Below, piece by piece: positions 1-64,000 of a stretch of 64,000 nt of DNA. The notes beneath the pieces are model-generated. The model saw nothing but the letters and a program-made list of their open reading frames with translations, searched no databases and was not told the origin of the DNA. Source of the DNA: Halobium salinum (GTDB lineage: Archaea; Halobacteriota; Halobacteria; Halobacteriales; Haloferacaceae); NCBI RefSeq assembly GCF_026586625.1, contig NZ_JAODIW010000006.1, forward strand, positions 568,927 to 632,926. The letters are read 5' to 3'. A program made the position numbers and the translations under genes. Positions within the stretch are counted from its first letter, which is position 1. Each line of letters starts with the position of its first letter.

Positions 1-44
1 CGGACCGCCCTCGGGTCGGGCGACGGTCTCGAGTCGGGCGAGAG

Positions 45-710
45 TCAGTCGATGTAGCCGAGGGCGTCCTCGATGCGTCCCAGCTCCGGCCCGGTGGTGT
101 CCTCGCCGACGACGTACCCTTCGTCGTTGGCGACGAGCCCCGAGCCGACGAGCGGGCCGCCGTAGTTGATGGTCCCGATGTCCGCGTGGACGTCGAGGTG
201 CTCCTCGAGCGCCTCCAGCTCCTCCTCGCGGGACTTCGGGTGACAGAGGACCCCCCGGTTGTTGGCGACGGCGGCGGTGCCGACGGTGCGGACGCCGCCG
301 AGGTCGCCGCGCTCGACGGGAACGTCGAGTGCTTCCTTCACCGCGGCCACGCCCTCGTCCCCCATGTCGGGGTGGGCCCACGCGCCGTAGTCGTTCGCGA
401 GGACGACGTTGCCGGCGGCGTTGATGCGCCCGGGGAGTCTGACGACCGGGAGGGAGACGGCCTCCTCGATGCGCTCGATTTCCAGGTCGGTCGCCCGACC
501 CGAGACGAGCACGCCGTTCTCGTTACCAGTCGCCAGCGCGCCGACCGTGCCGGAGCCGCCGACGGTCGTCGTCACGGCGGTCACGTCGAACTCCTCGGCC
601 ATGTCGTCGACGAGTTCGTCCTCGGCGTCGGGCCGCACGAGCAGCAGGTCGTCCGTCGCTCGGGCGAAAACGCCGACGTACGACGAACCGGCGAAGGAAG
701 CGCGTAGCAC
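45..710 (-). CDS. eif6: Translation initiation factor aIF6
   Basis: This 221-residue protein is the archaeal homologue of eIF6, which binds the 50S ribosomal subunit and keeps it from joining the 30S subunit. The whole chain consists of the five pseudo-repeats of the family, each with a GT..G/ANxxG pattern (for example [37 protein letters not shown]). The length matches the family. It is the last gene of the operon rpl39e-rpl31e-eif6 on the minus strand, lying 3 bp after rpl31e. The gene expected next in haloarchaea (ribosomal protein L18Ae) would fall beyond the window edge. Assignment is firm. Confidence 0.96.
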
Positions 711-713
711 AGC

Positions 714-992
714 TTACTCGGCGGGCTCGGCCTCGACGGTGACCTCGCCGTCCTCGTCGAAGCGGGCCGCGCGGACGCGCAGCTTGCTCGGCGGGTTCTG
801 CCGGCCGCCGTCCCACAGCGCCTCGTTGAGCGAGGGGTCGACGCGCACGTTGTCCTCGTCGACCTTGAAGTGCTTCGCGAGGTGTTCGCGGACGAGCCGC
901 ATCGCGCGGTCGGCGCGCTCCTGGGTCGGTGCCTGCTTCGCGTCGCGGAGCGGGACGGTGACCACGCGCTCCTCGAAGTCTCCGGCGCTCAT
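714..992 (-). CDS. rpl31e: 50S ribosomal protein L31e
   Basis: A 92-residue ribosomal protein of the large subunit. The N-terminal [15 protein letters not shown] and the middle [24 protein letters not shown] are diagnostic of L31e. Its ATG overlaps the stop of rpl39e by 4 bp (ATGA), so the two are probably translationally coupled, and eif6 follows after 3 bp. The acidic C-terminal tail is usual for halophilic ribosomal proteins. Confidence 0.96.
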
Positions 993-1141
993 TCGTCCGT
1001 GTCACTCCGGCGCCAGTTGCGGCGCTTCGGGTTGCGCTGGACGTCCATGTCGGTCTTCAGCATGACCCACGCGGGGACGCGACTGTTCTGTCGCTCGAGC
1101 TTGGCCAGGCGCTTCTTCTTGGCCTTCGATTTCTTTCCCAT
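989..1141 (-). CDS. rpl39e: 50S ribosomal protein L39e
   Basis: A 50-residue, strongly basic protein starting [20 protein letters not shown] and ending in [14 protein letters not shown], the standard L39e pattern near the exit tunnel of the large subunit. The reading frame stays open upstream to about 1342, but the ATG at 1141 gives exactly the family length and lies about 30 bp from a TATA-like box, so it is the start. It is the first gene of the operon with rpl31e and eif6. Confidence 0.96.
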
Positions 1142-1164
1142 AGTGGAGGGAGTTCCGTTGCGCG

Positions 1165-1175
1165 CCATAAAATCG
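1165..1175 (-). promoter_or_regulatory. TATA-like box of the rpl39e-rpl31e-eif6 operon
   Basis: On the minus strand the sequence reads CGATTTTATGG, an AT-rich island in GC-rich surroundings. Its centre is about 30 bp before the rpl39e ATG, so transcription should start a few bases before the ATG. Position and composition fit a haloarchaeal box A; no experiment is available. Confidence 0.6.
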
Positions 1176-1599
1176 TGTTGCTTTGCCCCGGTGCCCGTGC
1201 TGGCGTCGGAGGCGGGTACGGCGGCGCCTCGGGAGTCGACCACGGCGTCTCTCGGAACGGACTCGGGAGTCGGACCGACGGACGGAGTCGAGCCGACGGA
1301 CGGAGTCGAGAACGAGGGGAGGGCGGACGATCCGCCGCTCACGTGTGCATTCCGGCGGGTGACACGGCACCGAGTCGTCTCCCCTCGGTGGACCGCGTCG
1401 GGGCCGTGTCAGTAGACGACGCGGTCCGGACCGTCGGGTCACCCCGGGGCGACCCGGACGTCGTCGTTACGTCCTAGCGGTTCCAACCGCCTATACCCGC
1501 GCCTTGTTCGTATCCACCGTTTATCCGTGACGGCCGACCGGCGCTCGCCGCCGACCCCGGGAAGCAGACGTGTCTGGGTCGGCGTCCGACTCGTTACGC
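1176..1599. other. Intergenic stretch without a supported gene
   Basis: About 420 bp between the ribosomal operon and the HTH regulator. Open frames here have the biased composition of GC-rich noncoding DNA, without a start, conserved motif or promoter. The direct repeat around 1270-1310 (GGACGGAGTCGAG twice) is the only structure I see. Confidence 0.5.
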
Positions 1600-2328
1600 T
1601 CAGTCCTCGACGGACGGCGGCTCGGACCGCGCCCGTTCGGGCTCACGACCGCTCCCGTCGTCACCGCCCTCGGCCTCCGCCGGCGAACTGATGACCAGCG
1701 TGTTCTCGACGAGCGTCCCGTGAGCGCGTCGGAGCCGCTGGGAGAGCGCCTGCTGGGTGACCCCCAGTTCGGCGGCCAGGTCGCTCATCGTCAGCTCCCG
1801 CGGGACGGCGTAGTACCCCCGTTCGAGCGCGCCGACGAGACTGCGGCGCTGCTTCGGCGTCAGTCCGAATCGCCCGCCCGCCATCGGCTCCTCGGGCCGG
1901 TACAGCCGCTCCAGCTCGAAGGGGAGCCCGTGCTCGCGACAGTAGTCGTCGAAGCGCCCGAGCGACTCGTCGTCGTCGAAGCGCATCCGGAGTCGCCACG
2001 TGTCGTCACGGGCGTTCGCCTCGAGGATGGCCGCGCCCGTCTCCAGATAGGCGTAAGCGATGGACTCGGCGTTCCGCGTCCACGTCGCCCGGTAGGAGGT
2101 GCCACGGTCGAGGTCGTCGAGTCGCGTCACGTCGGTGACGCTGTCGTCCTCGCGGACCGCCTCGTCGAACCCCGCCACGTCGCCGGCGACCCAGAACACC
2201 GGCATGAGTTCGTCGGGCGCGTTGGCGACGACGCGCTGGATTTCGACGGTCGCCTCCGGCGCGGCCGAGAGCGCGTCGCTCAACAGGAAGGCGTCCGCGG
2301 GGACGGTGAACTCGGCGATAACGCTCAT
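1600..2328 (-). CDS. Bat-type HTH (HTH-10) transcription regulator
   Basis: A 242-residue regulator of the haloarchaeal bacterio-opsin-activator-like family. Residues 1-150 form the typical N-terminal sensory half (SVIAEFTVPADAFLLSDAL, then the predicted beta-rich part ending DDYCREHGLPFELERLY). Residues about 154-212 are the HTH-10 domain, with FGLTPKQRRSLVGALERGYY and MSDLAAELGVTQQALSQRLR. The C-terminal 30 residues are disordered and charged. It stands alone on the minus strand. A 17-bp perfect palindrome lies 11 bp before the start, which suggests autoregulation. The signal and targets cannot be told from sequence. Confidence 0.9.
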   Translation of the reverse strand: MSVIAEFTVPADAFLLSDALSAAPEATVEIQRVVANAPDELMPVFWVAGDVAGFDEAVREDDSVTDVTRLDDLDRGTSYRATWTRNAESIAYAYLETGAAILEANARDDTWRLRMRFDDDESLGRFDDYCREHGLPFELERLYRPEEPMAGGRFGLTPKQRRSLVGALERGYYAVPRELTMSDLAAELGVTQQALSQRLRRAHGTLVENTLVISSPAEAEGGDDGSGREPERARSEPPSVED

Positions 2329-2338
2329 CGCCGGTCCG

Positions 2339-2355
2339 GTACCCGCGACGGGTAC
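2339..2355 (-). promoter_or_regulatory. Palindrome over the promoter of the HTH-10 regulator
   Basis: The perfect inverted repeat GTACCCG-CGA-CGGGTAC sits 11 bp before the regulator start at 2328. On the minus strand the adjoining CTAAGTAC may be part of the TATA region, so a bound protein would block transcription. Candidate operator; which protein binds is inference. Confidence 0.5.
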
Positions 2356-2453
2356 TTAGCTTGGTGGGACAGTCACACCTCACACCGGGACCGGGGGTCA
2401 CCTGCCTCCCGCGGCCACCAGCGACAAGCGACGGGCGTACGTCACGTTCTCCC

Positions 2454-2717
2454 ATGCAACGCGACTTCACCGGCGAGGACCGCGACAAGACGGTCGAGGA
2501 CGCCTCCGGGAACGAGGTCGGCACCGTCGACCTCATCGACGAGGGGCGAGCACAGATGTCCGCCTCCTCCGACATGACGAGCGCCATCAAGGAGTTCCTC
2601 GGCTGGGACGCCGAGGACGACGAGGGGGAGCTGAAGCGCGAACACGTCGCCGGCGTCGACGACGAGACGGTGCGCCTCCGCTCGTCCGACGAGGTGGGGG
2701 CGAACGACGGCGTCTGA
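2454..2717 (+). CDS. Small PRC-barrel-like haloarchaeal protein
   Basis: An 87-residue acidic protein. The ATG at 2454 is preferred because the upstream frame extension lacks coding character and MQRDFTGEDRDKTVED is the usual beginning in such proteins. The pattern 'GNEVGTVDLID ... REHVAGVDDETVRLR' resembles a PRC-barrel fold, a small beta domain found alone in many haloarchaea and thought to bind RNA or protein partners. The middle (MTSAIKEFLGW) is an amphipathic helix. Function is unknown; the PRC-barrel assignment is moderate. Confidence 0.75.
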   Translation: MQRDFTGEDRDKTVEDASGNEVGTVDLIDEGRAQMSASSDMTSAIKEFLGWDAEDDEGELKREHVAGVDDETVRLRSSDEVGANDGV

Positions 2718-2801
2718 GGGCTCTCCGATTCGATGCCGCGGTCGCCGGGTCGTTCAGACGTCACGACGCTTCGACACCGCGACGCCCCGACACCAGGGGT
2801 C

Positions 2802-3365
2802 TCAGAGCCCGAAGCGCGTCACCGTCTCGTACTCGGGGCCGGCGTCCGTGAGCGTGCTCCGTTTGAGGCGAATCTGGTCGACGCGGAAGGAGCCGATTTC
2901 GGGCTCCGTCGCCGACGACTCGCGGACGAGCCGCTGGACGAGGTCCTTCCCGCGGGCGTCGTCCATCCGGGCGAGGGTGACGTGCGGGGTGAACGCGTGG
3001 TCCTCGGCCTCGAAGCCGATGCCGGTCGTCTCGCGCTCGACGGCCTCGTGGAGCCGCGTCATCTCCGTGCCGCCGGCCGAGACGCCGGCCCAGAGCACGC
3101 TGATGTAGTCGAGGCTCGGGAAGGTGCCCAGCCCGGCGACGGTCGCCTCGAACGGCTCGACGCGGGCGGCGTCGACGGCGTTCTCCAGCGCCTCCTCGAC
3201 CGTCGGCACGCGCTTCTCGGCGGTCTCTCCGAGAAACTTCAGGGTGACGTGCGCCTGCTCGGGGTCGACGAACCGGAGCCCGGCGGCGTCGCCGAACCGC
3301 TCCTGGACGTCGGCGACGCTGTCGGCGAGCGAACGGGGGAGGTCGATGCTGACGAACAGGCGCAT
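2802..3365 (-). CDS. thpR: RNA 2',3'-cyclic phosphodiesterase (2H family)
   Basis: A 187-residue 2H phosphoesterase that opens 2',3'-cyclic phosphate ends of RNA. Both catalytic HxT motifs are present: HVTLKFLG at His39 and HVTLARM at His128. The start MRLFVSIDLP at 3365 is the family N-terminus; the longer open frame to 3392 adds only a short non-conserved piece. The neighbouring TPR gene is divergent, so it is probably monocistronic. Family identity is firm; the natural substrate in archaea is less certain. Confidence 0.92.
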   Translation of the reverse strand: MRLFVSIDLPRSLADSVADVQERFGDAAGLRFVDPEQAHVTLKFLGETAEKRVPTVEEALENAVDAARVEPFEATVAGLGTFPSLDYISVLWAGVSAGGTEMTRLHEAVERETTGIGFEAEDHAFTPHVTLARMDDARGKDLVQRLVRESSATEPEIGSFRVDQIRLKRSTLTDAGPEYETVTRFGL

Positions 3366-3490
3366 GGTCTCGTGTTCGGCGCGGCTCGGCAAAAAGGGGG
3401 TGGCAGACCGGAACTCGCCGAGGTTCTCCCGTACTCACTCGACGGCCCGCACACGCAGGGCTTAACCGGCCTGACCGCCAAGTCGCCGCT

Positions 3491-4357
3491 ATGACTGACG
3501 AGGACCGACCTCACCGCTTCTCCGAGGGCCAGGGCCTCGACGAGGACTACGACGAGTTCACGCTCGACCCGCCCGAGCTGAAGGTCGACCCGACGAAGGT
3601 CGACCCCGTCGACTCGCACGTCCTCGCCGACATCCTCGACCGTCGGAACATCGACCGTGAGGACGTAGACGTGGAGACCCTGCTCGACGTGGGGCTGTCG
3701 TACATGGGCATCAACCGCTTCGAGGAGGCGACCGAGACGTTCGAGCGCGCCGCCAACTACGCCGAGGAGGACTCGCTCGTCCAGCAGGAGGCGTGGGTGA
3801 ACAAGGGCGTCGCCCACGCCGAACTGCAGGAGTACGACGAGGCCATCGGCGCGTACCGCGAGGCGCTGCGCATCGACGAGGACTCCGAACACGCCGCGAG
3901 CGCCCAGACCAACCTCGCCTACGCCCTCTGGGAGTTCGGCGAGGTCGAGGAGGCGCTCGAACACGCCGAACGCGCGGTCGAACTCGACCCGCGCTTCCCG
4001 CAGGCGTGGTACAACCGCGGCTTCTTCCTCACCGAGCGCGGGCTCCACGAGGACGCCGTCAACGCCTTCGACAACGCCATCCGGCTGGGGATGCGCTCCG
4101 CCGAGGTGCTGGAGGAGAAGGCCCGCGCGCTGGAGGAACTCGGCCGCGAGGAGGAGGCCGAACAGGCCCAGGAGCGCGCCGACGAGATTCGCGAACAGCA
4201 GGAGCAGGAGATGGTCCAGCAGCGCGAGGGCGGCGGTGGCGGCGGTTCGGGTGCGGGTGGCGCCGGCGGAATGGGCGGTCTCGGCGGCGGCAGTGGCGGC
4301 CTCGGTGGCGGCGACGGCGGTCCCGGGGGGAGCCTCGGCGACGGCCAGGGGCTGTAG
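3491..4357 (+). CDS. TPR-repeat protein with glycine-rich tail
   Basis: A 288-residue protein with about four tetratricopeptide repeats between residues 65 and 225 (for example GLSYMGINRFEEATETFERA, GVAHAELQEYDEAIGAYREAL, AWYNRGFFLTERGLHEDAV). These form a helical scaffold for protein contacts. The N-terminal 60 residues are acidic. A coiled region rich in Glu and Gln (EEEAEQAQERADEIREQQEQ) leads to a tail of about 45 residues that is nearly all Gly. Its stop codon directly abuts the ATG of a DUF424 gene, so the two are co-transcribed. Partner and function are not known. Confidence 0.9.
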   Translation: MTDEDRPHRFSEGQGLDEDYDEFTLDPPELKVDPTKVDPVDSHVLADILDRRNIDREDVDVETLLDVGLSYMGINRFEEATETFERAANYAEEDSLVQQEAWVNKGVAHAELQEYDEAIGAYREALRIDEDSEHAASAQTNLAYALWEFGEVEEALEHAERAVELDPRFPQAWYNRGFFLTERGLHEDAVNAFDNAIRLGMRSAEVLEEKARALEELGREEEAEQAQERADEIREQQEQEMVQQREGGGGGGSGAGGAGGMGGLGGGSGGLGGGDGGPGGSLGDGQGL

Positions 4358-4660
4358 ATGCTGCTCCGCGAGCGCGACACCGGCAAGGGGCTGCTGGTGT
4401 CGGTGTGCGATGCCGACTGCCTCGGCGAGACCTACGAGGCGGGCGAGGTGTCCCTCACCGTCGAGGAGGGGTTCTACGGCGGCGAGGAGGCCCGCGAGGC
4501 CGACGCCGAGGCGGTCGTGCAGAGCCTCACGCGCGCGAACGTGGCCAACATCGTCGGCGAGGAGGCCGTCGGGGTCGCCGTCGAAGCGGGCCTCGTCGAC
4601 GAGGAGACCGTCCTCGAACTGGACGGTACTCGGCACGCGCAGTTGCTCTGGTTGCGGTAG
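4358..4660 (+). CDS. DUF424 family protein
   Basis: A 100-residue protein of the archaeal DUF424 family. Its characteristic pieces are MLLRERDTGKGLLVSVCDAD at the start, EEGFYGGEEA in the middle and the region SLTRANVANIVGEEAVGVAV with Leu/Val-rich strands at the end. The family is conserved across archaea, has a known fold and no proven role. The gene begins at the base after the TPR stop codon, which indicates coupling. Confidence 0.9.
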   Translation: MLLRERDTGKGLLVSVCDADCLGETYEAGEVSLTVEEGFYGGEEAREADAEAVVQSLTRANVANIVGEEAVGVAVEAGLVDEETVLELDGTRHAQLLWLR

Positions 4661-4969
4661 TTCGCCCTCGTTCTCGCTCCCTGTGTAGTCGGTAGTCGCG
4701 TCGTGGTACGCGACAGCGGTACTGTTTCGACGGCTCACGGAAGCCCCCGCGCCGTCGACTCGCGCGACTCGCTGCGCTCCTCACCTCCCTCGCTCCGCTC
4801 GCTCGGTTACGGTGCTTGCGTCGTCGTCTCGTCCCGGCTCGGTGCGTCGCCCGAGCCCCCTCCGAAGCTCACCGGAACTCCTGTCAGCCGACCGTACGCA
4901 CGACTGGGGCCCCGACGGCGACCGACGGTCCACCCCAACCAGGCGTTCGTCGAGTAGGTCGTCGGCGCG
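4661..4969. other. Intergenic stretch with GC-rich simple sequence
   Basis: No supported gene. Around 4755-4805 there is a low-complexity run built from CGCTCG/CGCGACTCG words, common between haloarchaeal genes and without known function. Open frames here are shadows. Confidence 0.5.
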
Positions 4970-5602
4970 TTAGCTCGCGGCGTCGACAGCGGCGTCGCGC
5001 TCCTCGACCGACGCCGGTCCGACGCAGTCGAGGTCCGCCAGTTCGGTGCCGCGTTCGAGCGTCGAGCGCGACATCGCACGGTTCGTCGCGACGTACCCCT
5101 CCTCGGTGCGCTCGGCGACGCGTACGTCACTGTCTTCGACGTCGACGACGACGAACTCGACCGGCCCCTCGCTCGTTCCCGAGAGGTGCGACCGCGCGAA
5201 GTCGGGGTCGGCGACGAACTTCAGCCCGGGTTCGAGCCAGTAGGTGCGGCCGGCGCTGGCGACGGTCGGCGGGGCGTCGTCGCCGGCGCCGAGCGGTTCG
5301 AGCGACCCCTCGCCGACGAGTCGTTCCACCTCGTCGAGGCGGTACCACTCGCCCTCGTCGAAGCGGACGAGGCGCTCGTCGTCGTCGGTGGCGACGACCC
5401 GCCACTCGGCGCCGACGGCGGCCTCGTCGGCGGCGGGTTCGCGCTCGCCGTCCGGGCCGACGCCGGGGAGCGCGTCCGCGACGCGAAAGCGGCTCCCGAC
5501 GCGGTACTCGTCGGAGGATGCGAGGTCGGGGTCGAAGTCGGCTTCGGTGTCGGACGCGGACTCGGCCTCGTCGTCTGAGATGGTGTCGTCTGGTGCGGTC
5601 AT
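4970..5602 (-). CDS. Acidic haloarchaeal protein of unknown function
   Basis: A 210-residue soluble protein with very high Asp/Glu content and no signal peptide or membrane segment. The first 30 residues are disordered and acidic. The remainder looks like two or three small beta domains, with similar pieces YRVGSRFRVADALPG, EWRVVATDDDERLVRF.EGEWYRLDEVERLV, and TYWLEPGLKFVADPDF. The codon use and Glu/Asp richness support a real gene. I do not recognise the family. It precedes a small membrane protein on the same strand but is separated from it by about 70 bp. Confidence 0.75.
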   Translation of the reverse strand: MTAPDDTISDDEAESASDTEADFDPDLASSDEYRVGSRFRVADALPGVGPDGEREPAADEAAVGAEWRVVATDDDERLVRFDEGEWYRLDEVERLVGEGSLEPLGAGDDAPPTVASAGRTYWLEPGLKFVADPDFARSHLSGTSEGPVEFVVVDVEDSDVRVAERTEEGYVATNRAMSRSTLERGTELADLDCVGPASVEERDAAVDAAS

Positions 5603-5674
5603 CGGGCGCGTTCGCTCGGCGGTTCGCTCGGGGTGGTAAAAACGGCCGTGGCCGCGTGCCGGCGGCGCGCTCGC

Positions 5675-5944
5675 TCAGGCGAGGGGCGCCTCTCGGGCGG
5701 TCGAGCGCTCGCGGCCGCGGGCCCAGAGGTAGACCACGAGGGCGAGCAGGCCCGGCAGGAAGCCGACGAGGAACAGCCCGCCGACGGCGACGCCCCACAG
5801 CGCGGCGTTCATGCCGCGTCGACCGGCGTCGCGGTACACCCAGACGCCGGCGAGGACGCCGACGAGACCGAACACGAACAGGACGACCAGTAGCTCGATG
5901 GCGCCGGGGACGCCGACCTGGAGGAACGTAGTGACGAGGTTCAT
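5675..5944 (-). CDS. Small membrane protein with two predicted helices
   Basis: An 89-residue protein starting MNLVTTFLQVGVPGAIELL. Two hydrophobic helices (about residues 12-37 and 48-72) flank the loop VYRDAGRRGMNAALW, which follows the pattern of the haloarchaeal/PLDc_N-like small membrane proteins. The ATG at 5944 is chosen because the 26 extra codons upstream show no hydrophobic or conserved pattern. Function is unknown. Confidence 0.75.
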   Translation of the reverse strand: MNLVTTFLQVGVPGAIELLVVLFVFGLVGVLAGVWVYRDAGRRGMNAALWGVAVGGLFLVGFLPGLLALVVYLWARGRERSTAREAPLA

Positions 5945-6047
5945 CTCCCACTCCGTACGTCGGCTGAACGCATCAATACGGACGTGAGCAGTGCTCGCAC
6001 CCGCGAGGGAGACACGAGCCACGCGGTCGGGTCCGGTCGAGGCGGCC

Positions 6048-8078
6048 TCAGACCGTTTCGGGCGTCGAGATGTTCCCGCGGACCTCGCGGTTCTCGGGCG
6101 GGACGCCGTCGAGGACGTAGCCGGCGAGATTGTTGTCGACGAGCCACAGCGGGCCGTCGCCGCAGTGGACTTCCACCGGCGTGTCGGCCTCGCTGGTGAC
6201 GTGGCAGTCCGTAATCCACACGTTGCGGAGGGTCCCCAAGCCGCCGCCGAATAGCACCGCCCACGTCGTTCCGGCGTCGATGCGGGCGCCGGCCACGCGC
6301 AGGTTCTCGACGAGCGAGGGGCCGTAGAAGGAGAGCCCGTTGCCGCCGTGGTCGAGCAGGTCCGCGGTCCAGGTCATGTTCCGAATCTCGCCGGCCTGGC
6401 TCGGGAGCCAGAAGGCGACGGCGGTGTTCGACTTCCGGGAGCGACAGCGCCCGGCGACGGTGAGCCCGTCGAGGAGGTTGCCGTTGACCTCCAGCTTGTA
6501 GAACCGTCCGGCGGACTGGTCGATGTCGAGGTCGAGATGCAGGTTCCGCATGTCGGGGCCGCCGTCGACGGCGGCGACGAGGACGGTGCCGTCGTCGACG
6601 AACTCGTCGGTCGGGTCCCGGACCGTCCCCGAGACGTGGACGTTCTCGAAGTCCGTTTCGGCGCCGGCGTAGGTCATCAGCGTCACCGCCCGCCCGCCGC
6701 CCTGACCGGCGAGACTCCGAATCGTCACGTCCCGAGCGGTGAACTCCCCGTGTTCGACGCCGAGACCCTTGTTGCCCGCGAGGAGGTCCGTCCCGGTGAC
6801 GGTCATCTCCCCGTCCTGGTGGAGGATACAGGTCCCCTCGGCGTGAATCGAGCCGCCGACGACGGTGGTCTCGGCGCCGTGAAGCTTCCGGGTCGGGGCG
6901 CCGCTCCCGTTCTCGTGGTGGCCGACGCCGACGACGCGCGCCCGCTCGATACGGGGGTTCTCGACGTGGACCTTGCTCGTCCCGTGACCGATGTCGATGC
7001 CCCGGCGGCAGTTCCTGACGGTCACGTCGCGGGCGGTGACGCCGAACGACTGGACCGCCTTCACCGGTTCGCCCTCGCCGCCGCCGAACCGGACCGCGTT
7101 CGTCGCCTCCACGCCGTCCCACGTGCAGTCCCAGCAGTCGAGGAAGTAAAAGCCCAGTCGGGTGTAGCGGTCGACGCGGGTGCCGCGGAACGTCCCGCCG
7201 CGGACCCACTGCATCTTGAACATGTCGTAGACGCCGTCGTCCGACGGACCCCGCATGGTGAGGTTCTCGACGGTCGGCCCGTCGAGGAGGTCGACCGGCT
7301 GGACGTACGCCTCGCCCGTCGGGAACTCGAAGACGGCGTTGCAGTCGAGCACCAGTTCGTCGCCGTCGACCGCGACGACCGCCGCGAACTGCAGGGCGTA
7401 CTGTCCGGCGTACGTGTGGTTCTCCCGGTTCCGGAGGTGGACCGTGTCGCCGACGGCGAACGGGCCGGTGTCGGCGACCGAGACCCGTGACTCCCCGGGC
7501 GCCACCGTCCGGGTGACCGCGACCGGCGACCCTCGGAGGCCGCCGCCGCGGAAGAAGACGGCCGGACTCGGCACCGACGACGTGCGCACGAGCTCCGCGT
7601 TCGCCGAGCGGAGCGTCAGCGACTTTGAGATGGTGTGGGTCTCGGCGAGTTCGTACTCCCGCGGCTCGCTCCCACTCTCCCCGCGGAACAGAATCGTGTC
7701 GCCGTCCCGGGCGCGGTTGTAGGCTATCTCGAACGCCTCGTCGTCGTCCGTCACGCCCTCGGCGCGCTGGATGGCGGCCACGTCGATAACCGTCTCGCCC
7801 CCGGCGAAGGGGTGCCAGCCGAACCCGTCGTGGTAGAACACCTCGCCCGTCCCGGTGTCGTAGAAGAACTCGTTGCGCGAGGCGTCCGTGGGCGCCTCCG
7901 TCCCGACGTAGTACGTCGACTCGGTCGTGTGACCCCGTCGAGGGGTCGAGAGCGCTCGCGTCTCCGCGGTCCCATCCGTCGGTCCCGTCCCCCCCGCCGC
8001 ACCCGTCGCCCCGGCCGCACCCAACCCCGTCAGCGACAGGAACGTCCGCCGCCCTACGGAGAACCGCTCCTCGCTCAC
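6048..8078 (-). CDS. Tat-exported right-handed beta-helix protein
   Basis: A 676-residue secreted protein. Residues 1-40 hold a twin-arginine signal (VGRRTFLSLTGLGAAGATG). Residues about 52-95 form a lead-in module (YYVGTEAP ... FFYDTGTGEVFYHDGFGWHPF). From about residue 130 to 640 there are many short beta-strand repeats of the parallel beta-helix type (ENLTMRG, TARDVTVRNCRRGIDIG, FENVHVSG), as in pectate-lyase-like and tail-spike-like polysaccharide-binding or -cleaving enzymes. I do not see a definite catalytic set, so substrate and activity are open. The likely start is the GTG at 8078; it lies inside a perfect palindrome and overlaps the stop of a 22-codon upstream ORF. Confidence 0.82.
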   Translation of the reverse strand: MSEERFSVGRRTFLSLTGLGAAGATGAAGGTGPTDGTAETRALSTPRRGHTTESTYYVGTEAPTDASRNEFFYDTGTGEVFYHDGFGWHPFAGGETVIDVAAIQRAEGVTDDDEAFEIAYNRARDGDTILFRGESGSEPREYELAETHTISKSLTLRSANAELVRTSSVPSPAVFFRGGGLRGSPVAVTRTVAPGESRVSVADTGPFAVGDTVHLRNRENHTYAGQYALQFAAVVAVDGDELVLDCNAVFEFPTGEAYVQPVDLLDGPTVENLTMRGPSDDGVYDMFKMQWVRGGTFRGTRVDRYTRLGFYFLDCWDCTWDGVEATNAVRFGGGEGEPVKAVQSFGVTARDVTVRNCRRGIDIGHGTSKVHVENPRIERARVVGVGHHENGSGAPTRKLHGAETTVVGGSIHAEGTCILHQDGEMTVTGTDLLAGNKGLGVEHGEFTARDVTIRSLAGQGGGRAVTLMTYAGAETDFENVHVSGTVRDPTDEFVDDGTVLVAAVDGGPDMRNLHLDLDIDQSAGRFYKLEVNGNLLDGLTVAGRCRSRKSNTAVAFWLPSQAGEIRNMTWTADLLDHGGNGLSFYGPSLVENLRVAGARIDAGTTWAVLFGGGLGTLRNVWITDCHVTSEADTPVEVHCGDGPLWLVDNNLAGYVLDGVPPENREVRGNISTPETV

Positions 8079-8143
8079 CGGCGGTCACCGCCGGTCGGTC
8101 CGCCCGCCACGACGCGCCCACCCGTTCCCTGCTTCCTCTTCAT
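8075..8143 (-). CDS. Possible 22-codon leader ORF before the beta-helix gene
   Basis: The ATG at 8143 opens a frame reading MKRKQGTGGRVVAGG and then PTGGDRR. Its TGA overlaps the GTG start of the beta-helix gene (GTGA), so translation could pass from one to the other. The peptide is basic, unlike typical halophile proteins, so it may act only as a cis leader. It lies about 25 bp after an AT-rich patch at about 8160-8180. Unproven. Confidence 0.35.
   Translation of the reverse strand: MKRKQGTGGRVVAGGPTGGDRR
8077..8095. promoter_or_regulatory. Perfect palindrome covering a start codon
   Basis: The sequence ACCGGCGGT-C-ACCGCCGGT is a 9-1-9 perfect inverted repeat. Its left end covers the GTG of the beta-helix gene. 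As RNA it would form a very stable hairpin that hides the start codon; as DNA it could be an operator. Either role is inference. Confidence 0.45.
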
Positions 8144-8410
8144 ACGTCTCAAAAACTCTGTTTAGACATAATATCTCGCTATCTGTCAAGTAAGCGCTCG
8201 GACTGACTGCCGGGTAACGCGACGTGGCCGCGGAGTCTCTCCGATAATGGGCCGTCGCCGCTGGGTGTCACCGATCGGCAGGCGACCGACTCCGAGGCAC
8301 CGGTACCCGAGGGGTACCGGGTCCGGGGCACCTCCGATGGTCGTGCCGGCGACGCCCGGACCGCTACAGTTCCGAAGCCGTGTTATCCCTCCGGCCCATA
8401 GCGGGGTCCA
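8144..8410. other. Divergent intergenic region
   Basis: No gene seen. The AT-rich stretch at about 8155-8190 probably carries the promoter of the minus-strand beta-helix gene. Near 8379-8386 GTTATCC about 28 bp before the sufS ATG may be the TATA box of sufS. Confidence 0.4.
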
Positions 8411-9691
8411 ATGGAGACACAGGAATCGTACCCACTCGACGTCGAGTCGATCCGGGCCGACTTCCCCGTCCTCGAGCGCAAGGTCGGCGGCGACCCGACC
8501 GTCGCCGGCGAGGGCGACGGTGACGACGTGCCGCTCGTCTACCTCGACAACGCCGCGACGAGCCAGACGCCGAAGCGGGTCGTCGAGGCCATCGTCGACT
8601 ACTACTACGAGTACAACGCGAACGTCCACCGGGGCATCCACCACCTGAGTCAGGAGGCCTCCGTGGCCTACGAGGAGGCCCACGACCGGGTCGCGGACTT
8701 CGTCGGCGCCTCCGGCGGGCGCGAGGAGGTCGTGTTCACCAACAACACGACCGAGGCGGAGAACCTCGTCGCCCGCTCGTGGGGACTGAACGAACTCGGC
8801 CCCGAGGACTCCATCGTGCTCACCGAGATGGAACACCACGCCTCGCTGGTGACGTGGCAGCAGGTCGGCAAGAAGACCGGCGCGGAGGTGCGCTACATCC
8901 GCACCGAAGAGGACGGCACCCTCGACATGGACCACGCGGCCGACCTCATCGACGAGACGACCGAGATGGTGAGCGTCGTCCACGTCTCGAACACACTCGG
9001 CACGGTCAACCCGGTCGCCGAACTCGCGGACTTGGCCCACGAGCAGGACGCCTACATCTTCGTCGACGCCGCACAGTCCGTCCCCAACCGGTCGGTCGAC
9101 GTGGAGGCGATGGACGCCGACTTCCTCGCGTTCTCCGGGCACAAGATGTGCGGACCGACCGGTATCGGTGCGTTGTACGGGAAGCGTGCCATCCTGGAGG
9201 AGTTGGAGCCGTTCAACTACGGTGGCGGGCACGTCCGGAAGGTCACCTACGAGGACGCGACGTGGGAGGACCTCCCGTGGAAGTTCGAAGCCGGCACGCC
9301 CAACATCTCCGGCGGCATCGCGCTCGCCGAGGCGGTCGACTACCTCGAGGACATCGGAATGGACCGCATCCAGCGCCACGAGGAACTCCTCACGGAGTAC
9401 GCCTACGACCGCCTCTCCGAGTTCGACGACATCGAAATCTACGGTCCGCCGGGCGACCAGCGCGGGGGACTCGTCTCGTTCAACCTGGACGGCGTCCACT
9501 CGCACGACCTCTCCAGCATCCTCTCCGACCAGGGAATCGCCATCCGCGCCGGCGACCACTGTACCCAGCCGCTCCACGACAAGCTGGGGATTCCGGCGTC
9601 GACGCGCGCGTCGTTCTACCTGTACAACACCCGCGAGGAGGTCGACGCGCTGGTGGAAGGTGTCGACGAGGCGCGGGAGTTATTCGCCTGA
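8411..9691 (+). CDS. sufS: Cysteine desulfurase, SufS type
   Basis: A 426-residue PLP enzyme that takes sulfur from cysteine for Fe-S cluster assembly. PLP-binding Lys245 lies in FLAFSGHKMCGPTGIGALYG. The persulfide Cys384 lies in RAGDHCTQPL, the group II (SufS) form. Other family motifs are LDNAATSQTPKRVVEAI and VHRGIHHLSQEAS. The start ATG at 8411 is the only reasonable one and lies about 28 bp after a TATA-like box. sufU follows about 960 bp downstream in the same direction, separated by a methyltransferase gene on the other strand. The sufBCD scaffold genes are not in the window. Confidence 0.96.
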   Translation: METQESYPLDVESIRADFPVLERKVGGDPTVAGEGDGDDVPLVYLDNAATSQTPKRVVEAIVDYYYEYNANVHRGIHHLSQEASVAYEEAHDRVADFVGASGGREEVVFTNNTTEAENLVARSWGLNELGPEDSIVLTEMEHHASLVTWQQVGKKTGAEVRYIRTEEDGTLDMDHAADLIDETTEMVSVVHVSNTLGTVNPVAELADLAHEQDAYIFVDAAQSVPNRSVDVEAMDADFLAFSGHKMCGPTGIGALYGKRAILEELEPFNYGGGHVRKVTYEDATWEDLPWKFEAGTPNISGGIALAEAVDYLEDIGMDRIQRHEELLTEYAYDRLSEFDDIEIYGPPGDQRGGLVSFNLDGVHSHDLSSILSDQGIAIRAGDHCTQPLHDKLGIPASTRASFYLYNTREEVDALVEGVDEARELFA

Positions 9692-9754
9692 GCCGGTCGC
9701 TCGCTACCGGCTCAGTGCTGTTCACCTGACGCGGCCATTCGCTACTGGCGCCGT

Positions 9755-10483
9755 CTAGGCGCGGTCGGTCTTCTCCAGCACGACGACCCACTGATTGCTC
9801 TCCTCGTCCGACTCCGGGTGGCCGTAGCTGAACTCGGCAATCTCCCACGGGGTGCCGACGAGTGCCTCCGCCAAGCGTCGCCGGTCGAACAGCCGAAAGT
9901 AGAGCGTCCGACCCACTTCCCCCTCGTACTCGCAGTGAAAGACGCGGTGGGCGAGCCCGGGTGCGGGGTCGTCGCGGACGGCGAACACGCCCTGTGCCAC
10001 CGACCGCTGGGGGCCGTAGTTGTCGAGAATCGCGGTCGCGTCCGACGTCGTCACGTACGCGAGGTCGTCGAGGAACGCTCGCACGCCCGCCATCGACCCC
10101 GCCAGGCCGAGTTGGGTGCCGACCGCGACGGCCGACCGGAACCGGTCCCGTTCGAAGTGGTCGCGGAGCGAGAACATGTCCGCGCGGCGGGCGTCCTCGA
10201 CGCCGCGCTCGCGCATCGTCCGCACGAGGTGGTCGCTCACCTCGACGGCGACCGTTTCGAAGCGCTCCTGGAAGTACAGGCTGTCGCGACCGGCACCGGC
10301 GCCCATGTCCAGCAGCGGGCCGTCGAGCCACGACTCGAACCACTCGTCGGGTTCGTGGTCGCCGAAGTACCACCGCTCGATAGCGTGCTCGCGCGTCTCG
10401 TCGCCGTCGCGGTCGACGAGTGGCTCCTCGCGCTCGCCGAGGTGGTGGTCGCGGACGGCGCGACCGAACGGGTCCCTCGTCAT
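9755..10483 (-). CDS. Class I SAM-dependent methyltransferase
   Basis: A 242-residue protein. Motif I is GPLLDMGAGAGRDSLYFQE, followed by an acidic residue at the end of strand 2 (VAVEVS), then RRADMFSLRDHFERDRFRSAVAVGTQLGLAG. This is the SAM-binding Rossmann pattern. The start MTRDPFGRAVRDHH at 10483 is chosen because the upstream extension to 10744 is not protein-like. The substrate cannot be inferred. It sits between sufS and sufU but on the opposite strand, so it is not part of a suf operon. Confidence 0.86.
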   Translation of the reverse strand: MTRDPFGRAVRDHHLGEREEPLVDRDGDETREHAIERWYFGDHEPDEWFESWLDGPLLDMGAGAGRDSLYFQERFETVAVEVSDHLVRTMRERGVEDARRADMFSLRDHFERDRFRSAVAVGTQLGLAGSMAGVRAFLDDLAYVTTSDATAILDNYGPQRSVAQGVFAVRDDPAPGLAHRVFHCEYEGEVGRTLYFRLFDRRRLAEALVGTPWEIAEFSYGHPESDEESNQWVVVLEKTDRA

Positions 10484-10654
10484 CGGCCGTGGTATCACGG
10501 CGCAATTGTAATAACTCTGTAACGAGTCTGTGTCGCATTCACAGGGGCCGCCGGCGGTGGAGAGGATGGCCGGACTTCGGGCCGTGTGCAGCGGTACTGA
10601 ACCCCACGACGGAACCCTTTTCCGGCGCATACCCGTAGCAGGAGCCGATTGACT

Positions 10655-11068
10655 ATGGGTTCGGACATGTACCGACAGCAGATACTCGACCACTACAAGA
10701 ACCCCCGCAACTACGGCGAACTCGACGATGCCACCTTCTCGCACGTCGGGGAGAACCCCTCCTGTGGCGACACCATCCGGATGGACGTCAGATTGGAGGA
10801 CGACGACGAGACCATCGAGTACGTCGCGTTCTCGGGTGACGGCTGTGCTATCTCACAGGCCAGCGCGAGCATGCTCTCCTCGAAACTGCAGGGGTTGACG
10901 CTCGACGAACTCGCCGAGTTGGACCGCGACGACGTGGTCGACATGCTCGGCGTCGACATCAGCCCGATGCGCATCAAGTGCGCCGTGCTCGCCGAGAAGG
11001 TCGCACAGGACGGCGCCAAAATCTACCGCGAGGACCTCGACATCGACGCGACGACGACCGAGGAGTAG
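10655..11068 (+). CDS. sufU: Fe-S cluster assembly scaffold / sulfur acceptor SufU
   Basis: A 137-residue member of the SufU/IscU family, partner of SufS. The three conserved cysteines are present: Cys37 with Asp39 (NPSCGDTIR), Cys64 (SGDGCAISQAS) and Cys109 (PMRIKCAVLAEK). The SufU-type length fits. The start MGSDMYRQQILDHYKNPRNYG at 10655 fits the family better than the GTG-type extension six bases earlier. Sequence does not settle whether it acts as scaffold or as sulfur-transfer protein. Confidence 0.94.
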   Translation: MGSDMYRQQILDHYKNPRNYGELDDATFSHVGENPSCGDTIRMDVRLEDDDETIEYVAFSGDGCAISQASASMLSSKLQGLTLDELAELDRDDVVDMLGVDISPMRIKCAVLAEKVAQDGAKIYREDLDIDATTTEE

Positions 11069-11139
11069 TCGACCCTCGACGTCGCCGCTCGTCCTCTCGC
11101 CGTTTCCGCGGTTCGCCGCCGTCGCTCGTTCTCCCCCGC

Positions 11140-11904
11140 CTACTCCGGAATCGTCCGGACGAACCGCTCGGGGTCGTCGTGGAAGCAGTCCCCGACGACG
11201 ACGGCGTCGGCGCCGGCGTCGAGAATCTCTCGGGTCTGTTCCTGCCGTTCGATGCCCCCGCCGTAGAGCAGCACCGTCTCGTCGAGGTACTGCGCCGCGG
11301 CTTCGACGTCTCGGGGGCCGCCGTAGGTGCCCGAGTACTCGACGTAGAACACTTCGAAGCCGTAGAGCGCCTCCGTCGCGAGCGCGGCGCCGGCGACTTG
11401 GTCGGTGTCGTAGCGGCGCTCGACGCCGGACTCGGCGGCGGCCTTCGACTCGAGATTCTGGACGACGTACCCCTCGCCGATGACCTTCTCGGCGACCTCG
11501 GCGACCGCCTCGCGGCCGCGCTCGGCGATGAGGTCCCCGACGAGCGGGAGTCCGGAGCCGAGCGCCTCCTCCGGCTTGCGAGCCACCTCGGTGAAGAAGT
11601 CGACGTGTTTCTCGACGAAATTGTCGCGGTCGCCGTTGTACACCGCGGGGACCGCGAGGTTGTCGACCGCCTCGACCGTCTCCCTCGAGACGTGACTCGC
11701 GCTGTTTGGCTCTTGGAAGAGCGGGAGGCCGGGACACTGCTCGCGGATGCGCTCGACCGCGTCGAGGGTGTTCTCCTCCGTCACGCCGTCGGAGCCGCCG
11801 ACGATGACGAGGTCGGTGCGGTCGAGGATAGAGAGGTCCGCCGGCAGGTCCTCGGCCGGGTCGACCTTGGTCACGTGGTCGATGTCGCTCCAGTCGACGG
11901 GCAT
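11140..11904 (-). CDS. Phosphoglycerol geranylgeranyltransferase family (GGGP synthase)
   Basis: A 254-residue TIM-barrel prenyltransferase of the GGGPS/PcrB family. It makes the first ether bond of archaeal lipids from glycerol-1-phosphate and geranylgeranyl diphosphate. Visible family motifs are HVTKVDPAE, VIVGGSDGVT, LFQEPNSASHVS, FYVEYSGTYGGP, LLYGGGI and GADAVVVGDCFHDD. The last three form the phosphate-binding side of the barrel. The ATG at 11904 follows a GC-rich leader. The chain-length specificity (geranylgeranyl versus others) cannot be read from sequence. Confidence 0.93.
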   Translation of the reverse strand: MPVDWSDIDHVTKVDPAEDLPADLSILDRTDLVIVGGSDGVTEENTLDAVERIREQCPGLPLFQEPNSASHVSRETVEAVDNLAVPAVYNGDRDNFVEKHVDFFTEVARKPEEALGSGLPLVGDLIAERGREAVAEVAEKVIGEGYVVQNLESKAAAESGVERRYDTDQVAGAALATEALYGFEVFYVEYSGTYGGPRDVEAAAQYLDETVLLYGGGIERQEQTREILDAGADAVVVGDCFHDDPERFVRTIPE

Positions 11905-11979
11905 TGTACCCGGGTTCGCGCGGTGGGGGTAATAGGTTCCCGGATTGGGAGGCGCGGCGGACGGCCCGCAGGTGCCGCC

Positions 11980-12735
11980 TCAGACCAGCCCCGTCACCGA
12001 CGCGTACTCCCAGAGGAACTGGACGGCGTTGAACAGCCCGTGAGCGACTGCCGGGACGAGGATGTTCTCCGTCCGGAGGTAGAGGTAGCCGAGCAACCCA
12101 CCGAGGACGAAGATGGTCGCCAGCGTGACGACCCGGCCCTCGCCGACGTACGACGACCAGTGGATGAGTGCGAAGATTGCGCTCGCCCCCACCAGTCCGG
12201 GCCACGGGCCGTACTCCCGGTGGAGCGTCCCCTGGACGACCCCCCGGAAGACCAGTTCCTCCGCCGGCCCGACGAGCAGGAGGGTCATCGGGACCAGGTA
12301 GAGGAAGAACGCGGGTTGGTCCTGGCCGAACTGCACCAGCGCGCTCTCCGCGGGTTGGAGCGCCGTGAGTTCGTAGACGAACGACGACGCGAACAGGAGA
12401 CCGACGAGCGCGACGAGACCGGCGGCCATCCAGCCCAGGTCGCGGGCGGTCGGGGTGCGGAGGCCGAGCAGGTCCCAGTCGTCTCGGAGCGAGAAGTACG
12501 CCGCGGCGGTGAGGATGAACCCGACGAACTGGAACGAGCTGATGAGGACGCGCCCGAGCGCGTCCTCCTGTGTCAGGCCGAGCGGTCGGAGGGCGCCGGC
12601 GCCGAGGGCGACGAACACCGCGGCGACGATGAACGCGCCGGCGACGACGCTGACGACGGCGCCGAGCGTCTGGAGGTGTCGTCCGAGCCCGTCCGCGTCG
12701 GTGGTCGAGGACCGAGTCGGGGAGTCCGAGGCCAT
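11980..12735 (-). CDS. CPBP-family intramembrane protease
   Basis: A 251-residue membrane protein with about eight hydrophobic helices and the Abi/CPBP (Rce1-like) catalytic set: GPAEELVFRGVVQG (EExxxR), FALIHW and AHGLFNAVQF (HxxxN). Such proteins are predicted membrane glutamate proteases. The start MASDSPTRSSTTDADG at 12735 is preferred to the upstream extension. It lies close behind pgi on the same strand with about 70 bp between, so co-transcription is possible. The target is unknown. Confidence 0.88.
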   Translation of the reverse strand: MASDSPTRSSTTDADGLGRHLQTLGAVVSVVAGAFIVAAVFVALGAGALRPLGLTQEDALGRVLISSFQFVGFILTAAAYFSLRDDWDLLGLRTPTARDLGWMAAGLVALVGLLFASSFVYELTALQPAESALVQFGQDQPAFFLYLVPMTLLLVGPAEELVFRGVVQGTLHREYGPWPGLVGASAIFALIHWSSYVGEGRVVTLATIFVLGGLLGYLYLRTENILVPAVAHGLFNAVQFLWEYASVTGLV

Positions 12736-12805
12736 TCGTTGGTGAGGTGGTAGTCGTGGGGCGGGCGTAACTCCGTCGGTCCCCACTCGTGGAGCCGACG
12801 AACCC

Positions 12806-14092
12806 TTACTCGACGACCAACGTCTCCTTGTCCTGCACCGCGTCGGCCTCCTCGAAGTCGCCGCCGCCGAGGAGCCCGCGGGCGGCCTTCTTCCCCCACT
12901 CCACGGCGGGCTGGGTAAACGTCGAGACGTTGTCGAGCTCGCCGTATAGCACCGTCGCGGCCTCCATCGCGTACAGTAGCTCGCCCAGATTTCGCTCGTC
13001 GACGCGCTCCAGTTCGATGCGGACGTTGGGGACGGCGGCGGCCTTCAGGCTCGCCTCCGTGGCCTCGAACTCGGCGTCGAGCAGTTCGCCGAGGCTCTTC
13101 CCGCCGAGGTAGGAGAGGCCGTCGAGGTCCGTCTCGGGGATGGCCCGGTCCTCGTACTCGCGGGGTCGGACGAGCGTGACGAGCTTGTCGTTCGGCCCGG
13201 CACGGTAGAGTTGGAGCTGGGAGTGCTGGTCGGTCGCGCCGAGGGCGCGGGCGGGCGTCTGGCCGACGCCGTCCTTCCCGAGGCTCTCGGCCCAGAGCTG
13301 GGCGAACCACTCGGCGAACGTCTCCAGGCTCTCGGCGTAGGGCATCATCGCGTTGACGCCGGCGCCGCGGCGGGCCAGCGCGTACGAGACCGCGCCGTAG
13401 GCGTAGCCGGGGGAGTCGTACAGCGACCCGGAGAGGGAGTCCATGGCGTCGGCGCCGCCCTGGAGGAGGGCGTCGAGGTCGTGGCCCTGAATCGCGGCGC
13501 AGGCCAGCCCGACCGTCGAGAGCGCCGAGAACCGACCCGGAACCCCGTCGGGAACGTCGAGCGCCGGGAGGTCGTGCTTGTTCGCCAGTTCGCGGAGGTT
13601 CCCCTCCTCGCCGGTTGTGACGAACGTTCGGTCGGTCCAGTCGACGCCCGCCGACTCCATCGCGTCGCGGACGACGAGGAAGTTCGAGAGCGTCTCGGCC
13701 GTCGTTCCGGAGCGCGAGACGACGTTGACGACCGTGCGGTCGAGCGGGAGGGCGTCGAGCTTTCGCGTGACCCACTCGGGGTCGACGTTGTCGAGGAAGT
13801 AGGCGTCGACCTCGGAGTCGAGGGCGTTGGCGACCGTCGCGGCGCCCAGCGCACTCCCGCCGATGCCGACCGTGAGGACGGCGGCAGGGTTCTCGAAGCG
13901 CGAGACGGCCGAGCGGATGGCGTCGGCGTCCGTCGTCTCCGGCAGGTTCAGCGCGGCGTACCCGTGCTCCTCGGCCTCGCGTCCGGCGGCGATGGTCCCG
14001 TGTGCGTCCGCGACCCGTTCGTCGAGGCGGTCGAGGGTGTCGCGGTCCAGGCCCGGCCGGGTGCCGAGGGCGTTCCCCAAGTCTACGTACAT
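12806..14092 (-). CDS. pgi: Glucose-6-phosphate isomerase
   Basis: A 428-residue enzyme that converts glucose-6-phosphate and fructose-6-phosphate. The SIS-type phosphate-binding motifs are present: VGIGGSALGAATVANAL and NVVSRSGTTAETLSNF. Other PGI regions are GRFSALSTVGL, ATDQHSQLQLYRAGP and the C-terminal Lys in STFTQPAVEWGKKAARGLL. The start at 14092 (MYVDLGNALG) is supported by a TATA-like box 26 bp upstream; the longer frame to 14197 is rejected. It supplies fructose-6-phosphate, the substrate of GlmS encoded elsewhere in this window. Confidence 0.95.
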   Translation of the reverse strand: MYVDLGNALGTRPGLDRDTLDRLDERVADAHGTIAAGREAEEHGYAALNLPETTDADAIRSAVSRFENPAAVLTVGIGGSALGAATVANALDSEVDAYFLDNVDPEWVTRKLDALPLDRTVVNVVSRSGTTAETLSNFLVVRDAMESAGVDWTDRTFVTTGEEGNLRELANKHDLPALDVPDGVPGRFSALSTVGLACAAIQGHDLDALLQGGADAMDSLSGSLYDSPGYAYGAVSYALARRGAGVNAMMPYAESLETFAEWFAQLWAESLGKDGVGQTPARALGATDQHSQLQLYRAGPNDKLVTLVRPREYEDRAIPETDLDGLSYLGGKSLGELLDAEFEATEASLKAAAVPNVRIELERVDERNLGELLYAMEAATVLYGELDNVSTFTQPAVEWGKKAARGLLGGGDFEEADAVQDKETLVVE

Positions 14093-14113
14093 ATCGGGAA
14101 CGCGACCGGCGAC

Positions 14114-14121
14114 GGTAAAAC
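14114..14121 (-). promoter_or_regulatory. TATA-like box of pgi
   Basis: On the minus strand GTTTTACC lies about 26 bp before the pgi ATG, the spacing expected for a leaderless haloarchaeal transcript. Confidence 0.6.
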
Positions 14122-14431
14122 GGTTTGCCCGTCTCTCTCGTTCCGGTACCGGAGGGAGCCATCGCCGGCCATCGAGCCGGTACGAGCGAGTCCCCACCCG
14201 CCGACGACTCGCGGGAGACGACCGCCGGGACCGCGACCGCGGACCGGAGGACGGCGAGGGCAGGGGGAACGAAGGAGATGGTGAGGACAGGGGCGACGAG
14301 GGAGACGGTGACGGCGAAGGAGACGACGGCGACGAGGGGGCTCATCGAGTTTTCCCAAACGTCGCCGATAACGGGTCACTACCTCGTCCGGCGACCGCTC
14401 GACGCGACCGTTTCGGGCCGGTAATCGGCGG
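14122..14431. other. Intergenic, purine-rich stretch
   Basis: No supported gene. From about 14235 to 14340 the plus strand is a G/A-rich run of GACGAGG/GGCGACG words. Read on the minus strand it gives a hydrophobic-looking frame starting at 14345, but this merges with pgi shadow frames and is not credible as a gene. Confidence 0.4.
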
Positions 14432-14440
14432 CTAACTAAG
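14432..14440 (+). promoter_or_regulatory. TATA-like box
   Basis: CTAACTAAG lies about 27 bp before the ATG at 14465, the leaderless spacing; it also supports that ATG rather than the GTG at 14453. Confidence 0.55.
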
Positions 14441-14464
14441 GTAGTAGAGCTAGTGTATCCGAGT

Positions 14465-14755
14465 ATGCATCGGACTGGGTGGACCCGTCTCGGGGTCCTC
14501 ACCGTGGCGCTCGTCGGGGTCCTCCTCGCGGCGGGGGGGCTCGGCCTCGCCGTCCCGGGCCCCGACGCCTCACCCGTCGCCGGCGACGAGCGAGCGACCT
14601 CGACCGACGGGGCCGCCGCGGACGGGACCGTGGCGGACGGCACCGACGAGGATATCGAGGGCGAGACCCGGGTCGTCACCTCGGAGCCGAAGTGGGAGCC
14701 GGCGGCGACCCCGCCCGCTTCGGGGAACGACACGGTTAATTCGGCCAACGCCTAA
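14465..14755 (+). CDS. Small exported protein of unknown function
   Basis: A 96-residue protein beginning MHRTGWTRLGVLTVALVGVL, a typical Sec signal or anchor. The rest is acidic, Thr/Ala-rich and probably disordered, ending in PASGNDTVNSANA with one N-glycosylation sequon (NDT). The ATG at 14465 is placed correctly for its promoter. It ends 9 bp before the next membrane-protein gene, so they probably form one transcript. No family recognised. Confidence 0.65.
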   Translation: MHRTGWTRLGVLTVALVGVLLAAGGLGLAVPGPDASPVAGDERATSTDGAAADGTVADGTDEDIEGETRVVTSEPKWEPAATPPASGNDTVNSANA

Positions 14756-14764
14756 GCGCGGGTA

Positions 14765-15271
14765 ATGAGCAATCGCGGGTACGGCGGGCTTTTCGGCGCG
14801 TTCCCCTACGCCTTCCGAGCGAGCGACTCGTGGTTCTTCCGTAGCTACGTCCTCCTGAGTGCCCTCACCTCCCTCCTCGTCGGGCTCCTCGTCGCGGCCG
14901 GCGTCGTCGTCCTGCTGGGCAACACCGCCTCCTTCTCGGGCGGGAGCATCACCCTCAGTCGCGCGTTCTACATCGTCGTCGGACTCCTCGTGGTCGGACC
15001 CATCCTCGCCCCCACGCTGTTCGTCGCCCGCCGCCACCGACGGGGGTGGAGCAGCGACGGCGACGGCTACGACGTGGCGCTCGCGCTCTCGGGGTACGCC
15101 TTCCTGGCCTCGCTGTACGTGGGGTTGGTGGTCTCCATCCCGCCGGAGTTCCAGCAGGGGGATGCCGGCGGCGTCGTGCAACTACTCTACGCCCTCCCCC
15201 CACTCGCCGGTCTCGTCCCGCCGCTCGCCGCCGCCGGCGGCATCTACCTCGTCCACCGCGTCCTGCGCTGA
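14765..15271 (+). CDS. Haloarchaeal membrane protein, four or five helices
   Basis: A 168-residue integral membrane protein. Hydrophobic segments lie at about residues 27-49, 63-83, 103-123 and 134-165. The N-terminus (MSNRGYGGLFGAFPYAFRASDSWFFRSY) is aromatic and precedes the first helix, as in a group of conserved haloarchaeal proteins without known function. It is tightly spaced after the exported protein at 14465. Confidence 0.8.
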   Translation: MSNRGYGGLFGAFPYAFRASDSWFFRSYVLLSALTSLLVGLLVAAGVVVLLGNTASFSGGSITLSRAFYIVVGLLVVGPILAPTLFVARRHRRGWSSDGDGYDVALALSGYAFLASLYVGLVVSIPPEFQQGDAGGVVQLLYALPPLAGLVPPLAAAGGIYLVHRVLR

Positions 15272-15335
15272 CGCGGTGGGCACGTCGTCGGTCGAGGACG
15301 AAACCCCCAAACCGTCCGACCGCCTACCGCCGGCC

Positions 15336-15881
15336 ATGACAGACGAGCGCGAGGCGGCCGTCCGCGACGCCATCGCGGCGGCCCGCGAAGAGACAGTCGA
15401 CGAGGGTGGCAGCGACGACCGAAAGGAGGGGACGTTTCTCGTCACCGCCGCCGACGAGGCGTCGGCCGTCCTGAAGGACGTGGACGACGGGCAGGTGCTC
15501 ACCCTGTCGTCGAACCCGGGCGTCGAGGTCGACGACGCCGTGGAGGGCGTCGTCGCCGCCGACCCGCCGATGAACGTCACCTACCAGCTCGTGGAAATCG
15601 AGCGCCGCTGGTCGCTGTCCATCGAAGTGAGCGACGAATCGCCGACGAGGACCTCGGTCGACGTCGGCGACGAGCAGGCCGTCGGCGAACTCGACCGCCG
15701 CGAGCGCGCCGGCCACGGCGAGATTCACGTCATCACCGTCCCCGACGGCGAGGGCGCCGACGCGGCCCGCGAGGTCGCGGAGGACCGCGAGGCGACCCTC
15801 ACTCGGGCCGCCAGACTGGGCGTGAACCGGGTGGAGATTCGGTTCGGCGACGGCGTCGTCAGCGTGCGCTACGTGCCCTGA
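15336..15881 (+). CDS. Haloarchaeal soluble protein, DUF5812-like
   Basis: A 181-residue acidic protein starting MTDEREAAVRDAIAAAREET. It has a compact central part (GTFLVTAADEASAVLKDVDDGQVLTLSSNP, then MNVTYQLVEIERRWSLSIE) and a C-terminal half with alternating helix and strand (IHVITVPDGEGADAAREVAED ... RVEIRFGDGVVSVRYVP). This resembles a conserved haloarchaeal family that I believe is DUF5812, but I cannot check. The ATG at 15336 is the natural start; the frame upstream is a shadow of the membrane-protein gene. Confidence 0.75.
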   Translation: MTDEREAAVRDAIAAAREETVDEGGSDDRKEGTFLVTAADEASAVLKDVDDGQVLTLSSNPGVEVDDAVEGVVAADPPMNVTYQLVEIERRWSLSIEVSDESPTRTSVDVGDEQAVGELDRRERAGHGEIHVITVPDGEGADAAREVAEDREATLTRAARLGVNRVEIRFGDGVVSVRYVP

Positions 15882-15914
15882 CCCCGGCTCCCCTGCTCCT
15901 GCGCTTCGTCGGAT

Positions 15915-16232
15915 TCACCGGTTCGGCCCGGCCGCGCTCTGCACCCGCCAGCCGCTCGCCACGTCGACCTCCCGGGTCGTGAACGCGATGTCGGTGTCGT
16001 CGCCGACCGGCCCCTCGCCTTCGACCGCCTCGACCCTGAGCGGGATGTCCGGCGAGTTGCCACAACAGCCCACGTCGACGAACTCGGTGAACTCCTCGCC
16101 GACCTCGACGTCGCCGAGCGTCCGCCGGAAGTAGCTCCGGAACCGGTCGCCCGTGAGTTGGTCGCGGCTCCAGTCACCCAGCGACTCGGGGTAGGAGATG
16201 ACGACGCACGTGGCCGTGGACGCTTCGCTCAT
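15915..16232 (-). CDS. Small haloarchaeal protein of unknown function
   Basis: A 105-residue protein starting MSEASTATCVVISYPESLGD. It has the cysteine pair CC in VDVGCCGNSPDIPLRV and ends with FTTREVDVASGWRVQSAAGPNR. No membrane segment. The paired cysteines could bind a metal, but there is no other ligand pattern. Convergent with the gene before it and divergent from secF. The ATG at 16232 is chosen over the frame extension to 16292. Confidence 0.68.
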   Translation of the reverse strand: MSEASTATCVVISYPESLGDWSRDQLTGDRFRSYFRRTLGDVEVGEEFTEFVDVGCCGNSPDIPLRVEAVEGEGPVGDDTDIAFTTREVDVASGWRVQSAAGPNR

Positions 16233-16322
16233 GGCACCCGGTAGGCCGTCACGGGACAAAGGCCTCACGCCGGTGGGCGTCGCCGGCGTCACCCGGGTCC
16301 CGTCGTTCGGTCCGAAGAAGAA

Positions 16323-16330
16323 GGCTTATT
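16323..16330 (+). promoter_or_regulatory. TATA-like box of the secF-secD operon
   Basis: GGCTTATT ends 25 bp before the ATG at 16355. Haloarchaeal transcription starts about 26 bp after this box, so the message would begin at the ATG of a short leader ORF and not at the secF ATG at 16390. Confidence 0.55.
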
Positions 16331-16354
16331 CGGCGCGGGGCGAGAGCGGCCGAC

Positions 16355-16390
16355 ATGGACCAGTTCGCTGACCGACCGGAGGGACTCTGA
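16355..16390 (+). CDS. 11-codon leader ORF overlapping the secF start
   Basis: ATG at 16355 encodes MDQFADRPEGL and stops with TGA at 16388-16390. The last base of this stop is the first base of the secF ATG (TGATG), the same junction as between secF and secD. With the TATA-like box 26 bp upstream, a leaderless mRNA would begin with this peptide and secF would be reached by re-initiation. The short ORF is seen in the sequence; translation is inference. Confidence 0.5.
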   Translation: MDQFADRPEGL

Positions 16391-17286
16391 TGGCAGGGAC
16401 CTCGGAGAACCTCCCCTTCGACCTCCCCGAGGTCGACTACACCCGGTACTCGAACCGGCAGCTCGCGGCGGTGCCCCTGGCGGTGCTCGCGCTCGCCCTC
16501 CTCGTCATCGCGGCGACGTTCGCCCTCACCGGGGCGCCAGTCGACCCCGGACTCGACTTCACCGGTGGCACAGAGCTTCGCGTCGCCGTCGACGCGCCGA
16601 ACGAGGACGCGGCCCGCGAACAGATACGCGGGGCGTTCGCCGTCGAACCCGAGTCGATTCAGTCGGTGCCCTCGGACGCGACCTACATCGTGACGTTCCA
16701 AGAGGGGGCCGCCTCGACCTCCGCGCTCGACCAACAGGCCAGAGACGCCGGACTGGAGGTCCGCTCCAGTGACTCCGTCTCCGCCAGCTTCGGGGGCGAG
16801 ACCCAGGGGCTCGCCCTCGCCGGCGTCGCGGTGGCGTTCGTGGGGATGAGCCTCCTCGTCTTCGCCATGTTCCGGACGTTCGTCCCCTCCATCGCGGTCG
16901 TGGTCTCCGCGTTCTCGGACATCGTCATCCCCGTGGCGCTGATGAACCTGCTCGGCATCGAACTGTCGCTGGGGACGGTCGCCGCGCTCCTGATGATTAT
17001 CGGGTACTCCGTCGACTCGGACATCCTGCTCAACAGCCACATCCTGCGCCGCTCGGGTGACTTCTACGAGTCCACCTACCGGGCGATGCGCACGGGTGTC
17101 ACCATGACGCTCACCTCCCTCGCGGCGATGGCGGTGATGGCGGTGACGGCGACGCTGTTCGGCATCGAACTGCTCGCCTCCATCGGCATCATCCTCGTGT
17201 TCGGCCTCGCCGCCGACCTGATGAACACCTACATGCTCAACCTCAGTCTCCTCCGGTGGTACAAGTTCGAGGGGGTGAACCGCTGA
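16390..17286 (+). CDS. secF: Protein-export membrane protein SecF
   Basis: A 298-residue component of the SecDF complex that helps protein export through SecYEG. It has the short N-terminal cytoplasmic part, one helix (about 28-46), the periplasmic-type domain starting at DPGLDFTGGTELRV, then five helices from about 135. The motifs VVSAFSDIVIPVALM and GYSVDSDILLNSHILR are the proton-conducting family signatures. Gene order secF-secD is typical of haloarchaea. Its ATG overlaps the TGA of an 11-codon leader ORF, and its own TGA overlaps the secD ATG. Confidence 0.95.
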   Translation: MAGTSENLPFDLPEVDYTRYSNRQLAAVPLAVLALALLVIAATFALTGAPVDPGLDFTGGTELRVAVDAPNEDAAREQIRGAFAVEPESIQSVPSDATYIVTFQEGAASTSALDQQARDAGLEVRSSDSVSASFGGETQGLALAGVAVAFVGMSLLVFAMFRTFVPSIAVVVSAFSDIVIPVALMNLLGIELSLGTVAALLMIIGYSVDSDILLNSHILRRSGDFYESTYRAMRTGVTMTLTSLAAMAVMAVTATLFGIELLASIGIILVFGLAADLMNTYMLNLSLLRWYKFEGVNR

Positions 17287-18848
17287 TGGTGTCGGTCCGC
17301 GACAACTGGCGCGTGTTCCTGCTCGTCCTCGTCCTCCTCGGCAGTACCTTCGCGCTGTTCTCGCCGACGATGTCCGGCTCCGACGGCCCGAGCGGCCCCG
17401 GACAGGCGAGCGACGGCCCGACCAATCTCAGGTTCGGTCTCGAACTCTCCGGCGGCACCCGAATCAGGGCGCCGCTGGTCGGCGTCACCGCCGAGGGCGT
17501 CCAGTTCGGCGACGAGAACATCACGGCCGTCGAGCGCAACGTGGCCGACCAGTTCGACGGCATCACCGTCACCGACGTGACGGCCCGCCGGAGCGCGAAC
17601 GCCTCGACCGTCGAGGTGACCGCCGAGAACGTGACGACCGACGACCTCGCGAGTGCGCTCGACGCGACTGGGTACCAGTACGAGTCGGTGCGCGAGGGGG
17701 TCACCGAGCCGACCCGCCAGCAGACCGTCGAGGTGCTTCAGGCGAAGGTGAACGAGGCCGGCCTCAGCGGCGGGACGGTCCAGTCGGTGTCGACCGCACA
17801 GGGTCAGTACTTCATCCTCATCGAGGCACCCGAGGAGCGCCAGGCGGTCATCGACCTCGTGAACTCCCGCGGGACCGTCCGCGTCGACATCTACCATCCA
17901 GCTGAGAACGGCTCCGGTTACACGACTCGCGAGGCCGTCCTCGAACAGGGCGACTTCCAGTCCATCAGCACGGCCCAGCAGGGAGAGGGGAACCAGCCGC
18001 CGTTCGTCCGCGTGAGCATCAAGGAGAACGTCGCACCCCAGTTCCAGCGAGCGGTCGTCGAGACCGGCGTCGCTCAGCCCGGTGGGACGAGCTGTTCGTA
18101 CCGGGAGAACCCGGACACCACCGACCCGTGTCTGCTGACGAAGGTCGACGGCGAAGTCGTCTACGCCGCCGGGATGGAGGCCTCGCTGGCGCAGAGCATG
18201 CGCTCGGGCCAGTGGCTGAACGACCCGACGTTCATCCTCCCGGCCGACAACTACTCCGCGGCCCAGCAGCTCGCCATCGACCTGCGCGCCGGTGCGCTCC
18301 CGGCTCAGCTCGACCTCGAAGAGGAGGGGACCTCCTCGTACGTCTCGCCCTCGCAGGGTGCGTCGTTCAAGGTCGACTCGCTCATCACCGGCGTCATCGC
18401 CGTGCTCGCGGTCAGCGTCGTCGTCTTCCTCCGATACGGGCGGGTGGAGGTCGCCGTGCCGATGATTCTCACCGCGCTGTCCGAGGTGGTCGTCCTCCTC
18501 GGGTTCGCGTCGGTCATCGGCTACCCCATCGACCTCGCGGTCATCGCCGGGTTCGTCGCCGTCATCGGGACGGGGGTGGACGACCTCATCATCATCGCCG
18601 ACGAGGTGATGAGCGAGGGTGACGTCTCCTCCCGCCGGGTGTTCCAGTCGCGCTTCCGGAAGGCGTTCTGGGTCATCGGCGCCGCCGCCGCGACGACCAT
18701 CATCGCGATGAGCCCGCTCGCCGTCCTCTCGCTCGGCGACCTGCGCGGGTTCGCCATCTTCACCATCCTCGGCGTCATCGTCGGCGTCCTCCTGACGCGG
18801 CCGGCGTACGGGGACATCCTCCGTGGCCTGCTGACGGAGAGTCGCTGA
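17286..18848 (+). CDS. secD: Protein-export membrane protein SecD
   Basis: A 520-residue partner of SecF. One N-terminal helix (RVFLLVLVLLGSTFALF) is followed by the large external domain with RFGLELSGGTRIRAPL (the D1 motif) and, from about residue 360, five helices with GVIAVLAVSVVVFLRY, IGTGVDDLIIIADEVMSEG and FAIFTILGVIVGVLLTRPAY. The ATG at 17286 overlaps the secF stop (TGATG), so the frame extension to 17256 is not used. SecD and SecF use the ion gradient to release exported proteins on the outside. Confidence 0.95.
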   Translation: MVSVRDNWRVFLLVLVLLGSTFALFSPTMSGSDGPSGPGQASDGPTNLRFGLELSGGTRIRAPLVGVTAEGVQFGDENITAVERNVADQFDGITVTDVTARRSANASTVEVTAENVTTDDLASALDATGYQYESVREGVTEPTRQQTVEVLQAKVNEAGLSGGTVQSVSTAQGQYFILIEAPEERQAVIDLVNSRGTVRVDIYHPAENGSGYTTREAVLEQGDFQSISTAQQGEGNQPPFVRVSIKENVAPQFQRAVVETGVAQPGGTSCSYRENPDTTDPCLLTKVDGEVVYAAGMEASLAQSMRSGQWLNDPTFILPADNYSAAQQLAIDLRAGALPAQLDLEEEGTSSYVSPSQGASFKVDSLITGVIAVLAVSVVVFLRYGRVEVAVPMILTALSEVVVLLGFASVIGYPIDLAVIAGFVAVIGTGVDDLIIIADEVMSEGDVSSRRVFQSRFRKAFWVIGAAAATTIIAMSPLAVLSLGDLRGFAIFTILGVIVGVLLTRPAYGDILRGLLTESR

Positions 18849-19224
18849 GGCGACGCTCGGGTTCGATTTTCCCAGTCTTCTGCTCACCAGCGCGCCGCTC
18901 GGCCGGATAGCCGCCGTCGACGACCGACCACCCACCGATGGGTAGGGCTCCGGGAGGGGCCGGTCCAGGCGCTCTGCGCCCGCGAGCTCGGGAGTTCGAA
19001 GCGCTCCCGGTGCTCGGCGACACCGACGAAGTAAGCACCGGAGGCGAGCGAACGGCGTGAGCGAGCCGAAGCGCCCAACGAGTCAGCGGAGCCGAGCGGA
19101 CGGGGGACTCCGGAGGGCAGGAACGCAGCTGCTTCGAATCCCACGTCTCCTCCGGACACGTCGTCGACAGAAAACCCGGAAAAAGACCGTCACGCTCAAA
19201 CCGGCCGCCAGCGAATCCGGGGGT
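18849..19224. other. Intergenic stretch with a degenerate GC-rich element
   Basis: No supported gene. From about 19020 to 19090 runs the repetitive GAGCGAACGGCGTGAGCGAG-like sequence often seen between haloarchaeal genes. At 19133-19142 there is a CTTCGAATCC sequence resembling a tRNA T-loop, but no acceptor, anticodon or D-arm can be folded around it. It may be a decayed repeat. Confidence 0.4.
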
Positions 19225-19356
19225 ATGAACGGCTCGTGGTACTCCAGTCCGGAAGGCGCGATGAACCTCATCCTCGGCGGCGTCCTCGCCGCGGCCCTCC
19301 TCTTCGGGCTCATCTTCGGGGCGGTGTACATGGGCATCCTCCCGACGATTACGTAG
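19225..19356 (+). CDS. 43-residue single-helix membrane protein
   Basis: A very short protein beginning MNGSWYSSPEGAMNLILGGV, with one hydrophobic helix from about residue 13 to 38 and no charge after it. The composition and clean stop suggest a real small membrane protein; similar single-helix genes are common and often missed in haloarchaea. The frame is open upstream, but the ATG at 19225 separates the hydrophobic protein from Arg-rich shadow sequence. Function unknown. Confidence 0.6.
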   Translation: MNGSWYSSPEGAMNLILGGVLAAALLFGLIFGAVYMGILPTIT

Positions 19357-19391
19357 ACGTCGGGGAGACTCCCACCACCGTCCTCGGCCGG

Positions 19392-20081
19392 TCAGAACTC
19401 CGCGAGCGACGACTGTTCGGCCGCGGCCAGCAGGTCGTCGCAGGTCGACCACGACCGGCGCGCACAGTCCGGTAGTCCGCCCGTCTCGGCGACGTACCGC
19501 CGGAGAAAGGCCCGCGTCGTCGGGTCGCTCGGATAGCCGCTCCCGACCGGCCCCCACTCGGCGTACGCCTCGGCGAGGGTCGCCACCCGCGCGTCGCGTT
19601 CGACCTTGGCGACGACGCTCGCGGCGCTCACGACGGGGTAGGACTCGTCGGCGCGGTGTTCGGCGGTCACTTCGACCTCGGTGCCGGCGTCGGCGACCGC
19701 CTCCCGAACGCGGCGGCCGAAGCGGTCGGCGTCCACGTCGCCGGCGTCGACGACGAGCCGGTCGCCGGGCTCGGCGACGGCCGCGGCCGCCTCCGCCTGC
19801 GCCGCGACCGTCAGGGCGTTCATGTCCGTCGCCGGGTCGTCGATGCGGGAGACCGGGACGACACCGACGCCGACGCTGACCTCCGAGTCGGCCTCGAAGG
19901 TGGCCGCCAACTCCTCGCGGCGCGCCGGGGCGACCCGCTTCGAGTCGTCGACGTCCTCGGGGAGCCGGTCGGGGACCGTCCGGACCGCGGCGGCGACCAT
20001 CGGCCCGAGCACCGGCCCCTTCCCGGCCTCGTCGACGCCGACCGTGACGGTGTCCTCGTCGGCGCCGGAGTCGCGTGTCAT
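19392..20081 (-). CDS. rnhB: Ribonuclease HII
   Basis: A 229-residue enzyme that removes RNA from RNA/DNA hybrids, including single ribonucleotides in DNA. The first active-site motif is VGVDEAGKGPVLGPMV (Asp17, Glu18). The second acidic residue is in DRLVVDAGDVDADRF. Family pieces DDSKRVAPARREEL and SYPVVSAASVVAKVERDA confirm the assignment. The start MTRDSGADEDTVTVG at 20081 is chosen; the frame runs on upstream without coding character. Confidence 0.95.
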   Translation of the reverse strand: MTRDSGADEDTVTVGVDEAGKGPVLGPMVAAAVRTVPDRLPEDVDDSKRVAPARREELAATFEADSEVSVGVGVVPVSRIDDPATDMNALTVAAQAEAAAAVAEPGDRLVVDAGDVDADRFGRRVREAVADAGTEVEVTAEHRADESYPVVSAASVVAKVERDARVATLAEAYAEWGPVGSGYPSDPTTRAFLRRYVAETGGLPDCARRSWSTCDDLLAAAEQSSLAEF

Positions 20082-20188
20082 GGTCACTCGTCTCCCGGGT
20101 CGGAGAGCGGCGGCTAAGCCGTTTCGACTCGTCGAGCGGGTCCGTCGGCTCGGACGGACGGGACGTCGTAAAAACGGGTTGTCGGCCG

Positions 20189-20341
20189 CTACTTCGAGGT
20201 CGCGCGGGACGCCGCCGACCGCGGCTCCGGCTTCGCCTCCAGCTCCGGTTCCGGCGCTTCCTCCCCCGTCGACCGCGAGCGTTCTTCGGTGTCGAGCTCC
20301 TCCCGTAGTGCCGTCCACTCCGCGTCGAACTCCTTACACAT
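20189..20341 (-). CDS. 50-residue charged protein
   Basis: A small, Glu/Arg-rich protein starting MCKEFDAEWTALREELDTEE. The frame also has an ATG at 20380, but an AT-rich AATTTATG box coincides with that ATG. The box therefore points to transcription starting about 26 bp later, and the ATG at 20341 is the better start. One helix is likely, followed by a disordered Pro/Ala-rich tail. Family unknown; real-gene status is moderate. Confidence 0.45.
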   Translation of the reverse strand: MCKEFDAEWTALREELDTEERSRSTGEEAPEPELEAKPEPRSAASRATSK

Positions 20342-20459
20342 CGGACTTCGAGCCCGGTTCGGGTGTACGAACGCCGACATAAATTCGTTGTGGCCGACGG
20401 TGGCGACGACCGGTGCGCGTAGACCGGCTGAACGGACGACCCGTGAACCGGCCGGGGTC

Positions 20460-21740
20460 TCAGCGGAAGAACTCGGACTGTTCGAACGCCTCGGACTCGC
20501 CCTCGACAGCGGTCACGTCGAGTGCGCTCACGTCGGCGTCGACGCCGAGCAGTCCCGCGAGACTCGGTTCGGTCCGGCCGTCGTCGCCGGAGACGAGCTC
20601 CTTGATGTAGAGGCCGCCTTGGCCGTGGACCTCGACGGTGGCGTGACGGGGGTCGGAGAGCTCGCCCGACGCGTCGTAGACGGTGCGTTCGCGGGTGAGC
20701 GCGGCACGGCGGTGGTCGACGCGCTGGGGCGTGTACTGCCGGATGGTCGCGCCGGTCAGTTCTTCGAGGGCGTCGGCGAGCGCCTCGGCGGTCACGTCGC
20801 CGCCGAAGGTGACCTCGGCACGGTAGGTCTTGCTCGCGTCGAGTTCCTTCACGCGCTCGACCATGTCGTAGGTGGCGAGGCGGAGCCCCTCGACCTCGAC
20901 GGCGCCGTCGGCGAAGGCGTTCACGTCGCCCTCCAGGCGCTCCACGTCGATGCGGCGCCGACGGGGCTCTTTGACCTCGACGACGAACGGGCGACCGGTG
21001 CCGAGCATCAGCGCGTCCACGTCCTCGCGACCCGCACCGTGGAACAGCGCCTCGGTGCCGTCCATCAGGTCCATGACGATGGGGGCGACGTACTGCTCGA
21101 CGCTGTCGTCGTAGAGATAGCCCGACCCGCCGCAGTGGTCACAGGGCTCTCGACCCTGCCGGCCGGAGCCGTCACACTCCCGGCACGGCCACTCCGTCTG
21201 GGGGATGTCTCGCTCCAGCTTCCGGTAGCGCCCGTAGACGAACGCCGAGTTCACGGTGGTCTCGACGCGGTCCTCGGCGACGTCGATCAGGAACTGCACG
21301 TCCGGTCGACCGAAGTCGACCTCGGTGTCGGTGAGGCGACCCACCCGCTTGCCGACCTCGCGGTTGAACTCCGACTTGAACAGTTCGCCGGCGTCGGGGT
21401 CGAGGCCGACCTCCTCACGGAGAAGCGCCTCGTTCTCCTCGACCAGCGGCGGGGCGCGGGTGCCGACCTGGTAGGTCTCGAACTCGGTGCCTTCGACGGC
21501 CGCGGCACAGCGCTCGGCCCACTCGTCGAAGCGGGCACACTCCCCCTCACACACCCAGCAGTCGGCCGTCTCGACGGACTCGGGCTCCTCGTCCGTCTCC
21601 AGTCCGTGGGCGACCCGGAGGGACCGACCGCGCTCTGCGTTCGTGAGGCCGAAGCTCCGGTCGGCGTAGACGCGACCGAGACACGAGTCACACACCGGAC
21701 CCGTGTCGGCGAGCGCCGCGGCCTCGTCGAGGATGCTCAT
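20460..21740 (-). CDS. pus10: tRNA pseudouridine(54/55) synthase Pus10
   Basis: A 426-residue enzyme that makes pseudouridine at tRNA positions 54 and 55 in archaea. The N-terminal zinc-binding part has CDSCLGRVYADRSFGLTN and CWVCEGEC. A second zinc-type module, CRECDGSGRQ..PCDHCGGSGYLY, sits in the middle. The catalytic region includes FHGAGREDVDALMLGTGRPF, where the aspartate is catalytic, and EVKEPRRRRID. The C-terminal part ends with VHGQGGLYIKELVSGDDGRT. Length and order match the family. It is transcribed alone. Confidence 0.94.
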   Translation of the reverse strand: MSILDEAAALADTGPVCDSCLGRVYADRSFGLTNAERGRSLRVAHGLETDEEPESVETADCWVCEGECARFDEWAERCAAAVEGTEFETYQVGTRAPPLVEENEALLREEVGLDPDAGELFKSEFNREVGKRVGRLTDTEVDFGRPDVQFLIDVAEDRVETTVNSAFVYGRYRKLERDIPQTEWPCRECDGSGRQGREPCDHCGGSGYLYDDSVEQYVAPIVMDLMDGTEALFHGAGREDVDALMLGTGRPFVVEVKEPRRRRIDVERLEGDVNAFADGAVEVEGLRLATYDMVERVKELDASKTYRAEVTFGGDVTAEALADALEELTGATIRQYTPQRVDHRRAALTRERTVYDASGELSDPRHATVEVHGQGGLYIKELVSGDDGRTEPSLAGLLGVDADVSALDVTAVEGESEAFEQSEFFR

Positions 21741-22136
21741 GCGCGAATCCAGACGACGGGGGGGTGAATGCCTTACTATCCGACCTCGGAACCGAGTGTG
21801 TGAATCGCCGATTTAGGGGACTGCCAGTCGCGCAGTGAGACGCGCCGAACACGACAGGTACGCCTTCGACGAGGGCGGCCGGACCCCACACGGAACGACT
21901 TGGCGCCCGTTTCTGCGGGCGTCGGAGACGGTGACGAACCGACGGCTCCGAGCCTTCGAAAGGCGAAAACGGGGCGGAGCGGTCAGCGAGGACCGGAGAC
22001 GACGCTTGGTCGGAATCGAGCGTTCGTTACCGACCCCCCGCCTCTTGGCGGCGGTTTCCGTCGCCGGTCGGCCTCCTCGGTCGGGAGGACGACGCGCCCG
22101 CCGTCCGTGTCGACTGTTCGACCGACCCCGCGGCGC
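21741..22136. other. Intergenic stretch without a supported gene
   Basis: About 400 bp between pus10 and a small unknown gene. The open frames have low-quality composition rich in Arg. An AT-richer patch around 21770-21820 may carry the pus10 promoter. Confidence 0.4.
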
Positions 22137-22457
22137 TCACACATCGCGGTCCTCCCGTGCGAGGACGGACACCTCGGCGCGCTCGACGCCGAACCCGTCG
22201 CGGAGCTGTGCGGCGAGCGCGTCGCCGTCGGCGTCGGGGCGCTCGGGTCGGAGTCGGAGCGTCGCGACCAGGTCGACCGCGAGGTCGTTCAGGCCGGGTC
22301 GAAGGCCGGAGACGTCGACCGCTTCGACCTCGAGGACGCCGTCGACGCGTCGCAGTCGCTGGTGGACGCCGTCGTGGAGGTCGCCGCGGCCGTTCCGCGA
22401 GACTAACACGCGCATCTCGGCGCGGACCGTGCATTCGGGCTGCGTCTGGACTGACAT
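22137..22457 (-). CDS. Haloarchaeal protein of unknown function
   Basis: A 106-residue soluble protein starting MSVQTQPECTVRAEMRVLVS. The pattern of alternating strands and helices (RAEMRVLVSRNGRGDLHDGV, VLEVEAVDVSGLRPGLNDLAVDLVATLRL, then DGFGVERAEVSVLARED) suggests a small alpha/beta fold. I do not recognise a family. The ATG at 22457 fits because the upstream 135 codons of the same frame are Arg/Pro-rich. Two strong hairpins lie 48 and 117 bp upstream of the start, possibly in its leader. Confidence 0.6.
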   Translation of the reverse strand: MSVQTQPECTVRAEMRVLVSRNGRGDLHDGVHQRLRRVDGVLEVEAVDVSGLRPGLNDLAVDLVATLRLRPERPDADGDALAAQLRDGFGVERAEVSVLAREDRDV

Positions 22458-22504
22458 CGAGACCCCCGCCGCGAGTCGAACGCGGCGTCCCGGTCGGCGG
22501 TCGT

Positions 22505-22533
22505 GGACCGCGGGCGTCCGACGCCCGCGGTCC
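22505..22533. repeat. Perfect 13-bp hairpin with 3-nt loop
   Basis: GGACCGCGGGCGT-CCG-ACGCCCGCGGTCC is a perfect inverted repeat. It is highly stable as RNA. It lies 48 bp before the minus-strand gene at 22137-22457, so it may be in its 5' leader, or it is an unrelated repeat element. No U-run follows, so it is not a standard terminator. Confidence 0.6.
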
Positions 22534-22573
22534 GAGCGCGCCCTCTCGAACCGGGATGAACCCTCGGGGGTGT

Positions 22574-22597
22574 CCGGGAGAGCGATGCCTCTCCCGG
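22574..22597. repeat. Second hairpin, 9-bp stem and 6-nt loop
   Basis: CCGGGAGAG-CGATGC-CTCTCCCGG is a perfect inverted repeat 40 bp from the 13-bp hairpin. The two together suggest a structured RNA or a remnant element in a 600-bp region without large genes. Confidence 0.55.
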
Positions 22598-22789
22598 GTC
22601 GGTGGCTGAGCCGTGGCTCGTCGACCGCCGCCGGCGATTCGGGAGGCGTCGGCGGCGCCGGTGACACCGGACGACGGTCGATGGACTCGCCTGTCGCCTG
22701 TGACGACGCAGGAGAAGGACACTCGGACCCGTCCGTGTCCGGTCGGGGGTCGAGAGAAACCTTCCGCCCCCGCGCCGTGTACGTAGCGG

Positions 22790-22909
22790 TTACGCGGCGA
22801 CGGAGACGGTCCGAGTGTCGTCGTGAGACACCTTCATCCCGGCTCCCTCGCGGGTACCACAATCGGCGCTGCCATAGAAGGCGAGCGTCGGGTTGTGAGT
22901 CGGGATCAT
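22790..22909 (-). CDS. Possible 39-residue protein
   Basis: A short frame beginning MIPTHNPTLAFYGSADCGTR and ending VSVAA. The composition is not the Arg/Pro-rich type of shadow frames. An AT-rich CTTTTATC box at 22974-22981 on the minus strand lies about 70 bp before the ATG. Alternative ATGs at 22960-22969 in the same frame would be too close to the box. Unsupported by any known family. Confidence 0.3.
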   Translation of the reverse strand: MIPTHNPTLAFYGSADCGTREGAGMKVSHDDTRTVSVAA

Positions 22910-23063
22910 GGTCGTGGTCTCACGAGCGCGGCGCGATGCCACGCTGTGTAGTCGTGACATCATGTGCATCGATGATAAAAGTTTCTCGGCTGTGGGTCCC
23001 TGTAGCACGCCAAAGAAGAATGCCGAACGGCTCGATTCGCGTCGAATCGCCGCGGACCGTCCG

Positions 23064-23660
23064 TTAGCTCTCGGCCGTCGTGGTCGTGGTGTTGGCCGTG
23101 GTCGCGTTACCCGTCGTCGAGTTCGCGGAGCTGTTGTTACCCGCGGTCGTCGTGGTCGTCGCGTTGCTCGCCTCGACCTCGTGGGTCGCGAGCGTCTCGG
23201 TCGTACCGTCCTCGCTGACCCAGACGACTTCGACCGTGTCACCCGCGGACGCGTTCACGGTGATGGTGTTACCGACGGAGATGGGGTACTCCTGAGCGCT
23301 CGCGTTCGCGTCGTCGGAGACCCACGTCGTGTTGTTCTCACCGACCGACACCACGACCTCGCTCGTGGTCTCGTTGGTAATCGAGGCGCCGCCCATGTGG
23401 ACGACCATCACTTGCCCCTCGGCGGGCGAGCGGAAGCTGAAGTTGGCCTCGGCGTCCGACTCGGCGGACTCGTTCGACTCGGTGGTCGTCTCGTTTCCGC
23501 CGTCCATCGCCTCGGTCGTCTCGTTCATCGTCGTCTCGTCCATCGTCGTCTCCGCGCCGGAGGCGTTTCCGGTCTCGTTGCCGGCGGAGTCCGTCGTTCC
23601 ACTACACCCTGCCAGCAGTAGGAGGGCGCAGACGAACACGGTCGCGATTGCTCGTCGCAT
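23064..23660 (-). CDS. Asn/Thr-rich lipoprotein with pilin-like beta domain
   Basis: A 198-residue lipoprotein with signal MRRAIATVFVCALLLLAGCS; the lipobox cysteine is Cys19. Residues 20-75 are a linker full of Thr, Asn and Glu with many N-glycosylation sequons (NET, NAS, NES). Residues about 77-165 form one beta-rich domain (VMVVHMGGASITNETTSEVVV ... NTITVNASAGDTVEVVWVSED), which resembles the C-terminal domain of haloarchaeal type IV pilins. A Thr/Asn tail follows. It is probably a heavily glycosylated surface protein. The start at 23660 is fixed by the signal peptide. Function unknown. Confidence 0.82.
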   Translation of the reverse strand: MRRAIATVFVCALLLLAGCSGTTDSAGNETGNASGAETTMDETTMNETTEAMDGGNETTTESNESAESDAEANFSFRSPAEGQVMVVHMGGASITNETTSEVVVSVGENNTTWVSDDANASAQEYPISVGNTITVNASAGDTVEVVWVSEDGTTETLATHEVEASNATTTTTAGNNSSANSTTGNATTANTTTTTAES

Positions 23661-23742
23661 ACGACCGGAACGTCCCACGCACGATACATATGCTTTCAGG
23701 CCGAAACCGTGCGTACGGCTGTCTATGGCACGCCTGTAGCCG

Positions 23743-23934
23743 TCAGCCCGACCACTCGCCGTCCATGTCGCCGGCGACCTGCGTCCGCCAGGACTCGAAA
23801 CTGGACTCGCAGGTCGGCTCCTCGTCGATGTGGTCGATGAACCCCGCACCGGCGTCGGTCAACTGGTCCCCGCAGAACGGGCACTGCTCGGTGTCGGTCC
23901 ACTGCGGCCGTGAGGTGGTCGTCTCGACGCTCAT
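23743..23934 (-). CDS. Small zinc-finger protein
   Basis: A 63-residue protein with Cys18 and Cys21 (CPFC), His35 and Cys42 in a C2HC arrangement, and an aromatic C-terminus ending DMDGEWSG. The spacing CxxC-x13-H-x6-C matches a widespread haloarchaeal zinc-finger family (I believe DUF7501). Such small proteins often affect biofilm or stress phenotypes, but this one has no assigned role. Confidence 0.82.
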   Translation of the reverse strand: MSVETTTSRPQWTDTEQCPFCGDQLTDAGAGFIDHIDEEPTCESSFESWRTQVAGDMDGEWSG

Positions 23935-24000
23935 TACGACCGGTACGACGACACGAAACCACTTGAATCAGTGGGTCAATTCGGGGAGGTAGGTGGAAGA

Positions 24001-24013
24001 TACTCTGAGAGTA
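24001..24013. promoter_or_regulatory. Perfect palindrome in an AT-rich patch
   Basis: TACTCT-G-AGAGTA is a perfect 6-1-6 inverted repeat followed by AT-rich GATATTTACTCTATATG. It lies 67 bp upstream of the minus-strand zinc-finger gene and in front of the decayed DUF2270 region. It could be a regulator site. The resemblance to TrmB-type TACT-N-GAGTA sites is partial, as the spacing is shorter. Confidence 0.4.
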
Positions 24014-24419
24014 GGCAGATATTTACTCTATATGGGTCATTACAACGCACAATACCGACGATTCGTAAATTCGAACGCGGATCAGAACTCCAGCTTCGGT
24101 CCGGGGGGTCGTCCTCGAAGGGGACTCGCCGGTCGGTTTCGGACACTCGCTCCGGTGGCGCGTCCGACGCGGTCGTCGTCACCGTGGCCCGGTGAATCCG
24201 ATGGCACCGTACGGAACATCATCCGTCGGGACCGGGCGGGACCGAGAAGAGGGGGCCGAACCCGAACACCAGGTCGGCAGTCGAGCGCCGTCTGCCGTCG
24301 CCGAGACCGAGGTCCTAGGGCGGACTACTCGATACCGTCCCAGGCGCCGACCCCGCTGCGCCGGAGTTCGCCCGTCGCCTGCCAGACGCGTGGGCGGACG
24401 GTGATTCCCGCGGGCCGAG
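24014..24419. other. Region without an intact gene
   Basis: No open frame with coding character. The plus strand after 24100 is shadow-like. On the minus strand, near 24339-24410, the pieces VRPRVWQATGELRRSGVG and a stop may be the decayed end of the DUF2270 gene next to it. Confidence 0.35.
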
Positions 24420-24720
24420 GGAGAAACAGTCGACCGTGGCGACGACGAGGGCGACGTAGTGGGGCCGTTCCGCATGGAAGAGGCGTAGGTGAGGATGGCG
24501 GCCATCAGCGTCACCGCCTAGTTCGAACGGCGGTCGAGGCGCCCGCGCCACAGCTTCATCCGATGAACCTCTCCCCGGTAGAGGTGCGCCATCGACCTGC
24601 CGGGCGAACTCGACTCCTCGAAGAACCACCGTCCCATCGTCCGGGCCTCCTCGCTCGGCGCGTCGAACGACTCCTCGCGGTCGTACCCTGTCGACCCCTC
24701 GTCGGACTGCTCGGTCCACT
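24420..24720 (-). pseudogene. Decayed DUF2270 gene
   Basis: Reading the minus strand from 24720 gives EESFDAPSEEARTMGRWFFE, then SMAHLYRGEVHRMKLWRGRL and DRRSN followed by TAG at 24518-24520 where the family has Trp, then AVTLMAAILTYA. The family continues with an aromatic/Ser segment; here the frame must shift near 24480 to reach ERPHYVALVVATVDCFS. This is the N-terminal part of the haloarchaeal DUF2270 membrane protein, which normally has about 220 residues. The stop, the frameshift and the missing C-terminal half show that the gene is dead. The family assignment is from memory of its conserved YRGE..R...WR.RLDRTTNWAV pattern. Confidence 0.75.
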
Positions 24721-24800
24721 TTTCGGGATGTCGGCGGACCCCGGTGTCGCCGATTCCGATTGCACGCCGCGCATCCCGTCGTCGGTGACTCGACGAGCGT

Positions 24801-25205
24801 TCAGTTCTCCGCGGTCACCCGGGCGGCCGGCTGCTCGTCGTACTTGTCGCGGAACTCACCGATGAGCTGTCCCATCTTCGCGTACCAGTCGTTGAGCATC
24901 CGCTGCATGTCGTCGGCGATGCGGTCCGGGTCGGTCGGGCGGTACACGTGGTAGTACCCGCCGTTCTCGTAGTTCACCTGCTCTTTCTGGACGAAGCCGG
25001 CCTGCATCAGTCGCTGGACGGCACGGTAGGCGGTCGAACGCTCCCGGTCGACACGCTCCGCGACCTCGTCAACGGTCAACGGCTCCGTGCTCTCGACCAG
25101 CGCGCCGAAACAGCGCTTGTCGAGCTCTTTGAGCCCGTGCATACACTCCAGCAGTCCCTCGCACTCCATGTCACGACGGAGGAGTTCGCTCATCGAGTCA
25201 GCCAT
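24801..25205 (-). CDS. TrmB-family winged-helix regulator
   Basis: A 134-residue transcription regulator. The winged helix (about residues 28-90) contains LTVDEVAERVDRERSTAYRAVQRLMQAGFVQKE and a wing NYENGGYYHVYRP. The C-terminus is a helix for dimer formation (DDMQRMLNDWYAKMGQLIGEF). Three cysteines (15, 21, 32) sit in the N-terminal helix, so redox or metal sensing is possible; a thiol-sensing TrmB regulator (OxsR) is known in Haloferax, but orthology is not shown. The start MADSMSELL at 25205 is preferred. A palindrome 32 bp upstream is a likely operator. Confidence 0.88.
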   Translation of the reverse strand: MADSMSELLRRDMECEGLLECMHGLKELDKRCFGALVESTEPLTVDEVAERVDRERSTAYRAVQRLMQAGFVQKEQVNYENGGYYHVYRPTDPDRIADDMQRMLNDWYAKMGQLIGEFRDKYDEQPAARVTAEN

Positions 25206-25236
25206 ACCACCACTACCCATCCGAAGCCAAAAAGGC

Positions 25237-25255
25237 TTGTGTAGTTTCTGCACAA
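25237..25255 (-). promoter_or_regulatory. Candidate operator of the TrmB-family regulator
   Basis: TTGTGTAG-TTT-CTGCACAA is an inverted repeat with 7 of 8 matching positions. It lies 32 bp before the regulator start, where the TATA box should be, so autoregulation is likely. Inference from position and symmetry. Confidence 0.5.
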
Positions 25256-25465
25256 TCGAACACGGCTGATGGACTACCACGAGGGGACTACGACGGCGTC
25301 ACCGCCTGTGTCGGCGCCGCCACCGGACTTCAGTGCACGGCCGACGCCGACGCCCGATTGCTGGTCTGATACCCACCCGCTCTTCCTCCCGAACGCGCCT
25401 CCCTCGGCTCGAACCGACCCTCGTCTCGACGAGCGGGGTCGGGCGACCTCGGCTCGGCCGTCGGT

Positions 25466-25864
25466 TCAACTGGCCCTCGTCGCTCTCGGCCGACGGCCTA
25501 CCAGCGTCGCGACAGTGACGGCGACGACGAGGCTGAGGAGCAGATGAACGGGGAGCGTGAACAGCTCGTCGGCCCCCGGAACGTTGACGTACCGGAGCCC
25601 GGAAATCGCCAGAAACACGACTCCGAACGCCCCGTACGCGACGAGTACGGCCGCGGGACCTCCCGACAGCCGGTCGCGGGAGAACGCGAACGCGACGACG
25701 ACGCCCGTGAACAGACCGACGGCTCCCCCCACCCCTACGCCGAGGATGCCGACGCCGGGGCTCGCTCCGTACAGCCCGCTCAGCAGTTCGATGGTCACGG
25801 CACCAGTTACGAGGAAGGTGGTGACGGCGCTTGCGAGTCCGAGGATGAGGGTCCGTGCGTTCAT
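25466..25864 (-). CDS. Haloarchaeal membrane protein with four helices
   Basis: A 132-residue protein with hydrophobic segments at about residues 5-27, 38-61, 68-90 and 103-123. The start MNARTLILGLASAVTTFLVT has no signal cleavage site. The first two helices are linked by the Gly-rich GASPGVGILGVGVGGAVG. It resembles a conserved family of small haloarchaeal membrane proteins, but I cannot name it. It lies alone between the TrmB-family gene and tfb. Confidence 0.75.
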   Translation of the reverse strand: MNARTLILGLASAVTTFLVTGAVTIELLSGLYGASPGVGILGVGVGGAVGLFTGVVVAFAFSRDRLSGGPAAVLVAYGAFGVVFLAISGLRYVNVPGADELFTLPVHLLLSLVVAVTVATLVGRRPRATRAS

Positions 25865-26374
25865 ACGCTTCTATTGGACGCCGAACGCTAAATAGCCGTT
25901 TTACCGGTCCAGAGCGGTGAGAAACGTCATCAGAGGGTTCGATGCCGGCCGCGGTCCGTGCGTCGTGACGAGCATCGACCAGCCCACCGGTCGGATTTCC
26001 TATACCCGTATCCGGTGTATCACTTCGACGACGGCTCTCGCCGGCCGCCGGCCGGGAACAGGAGTCGGGCGCCAGCGACCGTCCCGGGGACGAGAGTGCC
26101 GGAAGCCGTCTCGAGCGAGGGATTGCCGTGGTCGGCCACGACCGTGTCGCCTGCCGACCGCGACTGCCGACCGGTGCCGACACCGCGACGCCGGTGTGTG
26201 ACGCCGCGGGTGACGGCGAGCCCGTGACGGGGGTCGACGGCCCGATCTGAGTTATACCGCCCTGGATAGGCATCCACCCGCCGGCCGCCGAGGCGGCGCC
26301 GTCGGTCGTTGTCGACGACGACCGACCGGAAGCATCCGATAGAGTGTTATGTCTCCATCCATGTCCTACCGTCG
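25865..26374. other. Upstream region of tfb without a supported gene
   Basis: About 510 bp. No open frame with coding character. GTGTTATG at 26343-26350 lies about 27 bp before the tfb ATG and is the likely TATA box. An imperfect inverted repeat CGGAT...ATCCG occurs near 25992-26014. Confidence 0.45.
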
Positions 26375-27355
26375 ATGACGAACTCCTTCCGCGAACGGGC
26401 GCGAACTCGCGACGGGAAGACGGAGGAATCCGACGAGGGGGAACGCGAGCAGGGTGGCCGCGAGCAGACGTGTCCGGAGTGCGGGTCCGACCGGCTGGTC
26501 AACAGCGACGACCTCGGCGAGCTCATCTGTGACGACTGCGGGCTCGTCGTCGACGAGGGGAACATCGACCGCGGGCCGGAGTGGCGCGCCTTCGACCAGC
26601 GCGAGCGCGACTCGAAGTCCCGGGTCGGGGCCCCCATCACCGAGACGATGCACGACCGCGGGCTGACGACCACCATCGACTGGAAGAACAAGGACGCCTA
26701 CGGGCGCTCCATCTCCTCGAACAAGCGCAGTCAGATGCAGCGCCTCCGGAAGTGGCAGGAGCGCATCCGCACGAAGGACGCCGGCGAGCGCAACCTCCAG
26801 TTCGCGCTCTCCGAAATCGACCGCATGGCCTCCGCGCTCGGCGTCCCCAAGAGCGTCCGCGAGGTCGCCTCGGTCATCTACCGCCGCGCGCTCACCGAGG
26901 ACCTCATCCGGGGTCGGTCCATCGAGGGCGTCGCCACCAGCGCGCTGTACGCCGCCTGTCGACAGGAGGGGATTCCTCGCTCGCTCGACGAGGTAGCCGA
27001 GGTCTCCCGCGTCGGCCAGAAGGAGATCGGCCGCACCTTCCGCTACATCTCCCAGGAACTCGGTCTCGAACTGAAACCCGTCGACCCCAAGCAGTTCGTC
27101 CCCCGCTTCGCGTCCGAACTCGAACTGTCGAAGGAGGTCCAGGCAAAGGCCAACGAGATAATCGACGTCTCGGCCGAACAGGGCCTGCTGTCGGGCAAGT
27201 CCCCGACCGGCTTCGCCGCCGCCGCCATCTACGCCGCCTCGCTGCTCTGCAACCAGAAGCGCACCCAGCGCGAGGTCGCCGAGGTCGCACAGGTGACGGA
27301 GGTCACCATCCGGAACCGGTATCAAGAACAGATCGAAGCGATGGGTATCCACTGA
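26375..27355 (+). CDS. tfb: Transcription initiation factor IIB (TFB)
   Basis: A 326-residue general transcription factor that binds TBP and RNA polymerase at the promoter. The N-terminal zinc ribbon uses Cys33, Cys36, Cys52 and Cys55 ([11 protein letters not shown] ... CDDCGLVVD). The B-finger/reader follows ([20 protein letters not shown]). Two cyclin-type repeats span about 125-215 and 225-320, with [20 protein letters not shown] and [20 protein letters not shown]. Start [11 protein letters not shown] at 26375 fits the promoter spacing; the frame is open to 26309. Haloarchaea carry several TFBs, so the paralogue number is not assigned. Confidence 0.95.
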
Positions 27356-27511
27356 CGGCAGCCAGACCGTCCGCGGTCCGTTCGCGTCTCGTCTCGCGGT
27401 TTTTGATCTCCGACCACCGGGTCGTCACTCGCCCAGGAGACGCGTCGCTCCGGGCCGTGTGCAACCGCGGCGGCGCGGCACCGCCGTGAGCCGCTCCGGG
27501 ACACAAGAGCG

Positions 27512-28183
27512 ATGCCGACGCCGACCGAAGGCGACCGCGTGTACGACGACGGACGCCGTCGGTACGACTGGTGGAGCGACCACCAGACGCTGTTCCGGCT
27601 CGCCTCGTGGTTCGCCTTCGGCGGCGAGGAGCGCCGGCTCCGGACGGCCGCCCTCGACGCCCTCTCCCTCGGAGGAGGCGAGACGGTGCTTGACGTGGGC
27701 TGTGGCCCCGGGGTCAACTTTCCGGCGCTCAGAGCGCGCGTCGGCGTCGAGGGGAGCGTCGTCGGCGTCGACCTCAGCCGTGGGATGCTCTCTCGCGCCC
27801 GTGACCGGGTCGTCGACGACGGCTGGCAAAACGTCCACCCGGTCGGCGCCGACGCGGCGACGCTCCCGCTCCCCGACGGCTCGGTCGACGCCGCCTACGC
27901 GACGCTCTCGCTGAGTGCCGTCCCCGACCTCGACGGGACGCTCACGGAGCTCCGGCGCGTGCTCTGACCGGGCGGTCGCCTCGCCGTCTTCGACGCACAG
28001 CCGTTCCAGTCGGGACCGCTCCGCGTCCTGAACCCGCTCGTCGCGCCGTTGTCGCGGGCGGCGACGAACTGGCATCCGGACCGCGACATCCCGGCGGCGC
28101 TCGGAGACCGGTTCGAGGCGTGTCGAGTCGAGACGCGGAACGCCGGGACGGCGTTCGTCGCGCTCGCCGTCCGAGGGGAGTGA
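27512..28183 (+). pseudogene. Class I methyltransferase interrupted by TGA
   Basis: The first 151 codons encode a SAM-binding domain, with TVLDVGCGPGVNFPALRARV as motif I, GVDLSRGMLSRARDRV and LPLPDGSVDAAYATLSLSAV. At 27965-27967 a TGA replaces the Arg expected in the family motif RVLRPGGRLAV. In the same frame the protein then continues for 71 codons (PGGRLAVFDAQPFQSGPLRV, to the end at 28183). Full length would be 223 residues with the expected domain end. One CGA-to-TGA change explains it, so it is a recent nonsense mutation or a sequencing error. Confidence 0.82.
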
Positions 28184-28243
28184 GGGTCGTCGCGAGCGCC
28201 GGACCGGAGCCGCTCGAACCGGAGCCGCTCGAACCGAAGCCGG

Positions 28244-28789
28244 TCAGTCGGCCCGGCCGCCAGGAGAGACGGGTTCGCCGTGCGACTCGTGGTCGGCCTC
28301 CCGTCTCCGACTCTCGCCATCGTTCTCGTCTCCACTCGCGCCGTCTGTGGCGTCGCTCGTCGCTCCGCGTTCGGAAGCGTCGCCCGACGGACTCTCGTCG
28401 TCCGGCACGTCTCGACCGCTCCGGGGGCCGGCGTCGGCCGCCGAGCCGAGGTCGACCGCCACCCCGTCCGGTCCGTCGACCACGCCAACGCTCCGCGGCG
28501 GTCGCGCCGCTTCGAGCACGGCGCCGACGGCAATCAGGGCGACGACGGCGCTGGCGAGGCTCCACGCGACGCTGACCGGGAGTCCGAGGGCGGCCGAGAG
28601 CGGCGGCACCGGCCCGAGGTCGAGGCCCGACGGGAGCGCGGCGAGGGCGGCGTTCACCGCATCCCTGGCACCGAGGAGGATGAGCGCGTACGCGCCGAAG
28701 TACGAGACGATGCCGACCTGCCGGAGTCGGTCGCGGTCCACGCGGCCCCACCACGAGCGGAGGTAGCGGCGGGCTTCGGCGGGCGTCAC
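28244..28789 (-). CDS. Membrane protein with acidic disordered tail
   Basis: About 181 residues from the GTG at 28789; the frame stays open to a TTG at 28840 and the true start is uncertain. After an amphipathic N-terminus (EARRYLRSWWGRVDRDRLRQ) there are two or three hydrophobic segments (GIVSYFGAYALILLG and VAWSLASAVVALIAVGAVLEA). The last 75 residues are Asp/Ser/Gly-rich and disordered (DVPDDESPSGDASERG). No family recognised. Confidence 0.65.
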   Translation of the reverse strand: MTPAEARRYLRSWWGRVDRDRLRQVGIVSYFGAYALILLGARDAVNAALAALPSGLDLGPVPPLSAALGLPVSVAWSLASAVVALIAVGAVLEAARPPRSVGVVDGPDGVAVDLGSAADAGPRSGRDVPDDESPSGDASERGATSDATDGASGDENDGESRRREADHESHGEPVSPGGRAD

Positions 28790-29219
28790 GGAGCCCACCT
28801 CGTGGGGCGTTCTGGCACCATGCACCCGCCTACTGGACAACCCATCATGAATCCGAAGAACCGTTGACGCCGTTTCACACCGTTCAGACCGTCGGGTGAC
28901 GGACGGTCATCACCCTCGCCGCGTTCGCGCTCTTCCGGACCGAACTGCCGGAGATGTGCCGCTCTCGCGGAGTTTGGGCGCCGCATAAACTCGCTTACGC
29001 GGGCCGGAAACCACCACCGAGGGTCGGGTACGTCGGCCGGTCGGTCACCCGGCGCGCCCACCGATGCCCGGTGGGGGCCGACCCGTACTCGACCGGCGCG
29101 TCACTTATGCACGTCCGACCCCTGTAACACACGACTCGAGGCACCCCGAACCACAGCCGCCTCGCTCTCGCTCGAACCGCATCCGACCGCCTCACCGAAA
29201 CCACCAGGGCGACACACCG
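28790..29219. other. Divergent intergenic region without a supported gene
   Basis: Frames here are shadow-like. GCCGCATAAACTCGCTTACG near 28980-29000 and CACTTATG at 29102-29109 are AT-richer patches; the second could be the promoter of the SWIM-domain gene with a leader of about 90 bases. Confidence 0.4.
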
Positions 29220-29681
29220 ATGTCACAGCACTCCACCGACGGCGACCACGACTCACGCGACGCTCACCAGCACCGGGGGAACGGGAAACCTCGAGACGGC
29301 GACCGCACCCGCGACACGCCGACGCTCCCGTCGTACCTCGACGACCTGCTCGACGAGCGCGACTGCCGGGCGCTGACCGAGACGATGTTCCTCGACGAGG
29401 CGGCCCCGGACCTCTACCGCGTCCGGACCGCCTCCGGCGGCGACTACCGCGTCGACCGCCGCGAGCCCGCCTGTACCTGTCCGGACTTCCAGTATCGGGA
29501 GACTCGCTGTAAGCACATCCGACGGGTCGAACTCGAGACGGGCGACCGGGACGCCGCGGCGGTGTCGAGGGCCGTCGACCGGGCCGTCGACCGGGTCGAC
29601 GACCGAATCGCGGAGCTCGCCGCACACCGGGCCGAGCTACGCTCGTTGCAGGCCGCTGCCGAGGCGTTCGGTGCGCGGTGA
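29220..29681 (+). CDS. SWIM zinc-finger protein
   Basis: A 153-residue protein. Residues about 65-100 form a SWIM domain with the C-x-C-x(n)-C-x-H ligands (ACTCPDFQYRETRCKHIRRV). SWIM domains bind DNA or protein partners. The N-terminal 35 residues are charged and disordered, and the C-terminal part is one long helix (VDRVDDRIAELAAHRAELRS). The ATG at 29220 directly precedes SQHSTDGDHD; the frame is open further upstream. SWIM-only proteins of this size are common in haloarchaea, and their role is unknown. Confidence 0.88.
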   Translation: MSQHSTDGDHDSRDAHQHRGNGKPRDGDRTRDTPTLPSYLDDLLDERDCRALTETMFLDEAAPDLYRVRTASGGDYRVDRREPACTCPDFQYRETRCKHIRRVELETGDRDAAAVSRAVDRAVDRVDDRIAELAAHRAELRSLQAAAEAFGAR

Positions 29682-29782
29682 CGTTCGTGGGGCCGACGCG
29701 CTCTGCGTACGGTGCCCCTCGACTCCCACCGGCCGCCGAGCAGGGCACGACCTCTCGGTCGGAGGCGGCGGCCCGCCCGACG

Positions 29783-29813
29783 AATAATATCGCCCGGGTG
29801 AACATTCACGGGC
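29783..29813 (+). promoter_or_regulatory. TATA-like box next to a palindrome
   Basis: ATAATATC at 29783-29790 is followed by GCCCGGGTGAA-CA-TTCACGGGC, an inverted repeat with a small bulge. If the box is active, transcription would start at the right edge of the palindrome, about 65 bp before the gene at 29876. Operator-like arrangement; inference. Confidence 0.4.
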
Positions 29814-29875
29814 GAGAACCACCGTCCGTCGGGCGTCTGACGACCTTTCTTGGGGATGGGTACCGAGGTGGCTGT

Positions 29876-30427
29876 ATGGCACGGCTCCGCTCTCGTTCTC
29901 ACTCTCGGTCCCGGGCCGACTCACGGGGTACCTCCTCGCTGAGTTCCGTCCGCGCGGCGCTCCCGTCGCTCCCGTCGGTGTTCGCTCGACGGAGCGGGAC
30001 GTCCGGGTTCACGGGCGACTACCGCACCGGCCTCAGACTCTCCCAGGACCTGTTGAACCTCGCCCTCATCGTAATCGGCGTGCGCTTTGCGCTCACCGGC
30101 GCGTTCATCACCGTCGTCTCGTCGCACGTGCTGGTCGTGCTGGCGTTCAACCTGCTCGTCACCGCGCCGGCGATGTATCGGATGCTCCGCCGACTCGGCT
30201 GGGTCGACGGTCCCGCCATCGGCCCCGGCCTGGCTGTCGCCGGGGCGGTCGGCGCCCTCGGACTCGTCTCGGGGACGCTGACGCCGAGTCGGTCGTCGGC
30301 CCGCTCCTCCGGTCCGTCCCGTCGGGCCCGCCTCCTGTCTCGGATTCGCGGCCTGTCGGCGCCGCTGCTTCGGTCGGTCCGTGCGGCCCTCCCCTCCCGT
30401 CGCGGGTCGACCTCCGACCGCCTCTGA
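29876..30427 (+). CDS. Membrane protein with basic termini
   Basis: A 183-residue protein with three hydrophobic segments at about residues 60-80, 82-105 and 117-137. The first 55 residues and the last 45 are Arg/Ser-rich (RLRSRSHSRSRADSRG; RSVRAALPSRRGSTSDRL), unusual for a halophile, where acidic tails prevail. The motif SVRAALPS occurs near both ends. The ATG at 29876 is inferred from the open frame and the promoter position. Function unknown; the basic ends could bind nucleic acid or lipid head groups. Confidence 0.6.
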   Translation: MARLRSRSHSRSRADSRGTSSLSSVRAALPSLPSVFARRSGTSGFTGDYRTGLRLSQDLLNLALIVIGVRFALTGAFITVVSSHVLVVLAFNLLVTAPAMYRMLRRLGWVDGPAIGPGLAVAGAVGALGLVSGTLTPSRSSARSSGPSRRARLLSRIRGLSAPLLRSVRAALPSRRGSTSDRL

Positions 30428-30756
30428 GGGGACCGAATCGTCGAACCCGACCGCCTCCGAACGGGTTGAATCGTCGACCTCACCGGCCGTAGGCGGGACA
30501 CTGCGGGATGCTATCACCGGCCGCGATACAGCCACCCAAACTTTCATTTCACTGCAGCCGTCTAGTAATGTGGGGCCAGGTGGCCCTCGGGCCGCCACGT
30601 CACACGTTCTATGGTCCCACGTTTTCCCCCGCGGGTGGGCGTCTGGTTCACGCCCGCCCGTCCCCCGTTCCCCGTCAGCGGCGGCTCCGCGCTCTCGGCT
30701 TCCCCGAGGCTCGCCGTTCCGAATCCGTTTAGTACCGGCGCCGGCCTCGCAGAGCC
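30428..30756. other. Intergenic region with the uppP promoter
   Basis: No supported gene. TTTAGTACC at 30728-30736 lies about 27 bp before the uppP ATG and is its probable TATA box, giving a leaderless message. A second AT-rich patch at 30538-30570 has no clear gene to serve. Confidence 0.45.
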
Positions 30757-31593
30757 ATGGCAAGCGTCGCGGACCGCGACCTGCTCGTCGCGCTCGTCGT
30801 GGGGTTGGTGCAGGGCGTCGTCGAGTGGCTACCCATCTCCAGCGAGGGGAACGTCGCGCTCGCCCTGACGCTCCTCGGGGAGTCCCCCGAGGCGGCGGTC
30901 GGGTACGCCCTCTTTCTCCACCTCGGGACCGGTCTCTCGGCGACGGTGTACTTCCGCGACGACATCGTCGAGACCCTTCGAGGGGCGCAGGAGTGGCGTC
31001 CGGGCGACGCCTTCGGCCCGGGGTCGGCGACGCTCTCGTTCGTCGTCCTCGCCACGCTCGCCTCCGGCGTCACCGGCGCCCTCGCCTACACCGCCCTGGA
31101 GACGCTCGTGTCGGCGCTCACTGGCGGCGCGTTCGTCGCGCTCATCGGCGCGCTACTCGTCGCCACCGGCGTCCTCACGCACGTCGCCGGCGGCGTCTCC
31201 GGCGGGGACCGCGACCGGCCGGACCTCCTCGACGCGCTGCTCGTCGGTGGCCTGCAGGGCCTCGCCATCCTCCCGGGGGTCTCCCGTTCGGGGACGACGG
31301 CGGGAGCGCTCCTCCTTCGAGGCCACGACGGCGAGGGCTCTTTCCGGCTCTCCTTTCTCCTCTCGGTTCCTGCCGCGCTCGGCGGCGCCGCCATCGCCGT
31401 CCTCGACGCCGGCGGACTCCCGGCGCTGTCGCCGGCGGCGGCCGTCGTCTCGCTCGCGGTCGCCGCGGTCGTCGGCTACCTCACCGTCGGCGCGCTGATG
31501 AAGGCGGCACGCCGGCTCCCCTTCCCGGCGGTGTGTGTCGCGCTGGGTGCGCTAGCGCTGGTCGGCGGGCTCGCGGTGGGCGGCGTACTGTAG
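30757..31593 (+). CDS. uppP: Undecaprenyl-diphosphatase family (UppP/BacA)
   Basis: A 278-residue membrane phosphatase. Both family motifs are present: VQGVVEWLPISSEGNVAL (E/Q-rich motif, residues 18-35) and LPGVSRSGTTAGALLLRG (P-loop-like motif with the catalytic Ser/Arg). There are about seven to eight helices. In archaea the substrate is presumably a polyprenyl or dolichyl diphosphate released during glycan transfer, so it may recycle the lipid carrier for N-glycosylation; the window also encodes sugar-nucleotide enzymes. The substrate is inferred. Confidence 0.92.
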   Translation: MASVADRDLLVALVVGLVQGVVEWLPISSEGNVALALTLLGESPEAAVGYALFLHLGTGLSATVYFRDDIVETLRGAQEWRPGDAFGPGSATLSFVVLATLASGVTGALAYTALETLVSALTGGAFVALIGALLVATGVLTHVAGGVSGGDRDRPDLLDALLVGGLQGLAILPGVSRSGTTAGALLLRGHDGEGSFRLSFLLSVPAALGGAAIAVLDAGGLPALSPAAAVVSLAVAAVVGYLTVGALMKAARRLPFPAVCVALGALALVGGLAVGGVL

Positions 31594-31618
31594 GGGCAGA
31601 AAAGAGACGCGCCGCGAC

Positions 31619-31849
31619 TCAGAGCTCGTCCGCGGGGTCGCCGCGCGTGTCGGTGTCGAAGAGGTTCTCCTCGGCGCTCTCGCTGAACCCCTCCTCGGGC
31701 CCCTCGTCCATCGGCTTCACGTTGTACGCCTCCAGTCCGGCGGTGATGAGCTCCTCGTAGGCCTGCTCCTCGGTGACGAACTCGTCGTCGATGAGCCGCT
31801 GGAGCTGGAAGTGCGTGTCGTCGGAGAGTTCGACTTCGAACGTAGGCAC
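31619..31849 (-). CDS. Small haloarchaeal protein, CopG/DUF7120-like
   Basis: A 76-residue acidic protein. The GTG at 31849 starts PTFEVELSDDTHFQLQRLID, the common beginning of this family. The following EFVTEEQAYEELITAGLEAYN is a helix-turn-helix-like pair, as in ribbon-helix-helix proteins, with the N-terminal strand as the ribbon. I think the family is DUF7120. It may bind DNA, but no partner is visible. The frame extension to 31924 has no such pattern. Confidence 0.75.
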   Translation of the reverse strand: MPTFEVELSDDTHFQLQRLIDDEFVTEEQAYEELITAGLEAYNVKPMDEGPEEGFSESAEENLFDTDTRGDPADEL

Positions 31850-32024
31850 GAGCGCCGCTCGGAGCCGCACGCTCAAAGGTGTGACGACTGGTTGCGTCGG
31901 CTGGACGTTCGTGGACCGAGACACGTCGGCCGCCGAGCTCCCGACGGTGACGACCGACGACCGACGTCTGCGACCGAGACCCGACCGTGCGGTTTTTTGA
32001 CCGGACGGTACCGAGAGAGGAGTG

Positions 32025-32447
32025 ATGGCGAAGCTCGCGGACGCCGACCCCGACGCCCTTCGCGAGGCGCTGGCCTCGACGACGGAGGCGAAGCCCGCGA
32101 AGCGGCTGATGGTCGCCCTCGCGTACCTCGACGGCGAGTCGGTGGCGACGCTGTCGACGCGCTACGGGATTCCCCGCTCGACGGTGTACTACTGGCTCGA
32201 CCGTTTCGAGTCCGAACCGCTCGAGTCGGCCATCCGGGACGAGGACCGACCGGGGCGCCCGCCGAAGCTGGACGAACGCCAGCGCGAACAGCTCCGTAGC
32301 GACCTGCAGGCGCCGCCGAGCGAGCAGGCGTTCGACGCCGAGGCGTGGACCCCGGCGCTCGTCCGTGAACACGTCGACCGGCGCTTCGACGTCTCCTACT
32401 CCGAGGGCCACGCTCGCCGGCTCCTCGACCGGCTCGGCCCGAGCTAA
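32025..32447 (+). CDS. Stand-alone HTH protein of IS630-transposase type
   Basis: A 140-residue protein with two helix-turn-helix units as found at the N-terminus of IS630-type transposases. The first (about 25-65) has RLMVALAYLDGESVATLSTRYGIPRSTVYYWLDRF. The second (about 80-138) has the linker GRPPKLDERQREQL and ends VSYSEGHARRLLDRLG. The catalytic DDE domain is absent and there are no inverted repeats or transposase remnants downstream, so this seems to be a domesticated or independent regulator. The ATG at 32025 follows GAGAGAGG, a usable Shine-Dalgarno. Confidence 0.85.
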   Translation: MAKLADADPDALREALASTTEAKPAKRLMVALAYLDGESVATLSTRYGIPRSTVYYWLDRFESEPLESAIRDEDRPGRPPKLDERQREQLRSDLQAPPSEQAFDAEAWTPALVREHVDRRFDVSYSEGHARRLLDRLGPS

Positions 32448-32596
32448 CCGCCCGGGCGACTACCAGGGGCGACATCGTCTCCGGTCGCATCACCGTCCCG
32501 ACCGTTCGATTACCCGCCGGTAACGACGACCGATTACGACCCTGTTACTTTACTTACAAATAGGAAAAGGTGAACTTTGGTTTTAGAGGAACACCC

Positions 32597-32956
32597 GTGT
32601 CCGACGACACCACCGCCACCACAGGCCAGTCCACCGTCCCCCGGAGCGTCAGTGCGGAGGCCAGTCTCGCGAACCCCACCGGGCAGGTCCCACGACGAGG
32701 CGACCTCCCCGGCGCAGTCGACCCGACGGCCCCGACCCCGCCGACAGGTTCGGTCGCTCCGTCGTCGCTGTGTGCGGACGGGGGGTACGAACCCGACTCC
32801 GGCGGGGGTCACGACCACGACCGGGTCAGAGACGGCGGAATCGTCGTCCGACTCGAGGCCGACGGCGTCCTCTTCCACGAGGGCGCCGGACGGAGCGACG
32901 GCCGATGGCTCTCGGTCGACCGCGACAGCCTCGTCTCGCTCGACGAGCTGTGCTGA
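32597..32956 (+). CDS. Haloarchaeal protein with small C-terminal beta domain
   Basis: A 119-residue protein. The GTG at 32597 follows the possible ribosome site AGAGGA. The first 80 residues are low-complexity, Pro/Thr/Ser/Gly-rich and disordered. Residues about 82-119 (GGIVVRLEADGVLFHEGAG ... WLSVDRDSLVSLDELC) look like a small beta domain. Its TGA overlaps the ATG of the next membrane-protein gene, so the two are coupled. An AT-rich patch at 32543-32570 should contain the promoter. Confidence 0.55.
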   Translation: MSDDTTATTGQSTVPRSVSAEASLANPTGQVPRRGDLPGAVDPTAPTPPTGSVAPSSLCADGGYEPDSGGGHDHDRVRDGGIVVRLEADGVLFHEGAGRSDGRWLSVDRDSLVSLDELC

Positions 32957-33225
32957 TGCGGCCGACGACCAGTCGAACGAACGTCGCGCGGGCGGGTGCG
33001 GTCGGCGTCCGAACGCTCGGTGCCGCCGTCGGTCTGGGCCGTCGGACGCTGCTGCTGCTCCGGGTCGTCGCGTTCTGGACGGCCGTCTCCCTCCCGGCGC
33101 TGTACCCGCTGCTGTTGCTCGGACTGCTCCCGGCGGGCGTCCTGACCGTCATCGAACTTCTCGCGGTTCACACGCTCACGCTGGTTCTCGGCCGCGGATA
33201 CGGTCGGACGCCGACGAGCGGCTGA
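32956..33225 (+). CDS. Small membrane protein
   Basis: An 89-residue protein starting MRPTTSRTNVARAGAVG, with two hydrophobic segments (about 27-50 and 52-75) and a basic N-terminus and C-terminus. The ATG overlaps the stop of the gene before (TGATG). Probably made together with that protein. No family recognised. Confidence 0.6.
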   Translation: MRPTTSRTNVARAGAVGVRTLGAAVGLGRRTLLLLRVVAFWTAVSLPALYPLLLLGLLPAGVLTVIELLAVHTLTLVLGRGYGRTPTSG

Positions 33226-33467
33226 CCGGGGTTCCGGGTGGGCCGTCGCGGCGTCCGACCTGCGGCTGACACACCACTGTCGATGCCCGACCCGCCGCTT
33301 GTCGCGCGGACACCTGTCGGTGTCGTGGGTGGGCGACGCGACGGGGGGAGGGCGGCACGGCGGGGACGGGCACCCGATGGTTCTCGCCGGAGGAACAAAA
33401 ACCCTCGATTGAGTGAAACGAGCGTTGTGTCCATCCGTTCGGTCGCCGACCTCCGTTTCCGGCTCGC

Positions 33468-34454
33468 TCACTCGATGGGGATGCGATACGGGGTCGTGGC
33501 GGGCGTTACGCCCTCCCGTTCGGCGCGCTCGACCAGCCGTCCCACCCGCGCCTCGACCGGCGGGTGGGTCGCCACGAGCCGTCGCCAACCCTCCCGTTCC
33601 CCGCCGGCGTGTGTGTACAACGGCGACAGCGGCGACAGTCGCGGGTTCGCCGCCCGGTCGAGTTTCACGAGCGCTCGAGCGAGCGCCAGCGGGTCGCCGA
33701 CGGCGTCGACGGCGCGGTCGTCGGCGGCGTACTCCCGGCGCCGCGAGTGGGCGAACACGAGGAGGGTGAGGCCGAACAGGAGGGTGAGCACCGTCCGGTC
33801 CAGCCAGACGCGGAGCCGGCCGAAGGGGGTGAGCGCCCACTCGCCGGGCTCACCCCCCGCCCACGCCGACCCGCGGGCGAGACCGGAGAGCAGGAGCACC
33901 GCCGGGAGACAGACGACGAATCCGACCGCGGTGAGCGTCCGAGTGAGGCCGAACGCGACCGTCTGGACGAGCGCGTCACGAGCTCGGAGGTGGGCCAGTT
34001 CGTGGGCGAAGACGGCCTCCAGTTCGGCGGCCGTGAGAAGCCGGAAGAGCCGGTAGTCGAGGACGACGACGCCGCTTCCGCCACGGCGGCGACCCCCTCC
34101 CCCGCCGACCGCGAGCGCGTTGGGCACGGGGAGGGCGGCGACGAGCACGGTCGGGGGGTCGACCCCCATCGCCGCCGCCACGTCGTCGAACCGGTCGCGG
34201 ACGCCCGGCCCGGCGTTCCGTGGGAGTTCGACCGCCGTGAGCCCGTCGAGCAGACGGCCCGTCCCGTACTGGTGACCGAGTACCGCCGAGAGGAGAGTGA
34301 ACCCGAACAGGAGTGCGGCCACCGTCACCAGGTCGCCGCGGTCGAGCCACACCACGCGGAGGAGCCGGTAGACGAGGACCGCGGCGAGGAGGTGAACGGC
34401 GAGCACGGCGGCGCCGACCGCGACGCCGACCGCCCGGACGCCGAGTCGTGGCAT
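33468..34454 (-). CDS. M48-family membrane metalloprotease (HtpX-like)
   Basis: A 328-residue zinc protease of the HtpX/M48 type. The zinc site HELAH is at residues 151-155 (AVFAHELAHLRARD) and the third ligand is Glu241 in RRREYAADDRAVD. Hydrophobic segments lie at about 7-30, 40-58, 165-190 and 218-236. The motif VPNALAVGGG upstream of the site is typical. Such proteases degrade damaged membrane proteins. A Gly/Arg-rich insert (GGGGRRRGGSG) replaces the usual loop. The ATG at 34454 starts MPRLGVRAVG. Confidence 0.92.
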   Translation of the reverse strand: MPRLGVRAVGVAVGAAVLAVHLLAAVLVYRLLRVVWLDRGDLVTVAALLFGFTLLSAVLGHQYGTGRLLDGLTAVELPRNAGPGVRDRFDDVAAAMGVDPPTVLVAALPVPNALAVGGGGGRRRGGSGVVVLDYRLFRLLTAAELEAVFAHELAHLRARDALVQTVAFGLTRTLTAVGFVVCLPAVLLLSGLARGSAWAGGEPGEWALTPFGRLRVWLDRTVLTLLFGLTLLVFAHSRRREYAADDRAVDAVGDPLALARALVKLDRAANPRLSPLSPLYTHAGGEREGWRRLVATHPPVEARVGRLVERAEREGVTPATTPYRIPIE

Positions 34455-34627
34455 GGGGAAGTCTCGCCGGGACCCGACAAAAGCGGCTCGGTGCGCCGGG
34501 TCGGCCGCTCCGCGGCCGGTCGGTACACGAGCGACGGCCTGCGGGCGACCGCCGTGCCGGCGGTCCCGGGGGCCGGGACCGGAACCGACACCGACTTGCG
34601 CTCGCCGGCGGGACCTCCGGCCGAGAG

Positions 34628-35059
34628 ATGGGTCTACGCTCGTGGTACCTCTGGAAGGGCGGTCGTCCCTTCGCCTCGCTGTTCGGTCGACTGATTTGGC
34701 CGCGCCCCTCCGCCGGCGCGCTCGTCGTCCACGACGGGGCGGTGCTCGCCGTCGACACCGGCGACTACCTCATGCTCCCACTCGGCGGCCTCGCCCACGG
34801 GGAGACGTTCGCCGACGCCGCCCGCCGGGAGGCGCGCGAGGAGACCGGCGTCGACGTCGACCTGGGACGGCGCGTCGCGGAGGGGACGAACGCCTACGGC
34901 GGCGTCGAGGTCGTCTTCGCGGCCGAGCCGCGTCACGACCCCTCGCCGACCCGGTCGTGGGAGGGCCGTCCGGTGTGGGTCCCGCTGGACGCGGTAGCGG
35001 AGCGTCGGTGGCGCTTCGACCGCCCGATTACCGACTACGTCGCACGCCTTCGGGAGTGA
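34628..35059 (+). CDS. Nudix hydrolase
   Basis: A 143-residue Nudix enzyme that cleaves a nucleoside-diphosphate-linked substrate. The complete Nudix box, GLAHGETFADAARREAREET and G, is at residues 54-74, with Glu59, Arg67, Glu68, Glu71 and Glu72 as the metal-binding set. The 25 residues before the fold (MGLRSWYLWKGGRPFASLFG) occur in a haloarchaeal subgroup. The substrate is unknown. It is divergent from the HtpX-like gene. Confidence 0.92.
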   Translation: MGLRSWYLWKGGRPFASLFGRLIWPRPSAGALVVHDGAVLAVDTGDYLMLPLGGLAHGETFADAARREAREETGVDVDLGRRVAEGTNAYGGVEVVFAAEPRHDPSPTRSWEGRPVWVPLDAVAERRWRFDRPITDYVARLRE

Positions 35060-35331
35060 GGCCGACGGTCGCCGGCACCGCCACTGCGTAGTGATAGCAC
35101 ACCTCGCGAGCACGTTTACGTGTCGGCACACTACCACGAAACGGACCTGCCGCCCACAGGTCCACTGTCGCGACCGGAGGCCCTTCCCCCCCTCGCCTCC
35201 GTCGCGCGCTTTCGCCCTCCTGGCGGATTGTACCCGATAGGGGAGACACGTCGCCGTGCGCGCCCCGGAACGGTCGACTCGTCCGACTCGACCCCACCGT
35301 TTCTCGGTCGGAGTCACGGGCTAAAAATGTA
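35060..35331. other. Intergenic region without a supported gene
   Basis: The stretch from 35060 to the promoter at 35332 contains no frame with coding character. It has T/C-rich sequence at 35185-35225. Confidence 0.4.
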
Positions 35332-35341
35332 AGATATATTG
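35332..35341 (+). promoter_or_regulatory. Strong TATA-like box
   Basis: AGATATATTG in the AT-rich CTAAAAATGTAAGATATATT region is the most obvious promoter sequence in this part. Transcription should start near 35361, giving a 30-base leader before the short ORF at 35391. Confidence 0.55.
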
Positions 35342-35390
35342 TTTGTAGGGGGAGACTTAAGGTGCCGTCCTGCAGGTGTCCGGGTGCGCA

Positions 35391-35543
35391 ATGACGACAC
35401 TGGACAGCGACACAGTCAGACGGGGACTCGCCGCGGCCGGTCTCTTCGCGACCGGCTACGCACTCGGCTACGCACACGGGTTCGAGAGCGCGCTCCGGCC
35501 ACGTATCTGGGACTCGAAGCGGGCCGAACGGCGGCGCACCTGA
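35391..35543 (+). CDS. 50-residue protein, too short for normal gene calling
   Basis: ATG at 35391 encodes MTTLDSDTVRRGLAAAGLFA, then TGYALGYAHGFESALRPRIW and a basic end (DSKRAERRRT). The central part is a short Gly/Ala hydrophobic helix with a repeated GYA motif. It lies 50 bp after a strong promoter and no other gene could use that promoter, which supports it. Function unknown; perhaps a membrane-associated small protein. Confidence 0.5.
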   Translation: MTTLDSDTVRRGLAAAGLFATGYALGYAHGFESALRPRIWDSKRAERRRT

Positions 35544-35809
35544 CACCGTCGGCCGTACCTGTTCGAAGGTCCACGGCTCCGGCCGGGTGTGGGGGGTTCC
35601 GGAACGCACAGCCAGTAGTACAAGCGAGTCGCCGCGGAACCGGTGCCAGGCGGACTGGAGGGGGACGAGTGGGGTCGAACTCGCTCTCTACGGCCCCCAC
35701 CGGTCGGCCGCGAGCCGAACTCGTCCTGCCGTCGGGTCGGCCGCGACTTCACTCGTTTTGCCGTCGAACCGGCCGACGACACGCCACCGAGCGAAGGCGG
35801 TCGGTCCGG

Positions 35810-37972
35810 TCAGAACACGGAGAACAACGTGCCGAGCAGCGGCCGCGACAGCGGGAGCAGATAGCGCCCGGTCGTCGAGAACAGCCCGCCGGCGACGAGG
35901 AGGTAGGTCGTCGTCGACGCGGCCGCGACGCCGAGTACGACCGCGCCGACCGACCGACGAGTCGACGCGTCGAGCCGGTCGCCGCCCGCGAGCACCGCCC
36001 ACCCGCCCGCCGCGACGGCGACGGCGAACGCGACCGTCCCGTGTAGCTGGACGGCCTCGCCGAGCGACGGCCCGAGGAGCGCGAAGGCCGCCGCGTACCA
36101 CGCCAGCCCCCCGGCGACCGCGACGAGGTACGCCCCCGTCAGCCGACGGGGACGGGCCGAGACCGCCTCGCGCACGCTGGCGCTCCGGAGCACGCCGTAC
36201 AGTCCGAGCGGGTAGAGCGCGTGGAGGTACCGGACCGTCAGCATGTGGTGCATCGGGAGCCCGTCGAACGTCGTAGCCAACAGGACCAGCGTGTAGGCGA
36301 CCGCGAAGGCGTCGGCGGTACGCGCGGGTCTCCGAGTGCGCCCCTGCCACGACGCCCGGAGCCGTTCGCCGACGACCGCCGCTCGCGACGCGGCCGGCCG
36401 GGCCACGCCGCCGTCCGCTCGGCTCGCGAGCGCCGCTCCCGACCGGTCGCCGCGACGGGAGAGCCGCCGGAGCGCCGCCGCCGGGAGGGCGGCGAGCGCG
36501 GCCAACAGCGGCATCGACTCCAGGACGCTGAGGTTGATGGCGGCGTCCTCGCCGGTCCGGAGGCTCGCCACGTAGCCGCTCCGGAGGAAGACGGCCGCGA
36601 CCTGGTCGGGGTCGGTAATCGCCGCCAGCGAGCGCTCGCCGCGGCTCGCCACGGTCGACACCCCCTGGTCGACCAGACCGACGGCCGCCGAGAGACCGGC
36701 GGCGAGCGTCCCGAACGCGCCGAAGGCGGCGCCGAGCGGGCCGGTCGCGGAGCGCACCGACGCGGAATCCCCGTTCGGCGTGTTCGACCCGTCCGTCGCG
36801 CCCGCTCCCGCTCCCGCTCCGTCGGCACCCCCTCCGCCGGTTCCGTCCGCCCCGCCGATTTCGCCCGCTCCGCCCGTGCCACCGACGCCGGCGTCGACCC
36901 CGGCCAGTTCCTGACCGTGGTAGTGAGGGAGGAGCTTCAGCGGCTGGAGCGGGTCGCCGGCGACGGCGGCGTTCGTCGCGAGAAACGGGAGCGCCGAGAC
37001 CGCGAGGGCGGCCGCCACGACGGAGAGCCCCCGGATGTCGGTCCGACGCGCGGTCGCGAGGTCGACCGGGACGAGCGCGAGCGCGAGGAGGAGGGCCTCG
37101 CCGGCGTGTTGCCACGCCGTGAGTCCGATACAGGCGTAGGCGACCGCGCGGAACCGGGTCTCTCCGCGGACGGTCGGCGCGCCTCGGCTCCGGTAGAGCG
37201 CGTACAGCGCGGTCGTGACGAACAGCGCGGTGACGGCGTGCTGTTTCGGACCGACCGCCCAGAAGCCGACCGGCGTCGCGGCGGCGGCGGCGACCCCGGC
37301 GAAGTGCCCGACGCGTCGGTCGGCGACCGCGCATCCGAGTCGGTAACAGACCACGGCCGTCAGCGCGGCGGCGACGGCCGTCGTGGCCTGGAGTGCGACC
37401 AGCGGGAGCCAGCGGGTCGGGAACGGGGTCGCGACGGCGAGGTTCGCGAGGAAGGCGACGAGGGCGACCCCCGCGCCGACGAACTTGGCCTCCCGGCCGC
37501 GGCCGACCTCGCCTCCGACGAGGACGACGACCGCGAGCAGGCCACAGGACCAGAGCGCGGCGAAGGCGACCCCGAGGTCGACGACGAGCGCGGCCCCGCG
37601 CAGGAAGAGGAGCGCGGGGAGCGAGAGCAGGACGAGGCCGTAGTTGTCGGCGACGCGTCGGCCGTCGACGTAGCGCATCCCGGGCGTCTCCCCGCTCGAC
37701 GGACCGAAGGCGATTCCGGGGACGTGGAACTGCCCCTCCGCGAGCGCGACCAGCGCGTTGAGGTTCGCGAAGTTGTCGTTCGAGAGGGTCTCGACCCGCC
37801 AGAACAGCGCGAAGAAGCAGAGCGCACCCAGAAAGAGGGCGAGGCCGGCTCTGTCCCCGAACACGGCTCGGCCGACCCGGCGGGCGAGGTCGTCGAGTCG
37901 GTCGTCGAGCGCGGCGAACGTGTCGAGCCGCCCCGCCCGCTCGGTCCCCTCGTCGGTCGGCGGCCGGCTCAT
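35810..37972 (-). CDS. Large membrane protein, GT-C-like
   Basis: A 720-residue protein with about 14 predicted membrane helices. After the first helix (LALFLGALCFFALFWRVETL) comes a long extracellular loop (SNDNFANLNALVALAEGQFH ... ADNYGLVLLSLPALLFLRG), where the acidic first loop is the catalytic place in GT-C glycosyltransferases. A Gly/Ala-rich insert (GVGGTGGAGEIGGADGTGG) lies at residues about 355-395. It probably transfers or processes a lipid-linked sugar at the membrane, but the exact family is not clear. It overlaps by 4 bp the gene before it (37969-38457), so both are one operon. Confidence 0.75.
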   Translation of the reverse strand: MSRPPTDEGTERAGRLDTFAALDDRLDDLARRVGRAVFGDRAGLALFLGALCFFALFWRVETLSNDNFANLNALVALAEGQFHVPGIAFGPSSGETPGMRYVDGRRVADNYGLVLLSLPALLFLRGAALVVDLGVAFAALWSCGLLAVVVLVGGEVGRGREAKFVGAGVALVAFLANLAVATPFPTRWLPLVALQATTAVAAALTAVVCYRLGCAVADRRVGHFAGVAAAAATPVGFWAVGPKQHAVTALFVTTALYALYRSRGAPTVRGETRFRAVAYACIGLTAWQHAGEALLLALALVPVDLATARRTDIRGLSVVAAALAVSALPFLATNAAVAGDPLQPLKLLPHYHGQELAGVDAGVGGTGGAGEIGGADGTGGGGADGAGAGAGATDGSNTPNGDSASVRSATGPLGAAFGAFGTLAAGLSAAVGLVDQGVSTVASRGERSLAAITDPDQVAAVFLRSGYVASLRTGEDAAINLSVLESMPLLAALAALPAAALRRLSRRGDRSGAALASRADGGVARPAASRAAVVGERLRASWQGRTRRPARTADAFAVAYTLVLLATTFDGLPMHHMLTVRYLHALYPLGLYGVLRSASVREAVSARPRRLTGAYLVAVAGGLAWYAAAFALLGPSLGEAVQLHGTVAFAVAVAAGGWAVLAGGDRLDASTRRSVGAVVLGVAAASTTTYLLVAGGLFSTTGRYLLPLSRPLLGTLFSVF

Positions 37973-38457
37973 CGGCGCACCTCGACGGTCACCGTCTCCT
38001 GGTAGAGCTGGTCGTACTCGTCGCCGGTGCGGAGCCAGACGCCGACCGTCGCGTCGTAGCGGTTCGCGGTGACGTACTCGGGGCTCACGTCGACTGCGGG
38101 GAATCGGAGTCGGACTGACTCGCCCGACCGTCCCCCGAGTTCGTAGGTCCGGACGTCCGAGTAGTAGATACCGGGAACGTCCACCGTGAGCTTGAGCGCG
38201 GGGTTCCCCGACACGTCGTCGACGGCTACACGCCCGGGGGTGGATTCGAGGTGGTACGTGCCGGCGTCGAAGTCTCCACGCACCAGTTCGAGGCCATCGA
38301 CCGGCGGCCGCTCGAGCGTGACGGCGGCGTCACCGCTCCCGACCGGGTGGGCGCTCCCGGCCGAGAGGCCGACGGCCGGAAGCAGCGGGCCGGTGGCGAC
38401 CGTGACGACCGCCAGGAACGCGAGAACCGTCGCCACGGACGCGTCGCTGTAGTCCAT
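37969..38457 (-). CDS. Membrane-anchored extracytoplasmic protein
   Basis: A 162-residue protein with an N-terminal signal/anchor (SVATVLAFLAVVTVATGPLLP) and a beta-rich extracellular domain (AVTLERPPVDGLELVRGDFDAG ... YDATVGVWLRTGDEYDQLYQ), ending VEVRR. The stop codon overlaps the start of the large GT-C-like membrane protein by 4 bp, so they are translated together and may form one complex. Family unknown. Confidence 0.7.
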   Translation of the reverse strand: MDYSDASVATVLAFLAVVTVATGPLLPAVGLSAGSAHPVGSGDAAVTLERPPVDGLELVRGDFDAGTYHLESTPGRVAVDDVSGNPALKLTVDVPGIYYSDVRTYELGGRSGESVRLRFPAVDVSPEYVTANRYDATVGVWLRTGDEYDQLYQETVTVEVRR

Positions 38458-38610
38458 GGACCGACCTGTCCGATTCGCTACTAAAGGGTTGCGCCCCGGC
38501 TATCGCCGTTGATTCACGGCGCTCGTGCTCGGCTCTGAGCGGCGGGTGGGTCCGGGTGGGCCGCGGCGCGGTCGGCCGGCCCGTGCGAGCCGACTCCGAA
38601 AAGTGCCGCT

Positions 38611-38751
38611 TCAGGTCAAGACGCCGCACTCCGGACAGCGCGTACCGACCGACATCGACAGCATTCCCGTCTCGCGTCGGGTCAAGGGGGCGCCGCAGTT
38701 CCCACAGCGGGGACTGTTCTCGGACCCGTCGTCGTGAGGGTGTGAAGACAT
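38611..38751 (-). CDS. 46-residue zinc-ribbon protein
   Basis: MSSHPHDDGSENSPRCGNCG starts a tiny protein with Cys16-x2-Cys19 and Cys39-x2-Cys42 (RCPECGVLT at the end). The two knuckles bind one zinc ion. The frame continues upstream to 39252, but the ATG at 38751 gives the compact domain. Zinc-ribbon proteins of 40-60 residues are common in haloarchaea. No target known. Confidence 0.7.
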   Translation of the reverse strand: MSSHPHDDGSENSPRCGNCGAPLTRRETGMLSMSVGTRCPECGVLT

Positions 38752-38996
38752 GACGTACCACGTAACACGGGGGACTACTAAGCTGTTGTCGCCGCTCGGC
38801 TGGTCGTGTTCAGTTGAGCGACTCACCGAGCAGAGACGGGCAACAACCGGCCGAACAGCCGGTGTTGGGAGGGACTTCAGAAGGGGCCGCGAGCGCGGGT
38901 TTCCGTGAACTACCGAAACAGCACTTCTCCCGACTCGACCCCTCTCAACTACACACCGCCGCTCGGCTGGAGTCGGTGCGGCCCCGACCGACGGCC

Positions 38997-39188
38997 TCAG
39001 AACTTCGGCCGGACCGTGAGCGTCGCCTCGCAACTGGGACAGTCGTAGACCACACGAGTCGGTTCGTCGTGACGCAGCCAGTTGCCGTCGGGCGGGCTCT
39101 CGTGCCCGCAGTCGGGGCAGTACAGCACCGCTTTGGTCGTCCCACCCCGAGTCGGTCGTCGGGGGCGGAGGGCTGAAGTATTCATCAT
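38997..39188 (-). CDS. 63-residue zinc-ribbon protein
   Basis: A small protein with Cys24-x2-Cys27 (YCPDCGHESP) and Cys50-x2-Cys53 (YDCPSCEATLTV), a complete zinc ribbon. A GACTTATC box lies about 25 bp before the double ATG at 39185-39188 on the minus strand, so the message is probably leaderless. The longer frame to 39230 would start before the promoter and is rejected. The first 20 residues are basic. Function unknown; resembles haloarchaeal DUF8106-type proteins. Confidence 0.75.
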   Translation of the reverse strand: MMNTSALRPRRPTRGGTTKAVLYCPDCGHESPPDGNWLRHDEPTRVVYDCPSCEATLTVRPKF

Positions 39189-39364
39189 CGGTGACAGATG
39201 CGCCCCGTAGATAAGTCTTCTTACGGACACGTCTCATCGAAATATACGTCAACGTTGGCCACGGACGAGTGAGTCACGCACGGGTGTCGGTGGAGCCGAG
39301 GCCGCCCTCGCCCGTGAGGTCGACAGAAACTACATGGCCCGCGGCCGTGTGGTCGCGGACGACG

Positions 39365-40102
39365 ATGAAGAAGGTCCTCGCGAGCATCGGTATCGGTAAC
39401 GCCACCGTCGACACGGTTCTCCCCACCGACTCGGTCGTGCCGGGGGAGACTGTCGACGCCGAAGTACACGTGGTCGGCGGGAACGCCGACCAGACGGTCG
39501 ACGCCGTCCGCTTCGAAGTCGAGACACGCGTGCGGACCGAGGACGGGTACGACGACGTCGACGTGGGGCGACTGACGCTGACCGACGGGTTCACTGTCGA
39601 GGCCGGCGCCGAGAAGACGATTCCGGCGACCGTCGAGATTCCGTTTCACACCCCGGTCACGCTCGGGAACGTCGACGTGTGGGTCGAGACGGAACTCGAC
39701 ATCGCCCGTGCCGTCGACCCCGAGGACCGGGACTCCCTCGACGTTCGACCGACGCCGCGGATGCGGGCGCTGTTCGACGCGATGGAGCGACTCGGCTTCC
39801 GGCTCCACACGGCCGACTGCGAGGCCGACCCCTACGGCCGCTACGTCTCGGGACGACGGTTCGTCCAGGAGTTCGAGTACCGCCCCGACGGCGGCGCGTT
39901 CGCCGGCCGACTCGACGAGGTGGAGCTCGTTCTCGACCCCGGCCCCGACGCGCTGACAGCCTACGCGGAGGTGGACCGCCGAGGCGGCCTGCTGAGCGAG
40001 CTAGCCGACGCCGACGAGTCCCGCACGGAACTAACGGTGACGACGACCGACGTCGACCGGCTCGTCGACGACGTCGAGGCGACCCTCGAACGACACGCCT
40101 GA
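39365..40102 (+). CDS. Sporulation control protein Spo0M-like
   Basis: A 245-residue arrestin-like beta-sandwich protein of the Spo0M family. MKKVLASIGIGNATVDTVLP is the standard beginning. Family motifs VPGETVDAEVHVVGGNADQT, IPATVEIPFHTPVTLGNVDV and DIARAVDPEDRDSLDV are present. The C-terminal half (FVQEFEYRPDGGAFAGRLDE) is also typical. In Bacillus it affects sporulation and cytoskeleton; archaea do not sporulate, so the role here is unknown. The ATG at 39365 is the start; the upstream frame is open but not conserved. Confidence 0.9.
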   Translation: MKKVLASIGIGNATVDTVLPTDSVVPGETVDAEVHVVGGNADQTVDAVRFEVETRVRTEDGYDDVDVGRLTLTDGFTVEAGAEKTIPATVEIPFHTPVTLGNVDVWVETELDIARAVDPEDRDSLDVRPTPRMRALFDAMERLGFRLHTADCEADPYGRYVSGRRFVQEFEYRPDGGAFAGRLDEVELVLDPGPDALTAYAEVDRRGGLLSELADADESRTELTVTTTDVDRLVDDVEATLERHA

Positions 40103-40127
40103 CCCGTCGACGACCTCGTCCACGGTC

Positions 40128-40200
40128 GCGGTCGGTCCTGCTCGTGGCCGCGGTCGGTCCTGCTCGTGGCTGCGGTCGGTCCCGCTCACGGTCGTGGTCG
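40128..40200 (+). repeat. 22-bp tandem repeat, about 3.3 copies
   Basis: The unit GCGGTCGGTCCTGCTCGTGG plus CC/CT starts at 40128, 40150 and 40172, and a partial copy starts at 40194. The third copy differs at four positions. The unit length is not a multiple of three and there is no gene here, so it is a noncoding minisatellite. Confidence 0.8.
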
Positions 40201-40346
40201 GGTCCGTCGGCGACACGGTCGGATGTCGGTGAGCCGGCCCGCGGCGACGCGTCACACGCTCTCCACTCGTGTGCCCACACGTCGGTGTGGAGCCGTCAAA
40301 CCGAAAGAAGGTGGAGGGTGGTGGCGGACCGTGGCCGCCGCGCCGG

Positions 40347-40499
40347 TCAGGGCGCCGTCGGCTTGCGTCCGCCCGTGTCGTCGAGTCGCATCGCGATCCA
40401 GGCGTCGTCCTGGTCGAGGTCCGCGATGATCAGCCGACGCGTCGTTCCGTCGTCGTCGATGGCGCTCATGACGCTCTCACCGTCGGTCGTGGGGGACAT
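40347..40499 (-). CDS. 50-residue haloarchaeal protein
   Basis: A short frame starting MSPTTDGESVMSAIDDDGTT, then RRLIIADLDQDDAWIAMRLD and DTGGRKPTAP. The middle part (RRLIIADLDQDDAWIAM) is the conserved pattern of a tiny haloarchaeal family, I believe DUF7556, in which two strands and a Trp motif recur. It is below the usual size limit for ORF calling. A second ATG at position 11 may be the true start. Confidence 0.65.
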   Translation of the reverse strand: MSPTTDGESVMSAIDDDGTTRRLIIADLDQDDAWIAMRLDDTGGRKPTAP

Positions 40500-40813
40500 T
40501 CAGGTATCAATCCTCGTACCGTTCACACGCGTTTGTGCCCTGAAAAACATTGCTATCTATCATGTGTAACGCGGACGGACAGTCAGTGCGGGGGTACGAA
40601 CCGCCGCCCGGCCTCCGGAGCACCGAGCGGGTTCACCTCGGGTCGGTCGTGGGGAGGTCGGCCACGTTCGGCCGCCGGTGGCCCCTCGATACCGATTCGT
40701 CTCTCCCGGTCGGTGCCGATGGGCCGGTCGTCCTGCCGGGTCAGCCACACCGACGAGGCCGTCTCCCCCATAGTAACCCTTTTCACGTAGATTCTCGGAG
40801 AGTGATACTACTC
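40500..40813. other. Intergenic region without a supported gene
   Basis: About 310 bp between the 50-residue gene and the histidine kinase. Frames here are shadow-like. AT-rich sequence at 40542-40566 (AACATTGCTATCTATCATG) may be the promoter of the minus-strand gene. Confidence 0.4.
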
Positions 40814-40828
40814 GAACGTAGTACGTTC
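40814..40828 (+). promoter_or_regulatory. Perfect palindrome before the histidine kinase
   Basis: GAACGTA-G-TACGTTC is a perfect 7-1-7 inverted repeat, 12 bp before the kinase ATG. The direct repeat GATACT flanks it at 40804 and 40830. It lies where RNA polymerase should begin transcription, so it is a good operator candidate. Confidence 0.5.
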
Positions 40829-40840
40829 TGATACTGATTA

Positions 40841-42823
40841 ATGTTGGACGACGTAGACGAGGGCCCGCGGTCCGCCCACCGGGAGCAGGTGTACGAGACG
40901 TTCGCCGACCGGAGCGTCGGCCCCGAAACGGCTATTCAGCGGGCGTTGGCAGTGGGTGTCGAACGATTCGACGTCGACGTCGGGCTCTTCACCCGCGTTT
41001 CGGACGGCGTCCGGTGTATCCTCGAGGCAGCCGGTGGGCGGGGCTTCGAGGCGGGCGACACCTGTCCGCTGGAGCGGTCGTACTGTCGGAACACTGTCGA
41101 CGCGAGCGGTTCACTCTGTGTCGAGAGCGCGGCGGACGCGGGGTCGATTCCGCGCGCCGCCTACGAGGACCTCGGGTTCGAGACGTACGCCGGCTGTAAG
41201 CTCGTTGTCGACGGAGCGGTGTTCGGGACTATCTGCTTCCTGGGGGAGAGAGAGCGCGACCGACCGTTCTCGGAGGCCGAGGAGCTGTTCGTCGAACTCG
41301 TCGCTCGGCTGGCGTCGCAGGCGCTCGAACGACGGAGCTACGAGAACCGGCTCCGTCGCCGGACCGAACAGGTCCTCGAGGAGAAACGCCGGCTGGAGGG
41401 GGTCACCCAGACGACGTTCGACCTCATCTACCGCATCGACTCGGCGACGGAGTTCACGTACGTCTCCCCCGCGGCGTCACAGCTGATCGGATACGACCCG
41501 GAGGAACTCCTCGGCCGGTCGTTCGCCGAGTTCCTGACCCCCGCGTCGACACAGGTCGCGATGGAGGCGTTCCAGAGTGTCTTCGCCGGTGAGCCGGTCG
41601 AGCAGGTCGAAGTAGAGTTCACAGGAGGCGACGGCGAGGTCGTCGTTCTGGAGGCGAACGTCAGACCCGTCTACGACGACGACGACGAGGAAGTCGTGGA
41701 GGCACAGGGTGTGGCGCGCGACGTCACCACCAGGCGCCAACAGGACCGCGAACTCCGAGTGCGCAACAGGGCGCTCGCGGACGCACAGTTCGGCATCGCC
41801 ATCGCGGACGCCACTCGGCCCGACTATCCGATCGTCGACGTGAACGACGCGTTCCAGCGACTGACGGGGTACCCCGAGTCGGAGGTGGTGGGAGAGAGCT
41901 GGCTGTTCCTGCGAGGCGAAGAGACCGACCCGTCGGCGTTGACGACCCTCTACGAGGCCGTCAAAGCCGGCGAACCCGAGACCGTTCAACTGCTCGGCTA
42001 CCGGCGCGACGAGACGCCGTTCTGGGTTCGCGCGTCGGTGTCTCCGGTGACCGACGACGCCGGCGCGGTGTCACACATCATCGGGTTCGTCGAGGACGTC
42101 ACCGAGCGTACCCGGACGGAACGGCTCGTTCAGCTCCTCAATCGGGTCCTCAGGCACAACCTCCGTAACGACATGAACGTTCTCGTCGGCTACGGCGCGC
42201 TGCTCGACGAGCCGGCGGCCCAACAGCCGCCCGATATCGGGCGGGTCGTCCAGTCGACGGCCGCCGACCTCGTCGCGCTGAGCGAGAAGGCGCGCGAACT
42301 GGAGCGGTACGCCCGACGGGAGCGCACCCCGACGCGGCTGGACCCGGCGGAGCTGTTCGCCCGAGCGCTCGAACCCCACCTCCCGGCGCATCCAGAGGCG
42401 GTCGTCGACGTCGTGGTGGAGACGGACCGCGACGTCTGTGCCGGTGCCGAGCTGGCGCGGGCGCTCGAAGAGCTGGTGGACAACGCGCTCGAACACGACC
42501 CCGACCCCGACACGCGGGTGAGCGTCACGGCTCGGGACGACGGCGACGCGATCGAGATCACCGTCGCCGACGACGGTCCGGGGCTCCCGGAGATGGAGGC
42601 CGCAATCGTGGAGGCGGGTCGAGAGACCCCGCTCGAACACGGCGACGGGTTGGGGCTCTGGCTGGTGAACTGGGTGGTCACCCGCTACGGCGGCTCGTTC
42701 CAGATTCGCGCGTCGGACTCGGACGAGGGCTCCGGGACGGTCGCGACGCTCCGGCTCCCGGCCGTCGGGACGGAGCAACGAGTCGAGGACGTCGCCCGTC
42801 GCCCAACGACGCTGTTCCGGTGA
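40841..42823 (+). CDS. Sensor histidine kinase with GAF and two PAS domains
   Basis: A 660-residue soluble kinase. Residues about 20-165 are a GAF domain, about 180-300 the first PAS (FDLIYRIDSATEFTYVSPAA) and about 305-420 the second PAS. The phospho-accepting His439 is in VLRHNLRNDMNVLVGYG, the haloarchaeal H-box. The ATP domain has ELVDNALEHD (N box), ADDGPGLPE and DGLGLWLVNW (G boxes). There is no membrane helix, so it senses an internal signal. The second PAS resembles the Bat/LOV type (VDVNDAFQRLTGYPESEVVG) but has Trp354 in place of the flavin-binding Cys. No response regulator is adjacent. Confidence 0.93.
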   Translation: MLDDVDEGPRSAHREQVYETFADRSVGPETAIQRALAVGVERFDVDVGLFTRVSDGVRCILEAAGGRGFEAGDTCPLERSYCRNTVDASGSLCVESAADAGSIPRAAYEDLGFETYAGCKLVVDGAVFGTICFLGERERDRPFSEAEELFVELVARLASQALERRSYENRLRRRTEQVLEEKRRLEGVTQTTFDLIYRIDSATEFTYVSPAASQLIGYDPEELLGRSFAEFLTPASTQVAMEAFQSVFAGEPVEQVEVEFTGGDGEVVVLEANVRPVYDDDDEEVVEAQGVARDVTTRRQQDRELRVRNRALADAQFGIAIADATRPDYPIVDVNDAFQRLTGYPESEVVGESWLFLRGEETDPSALTTLYEAVKAGEPETVQLLGYRRDETPFWVRASVSPVTDDAGAVSHIIGFVEDVTERTRTERLVQLLNRVLRHNLRNDMNVLVGYGALLDEPAAQQPPDIGRVVQSTAADLVALSEKARELERYARRERTPTRLDPAELFARALEPHLPAHPEAVVDVVVETDRDVCAGAELARALEELVDNALEHDPDPDTRVSVTARDDGDAIEITVADDGPGLPEMEAAIVEAGRETPLEHGDGLGLWLVNWVVTRYGGSFQIRASDSDEGSGTVATLRLPAVGTEQRVEDVARRPTTLFR

Positions 42824-42848
42824 CCGACGGCTCGGGAACGGACGACCG

Positions 42849-43409
42849 TTACAGTTCCGGCACGTCGTCGGGCGTGTCGAAGTCGTGGAAGTGCTCGCCC
42901 TCCTCCTTGCTCAGGATGTGGAGCGCCGCGGCGCCGCCGTCACCCGCCGAGATGATGGCCTGCCACTCCTCGGCGCGGACCATCGCGCCGGTCGCGTAGG
43001 CGTTCTCGACGCTCGTCTCCATCGAGAGGTCCACGTCGACGAGGTCGCCGTCGAAGTCACAGCCGAGCTCCTCGGCGAGGTCGCGCTTGGCACCCGTCGC
43101 GAGCACGAGGTACCGACTCTCGTACGACCCCTCGTCGGTCGTCACCCGGAAGCCGTCGTCGGTCGTCTCGACGCCGGTCGCGGGCTCGTCGGTCCGGACG
43201 TCGCCGCCGCGGTCGCGCACCTGCCCGCGGGCGACCTCCATGAACTCGCTCCCCGAGAGGCTCCGGTGGCCGAGGTAGTTGAACAGGTGCGCCTTGTGCA
43301 TCCACGTTCCGTCCCCGTCCAGCACGAGGGTGTCGAGCCCGTTCTTCGCCGTGAACAGTGCTGCGCTCAGGCCGGCGGGACCGCCGCCGACGACGAGTAC
43401 GTCCGTCAT
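42849..43409 (-). CDS. Small FAD-dependent oxidoreductase (thioredoxin-reductase-like)
   Basis: A 186-residue protein starting MTDVLVVGGGPAGLSAALFT; GGGPAG at 8-13 binds the FAD phosphates. The second half has YLVLATGAKRDLAEELG and the end motif NAYATGAMVRAEEWQAIISAG, as in thioredoxin reductases. The NADPH domain and the redox CxxC are missing, so it is a single-FAD-domain variant, common in haloarchaea. The electron donor and substrate are not known. It is convergent with the histidine kinase. Confidence 0.87.
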   Translation of the reverse strand: MTDVLVVGGGPAGLSAALFTAKNGLDTLVLDGDGTWMHKAHLFNYLGHRSLSGSEFMEVARGQVRDRGGDVRTDEPATGVETTDDGFRVTTDEGSYESRYLVLATGAKRDLAEELGCDFDGDLVDVDLSMETSVENAYATGAMVRAEEWQAIISAGDGGAAALHILSKEEGEHFHDFDTPDDVPEL

Positions 43410-43539
43410 ACGCTCCCTAGAGAGGGCGTGCCGATGGATAAAACGTGTTGTGCTCGTCGTTTTCGCCGGTTCTACGGGCTGTGTCACCAGTTTCACTCCG
43501 ATACGTCTAGTACTAAGTACGAAGCTCGTCTGACAAAGA

Positions 43540-43548
43540 TTTATTAGG
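43540..43548 (+). promoter_or_regulatory. TATA-like box of the HalOD1 gene
   Basis: TTTATTAGG lies about 45-54 bp before the ATG at 43594, so the leader would be about 25 bases. Upstream, at 43510-43520, GTACT-A-AGTAC is a small perfect palindrome. Confidence 0.5.
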
Positions 43549-43593
43549 TGTCATCCGTTTGTCTGCGCTGTCGACAGCGAGGGGGGACTTCGA

Positions 43594-43956
43594 ATGCTAG
43601 AATATCGGCACACCATCGACGGTAAGGACGAGGCGACCGCACCACACACGACAGACACGACGGACGACCCGGACGGCACCGCCGACCCGGTCACGAGTCC
43701 GTCCCGACTCGTCTACCGCGCGGACGACGACCAGGCGCTCAGCACCGCGGTCGCGTTCGCGGTCGCCGAGTTCCGCGAGGTCGACCCCGTCGCCCTCGCC
43801 GGTGACACCGTCCTGGGCAGGACGGTGGACCTCGGAGCCTTGGACGACCTCCAGTCCCGCTCGGCCGACGAGACGGAGTGGAGCTTCGAGTTCACGCTCC
43901 CCGAAGAGCGCGTCACCGTCGAGAGCAACGGTCGCATCGTCGTCGCGAGCGACTGA
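43594..43956 (+). CDS. HalOD1 output-domain protein
   Basis: A 120-residue protein. Residues about 37-118 form the HalOD1 domain, with SRLVYRADDDQALSTAVAFAVAEFREVDPVAL, GRTVDLGALDDL and the C-terminal WSFEFTLPEERVTVESNGRIVV. HalOD1 proteins are thought to be output modules of haloarchaeal two-component signalling. The first 35 residues are acidic and disordered. It lies close to the histidine kinase at 40841 but is separated by an oxidoreductase gene on the other strand. Confidence 0.9.
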   Translation: MLEYRHTIDGKDEATAPHTTDTTDDPDGTADPVTSPSRLVYRADDDQALSTAVAFAVAEFREVDPVALAGDTVLGRTVDLGALDDLQSRSADETEWSFEFTLPEERVTVESNGRIVVASD

Positions 43957-44104
43957 GCAGCGGCACGGAGTTCTGCGGCGCACCCCGATTCACGAGCGAC
44001 GGCCCCACCGGGTACCGTGTCGTCGGCCGGTCCCGCGCCGCCGCGCGGGCCCTGCGCCGTCGGCCGACTCCGTGGTGACGCGCCGTTCCGCCGTCGTTCT
44101 CGTC

Positions 44105-44235
44105 TTCCTGCCGCCGTTTCGTCCTCCGCCGTCGTTCCCTCTTCCTGCCGCCGTTTCGTCCTCCGCCGTCGTTCCCTCTTCCTGCCGCCGTTTCGTCCTC
44201 CGCCGTCGTTCCCTCTTCCTGCCGCCGCCTCGTCC
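44105..44235. repeat. 37-bp tandem repeat, about 3.5 copies
   Basis: The unit begins TTCCTGCCGCCGTTTCGTCC and continues TCCGCCGTCGTTCCCTC. Copies start at 44105, 44142, 44179 and 44216, the last degenerating. The copies are almost identical and lie head to tail with no spacers. The unit length is not a multiple of three, so all reading frames across it are artefacts. It lies in a 390-bp gap between the HalOD1 gene and a membrane-protein gene. Confidence 0.88.
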
Positions 44236-44346
44236 TTCCATTGCCGTTTCGTCTTTCCATCGCTCGTCGGCTCGCCCGACGCCGAGGGTCCGGTCACCGC
44301 CGGCCCGACGTGAGGTATTACTCCCTGCGGAGCCTCATCCGTACTC

Positions 44347-44916
44347 ATGACCGACTCCTGGTCCAGCCGCCACCTCCTCTCCCTGTTGGTCGTCGCCCTG
44401 GCGGTCGTGCTCTCCCTCCTGGTCGGCGTCGTCGGCGCGGGCGCGTTGCTGGTCTTCGGCGCCTCCGCGGCGGTCGCGACCGACCTCTTCCCGTGGCTCG
44501 TGGCGGCCGCCTTCCTCACCCAGTCGACCGTCGTCCTCTGTGTCGCGGTGGTGTGGCTCGTCCTCTCCCGGGCGGCCTTAGCCGTCGGCGACCGACTCTA
44601 CCTCGGCGCGGTCGAGGCCGAGTCCGAGCACTGGTGGGCGGAGCGCCTCCGCCTCGCGGACCGTTTCGCCCCGCTCACCAGACACGACACCGACGCGGTC
44701 TCCCGCCTCCAGCGTCGGTACGTCGACGGTAACCTCGACGAGGCCGCGTTCGAGCGCGAACTCGACCGGCTCCTCGACGAGGGGGGAGCGGTCGACGAGC
44801 CATCGACGGCGTCCGACTCCGGGTTTGAGAACGCCGGCGGAGTCGAGGGCGTCGGTGCCGACCGCGACGGCGCGCCCGAGCGGGAGCGGTCGGTCGAGAC
44901 GGAGCGGGGAAGCTGA
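44347..44916 (+). CDS. Membrane protein with SHOCT-like segment
   Basis: A 189-residue protein with two or three helices at about residues 9-35, 36-55 and 60-80. The cytoplasmic part contains LQRRYVDGNLDEAAFERELDRLLDE, the pattern of a SHOCT (short C-terminal) domain, often at the end of membrane proteins. The final 45 residues are acidic and disordered. A GTATTACT box at 44313-44320 lies about 30 bp before the ATG. Function unknown. Confidence 0.78.
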   Translation: MTDSWSSRHLLSLLVVALAVVLSLLVGVVGAGALLVFGASAAVATDLFPWLVAAAFLTQSTVVLCVAVVWLVLSRAALAVGDRLYLGAVEAESEHWWAERLRLADRFAPLTRHDTDAVSRLQRRYVDGNLDEAAFERELDRLLDEGGAVDEPSTASDSGFENAGGVEGVGADRDGAPERERSVETERGS

Positions 44917-44982
44917 CTTCGGGTTGTCGTCGACGGCGAACGAATGCGGAGAACACCGCGACGGGACGGCCGTCCGGCCGGC

Positions 44983-45834
44983 TCAGACGCTCGGCGTCGC
45001 GCCCCGAATATCGCGGTAGAACGCGACGGAGTACGCGCTGAACAGGCCGCCCATCAGCGTCCCGCCGACGAGGACGACGGCCGAGAGGACGGCCACGAGA
45101 GCGAGCGACGGCTGTGCGACGCCGACCGTCGGCGCCGCGGGGGTCGGCGCCGGTCCGGTCGGCGTGGTGAGTAGCGCCGAGGTCACGCCGACGACGAGGC
45201 CGAACCCGCCGCCGACGAGACTCACGAACAGCGTGTAGCCGAACGTGCTGAGCAGGTTCCGGCGGACGACGGCCGCGCTGCGCTTCAGCCCGTCGACCGC
45301 GCCGAGGTCGTCGACGACGATGGCCTGTCCGTAGAACTGCAGGAAGAACAACAGGAGGAAGCCGACGAGCGCGACCAGCAGGACGACGGCCCCGACACCG
45401 AACAGGGCGAGACCCCCGCCGCTGCCGCCGGCGACGGCGGCGACTCCCATGGCGACCGCCGCAATCGTGACGACGATACCGAAGACGAAGCTCACGGCCA
45501 GCACCGCCAGGTACACGGCCAACAGCGACACGTAGTGCGCCTTGCCGGACTCGACGAACGTGGCGAAGCGGGTCTCGCCGTCGACCGCCTCGTTCGCGAG
45601 CCCGAGGATACCACCCATGAAGAAGGGGAGGACGAACACGAACACGCCGGTGAACAGCAGCGACCCGACGCTCGCGAGCCACGGGTCGAGCAGTTGAAGC
45701 GCGAACTGGGGGAGTTGGAGGAGGCTCAACAGCGCGGCGACACCGAACAGGACCGGGTTCCGCAGCGCGGCCCGGCCGCCGGTTCGGAGGGAGGACAGTG
45801 CACCCATGGTGGGGTCTCGTTCGATGGACGACAT
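44983..45834 (-). CDS. Multi-helix membrane protein, DUF7847-like
   Basis: A 283-residue protein with about six helices. Pieces such as ALRNPVLFGVAALLSLLQLP, VFVFVLPFFMGGILGLANEA, FYGQAIVVDDLGAVDGLKRS and VRRNLLSTFGYTLFVSLVGG match a common haloarchaeal family I believe is DUF7847, distantly like glycerophosphoryl diester phosphodiesterase membrane domains. The start may be the ATG at 45834 or the ATG at 45807 (MGALSSLRTGG). Function unknown. Confidence 0.82.
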   Translation of the reverse strand: MSSIERDPTMGALSSLRTGGRAALRNPVLFGVAALLSLLQLPQFALQLLDPWLASVGSLLFTGVFVFVLPFFMGGILGLANEAVDGETRFATFVESGKAHYVSLLAVYLAVLAVSFVFGIVVTIAAVAMGVAAVAGGSGGGLALFGVGAVVLLVALVGFLLLFFLQFYGQAIVVDDLGAVDGLKRSAAVVRRNLLSTFGYTLFVSLVGGGFGLVVGVTSALLTTPTGPAPTPAAPTVGVAQPSLALVAVLSAVVLVGGTLMGGLFSAYSVAFYRDIRGATPSV

Positions 45835-45986
45835 AAGCGTGGGTGGCTCGTCCCCGTTCACACGTGACCGACCACGTAACGACAAGGTGTGTTATACGCT
45901 CGGCGTCGTCCGGTCCTCGGAGGCCGGAGTCGGTACCTAATCCTTTGGGAGCATCCGGTTTCCCACTCCCGCCCACACGGTGTACT

Positions 45987-46343
45987 ATGTCGGAATGCCT
46001 GACCTGCGCGGACGAACTCGGAAAGCCCGGCGAGCACCGGTATCGGCTCGGCCCGGTCGACTCCTTCGACTGGCTCGGCGAACTCTGTGTGGACTGCGGT
46101 GCGGACCTCCTCGAACGCGCCGACGAGGGGTCGTGTCTCTGTTGTGGCGACGCCGCCGACTACAGCGTCCGGCGGCTCGCCCACACCGGTACGGAGGCGA
46201 ACACACGGAGCTACGCCCCCGACCGCAGCCGCGCCGCGTTCTGCGAGGGGCACGTGGGCGAGTGGTCGCCGACGACGGACGGGAGCGTCGCCGACACCGC
46301 CGACGAGTCGAGCGCACCGGCGTCTGGCCGAATCGAGGGCTGA
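45987..46343 (+). CDS. Cysteine-rich zinc-binding protein
   Basis: A 118-residue protein with Cys4-x2-Cys7 (CLTC), Cys34-x2-Cys37 (CVDC) and Cys50-x-Cys52-Cys53 (CLCCG). At least one zinc site is likely. A later CxxH (CEGH) may complete another. The C-terminal third is acidic and disordered. No DNA-binding motif is clear. Probably monocistronic; AT-richer sequence at 45887-45900 (GTGTTATACG) may be its promoter. Confidence 0.75.
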   Translation: MSECLTCADELGKPGEHRYRLGPVDSFDWLGELCVDCGADLLERADEGSCLCCGDAADYSVRRLAHTGTEANTRSYAPDRSRAAFCEGHVGEWSPTTDGSVADTADESSAPASGRIEG

Positions 46344-46600
46344 GTGAGGCGCCGGGCATCCTTCCCGGCCCCCGGCCTCGCTCCCTCGTTCCCGCTCCTT
46401 TTCCTCCTCCTCGACACGGTCGCTTCCCGTCCTCCGTCGACTCCCTGCCTCGAAACGTTCCGTTCGCTCCGTGTTCTCCGTCGCTTCACGGTTTCTCCCT
46501 CGGTCCCGCTCACTTCCCCCAGGACGCCTTCGTGGAGGAGTGACCCCGAGCCGCGCGCGTATCACTTGGTTATATTACTCCGTGTCGACTACCGTCGGGT

Positions 46601-46918
46601 ATGACCGTCACCGCCGCGCTGACCGTGGCGCCGCTCGGCGACCCGGACGCCGACTTCGACGCGGAGATTGCGAAGGCAATCGACGCGCTGGAGCGCTTCG
46701 ACGTGGAGTACGAGACCCACCCGATGGAGACGACCATCGAGGCCGACGACCTCGACGAGGTGTTCGCCGCCGCGCAGGCAGCGAGCGAGGCCGTCGACGC
46801 CCGCCGCGTCCTGACGAGCCTCAAAGTCGACCACTTCCGTGAGGAGCAGCTCGGCGTCGAGGAGAAGGTCGACCGCGTGGAGGCCCACCTCGGCCGGGAG
46901 GCCCGGAGCCGACGATGA
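46601..46918 (+). CDS. Thiamine-binding protein, MTH1187/YkoF-like
   Basis: A 105-residue protein of the MTH1187/YkoF superfamily (DUF77), ferredoxin-like fold that binds thiamine. Family patterns are VTAALTVAPLGDPDADFDAE, AIDALERFDVEYETHPMETTIE and AAQAASEAVDARRVLTSLKVD. The strong TATATTA box lies about 28 bp before the ATG. Its stop overlaps the start of a solute-binding protein by 4 bp (ATGA), so the two are one operon and both concern thiamine. No TPP riboswitch is seen upstream. Confidence 0.88.
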   Translation: MTVTAALTVAPLGDPDADFDAEIAKAIDALERFDVEYETHPMETTIEADDLDEVFAAAQAASEAVDARRVLTSLKVDHFREEQLGVEEKVDRVEAHLGREARSRR

Positions 46919-48081
46919 GCCGCGACGCCGACCACCGGCACGACGACCGGTCGACCGCTCGATTCGACGGCCGGTCGACCGCCGGAGCGGACAGCCGCCA
47001 CACGTCGATTCGACGCCGGGCGTTCCTCGCCGGTGCGGGCGCCGCCAGCGTCGGGCTGGCGGGCTGTACCAGGTTCGTGCCGGGGACCGGTGGTGGCGGC
47101 ACCGCCGACACGCTCCGCGTCGGGACGTACCAGGCGTTCGTCGATGCGCCCAGCACCTCGGCCGGTGAGTGGGTGAAGACGGCGTTCGAGGAGCGCACCG
47201 GGAAGACCCTGGAGTGGGTCGTCCGCGAGAACGAGTTGAACGAGTTCATCCAGCGCCGTCAACGCGGCGCGCCGATGGAGGCCGACGCCTACCTCGGGGT
47301 AACACCGCAAGACCTCGTGCGCGCGGACGCGACGCTCGACGACGACACGCCGCTGTTCGAGGGGCTCGACACCTCACAGGTGGAGAACGTAGGGAACGTC
47401 GAGGACGCTTTCCGGTTCGACCCGCAGAACCGCGTGCTCCCGACCGGGGCGTCCTACGTCTGTCTCGTCTACGACGAGGGAGCGGTCGAGGCGCCGACCT
47501 CGTTCGACGACCTCCTGGGGGAGGCGTACGCGGACTCCCTCCTGCTCGCCAACCCCGAGAGCACCGCGACGGGGCTCCTCTTCTTACTCTGGTCGCTCAT
47601 GCAGAAGGGGGCCGACTCGTACCTCGACTACTGGCGGCGCCTGCTCGACAACGGCGTCCGGGTACTCGGCTCGTGGAGCGACGCCTACGCGGCGTACTCC
47701 GAGGGCGAGGCGCCGATGGTCGTCTCGTTCTCGACGGACCAGGTGTACGCCGCCGCCGAGGACCAGCCGATGAGCCGCCACCAGATAGCCTTCCTCGAGA
47801 ACCAGGGGTACGCCTACGTCGACGGCATCGGGAAGTTCGCGACGACCGAGCGCGACGACCTCGTGAACGAGTTCACCTCCTTCCTGCTCCAGCCGGAGGT
47901 CCAGCGCGAGACCGCCGTGAAGAACGTCGGCATCCCCACCGTCTCGAACGCGTCGTTGCCGGAGGAGTACCAGCAGTACGTCAAGGTGCCCGAGGAGCCG
48001 GTGCAGTACGGTTACGAGGAGCTCGCCGCGAACATGCAGAGTTGGCGCGACGAGTGGGCGCGGATGGCGGCCTCGCAGTAG
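46915..48081 (+). CDS. Thiamine ABC transporter substrate-binding lipoprotein
   Basis: A 388-residue extracellular binding protein of the ThiB type. The twin-arginine signal RRRAFLAGAGAASVGLAGC ends with lipobox Cys51. The mature protein has TLRVGTYQAFVDAPSTSAGE, GASYVCLVYDEGAVEAPTSF, LLLANPESTATGLLFLLWSL and VVSFSTDQVYAAA, as in ThiB. No permease (ThiP) or ATPase (ThiQ) gene follows; the next gene is on the opposite strand. It overlaps the YkoF-like gene by 4 bp. The 30 residues before the twin arginines are unusually long. Confidence 0.92.
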   Translation: MSRDADHRHDDRSTARFDGRSTAGADSRHTSIRRRAFLAGAGAASVGLAGCTRFVPGTGGGGTADTLRVGTYQAFVDAPSTSAGEWVKTAFEERTGKTLEWVVRENELNEFIQRRQRGAPMEADAYLGVTPQDLVRADATLDDDTPLFEGLDTSQVENVGNVEDAFRFDPQNRVLPTGASYVCLVYDEGAVEAPTSFDDLLGEAYADSLLLANPESTATGLLFLLWSLMQKGADSYLDYWRRLLDNGVRVLGSWSDAYAAYSEGEAPMVVSFSTDQVYAAAEDQPMSRHQIAFLENQGYAYVDGIGKFATTERDDLVNEFTSFLLQPEVQRETAVKNVGIPTVSNASLPEEYQQYVKVPEEPVQYGYEELAANMQSWRDEWARMAASQ

Positions 48082-48106
48082 CGCCGGCCGGCTCGTCCCC
48101 TCCGCC

Positions 48107-48769
48107 CTACCGCTCCGCTTCGTTCGGCTCCGGTGTCTCGGTCCGTTCCAGCCCGAGCGTGTCGGGGTCGAGACTGTAGTACGACTCCGTGACGGGGGCC
48201 AGACACACCACACGCGTGTCGCCGAAGCTCCCCTCCGCGTGCTGGTGGTGGTGACCGACCAGACAGAGGTCGGGTTCGAGCTCGCTCAGAATCCGGTCCA
48301 TCGGCCGACAGCCGACGTCGTAGCCGTCGGTGTGCAGAACGCCGTGTGGCGCCTCGTGGGCGAGGAACACGTCCACGTCGTGAAGCCCCATTGCGGCCTC
48401 CACCTCGGATTCGACGAAGTGGCGACGGCGAGCACCGACGAGCTCCTCGCGGGACTTCTCGTACTGCGTCGGCGCGTAGTTGCCTGACAGGCCGGCGAGT
48501 TTCAGGTCGCCGATCTCGAAGGCTCGACTGGCGACGAGGATGAGGTTCGAGACCCCCTCCACGTCGGGGTCGTCGCCCTCGCGGAGGGCATCGACCACGT
48601 CGAGGTCCTCGTTGTTGCCGGCGACGAAGTACGTCGGCGTCGGGAGGTCGTAGTGGCCGAGGTCGCCGAGTTGAAGGGTAACCGGAGCGTCGGCGGCCTC
48701 GTAGGCCGCCATCAGGGACGCCCGGTTCTCCGGGTCGTCCGCGTGAGCGTCGCCGAGGACCGTTATCAT
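48107..48769 (-). CDS. Metallophosphoesterase
   Basis: A 220-residue calcineurin-like phosphoesterase. The metal-binding motifs are in order: GDAHADD near the N-terminus, LQLGDLGHYD, VAGNNEDLD, an internal LAHEAPHGVLH, and LVGHHHQHAEGSFGDTRVVC. This is a typical dimetal phosphatase fold, with substrates ranging from nucleotides to phosphodiesters. The ATG at 48769 starts MITVLGDAHA. It is convergent with the thiamine operon. Confidence 0.9.
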   Translation of the reverse strand: MITVLGDAHADDPENRASLMAAYEAADAPVTLQLGDLGHYDLPTPTYFVAGNNEDLDVVDALREGDDPDVEGVSNLILVASRAFEIGDLKLAGLSGNYAPTQYEKSREELVGARRRHFVESEVEAAMGLHDVDVFLAHEAPHGVLHTDGYDVGCRPMDRILSELEPDLCLVGHHHQHAEGSFGDTRVVCLAPVTESYYSLDPDTLGLERTETPEPNEAER

Positions 48770-49163
48770 GTCGGTTGGTTCGACCGGCGTTCACCTAAGG
48801 CTCCCGCCTCAGTCACCCGTCTCGAAGGTTCCTCGCACGGCTCCGGCGAGTCCGACTGTGCTCCCACGCCGGGCGGGTGGTCCGAGCGGCGATTCGGTCG
48901 GGGAGCGGACCAGTCGGCGGAGGGGTCGGCCGCCACCTGCTTTCACCGCGGTTCGAACTAGTTTTATATAAAAATTCTAACCGTTTCATGGGTTTGGGTA
49001 CCGCGTAAACAGCCGGTAACCGCCACTTAGCAAAGGGGATGCATCTGTTGACGTCGGTAGAGCGACCGGGCGGCGTCGGACGACGTCCGGGGGCGACGAC
49101 TGGTCGTCGCGCCTCCGGGTCGGGTGCCACCGACGACGCCGTCGCCGGTCGACCCCAGCAACC
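48770..49163. other. Divergent intergenic region with an AT-rich island
   Basis: No supported gene. From 48957 to 48989 the sequence is AT-rich (TAGTTTTATATAAAAATTCT); the palindromic TTTATATAAA could serve promoters in both directions, but it is about 175-190 bp from both flanking starts. AAACAGCCGGTAACCGCC at 49008-49025 resembles AACCAGTCGGTAACCGCC at 62946-62963. Confidence 0.5.
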
Positions 49164-51695
49164 ATGTCATCACAGACCTCCGCGCGAAGCCGGCGGGCCG
49201 TGGGCGTGCTAGTCGCGCTCGTCGTGGTCACGGCCGGCTTCGTGCCGTTCGCCCTCGCCTCGTCCCCGACAGACGCCACCGGTGCCACGAGCGGTGCCGA
49301 CGCCGACGAGCGTTCTACCACTCTCGCGGGGGCGGGAGCGGACACGCGTACGGACGGTGGAGCCGCGTCCGACCTCGGCGTCGGCGGGTCGACAGTCCGG
49401 CAGTCGGCCGGGAGCGTCACCAGCGAGGGTGTCGAGACGATGAACCTCTCCGCGGCGCACGAGGCCGGCTACACCGGAGAGGGGACCACGGTGGTCATCA
49501 TCGACGACGGGTTCGACACGTCGAACCCCGAAATCGCGGACCAGGTGACCGCGACGAGGGACTTCACCGGTCACGGTATCGGTCGGGGACAGTCCGGCCT
49601 CCACGGAACGGCGGTCGCCGAGATTCTCGCCGACACCGCCCCGGACGCGAACCTCGTGCTCGTCCGAGCGAACACCGAGACCCAGCTGTACCGCGCGATT
49701 CGGTACGTCGACGGGCAGACGGACGCCGACGTGGTGAGCCTCTCGCGCAACTGGCGCCACGCGGGTGCACTCGACGGGAGCTCGCGGATGGACGAGGCCA
49801 TCTCCGAGAGCGTCGCCGACGGGACGACGTGGTTCGTCTCCGCGGGCAACGCGGGCGACGGAAAACACTGGTCGGGCGAGTGGAGCGACCCCGACGGCGA
49901 CGGCTGGCAGAACTTCGCGGGCGACCGGGAGACCACGGACGTCGTGCTCCCGGCGCCACACGACGACGTGCACTCCGACGTGTCCCTCTCGCTGCAGTGG
50001 GACGCGTGGCCCCGCACGGACGCGGACTACGACCTCTACCTGACCAACACGACGGAGATGGAGTGTACCGACGCCGAGGGCCAGCCGACGTTCTGTGACG
50101 AGAACGTCGTCGCCAGCGGTTCAGTCCGCCAGACGGGCCACCAGGAGCCGTGGGAACTCGTCTCCAGTCACTGGGTGGACGCCTTCGACGCCTCCTCGTA
50201 CGAGACCGGGGAGGGGCCGGTGTTCCACGCCGCCATCCGCGCACACGACGCCCCCTCGGACGCCCAGTTCGACCTGTACGCCGGTGACGGCCACCGGCTC
50301 CGACAGGACGCGACCGCCGAGGGGAGCGTGCTGCTGCCCGCGACGAACCCCGACGTGGTTACGGTCGGGGCGACCACCGCCGACGGGAGCCGCGTCGCCG
50401 ACTACTCCTCGCGCGGGCCGACCGTCGACGGACGGACGAAGCCCGACCTCGTCGCCCCCGCGGGCGTCAGCACCGACTCGGTGGGGCAGTTCACCGGCAC
50501 CTCCGCGGCCGCGCCCCACGCCGCCGGCGTTGCCGCCGTCCTCCTCGAGGCCGACGCCGACCTCTCGCCGACGCAGGTGAAGTCGGTCATGACGGACACG
50601 GCGGCCCCGGTCAGCGGCGGACCGAACGCCGCCGGCGACGGCCTGGTCGACGCGGGCGCGAGCCTCGCCGCGGTCTCCTCGACTGCCGGCAGCGGCGACG
50701 ACCCGACCGCGACGCCGGAACCGACTCCGGAGCCGACGGCGACGCCCGAACCGACCCCGGAACCGACGCCGGAGCCGACGGCGACCCCGGAACCGACGCC
50801 GGAGCCGACGGCGACCCCGGAATCGACGCCGGAGCCGACGGCGACCCCGGAATCGACGCCGGAGCCGACTCCGGAACCGACGGCGACGCCCGAACCGACC
50901 CCGGAACCGACTCCGGAACCGACGGCGACACCGGAGTCCACGCCCGAACCGACGCCGGAGTCCACACCGGAACCGACGGCGACGCCCGAATCGACGCCGG
51001 AGTCCACGCCAGAATCGACACCCGAATCGACGCCGGAGTCCACGCCCGAATCCACCCCAGAATCGACGCCCGAATCCACACCTGAGTCCACGCCCGAGGA
51101 CGCCGGGAGCGCCGGCACAGGCGGCGGTGGCGACGGTGGGAGCAGCGGGGGCGGGTCGGCCGGCCCGGCGGTCGGGCAGGACGGCGGGCTCGGCATCCGT
51201 TCGGTGGAGGTGTCGGGGACGCCGACCGTCGGCACCTCGACGCCCGTGCTCGCGACCGTGTCGAACACGGACGTCGTCGACCACACGCGGACCATCGCGC
51301 TCCGGGTCGACGGGACCGTCGTCGCCGAACGGACGGTGACGCTCGCGAGCGGCGAGGAGGCCACCCTCCGATTCGCTCACAGCTTCGCCGAGGCGGGTGA
51401 CCGACGCCTCGCGCTCGGGGCCCAGGAGCGGACCGTCGCGGTCCAGTCCGGGCAGACCGGCGAGAGCACGGACACGAACGCCGACGGCGAACCGACGGCG
51501 GTCGACGACGGGCAGGCAGTCCAGGGGGCGACCGAGACGGCCGTCGGCACCGGCGGACAGGCCGGAGCCCAAGCCGAGACCGAGCGGGCGTCCGCACAGG
51601 ACCGAACCAGCTCCACGACCGTGCCCGGGTTCTCGGCACTGCTCGCGCTGGTGGCGCTCGTCGTCGGTCTGCTGGCGATGGCCCGACGACGCTGA
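49164..51695 (+). CDS. Secreted subtilisin-like serine protease with PGF-CTERM anchor
   Basis: An 843-residue S8-family protease. A Sec-type signal (RRAVGVLVALVVVTAGFVPF) is followed by the catalytic triad Asp114 (VVIIDDGFD), His148 (GLHGTAVAEI) and Ser447 (GTSAAAPHAAG), with the oxyanion SAGNAG. Residues about 513-647 are a TPEPT/ESTPE repeat stalk encoded by near-tandem DNA. Residues about 670-750 form a CARDB-like beta domain. The C-terminus, PGFSALLALVALVVGLLAMA and RRR, is a PGF-CTERM signal, so an archaeosortase probably cuts it and links the protein to lipid. The Thr-rich stalk is likely glycosylated. Confidence 0.93.
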   Translation: MSSQTSARSRRAVGVLVALVVVTAGFVPFALASSPTDATGATSGADADERSTTLAGAGADTRTDGGAASDLGVGGSTVRQSAGSVTSEGVETMNLSAAHEAGYTGEGTTVVIIDDGFDTSNPEIADQVTATRDFTGHGIGRGQSGLHGTAVAEILADTAPDANLVLVRANTETQLYRAIRYVDGQTDADVVSLSRNWRHAGALDGSSRMDEAISESVADGTTWFVSAGNAGDGKHWSGEWSDPDGDGWQNFAGDRETTDVVLPAPHDDVHSDVSLSLQWDAWPRTDADYDLYLTNTTEMECTDAEGQPTFCDENVVASGSVRQTGHQEPWELVSSHWVDAFDASSYETGEGPVFHAAIRAHDAPSDAQFDLYAGDGHRLRQDATAEGSVLLPATNPDVVTVGATTADGSRVADYSSRGPTVDGRTKPDLVAPAGVSTDSVGQFTGTSAAAPHAAGVAAVLLEADADLSPTQVKSVMTDTAAPVSGGPNAAGDGLVDAGASLAAVSSTAGSGDDPTATPEPTPEPTATPEPTPEPTPEPTATPEPTPEPTATPESTPEPTATPESTPEPTPEPTATPEPTPEPTPEPTATPESTPEPTPESTPEPTATPESTPESTPESTPESTPESTPESTPESTPESTPESTPEDAGSAGTGGGGDGGSSGGGSAGPAVGQDGGLGIRSVEVSGTPTVGTSTPVLATVSNTDVVDHTRTIALRVDGTVVAERTVTLASGEEATLRFAHSFAEAGDRRLALGAQERTVAVQSGQTGESTDTNADGEPTAVDDGQAVQGATETAVGTGGQAGAQAETERASAQDRTSSTTVPGFSALLALVALVVGLLAMARRR
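50700..51104 (+). repeat. Low-complexity coding repeat in the protease stalk
   Basis: About 400 bp built of 12-30 bp words such as CCGGAACCGACGCCGGAG and CCCGAATCGACGCCGGAG, encoding TPEPT then mostly TPES units. The first half is TPEPTATPE and the second half almost pure ESTP, so at least two rounds of repeat growth occurred. Prone to replication slippage. Confidence 0.85.
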
Positions 51696-51872
51696 CTGCC
51701 GACCGCCGACGACCGTCCGCTGTCGCTCGCTTCTCCGCGTTCGCCGTCTCACTAGCGACCGCTACGTGGGAATCGGGTCGGCCCGCCCGTGACCTCGGCC
51801 GACGAGCGATAGCTGGGCGCCCGCGACGTGGACAGACGACCACCTCCGAACCCGAGAGCCGAACGCGTGGCT

Positions 51873-51892
51873 GAAATTGGGTCGAAATTGGG
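51873..51892 (+). promoter_or_regulatory. Direct repeat upstream of the DUF7282 gene
   Basis: GAAATTGGG occurs twice, at 51873 and 51884, with an 11-bp period, about one DNA turn. It lies upstream of the probable TATA box GTTTTAGTG at 51924-51932. It may be an activator site. Confidence 0.35.
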
Positions 51893-51976
51893 CTACAAAT
51901 CCGTCGAAGCTGCCAAAATCCGTTTTAGTGTCTCGCCCCCGGCTACACATGTCCGACCCCGGACGAAACCCCAGCC

Positions 51977-53305
51977 ATGTCAGAGAAGACCCCAGCCACA
52001 GACAGTACCGACTCATCTAACACGTCCTCGCGCCGGACGTTCCTCGGCGTCGCGGCCGCCACCGGTGCCGGCCTGGCTCTCGGCGGCACCGCCGTCGCAC
52101 AGGAGTCCGACTCCGGGACGGCCGCCGCGACGTTCGACGACCAGACGACCGAAGGCTCGACGGTGACCGTCACCTCCGCGACCCTCCCCGAGGGCGGCTA
52201 CGTCGCCATCCACGACGCGTCGCTGCTCGAGGGGAACGTCCTCGGTAGCGTCATCGGCGTCTCCGAGTACTACGAGGCGGGCACCCACGAGGACGTCGAG
52301 GTGTCTCTGTACGAGGGCGTCGAGGGCGCCGAGTTCGAGCAGTCGATGCTCGAGGAAGACCAGCCGCTCATCGCGATGCCCCACCGGGAGACGAACGGCA
52401 ACGAGACTTACGAGTTCGTCGCGAGCGAGGGCGAGAGCGACGGCCCGTACACGGCAGACGGCGAGGCCGTCGTCGACAAGGCGGCGATAACGGTCGAGTC
52501 GATGGAGTCGAAGCCGACCGCCTCGGTCACCTTCGACGACCAGACGACCGGCGGGAAGACGGTCTCGGTCGCCTCGACCAGCCTCTCGGAGGGCGGGTTC
52601 GTCGCCATCCACGACGCGTCGCTGCTCGAGGGGAACGTCCTCGGTAGCGTCATCGGCGTCTCCGAGTACCTCGGCGCCGGCGAACACGAGGACGTGACGG
52701 TGACGCTGTTCGACGTGCCCGGCGGCGACTTCGAGAGTTCGATGCTGGAGGAGGACCAAACGCTCATCGCGATGCCGCACCTCGACACCAACGACAACGA
52801 CACCTACGACTTCCTCACGAGCGAGGGCCAGGCCGACGGTCCGTACACGATGGACGGCCAGGCCGTCGTCGACAAGGGGATGGTCACGGTCGAAGCCGAG
52901 GAGATGCCGACCGCGAAGACCTGCTTCCCCCGCCAGAAGAGCGACGGGACGACGGTCCACCTCCCGTACGCCGACCTCTCGGAGGGCGGGTTCGTCGCCA
53001 TCCACGACGCCTCCCTCCTCGACGGGGAGGTCCTGGAGAGCGTCGTCGGCGTCTCCGAATACCTCGAGGCCGGCCGCACGGAGGACATCGAGGTAACCCT
53101 GTTCGAGGGCGTCCCCGGCGGCGACTTCGACCGGGACAGCCTGGAGGACGGCGAGCAGCTGTACGCCATGCCGCACTTCGACACGAACGAGAACGACACC
53201 TACGACTTCGTCGAGAGCGAGGGCCAGGCCGACGGCCCGTACACGATGGACGGAGAACCGGTGCTCAACCGGAGTACCATCACCGTGACCGACGGGGACG
53301 ACTGA
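51977..53305 (+). CDS. Tat-exported protein with three DUF7282 repeats
   Basis: A 442-residue secreted protein. The twin-arginine signal SSRRTFLGVAAATGAGLALG is at the N-terminus. It is followed by three copies of a beta-rich unit of about 130 residues, at about 49-175, 182-305 and 312-440. Each holds the pattern EGG.VAIHDASLLEG.VLGSV and ends with DGPYT.DG..V. This matches DUF7282, a haloarchaeal surface domain of unknown use. The third repeat has a changed N-terminal strand (CFPRQKSDGTTVHLPYA). A conserved stretch is identical over 69 bases in repeats one and two. Confidence 0.9.
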   Translation: MSEKTPATDSTDSSNTSSRRTFLGVAAATGAGLALGGTAVAQESDSGTAAATFDDQTTEGSTVTVTSATLPEGGYVAIHDASLLEGNVLGSVIGVSEYYEAGTHEDVEVSLYEGVEGAEFEQSMLEEDQPLIAMPHRETNGNETYEFVASEGESDGPYTADGEAVVDKAAITVESMESKPTASVTFDDQTTGGKTVSVASTSLSEGGFVAIHDASLLEGNVLGSVIGVSEYLGAGEHEDVTVTLFDVPGGDFESSMLEEDQTLIAMPHLDTNDNDTYDFLTSEGQADGPYTMDGQAVVDKGMVTVEAEEMPTAKTCFPRQKSDGTTVHLPYADLSEGGFVAIHDASLLDGEVLESVVGVSEYLEAGRTEDIEVTLFEGVPGGDFDRDSLEDGEQLYAMPHFDTNENDTYDFVESEGQADGPYTMDGEPVLNRSTITVTDGDD

Positions 53306-53433
53306 GCGGCGTCGGAGACGGAGACCGCTCAACCCCCGATTCGTGACCGTTCGTGTCCACTATTGCCGGCATCCGGCTGTCGACGTACTTACAAGGCGAG
53401 GCGCCGTCGGTCCCGCCAATGGGGCGGCTGTAG

Positions 53434-53745
53434 ATGGAGGCCGTGCTGTGGTACGTCTTCACCGGGACGCGGGGCGGGCCGAACCGGGCCCGAATTCTGC
53501 GTGCCGTGGAGCAGCGGCCTCGCAACACGAATCAACTCGCGGACGCGCTGGACCTCGACTACAAGACCGTCCAGCACCATCTGGAGGTGCTCCTGGAGAA
53601 CGACATCGTCCAGAACAGCGGGGACGAGTACGGGGCGGTGTACCTCCCCTCGGAGCGCGTCCGAAGCCACCAGGACACCGTTCAGACCATCTTCGAGCAG
53701 TTGGACGGGTTCGACGCGAACGGCAGCACGGAGGCCACGGAATGA
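53434..53745 (+). CDS. Winged-helix DNA-binding protein, ArsR-like
   Basis: A 103-residue regulator. Residues about 8-80 form a winged helix (NRARILRAVEQRPRNTNQLADALDLDYKTVQHHLEVLLENDIV), close to ArsR/MarR type. No cysteine metal site. A CTTACAAGG box at 53388-53396 suits the ATG at 53434 with a short leader. It lies 55 bp before a small membrane-protein gene. In haloarchaea this pair is recurrent and might be a membrane-sensing regulatory unit; this is inference. Confidence 0.87.
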   Translation: MEAVLWYVFTGTRGGPNRARILRAVEQRPRNTNQLADALDLDYKTVQHHLEVLLENDIVQNSGDEYGAVYLPSERVRSHQDTVQTIFEQLDGFDANGSTEATE

Positions 53746-53800
53746 GTCCTCGACACGATGTGAACAGCTATTTGCCGGCAGGTTGGAAAGGGAGGGGCAG

Positions 53801-54103
53801 ATGACGGTCTGGGTCGACGTCGCCCGCGTGGCGATCGGCGTGAACCTCCTGCTGTTGCTGAGCCTCGTCTACGTCTGGGGCCGCAACTACGCCCAGATTC
53901 GCTCGCCGCTCGCGCTCGGACTGCTCCTGTTCGGTGGCTTCCTCTTTCTCGAGAACGGGATGGCGTTCTACTTCTACTTCTTCGAGCCGACGCTCCGGGT
54001 CTGGGTGACCGAGATTCCCGCCCTCGCCCAGCTCGCGATGACGCTCCTGCGTGTGTGTGAGACGGTCGCGCTGGTGTTTCTCACCTGGACGACTTGGCGG
54101 TAG
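53801..54103 (+). CDS. Small membrane protein paired with the winged-helix gene (DUF7521-like)
   Basis: A 100-residue protein with three helices at about residues 7-25, 36-60 and 74-97, containing LGLLLFGGFLFLENGMAFYFYFF. The ATG at 53801 follows GGAGGGGCAG, a good Shine-Dalgarno, which fits an internal gene of an operon. The pattern is typical for the partner of a winged-helix regulator in haloarchaea, which I believe is called DUF7521. It may control or sense for the HTH protein. Confidence 0.82.
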   Translation: MTVWVDVARVAIGVNLLLLLSLVYVWGRNYAQIRSPLALGLLLFGGFLFLENGMAFYFYFFEPTLRVWVTEIPALAQLAMTLLRVCETVALVFLTWTTWR

Positions 54104-54328
54104 CCACGGTCACGACGGGCGCCCCTCGACCCTCGGGGTGGCCACTCACCGGACCCGGTCACCTCCCGGTCGAAACGACGTGCCGTCGGCGTCGACGCCG
54201 CGGGCTCGCGAACGGGGGACGAACGTTCGCCTCGTCGCCCGCTGCGGTCGCGAACCGACCCGAACCGTTCGGACGGGCGCACAACCGTCCATTACCCCGG
54301 TCGCCGGGCACCCATTGTGACGGAACGA

Positions 54329-54335
54329 TTTAGTA
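54329..54335 (+). promoter_or_regulatory. TATA-like box of the glmU-like/glmS operon
   Basis: TTTAGTA lies 27 bp before the ATG at 54358, so the message is probably leaderless. The uppP promoter has the same TTTAGTAC sequence at the same spacing. Confidence 0.6.
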
Positions 54336-54357
54336 CGGTGAAGTGAATCCACTCCCC

Positions 54358-55638
54358 ATGACTGTCGACACGGCCGTGGTGCTCGCCGCGGGCGAGGGGA
54401 AGCGGCTCCGACCGCTGACCGAACACCGTCCGAAGCCGATGCTCCCGGCGGGAACGCGTCCCATCCTCGAGTACGTCCTCGACGCGCTGCTCGAGGCGGG
54501 CGTCTCCGACCTCCACCTCGTCGTCGGCTACGGGCGCGACCGCATCCAGAACCACGTCGGGTCGACCTACCGCGGGCGGCCGGTCACCTACCACGACCAG
54601 CGAAAGCAGTTGGGGAGCGGTCACGCGCTCCTGCAGGCGGCCGACGCCGTCGAGACGGAGTGTCTCGTCGTCAACGGGGACCAGGTCGTGAGCACGGCTA
54701 TCGTCCGCGACGTGGTTGCGGCGCACACCTCCGAGGACGTCGCGACCCTCGCGGTCGTCGAGAGCGACGCCGCACCCGACTACGGCGCGGTCCGCCTCGA
54801 CGGGGACCGCGTCGTCGAACTCCACGAACGCCCCGGTGGTGAGGACCACCACCTCCTCAACGCCGGCGTGTACGCGTTCGACCGCTCGTTCTTCGAGGAG
54901 ATCGAGCGCACGCCGCGCGAGGAGGGGGAGCTCTCGCTCACCCGGACCATCGCCTGGCTCGCCGCCGAGGAGCGGTCGGTCCGGGGGGTCCACACCGACG
55001 GGGTGTGGCGCGACGCCGTCTACCCCTGGGACCTCCTCTCGCTCGCGAGGACGGTACTGCGAAACGACGACATCCTGACGGAGGCGATACCGAACGGCGG
55101 AGGCTCCGTCACGGAGCGCTCCGGTCGCGACGGTCGAGGCCCGCGGGACCGGCGCGAGGAACGGAACGGGCGCGGCCGGCGGCGAGTTCGCGTCTCGCCG
55201 ACGGCGTCGGTCCACGAGGACGCCACGCTCGTCGGTCCGGTCGACGTCGCCGACGACTGTGTCGTCGGGCCGGGAGCCGTCGTCGGCCCCAACGTCGCGC
55301 TGGGCCGGAACACGACGGTCCGAGCGGGCGCGGTCGTCCGGGGCTCCGTCGTGGACGTCGACGCCCGCATCGGCGAGAACGCGACGGTCGTCGACGCCGT
55401 CGTCGGTCAGGGGGTCCACGTCGGCCCCGGCGTCACCCTCCCCGGGGGCGCGGCCGACGTGCGCATCGGCACGACCGTCCACGAGGACTGTCGGCTCGGC
55501 GGGGTGTTGGCCGACCGCGTCCACGTCGGCGGCGGCGCCACCGTACTGCCGGGGGCGCTCGTCGGCCCCGACGCCCGCGTCGACCCCGGCACCGTCGTCA
55601 GAGGACAGGTCGAGGCCCACGGGCGGGTGAGCAACTGA
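54358..55638 (+). CDS. GlmU-like sugar-1-phosphate nucleotidylyltransferase/acetyltransferase
   Basis: A 426-residue bifunctional enzyme. Residues 1-235 are the nucleotidyltransferase domain, with AVVLAAGEGKRLRPLTEHRP, LVVNGDQVV and VWRDAVYPWDLLSLARTVL. After an Arg-rich insertion (about 249-278; RSGRDGRGPRDRREERNG) follow left-handed beta-helix hexapeptide repeats (VGPVDVADDCVVGPGAVVG and on) of the acetyltransferase part. It should produce a UDP-sugar, most likely UDP-GlcNAc. The ATG at 54358 fits the promoter; a GTG upstream at 54343 is possible. The stop overlaps glmS (TGATG). Confidence 0.9.
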   Translation: MTVDTAVVLAAGEGKRLRPLTEHRPKPMLPAGTRPILEYVLDALLEAGVSDLHLVVGYGRDRIQNHVGSTYRGRPVTYHDQRKQLGSGHALLQAADAVETECLVVNGDQVVSTAIVRDVVAAHTSEDVATLAVVESDAAPDYGAVRLDGDRVVELHERPGGEDHHLLNAGVYAFDRSFFEEIERTPREEGELSLTRTIAWLAAEERSVRGVHTDGVWRDAVYPWDLLSLARTVLRNDDILTEAIPNGGGSVTERSGRDGRGPRDRREERNGRGRRRVRVSPTASVHEDATLVGPVDVADDCVVGPGAVVGPNVALGRNTTVRAGAVVRGSVVDVDARIGENATVVDAVVGQGVHVGPGVTLPGGAADVRIGTTVHEDCRLGGVLADRVHVGGGATVLPGALVGPDARVDPGTVVRGQVEAHGRVSN

Positions 55639-57443
55639 TGTGTGGCATCGTCGGCTGCGTCGGTCGGGACGGCGACGCGAAGGAGGTGCTGCTCTCGGGG
55701 CTCTCACAGCTCGAGTACCGCGGCTACGACTCGGCCGGCATCGCCGTCACCGGCGTCGGCGGTCCCCTCGACGTGGCGAAGCGCGAGGGCGAACTGCAGG
55801 CGCTGAAGGACGCCGTCGAGGACCGTTCGTTCCCCGGCGGCACCGGAATCGGCCACACGCGCTGGTCGACACACGGCCCGCCGGCGACGCGCAACGCCCA
55901 CCCGCACACCGATGAGACCGGTCGGGTCGCGGTCGTCCACAACGGCATCATCGAGAACTACGCCGCCCTCCGCGACGAGCTGACGGAGGCGGGCGTCCCG
56001 CTCACGAGCGACACCGACACCGAGGTGGTGCCGCACCTGTTCGCACGCTACCTGACGGAAGGTGACGACCCCGAGGCGGCGTTCAGACGCACCGTGTCCC
56101 GCCTGGAGGGGAGTTACGCCATCGCGGCCGTCGTCGCGGGCGAGGACGCCGTGTTCGCCGCGAGGCGTCACTCCCCGCTCGTGCTCGGCGTCGGCGCCGA
56201 CGAGAACTACCTCGCGAGCGACGTGACCGCGCTGGTCGAACACACTCGCGAGGTCGTCTACATCGAGGACGACCAGTTCGCCGTGCTCCGGCCCTCGGGC
56301 TGGCGGGTCACCGACGCGACCGGCGAGCGCGTCGACCCCGAGGTCCGAACCGTCGACTGGACCGCGGAGCAGACCGGCAAGAGCGGCTACGACCACTACA
56401 TGCTGAAGGAGATCAACGAACAGCCGCTGTCGCTCAGACAGTGCACTCGCGGGAGGGTGGACGAGTTGGCGGGCACGGTCGGCGACGAGGGACTCGACGG
56501 TCTCGACAGACCCGACCGCGTGCAGTTCGTCGCCTGTGGCACGTCGTACCACGCGGCGCTGTACGGCGCGTCGCTGCTCAGGGCGGCCGGCGTGCAGGCC
56601 GACGCCTACCTCGCAAGCGAGTACGCGATGACCCCCTGTCCCGTCACGTCGGAGACGCTCGTCGTCGGCGTCACCCAGAGCGGGGAGACCGCGGACACCC
56701 TCTCCGCGCTCCGCATCGCCGACGACCGCGGCGCGCGGACGCTCGCGATGACGAACGTCGTCGGCTCCTCGGCCGCCCGCGAGTGCGACCGGACGTTCCT
56801 CCTGCGGGCCGGCCCCGAAATCGGCGTCGCCGCCACCAAGACGTTCTCGACCCAACTGGTCGGCCTCGCGGTGCTCGCCGAGCATCTCGCGGACGCGGAG
56901 GGGGCCGACCCCGACCTCGTCACCGCGCTTCGGGACCTGCCGGACCTCGCCCAGCAGGTGTTGGACGAGTCCCGGGCCGCCGAGGTAGCGGAGGAGTTCG
57001 ACGGGATGGACGCCTACTTCTTCATCGGGCGGGGCCTCCACTACCCCGTCGCCCTCGAAGGGGCGCTGAAGTTCAAGGAGATAACCTACGAGCACGCGGA
57101 AGGGTTCGCAGCCGGCGAACTCAAACACGGGCCGCTCGCGCTCGTCACCGGCCGGACGCCGGTGTTCGCGGTCGTCGCCGGCGACGGCGCGCTGGCGCGT
57201 AAGACCCTCGCGAACGTCAAGGAGGTGGAGGCTCGGGACGCGCCGGTCGTCGTCGTCTCCGACGGGAGTCAGGAGGTCGCCGGCTACGCCGACCGCGTCC
57301 TCGAGATTCCCGAGAGCCACCCGGCGACGGTGCCCATCCTCGCGAACCTCCAGTTCCAGCTACTGGCCTACCACGTCGCCGACCGACTCGGACGACCCAT
57401 CGACAAGCCGCGGAACCTCGCGAAGAGCGTCACCGTGGAGTGA
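55638..57443 (+). CDS. glmS: Glutamine--fructose-6-phosphate aminotransferase (isomerizing)
   Basis: A 601-residue enzyme that makes glucosamine-6-phosphate from fructose-6-phosphate and glutamine. The glutaminase domain starts MCGIVGCVGRDGDAK; Cys2 becomes the N-terminal nucleophile. The two SIS domains follow from about 285 and 455 (FVACGTSYHAALYGASLLR; GVTQSGETADTLSAL; FIGRGLHYPVALEGALKFKE; the end RPIDKPRNLAKSVTVE). The ATG overlaps the GlmU-like stop, so the two enzymes are made together. Pgi in this window provides fructose-6-phosphate. Confidence 0.96.
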   Translation: MCGIVGCVGRDGDAKEVLLSGLSQLEYRGYDSAGIAVTGVGGPLDVAKREGELQALKDAVEDRSFPGGTGIGHTRWSTHGPPATRNAHPHTDETGRVAVVHNGIIENYAALRDELTEAGVPLTSDTDTEVVPHLFARYLTEGDDPEAAFRRTVSRLEGSYAIAAVVAGEDAVFAARRHSPLVLGVGADENYLASDVTALVEHTREVVYIEDDQFAVLRPSGWRVTDATGERVDPEVRTVDWTAEQTGKSGYDHYMLKEINEQPLSLRQCTRGRVDELAGTVGDEGLDGLDRPDRVQFVACGTSYHAALYGASLLRAAGVQADAYLASEYAMTPCPVTSETLVVGVTQSGETADTLSALRIADDRGARTLAMTNVVGSSAARECDRTFLLRAGPEIGVAATKTFSTQLVGLAVLAEHLADAEGADPDLVTALRDLPDLAQQVLDESRAAEVAEEFDGMDAYFFIGRGLHYPVALEGALKFKEITYEHAEGFAAGELKHGPLALVTGRTPVFAVVAGDGALARKTLANVKEVEARDAPVVVVSDGSQEVAGYADRVLEIPESHPATVPILANLQFQLLAYHVADRLGRPIDKPRNLAKSVTVE

Positions 57444-57520
57444 ATTGTGTGCGTTTGACCTCGAGCGGCTAACCAATTCGGATTCGTCGAGAGGGGACCA
57501 CAGAACTGGTGGCCCAATCT

Positions 57521-57633
57521 ATGAGCATTGAGGCTCTTCCCGGACTTCTCAGCCCGCTGTAGAGGACCAGCGCGAGCTTCGTCGCGTTCTCCGTTCGTTT
57601 ACGTATAGATTTCAGACGAACGACGTATGTTGA
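57521..57633 (+). pseudogene. Possible gene remnant beside the low-GC gene
   Basis: Two short pieces that make sense together only across a frameshift: MSIEALPGLLSPL then TAG at 57560, and in another frame VEDQRELRRVLRSFTYRFQT and NDVC. They look like the first 35 residues of a helical protein whose rest is lost. I do not know the family. Weak evidence. Confidence 0.25.
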
Positions 57634-57666
57634 GATTCCGTTTACCGACAGGTCTGTCCTGCTAAA

Positions 57667-58845
57667 TCACGGCGTCGTTACCGGTACGACGGTGATTAGG
57701 GCGACTGTGAGGGCTGCGATGAGTACAGTCCATATCCCTCCTGTTGTCCTGTCTTTCCGCTCGAACAGCAACTGGTTTGTTCGATGCCAGTATCGATTCG
57801 AGACACCACTTAGCGTTTCGGAGAGAGCTATCATCACACATCCGAGCAAGAGATACTGAAGGATATACTGAGCGAGCATCGAGAGCCATCTGAGGGGGAC
57901 TACAACCGTCGTGATGAGCCAGAAAGGGGCGAGAACAAGGAGTGAAGCAGTTAAGATGGTGCTCCGCGAGACGTCCGAGTCAAGGTGCCACATTGTTCCG
58001 ATCACGAGCAAGATGAGTACGAACGGAAACAGGTAGCCAGCAGTGGTGAATAGACTGAGGAATCCACCCCCGATTGTTTCCAGAGACCACTCTGCACCGA
58101 CTCCGAGTCGCGTTCCAGTTGCTTTCTCTGCGACGAAACTGAACGTCTTTGGGGGGGCGAACAAAAAGATTGAACCAACAGCACTTCCGACTGTTCCGCA
58201 GATTGCCAACTCAATGTGCCGCCGCTTCCAGAGACATGCAATGACGACGATCAGAGCCGTAAGCGCCCCCATGATGTACTGGTTCAGGCCCGAGACACCA
58301 ATTACGAGCCCTGTCGCCGCCGCCAGAGCGTAGCTGCCTGACTTGGTGTCCCAAACTAAGGCTTCGTGGGCGGCGAGAAGTGCAAGGAATACGAACGGTA
58401 AGGTGTGATCGTAGTGCCACCAACCGGTGTGGTAGCCGATTCGACCGACACCCACCGCTCTCCAAGACATAAATCCCAGTAGAGTGAACACTGCGCTCCG
58501 AAGTCCGCCGACTGCGTAAAAGAACGCCGCCACTGTAGCAGGGAGGACAACGTAACTTACGATGGTCGTGTACAAATGGGTCGAGACGCTGTTCGATAGT
58601 CCCGGTGTAAGAGCGTGCACGACTGCGAGTGGAACGTATCGAAGTGGCGGGTCAACGGTGTATATGTCTCCAGTGTCTGCGACCCGGGTCGAACGTGTGA
58701 CGATATTGAACGGGTCTCCTTGTTGAAACAGTAAGTTGGACTGCCACCAGACGTTAACCGGTCGTGAGCCGAGTTCAACTGCAACCGTCATCAGTGGAAT
58801 CAGTAAGCCACAGAGCAAGAGTATGTCTCGGCTTCGCTCACGCAT
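57667..58845 (-). CDS. Polytopic membrane protein in a low-GC patch
   Basis: A 392-residue protein with about ten predicted helices, and an early extracellular loop LFQQGDPFNIVTRSTRVADTGDIYTVDPPLRY, an arrangement seen in GT-C-like glycosyltransferases. The gene is much lower in GC and uses more A/T-ending codons than its neighbours; its surroundings are AT-rich. This suggests arrival by transfer. The start is the ATG at 58845; the GTG at 58854 is less likely. Function is inferred at best: membrane sugar transfer. Confidence 0.78.
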   Translation of the reverse strand: MRERSRDILLLCGLLIPLMTVAVELGSRPVNVWWQSNLLFQQGDPFNIVTRSTRVADTGDIYTVDPPLRYVPLAVVHALTPGLSNSVSTHLYTTIVSYVVLPATVAAFFYAVGGLRSAVFTLLGFMSWRAVGVGRIGYHTGWWHYDHTLPFVFLALLAAHEALVWDTKSGSYALAAATGLVIGVSGLNQYIMGALTALIVVIACLWKRRHIELAICGTVGSAVGSIFLFAPPKTFSFVAEKATGTRLGVGAEWSLETIGGGFLSLFTTAGYLFPFVLILLVIGTMWHLDSDVSRSTILTASLLVLAPFWLITTVVVPLRWLSMLAQYILQYLLLGCVMIALSETLSGVSNRYWHRTNQLLFERKDRTTGGIWTVLIAALTVALITVVPVTTP

Positions 58846-58891
58846 TGATACCACGATAGCTCACAGTGTTAAAAATCCATTCGATGGAGAG

Positions 58892-58903
58892 ATATATAAT
58901 TAT
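58892..58903 (-). promoter_or_regulatory. TATA-like box of the low-GC gene
   Basis: On the minus strand TAATTATATATC is a strong AT-rich box about 50 bp before the ATG at 58845, giving a leader of about 20-25 bases. Confidence 0.5.
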
Positions 58904-59012
58904 CAGTAGAGTCACAAACGTAGATTTCATATCACCGTTACTGACGGGTCGTTGAGCCTCTCCGTTAGTTGGGCAGTCGTTCAGACGGTGCCGCGTGAGG
59001 ACGAGAACGCGG

Positions 59013-60041
59013 TTATTCGACCGTTCGATGCGGCGATACTGCCAACAGCAGTTGCTCACCACTGTCGTCGAGTTCCACCTCACAGCCGAACGCCGCCAGC
59101 ACGTCGAGGTTCGACTCGACGTGGGCCGTGACCCGCGGAATCGACACCTGCCCGCCCCACAGCGCCAGGAAGACGAGCAGTTGGTCGGCCACGTGCTCGT
59201 CGACGGGGGCACCCGAGGCGTGTAGCGACAGGAAGCGGTCGACGGCCCGGTCGGCGACGGTCTCGGAGGGGCGTCCGCGCTCGCCGAGTTCGTCGACGCC
59301 GACGAGCGAGCCGTCGTAGACGCCGCGCAGGACGAGCGTAGAGCCGGTCGACTTCGTGGGAACGTACTCGGGGCTGCGCACCTCGACCGGGAGGCCGGCG
59401 TCGACCAGGCGCTCCTCGGCGCGGGCGGCCTGTCGGTCGGCCACCTCGGCCCCTTCGAGTTCCTCGCTCGCCTTCGAGACCACCTCGACGCGGTCGAGGT
59501 CGCCCCGGTCGACCAACTCGAGCGGGCGGCCGTCCGAGGGTTCGAGTCGGAGTGTCGCCGCGCCGCCACCGGCCGGGTAGTACCCCGTCCGGTGGAGGTC
59601 GACGCCGGCGTCGAGACCGTATCGCCCGAGGAGTGGCAGCTTCACCGAGCGGAGGGACTCGACCGGCGGCGACCACTTCACGTCGGTGCCGCCGGTCGCG
59701 TGAAGGGTGAGGGGTTCGTCGAGACGGACGGCGGCGGGGAGCGCCGCGTCGAACAGGAGGGTGAGGCTCCCGGCGGTGCCCATCGACGCCTCGAACGCGC
59801 CGCCCCGTATCGGGCCCGGGTCGAAGGTCACCTCGGTCGAGCCGACTTCGGCTCCGTCGACTTCGGCGTCCGTGAGGTCGGCGAGGGTCTCGACGGCCGC
59901 GAGGTGCTGGGGCTTGAGCCCCGGTTCGGGACGCTCGGCGCGGACGCCGGTCATCTCGAAGGGGTCGCCGGTGACGGCCGCGAGGCTCAGCGCCGTTCGG
60001 AGGAGTTGGCCGCCGCCCGCCGTACCGTCGACCATCAGCAT
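59013..60041 (-). CDS. rtcA: RNA 3'-terminal phosphate cyclase
   Basis: A 342-residue enzyme that converts an RNA 3'-phosphate to a 2',3'-cyclic phosphate with ATP. The family N-terminus is VDGTAGGGQLLRTALSLAAV, followed by GLKPQHLAAVETLADLTDAE, GGTDVKWSPPVESLRSVKLP and GYYPAGGGAATLRLEPSD. The catalytic His is in a C-terminal motif VDEHVADQLLVFLALWGGQV. The ATG at 60041 is the natural start, with another at 60035. The ThpR phosphodiesterase elsewhere in this window has the opposite chemical role. Confidence 0.94.
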   Translation of the reverse strand: MLMVDGTAGGGQLLRTALSLAAVTGDPFEMTGVRAERPEPGLKPQHLAAVETLADLTDAEVDGAEVGSTEVTFDPGPIRGGAFEASMGTAGSLTLLFDAALPAAVRLDEPLTLHATGGTDVKWSPPVESLRSVKLPLLGRYGLDAGVDLHRTGYYPAGGGAATLRLEPSDGRPLELVDRGDLDRVEVVSKASEELEGAEVADRQAARAEERLVDAGLPVEVRSPEYVPTKSTGSTLVLRGVYDGSLVGVDELGERGRPSETVADRAVDRFLSLHASGAPVDEHVADQLLVFLALWGGQVSIPRVTAHVESNLDVLAAFGCEVELDDSGEQLLLAVSPHRTVE

Positions 60042-60156
60042 CGGCGGTCTCCCGGGAAGCCGGTTCGGGGGGTGGTCGTCGACGCGCAGTCGCACGTGGT
60101 TGTCACGGTCGTTCGACTCGACGTACGCACCCCGTTTCCAAGAACGGCGAGGTCGT

Positions 60157-60357
60157 TCACCCCGTCGGACTCTCGACGCGCGTCCTGCCCCCGGCCTGCG
60201 CGGCCTGGTGGTACACCGCGTCGAAGTCGTATTTCTCGATACCGAGGTCGCAGTACGGCTCGAAACCGTCGAGCACGACGTCGTGACCGTCACGGGCGAA
60301 CGTCGCCGCGACGTAGCCGCCGATAAAACCCGCACCGCCGGTGACGAGAACTCGCAT
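60157..60357 (-). pseudogene. Truncated NAD-dependent sugar epimerase
   Basis: The 66 codons start like a UDP-glucose-4-epimerase/dehydratase: MRVLVTGGAGFIGGYVAATF (GxxGxxG NAD site), then DGHDVVLDGFEPYCDLGI. The sequence jumps directly to FDAVYHQAAQAGGRTRVESP, which in intact enzymes comes about 35-45 residues later, and stops soon after. So there is an internal deletion and loss of the C-terminal 230 or so residues, including the catalytic Tyr and Lys. It is a dead gene in a sugar-nucleotide neighbourhood. Confidence 0.85.
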
Positions 60358-60422
60358 ACACCGACGAGAACGGGTCTGTGACTCAATTCCGTCGCATCGA
60401 ACCGAGAGCGGAGTCCACGTCG

Positions 60423-61154
60423 CTACGCGCTCGACGCGGGTGTCTCCTCCCGGAGGCGCTCCTCGGCCTCGTCGCGGTCCTCGGGGTAGCCGATGTCCAT
60501 CCGCCAGCCGTCGAGGCGGATGGCGTCGATGGTCCGACCGCTCTCGATGAGCAGGTCGATGGCCTCGCTAATCTCGTACTCGCCCCGGTTCGAGGGCTGG
60601 ACGAGGTGACAGGCGTGGAAGATAGCGGGCGTGAAGGTGTAGAATCCGGTCATCACGAGGTTCGACGGCGGGTCCTCCGGTTTCTCGATGACTCCGGTTA
60701 TCTCTCCGTAGTTGTTGGTATCACAGACGCCGTAACGGCCGGCTTCCTCGTAGGGAACCTCCTCGACGAGGAACGCCGCGTCCGCGCGGTCCTCCCGCTG
60801 GCGCCGCACCACGTCGCCGAGGTTCGCCGAGAAGACGTTGTCGCCGAGCATCAGCATGAAGTCGTCGTCGACGTGGTCTTCGACGGTGAGCAGCGCGTGT
60901 GCGAGCCCCTTCTGGTCGCGCTGGTGAGCGTACGTGATGGGGACACCCTCGAACTCGTCGCCGTAGTGCTCGATGATGTGCTCTTTCAAGTAGCCGACGA
61001 CGACGACGAACTCGTCGGCGCCGAGTTCGGCGAGCTGTTCGAAGCAGTGGGTGAGGATGGGCTGTCCGTCGACTTCGACCAGCCCCTTCGGTTTCTCCTC
61101 GGTGAGCGGTCGGAGTCGGGTCCCTTCCCCGGCGGCCAGGACGACGGCTTGCAT
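60423..61154 (-). CDS. aglF: Glucose-1-phosphate nucleotidyltransferase, AglF-like
   Basis: A 243-residue sugar-nucleotide synthase. The substrate loop is VVLAAGEGTRLRPLTEEKPK; other motifs are FMLMLGDNVFSANLGDVVRR, FLVEEVPYEEAGRYGVCDT, GVIEKPEDPPSNLVMTGFYTF and the end DGWRMDIGYPEDRDEAEERL. It resembles AglF of Haloferax, which makes UDP-glucose for S-layer N-glycosylation. The actual sugar (UDP-glucose or dTDP-glucose) cannot be told. A GACTTATCG box at 61167-61175 lies about 17-25 bp before the ATG. It is near the dead epimerase. Confidence 0.88.
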   Translation of the reverse strand: MQAVVLAAGEGTRLRPLTEEKPKGLVEVDGQPILTHCFEQLAELGADEFVVVVGYLKEHIIEHYGDEFEGVPITYAHQRDQKGLAHALLTVEDHVDDDFMLMLGDNVFSANLGDVVRRQREDRADAAFLVEEVPYEEAGRYGVCDTNNYGEITGVIEKPEDPPSNLVMTGFYTFTPAIFHACHLVQPSNRGEYEISEAIDLLIESGRTIDAIRLDGWRMDIGYPEDRDEAEERLREETPASSA

Positions 61155-61166
61155 GATTTCGACACG

Positions 61167-61175
61167 AAGATAGAC
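61167..61175 (-). promoter_or_regulatory. TATA-like box of aglF
   Basis: On the minus strand GACTTATCG, centre about 17-20 bp before the ATG at 61154 with surrounding AT-rich sequence; roughly the leaderless spacing. Confidence 0.5.
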
Positions 61176-61450
61176 CGATAAGTCTCTTTCGCCTCGATTA
61201 TCGCCGCCCTCACCGTGACGATGGACACTGGGCTGGAGAGCGGAAAGCGGGAATGCCGGAGAACGAGAGGTACGTCGCCGTGGATTGTCTCCGATAGTCG
61301 CGGTATCTTACCGAATAGTCGGCCACGGCGGCACCGATGTGAGAACCGCATCCACCGCCCCGTGGTGGCGTCGAGGAGGCCGACAGGGAGACGAGAAGTG
61401 GTCCGTCAGAGATGCCGAAGTACGTGAGTACTGCGAATCAGTGACAACGC

Positions 61451-62473
61451 CTAAAAGTCCGAGGGTGCGTACTTCCGCCCCTCGATCCAGATGGCGACGT
61501 CTGGGTCGCCCGAGACGACGGTGAACGAGGTCATGTCGCCCTCGAGGGTGTAGTTGTCGGACATGTACTCGACGCTCCCCTCGGCCCGTCCGCTGGAGAC
61601 GCTGTCGTCGCTCTCGACGTTGTCGGCGGGAGTGACCGCTCCTTCGGCCGTGAACTCGTACTCGGTCGGGTTCCCCGTCCCGACAACGGACATCTCCCGC
61701 TCCGGGAGCTCGCCGGACGGGTCGGAGGGGAAGTCCGAGGGTGCGTACTTCCGGCCTTCGATCCAGATGTCGACGTCCGGGTCGCCGGCGACGACGGTGA
61801 ACGAGGTCATGTCCCCTTCGAACGTGTAGTTGTCGGACATGTACTCGACGTTCCCTTTCGCGCGTTCGCTGGTGACGCTGTCGTCGTCTTCGACGTTGTC
61901 GCCCGAGGTGATTCGGCCCTCCGCAGTGAACTCGTACGCCGACCAGTTGCCGCTCCCGACGACGGACATCCGTCGCTCCGGGAGGTCGCTCGCGGTGTCG
62001 GACGGGAAGTCCGAGGGCGCGTACTTCTCGCCCTGAATCCAGATGTCGACGTCTGGGTCGCCGGCGACGACGGTGAACGAGGTCATCTCTCCCTCGAAGG
62101 AGTAGTTGTCGGACATGTACTCAACGGTTCCCGTCGCTCGGCTGTCGGAGCTGCTATCGTCGGCTTCGACGTTGTCGCCAGGGGTGATGCTGCCGGAGGT
62201 CGTGAACTCGTACGCCGTCCAGTTACCGCTCCCGACGACGGACATCCCCTTCTCGGTCGGGTCGCGACCGGAACCGTCGTCGCTTCCGGAGTCGTCGTCT
62301 CCCGACCCCCCGTCGCCCGGGTACGTCCCCTCGCCGAACCCGCCCGCACCGAACGCCGGGCTGTCCGGACTCGCCGGTGTCGCGGGCTCGGCGACGACCG
62401 CCGCTCCCGCCGCCGCAACTGCCATACTCTTGAGAACGCTTCGCCGCCCGATCGGAGTTCGCTCGCGTGCCAT
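61451..62473 (-). CDS. Tat-exported protein of three 92-residue repeats
   Basis: A 340-residue secreted protein with Tat motif IGRRSVLKSMAVAAAGAAVV. Residues 31-75 are a Gly/Asp/Ser linker. Then a unit repeats three times with an exact 92-residue period, starting at Met77, Met169 and Met261. Each unit has MSVVG.GN...YEFT, NVE.DDS, VEYMSDNY..EG.MTSFTVV and GDPDV.IWI.G..YAPSDF. The protein ends exactly where the third unit ends. Asn-sequons (NWT, NYT, NYS) are conserved. Related beta domains occur at the ends of other haloarchaeal surface proteins, but the whole architecture is new to me. Function unknown. Confidence 0.85.
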   Translation of the reverse strand: MARERTPIGRRSVLKSMAVAAAGAAVVAEPATPASPDSPAFGAGGFGEGTYPGDGGSGDDDSGSDDGSGRDPTEKGMSVVGSGNWTAYEFTTSGSITPGDNVEADDSSSDSRATGTVEYMSDNYSFEGEMTSFTVVAGDPDVDIWIQGEKYAPSDFPSDTASDLPERRMSVVGSGNWSAYEFTAEGRITSGDNVEDDDSVTSERAKGNVEYMSDNYTFEGDMTSFTVVAGDPDVDIWIEGRKYAPSDFPSDPSGELPEREMSVVGTGNPTEYEFTAEGAVTPADNVESDDSVSSGRAEGSVEYMSDNYTLEGDMTSFTVVSGDPDVAIWIEGRKYAPSDF

Positions 62474-62722
62474 CGACAGACCGACTAATCACGATTCATA
62501 AATATCTTCCTACAGAGAGTATAATATCTCAATCACTTTAATTATTTCTTGTATATATTTCTATATTTTAATAGAAGTCGTCGAGGGCCGGCCGGTCACC
62601 GGTCACACGCGTCGCGCCCGTCGCGCCGATGCTCGCTGTGCTCGCCGTACTCGCCGACCTGCCCCGAGAGGCAGTCCCCTCACAACCCCCACACCGGTCC
62701 CCGTGACCCGCGACCGAAGTGT
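62474..62722. other. AT-rich intergenic island
   Basis: From 62496 to 62575 the sequence is mostly A and T (for example TATAATATCTCAATCACTTT), unlike anything else in the window. It lies upstream of the minus-strand repeat protein and probably has its promoter. No gene seen. Confidence 0.55.
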
Positions 62723-62905
62723 CTACGCCTCGGCTTCGTCCGCTCCGGGTTCCGGCCCGCGCTGCACGAGCGTGAGGTAGTGGAGCGCCTCGTGGAGGTA
62801 GGCCTGGTCTCGCGCCATCAGCTCGTCGTACCCGTCGTTCTCTATTGCCGCTTCCAGTTCCGAAATTGCCTCCGCGATGTCGTCCCCGACTGTCCGGTGG
62901 TCCAT
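62723..62905 (-). CDS. 60-residue haloarchaeal protein
   Basis: A small acidic protein starting MDHRTVGDDIAEAISELEAA, then IENDGYDELMARDQAYLHEA and LHYLTLVQRG. It is helical and contains a YLHEALHYL helix. The pattern occurs as a conserved short protein in haloarchaea, I believe. No function is known. Divergent from the gene at 63047. Confidence 0.7.
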   Translation of the reverse strand: MDHRTVGDDIAEAISELEAAIENDGYDELMARDQAYLHEALHYLTLVQRGPEPGADEAEA

Positions 62906-62960
62906 GACGATTCGGTGAATCGGGTCACGTCACATAAGTGCGCGGCAACCAGTCGGTAAC

Positions 62961-62998
62961 CGCCCCCGATATTCTCCTTTTCCAAACAGTCGGGGGCG
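62961..62998. promoter_or_regulatory. Perfect 9-bp inverted repeat between divergent genes
   Basis: CGCCCCCGA at 62961-62969 and TCGGGGGCG at 62990-62998 are a perfect inverted pair with a 20-base spacer containing the TATA-like GATATTCTCCTTTTC. Such symmetry around promoters may be a regulator site. Either divergent gene may be controlled. Confidence 0.45.
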
Positions 62999-63046
62999 TA
63001 GACTACTGTGGGAGGGTTGAGGGAGTTCGCGTCCGAACCGGGACGG

Positions 63047-63325
63047 ATGGAGCGCTACAGTGCGGCCGAGGGCGACCGCGTTCGTATCCGGTGGGACGGG
63101 GGCGAGTGTGTCGACGACGACTTCGCCCTCACGGTGTGTCGCGAATCGGACGCCTCGACGGTCGACGGCGTGCTGACGACCGCCGCTCACGCCGACACCC
63201 TCCACCGCCTCTTCCGCGACGGGACGACGTTCACCATCGTCCTCGAGTCGGCCAGCGGGGAGCGAACCCGGTTCGAACGTTGTACGTTGCTCAGTTCGAG
63301 CGGGAAGTGGGTGGCACCCGGGTGA
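63047..63325 (+). CDS. Small protein of unknown function
   Basis: A 92-residue protein from the ATG at 63047 (MERYSAAEGDRVRIRWDGGE); a GTG at 63008 would add 13 residues. The pattern of strands (RVRIRWDGGECVDDDFALTVC, FTIVLESASGERTRFERCTLL) is a small beta-barrel-like fold. Three cysteines are present but no metal pattern. No family recognised. Confidence 0.6.
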   Translation: MERYSAAEGDRVRIRWDGGECVDDDFALTVCRESDASTVDGVLTTAAHADTLHRLFRDGTTFTIVLESASGERTRFERCTLLSSSGKWVAPG

Positions 63326-63353
63326 GTCGAGGGTAACCAGTTCCGTAGAAATA

Positions 63354-63363
63354 CTTATAATTT
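63354..63363 (+). promoter_or_regulatory. Strong TATA-like box
   Basis: CTTATAATTT lies about 26 bp before the ATG at 63385, so a leaderless transcript is expected for this gene. Confidence 0.65.
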
Positions 63364-63384
63364 TTCAGTACGTTCTAGCGTGGT

Positions 63385-63834
63385 ATGGACGAATCTTCGG
63401 GGCCGGAAGGCCCGCCGTCGACCGACCGATGTGGCGTCCTCGAGTTCGCCGTGCTCGAGGTGCTCGACCGTGGTCCCGAGCCAGCGCGCACCGTCGCCGA
63501 CATCGGTGACCAGCTCCGCCGCCGGACCGAACTCCTCCCCGAGTTCGAAGGTGGGGTCGAACCCGACTCCGGCGCGTCGGTCCGGTTGCGAGTCGCACTC
63601 GACAGGCTCCGTGCCGCCGAGTACGTCACTGCGCGGGAGGTGGAAGACGACTCCGGGACGACCCGTCTCGTGTTCAGTTCGACGGGGACCGCCACGCCCG
63701 AGGACCGCGCCGTCGCCGAACTCCGGAACGACGTGAGCGACCTTCGGTACCAACTCGACGGACGCGAGGAACGAGCCGAGGGAGCGGAGACGGAGACGTC
63801 CCGACGGACCGCAGACACGTCGCTGGACTCCTGA
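63385..63834 (+). CDS. Possible winged-helix protein
   Basis: A 149-residue protein starting MDESSGPEGPPSTDRCGVLE. Residues about 20-95 (FAVLEVLDRGPEPARTVADIGDQLRRRTELL, then VRLRVALDRLRAAEYVTARE, DSGTTRLVFSSTG) look like a winged helix with a wing. A coiled-coil segment follows (AVAELRNDVSDLRYQLDGRE). It is preceded by a strong promoter. It may be a DNA-binding regulator, but no family is certain. Confidence 0.68.
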   Translation: MDESSGPEGPPSTDRCGVLEFAVLEVLDRGPEPARTVADIGDQLRRRTELLPEFEGGVEPDSGASVRLRVALDRLRAAEYVTAREVEDDSGTTRLVFSSTGTATPEDRAVAELRNDVSDLRYQLDGREERAEGAETETSRRTADTSLDS

Positions 63835-63953
63835 GAGCCGTATCGACTGCCGCCGAGGCGGTCGATGGGACCAGAGCGTTGACGGAGGTCCGTGGGGCCA
63901 GAACCGCAGACGAAGCAGCAACACCGATAAGCGTGCGATTCGTTGGCACGCGT

Positions 63954-64000
63954 ATGGACCCGAACAGCCGTGTTCGCGCGGAGGAGGTAATGTCGACGCC
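63954..64000 (+). CDS. Start of a gene cut by the window edge, possible CBS-domain protein
   Basis: Only the first 15 codons are visible: MDPNSRVRAEEVMSTP. The piece VRAEEVMSTP is the usual start of a CBS domain. Length and function cannot be judged. Confidence 0.4.
   Translation, partial: MDPNSRVRAEEVMST

Follow-up and report, generated by a model that had tools for sequence, protein, structure and literature searches.

What does an exported protein do when it consists, behind its signal, of a linker and the same small domain three times over? The window, by which I mean the whole stretch of 64,000 nucleotides from Halobium salinum (contig NZ_JAODIW010000006.1) analysed here, carries the gene for such a protein at 61451-62473. 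A preliminary description, made from the sequence, had taken the product for a secreted repeat protein with conserved glycosylation sites and a copy number that might change between strains. The object of interest, however, is the family of modules to which the repeat unit belongs, not the repeat count or the sequons.

The protein and its three units

The gene lies on the minus strand, with its ATG at 62473 and its stop codon at 61451-61453, and is laid out as follows.

62498..62505, minus strand: TATA-like box (ATATTTAT), ending 25 nt before the ATG
61451..62473, minus strand: open reading frame of 340 aa, comprising a Tat-type signal, an Asp/Gly/Ser-rich linker and three beta modules
62375..62473, minus strand: predicted twin-arginine signal region, residues 1-33, containing RRSVLKSMAVAAAGAAVVAEPATPA
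62246..62374, minus strand: linker, residues 34-76, with a GAGGFGEGTY motif and an acidic D/G/S stretch
62006..62245, minus strand: module 1, residues 77-156
61970..62005, minus strand: 12-residue linker following module 1
61730..61969, minus strand: module 2, residues 169-248, modelled at pLDDT 94.8
61694..61729, minus strand: 12-residue linker following module 2
61454..61693, minus strand: module 3, residues 261-340, ending on the last residue of the protein

The position of the TATA-like box would be consistent with a nearly leaderless archaeal transcript. Residues 1-33 combine the twin-arginine motif RRSVLKS with a hydrophobic stretch, from which secretion through the Tat pathway is predicted, in keeping with the export proposed at the outset; the Pfam TAT_signal profile matches at E = 0.0023, below that family's cut-off. 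The protein contains no cysteine, hence no lipobox cysteine, and its acidity (pI 4.05) is what one expects of a haloarchaeon. It is undescribed and probably extracellular, as was first supposed. Glycine/aromatic motifs resembling GxG(F/Y)GxG(G/T)Y recur in several exported module proteins, as GFGYGG, GYGGGGYG and GAGGFGEGTY (from L093, L100 and residues 41-51 of the window protein).

The exact period reported for the repeat is borne out: Tandem Repeats Finder gives a 276-nt unit in 2.9 copies with 82% matches (score 1042, far above chance), ungapped DNA copies begin at exact 276-nt intervals, and the units start at Met77, Met169 and Met261. The first two units are each 92 residues long, but the third has only 80 and lacks the 12-residue linker, so that the claim of three equal lengths holds for two; likewise, the protein does end where the folded module ends, although this is 12 residues short of a complete unit. 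Compared over their first 80 residues, the units agree at 80%, 74% and 80% of positions as protein and at 83%, 79% and 83% as DNA. The similarity of the DNA is thus as described, but there is no sign of recent duplication: dS between units is 0.45-0.61 and dN/dS 0.18-0.36, values that indicate old duplications under purifying selection and not a recent expansion. The units appear to be old paralogues, and expansion of the repeat between strains is not indicated by these rates.

The sequons fare worse. The protein has five (N84, N123, N176, N215 and N307), but the first site of unit 3 reads N-P-T and is not a sequon. Across 89 modules examined (86 after removal of a duplicated plasmid/genome protein), the N47 type is limited to the three window units and the N8 type occurs in five. 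Judged by these counts, the sequons do not define the unit and are not conserved across the module family.

A module family of the Halobacteriales

A search of the window's own genome with one unit returned 14 copies in five exported proteins: three in the window protein, two in an AstE/AspA-like protein, and five, two and two in beta-helix proteins. A profile built from these copies matched 239 of 392 sampled genomes and 69 of 95 genera of Halobacteriales, with no module outside Halobacteriales in the genomes sampled; a broader profile (A6) matched 22 of 197 genomes in the phylum, every one from Halobacteriales. The three window units match the module profile at 128-129 bits and carry its characteristic residues (Y12, D30, G39, V41, D46, Y/F48, F/Y50, G52 and G72), except that unit 3 has L at position 50. 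A tight-alignment profile, scanned against genome contigs, added one further relative, from Halomarina (L106). The 340-aa protein belongs, as a stand-alone form, to a haloarchaeal module family that is widespread but has no name. The module is carried on 21 haloarchaeal plasmids. A viral origin was rejected, as neither IMG/VR contigs nor phage records contained relatives.

Sequence searches of Pfam, NCBIfam and the PDB found no family for the module, and a full-text search of open-access papers found no description of it, an absence there that is no proof of novelty. The idea of an undescribed surface or matrix protein remains plausible, with no match to a curated family or solved structure, but its repeat unit is widespread and far from unique to it. 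Sub-threshold Pfam hits to Zn_ribbon_PADR1, arenavirus cap-snatching and gp41 profiles, each over a short stretch of the window protein, were dismissed as profile noise.

The order also has small proteins, with several matches per genome, that carry one divergent module and show no clear signal peptide (LVTIVGRGVPSNYEITVDG...). Members of this f7 family are listed below; they may possibly represent an intracellular or ancestral form of the module.

L113, 1687-2010: f7 member
L114, 1919-2239: f7 member
L115, 1961-2380: f7 member
L118, 1753-2460: f7 member

Hosts of the module

Among 48 module-bearing ORFs examined, arrays range from one to six copies. A simple pattern finds a twin-arginine motif in about 40 of the 48 (at least two of them doubtful), and none of the 48 has a lipobox, a PGF motif or a C-terminal transmembrane segment. 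The module usually forms a C-terminal tail on exported enzymes, in many hosts with nothing after the array, and acidic D/S/G linkers separate tandem copies. Host domains recognised by Pfam include right-handed beta-helix, AstE/AspA deacylase, GH26 and GINT1_N with H-type lectin, and further thioredoxin_4, PKD/CARDB, and BNR and PQQ propellers; going by these assignments, most of the hosts' other domains have carbohydrate as their substrate or ligand.

Relatives of one beta-helix core fall into long ORFs (560-680 aa), of which at least two (G036 and G051) bear the module right behind the core, and short ORFs (370-420 aa) that are, judged by length, too short for core plus array, which suggests that the module is an optional accessory. 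Stand-alone proteins exist elsewhere too: one of 187 aa with one module, others of 223-238 aa with two, and another two-module protein of about 260 aa after a likely start within a 363-aa frame. The window protein is the three-module version of this form. None of the relatives found is characterised, and no match in the databases searched joins a known function to the same architecture.

Two further observations concern individual hosts. Downstream of PKD/CARDB domains, L092 (G018 contig 68) has two overlapping frames with nearly identical modules, apparently an array broken by a frameshift, whether natural or from assembly. Two AstE/AspA-like exported proteins (the C-terminus of L038, and L085) end in repeats after or around the modules that resemble the H-type lectin domain, matched in L085 as PF09458.

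In a tree of 86 modules, built from few columns with rough bootstraps and unsure in its deep forks, the three window units group together (100/96), and a larger clade (98/90) takes in 13 of this genome's 14 units, drawn from all five proteins. That one genome's modules group together across five proteins indicates that they spread among unrelated exported proteins within this lineage. Trp69 and Trp/Tyr43 are each present in 13 of the 14 units and are absent or rare in other lineages; the shared residues and the clade would fit a ligand set by the organism and not by the attached enzyme. Such clustering is not general, as two G332 proteins carry different subfamilies. Replacement of modules on an unchanged AspA-like enzyme was considered and rejected: neither its core nor its modules exceed about 37% identity to those of the other AspA proteins, so that only exchange between proteins inside this lineage is indicated.

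Gene neighbourhood

Three genes of note lie near the window gene.

60423..61154, minus strand: sugar-1-phosphate nucleotidyltransferase (PF00483, E = 9e-44), 296 nt downstream on the same strand
54343..55638, plus strand: GlmU-like nucleotidyltransferase with hexapeptide C-terminus (PF00483, PF00132)
55005..57443, plus strand: GlmS-like amidotransferase/SIS protein, with matched domains from about 55840 and a 5' part that overlaps the preceding gene

The GlmU- and GlmS-like genes are 4-7 kb from the window gene. On plasmids, polysaccharide-biosynthesis genes (glycosyltransferase, flippase/LPS-biosynthesis, nucleotide-sugar dehydrogenase, glmS/glmM or polysaccharide deacetylase) lie within 6 kb of 11 of 12 module loci as against 4 of 12 control regions taken half a plasmid away on the same plasmids, controls that themselves contain parts of polysaccharide clusters (one-sided Fisher p = 0.005). 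Four additional plasmid loci, with 4-kb flanks, all qualify, which brings the count to 15 of 16. The test covers plasmid-borne and mostly large beta-helix-type proteins, gene classes were assigned by hand from product names, and some of the loci share synteny and so are not independent. A polysaccharide-cluster context of module genes is thus supported statistically, in a small sample.

Several other features of the window deserve mention. A second three-unit repeat protein is encoded at 51977-53305 (plus strand), with three DUF7282 domains (PF23951, E = 3e-110) and a 396-bp DNA period in 2.7 copies. A subtilase (PF00082) at 49164-51695 (plus strand) contains a long Pro/Thr/Glu-rich low-complexity repeat, encoded at about 50700-51097, and a 37-bp tandem repeat in four copies with 96% matches lies at 44087-44236. 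At 60157-60357 (minus strand) the first 28 residues of a 66-aa ORF match the NAD-dependent sugar epimerase family PF01370 and a stop follows, apparently the remnant of a truncated epimerase gene.

Fold of the module

The structure prediction that had been suggested was run with AlphaFold2 on unit 2, from an alignment of five related units (those of the window and of L106 only), and gave a confident beta fold of eight strands and a short C-terminal helix (mean pLDDT 94.8, pTM 0.84). A full-length single-sequence model was poor (pLDDT 43) and was left out of the analysis. The conserved residues Y12, F14, V16, G39, V41, D46, Y48, F50 and G52 alternate along the strands and, judged from their strand positions in the model, probably form the core of the module. 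Foldseek comparison of the model with the PDB returned nothing significant (best E = 0.45), with CBM2-type cellulose- and chitin-binding domains recurring among the weak, non-significant matches, and comparison with viral structure models returned nothing significant either.

What the module may do

The module is apparently optional, tandem and exported, sits on mostly carbohydrate-acting enzymes and beside polysaccharide genes, and comes without an anchor; together these features argue that it works like a carbohydrate-binding or surface-targeting module. It would bind the producer's own extracellular glycan, be it an exopolysaccharide or a cell-surface polysaccharide. Such binding would keep exported proteins that have no lipid, membrane or sortase anchor at the cell or in the matrix, and the stand-alone three-module protein may act as a multivalent glycan binder or matrix cross-linker. 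I put the chances as about even that the window protein, assembled from an undescribed accessory module, is not an enzyme and binds surface or exopolysaccharide glycan of its own cell in a multivalent way, the ligand being one that I infer. Against glycan binding, some hosts are not carbohydrate-related (those with the thioredoxin fold and the PQQ and BNR propellers), no CBM or lectin profile matches the module, and its closest PDB folds are non-significant. A bolder version, tentative and less likely than not as a whole, would see in the module a new family of glycan-binding domains that is found in Halobacteriales alone and has a beta fold without counterpart in the PDB. It would direct Tat-exported proteins to the exopolysaccharide of their own lineage, co-evolve with the polymer in each lineage and spread between unrelated exported proteins, and the window protein would be a free multivalent cross-linker of this polymer.

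Could the module instead be a structural spacer like PKD, FN3 or Ig-like domains, which holds catalytic heads off the cell and has no specific ligand, so that the triple protein would be an inert stalk or a degenerate enzyme tail? The C-terminal tandem arrays of one to six copies with their acidic linkers look the part, PKD or CARDB domains stand beside some arrays, and surface positions of the module are mostly variable. However, a Tat signal followed by modules leaves nothing to space in the stand-alone proteins, many hosts have nothing behind their C-terminal array, and the lineage-specific Trp/Tyr residues suggest a ligand; I find this explanation rather doubtful. Protein-protein docking, in which the module would bind an envelope protein such as the S-layer glycoprotein, or itself, and so assemble exported enzymes, would account for enzyme-linked and stand-alone forms alike and for a module common to many exported proteins that lack other anchors. 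It seems unlikely, however, as no partner domain is known, the polysaccharide-cluster context points to glycans, and Foldseek found nothing significantly similar to the module, cohesins and other docking domains included. That the protein is a novel N-glycosylated structural component of surface or matrix with a copy number that varies between strains, as originally proposed, is highly improbable: five sequons, predicted export and an STT3/AglB-type oligosaccharyltransferase encoded in the Halobium salinum genome would suit it, but the family as a whole does not keep the sequons, and even this protein has lost one of them, the units are old by their dS, and the same module doubles as an enzyme tail.

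About 60% of the Halobacteriales genomes sampled have the module, often more than once, yet it has no curated family entry, which leaves many exported haloarchaeal proteins labelled 'hypothetical' and their tail unexplained. If it does target glycan or envelope, this would explain what holds haloarchaeal enzymes at the cell after Tat export when they have neither a lipid nor a sortase anchor. The window protein presents the module with no enzyme attached and is thereby well suited as a reagent in the search for the ligand.

Comparison with known systems

Papers on haloarchaeal polysaccharide degradation name CBM, PKD, FN3, dockerin and discoidin as accessory domains (PMC10963439, PMC13260240, PMC12343721). 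Like the CBM families of CAZy, the module is small, beta, accessory, tandem and apparently optional, occurs with several enzyme types and is joined by acidic, Ser- and Gly-containing linkers. Unlike them, it has no sequence match or significant fold match, and I infer its ligand. Attachment as an accessory to carbohydrate-active enzymes (GH26 and beta-helix hosts) is true of the module family but not of the window protein. With no CBM profile among its Pfam and NCBIfam matches and no CBM fold match, the module cannot be filed as a CBM.

The spacer domains PKD, FN3 and Ig-like likewise recur in exported proteins as beta domains of comparable size, but the module matches none of their profiles; as regards an immunoglobulin-like fold, Foldseek gave no significant hit for the confident model. 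A secreted protease-precursor antagonism system was rejected as a parallel for the module because it depends on alpha-helical motifs. RodZ_C (PF13464), which in bacteria forms the end of a cytoskeletal membrane protein that lies outside the cytoplasm, has weak profile similarity over the last strands of the module. One six-module relative (L083) gives a significant-looking match as a whole protein (residues 665-709, E = 2.9e-11), but of 24 modules scanned singly only two reach an E of 0.1 or better (0.0083 for the stronger), most haloarchaeal modules give no match and neither does the window protein, so membership in this family was rejected.

The closest comparison is with other exported module proteins of Halobacteriales, such as Haloferax mediterranei WP_004060911.1 and those of Halomarina, Halobaculum and Haloterrigena, which are uncharacterised and annotated as 'hypothetical' or 'right-handed parallel beta-helix repeat-containing'. 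They share with the window protein the tandem module of about 80 aa, the Tat signal and the lack of an anchor, but whereas they place a beta-helix or enzyme domain at the N-terminus, the window protein is made of modules only.
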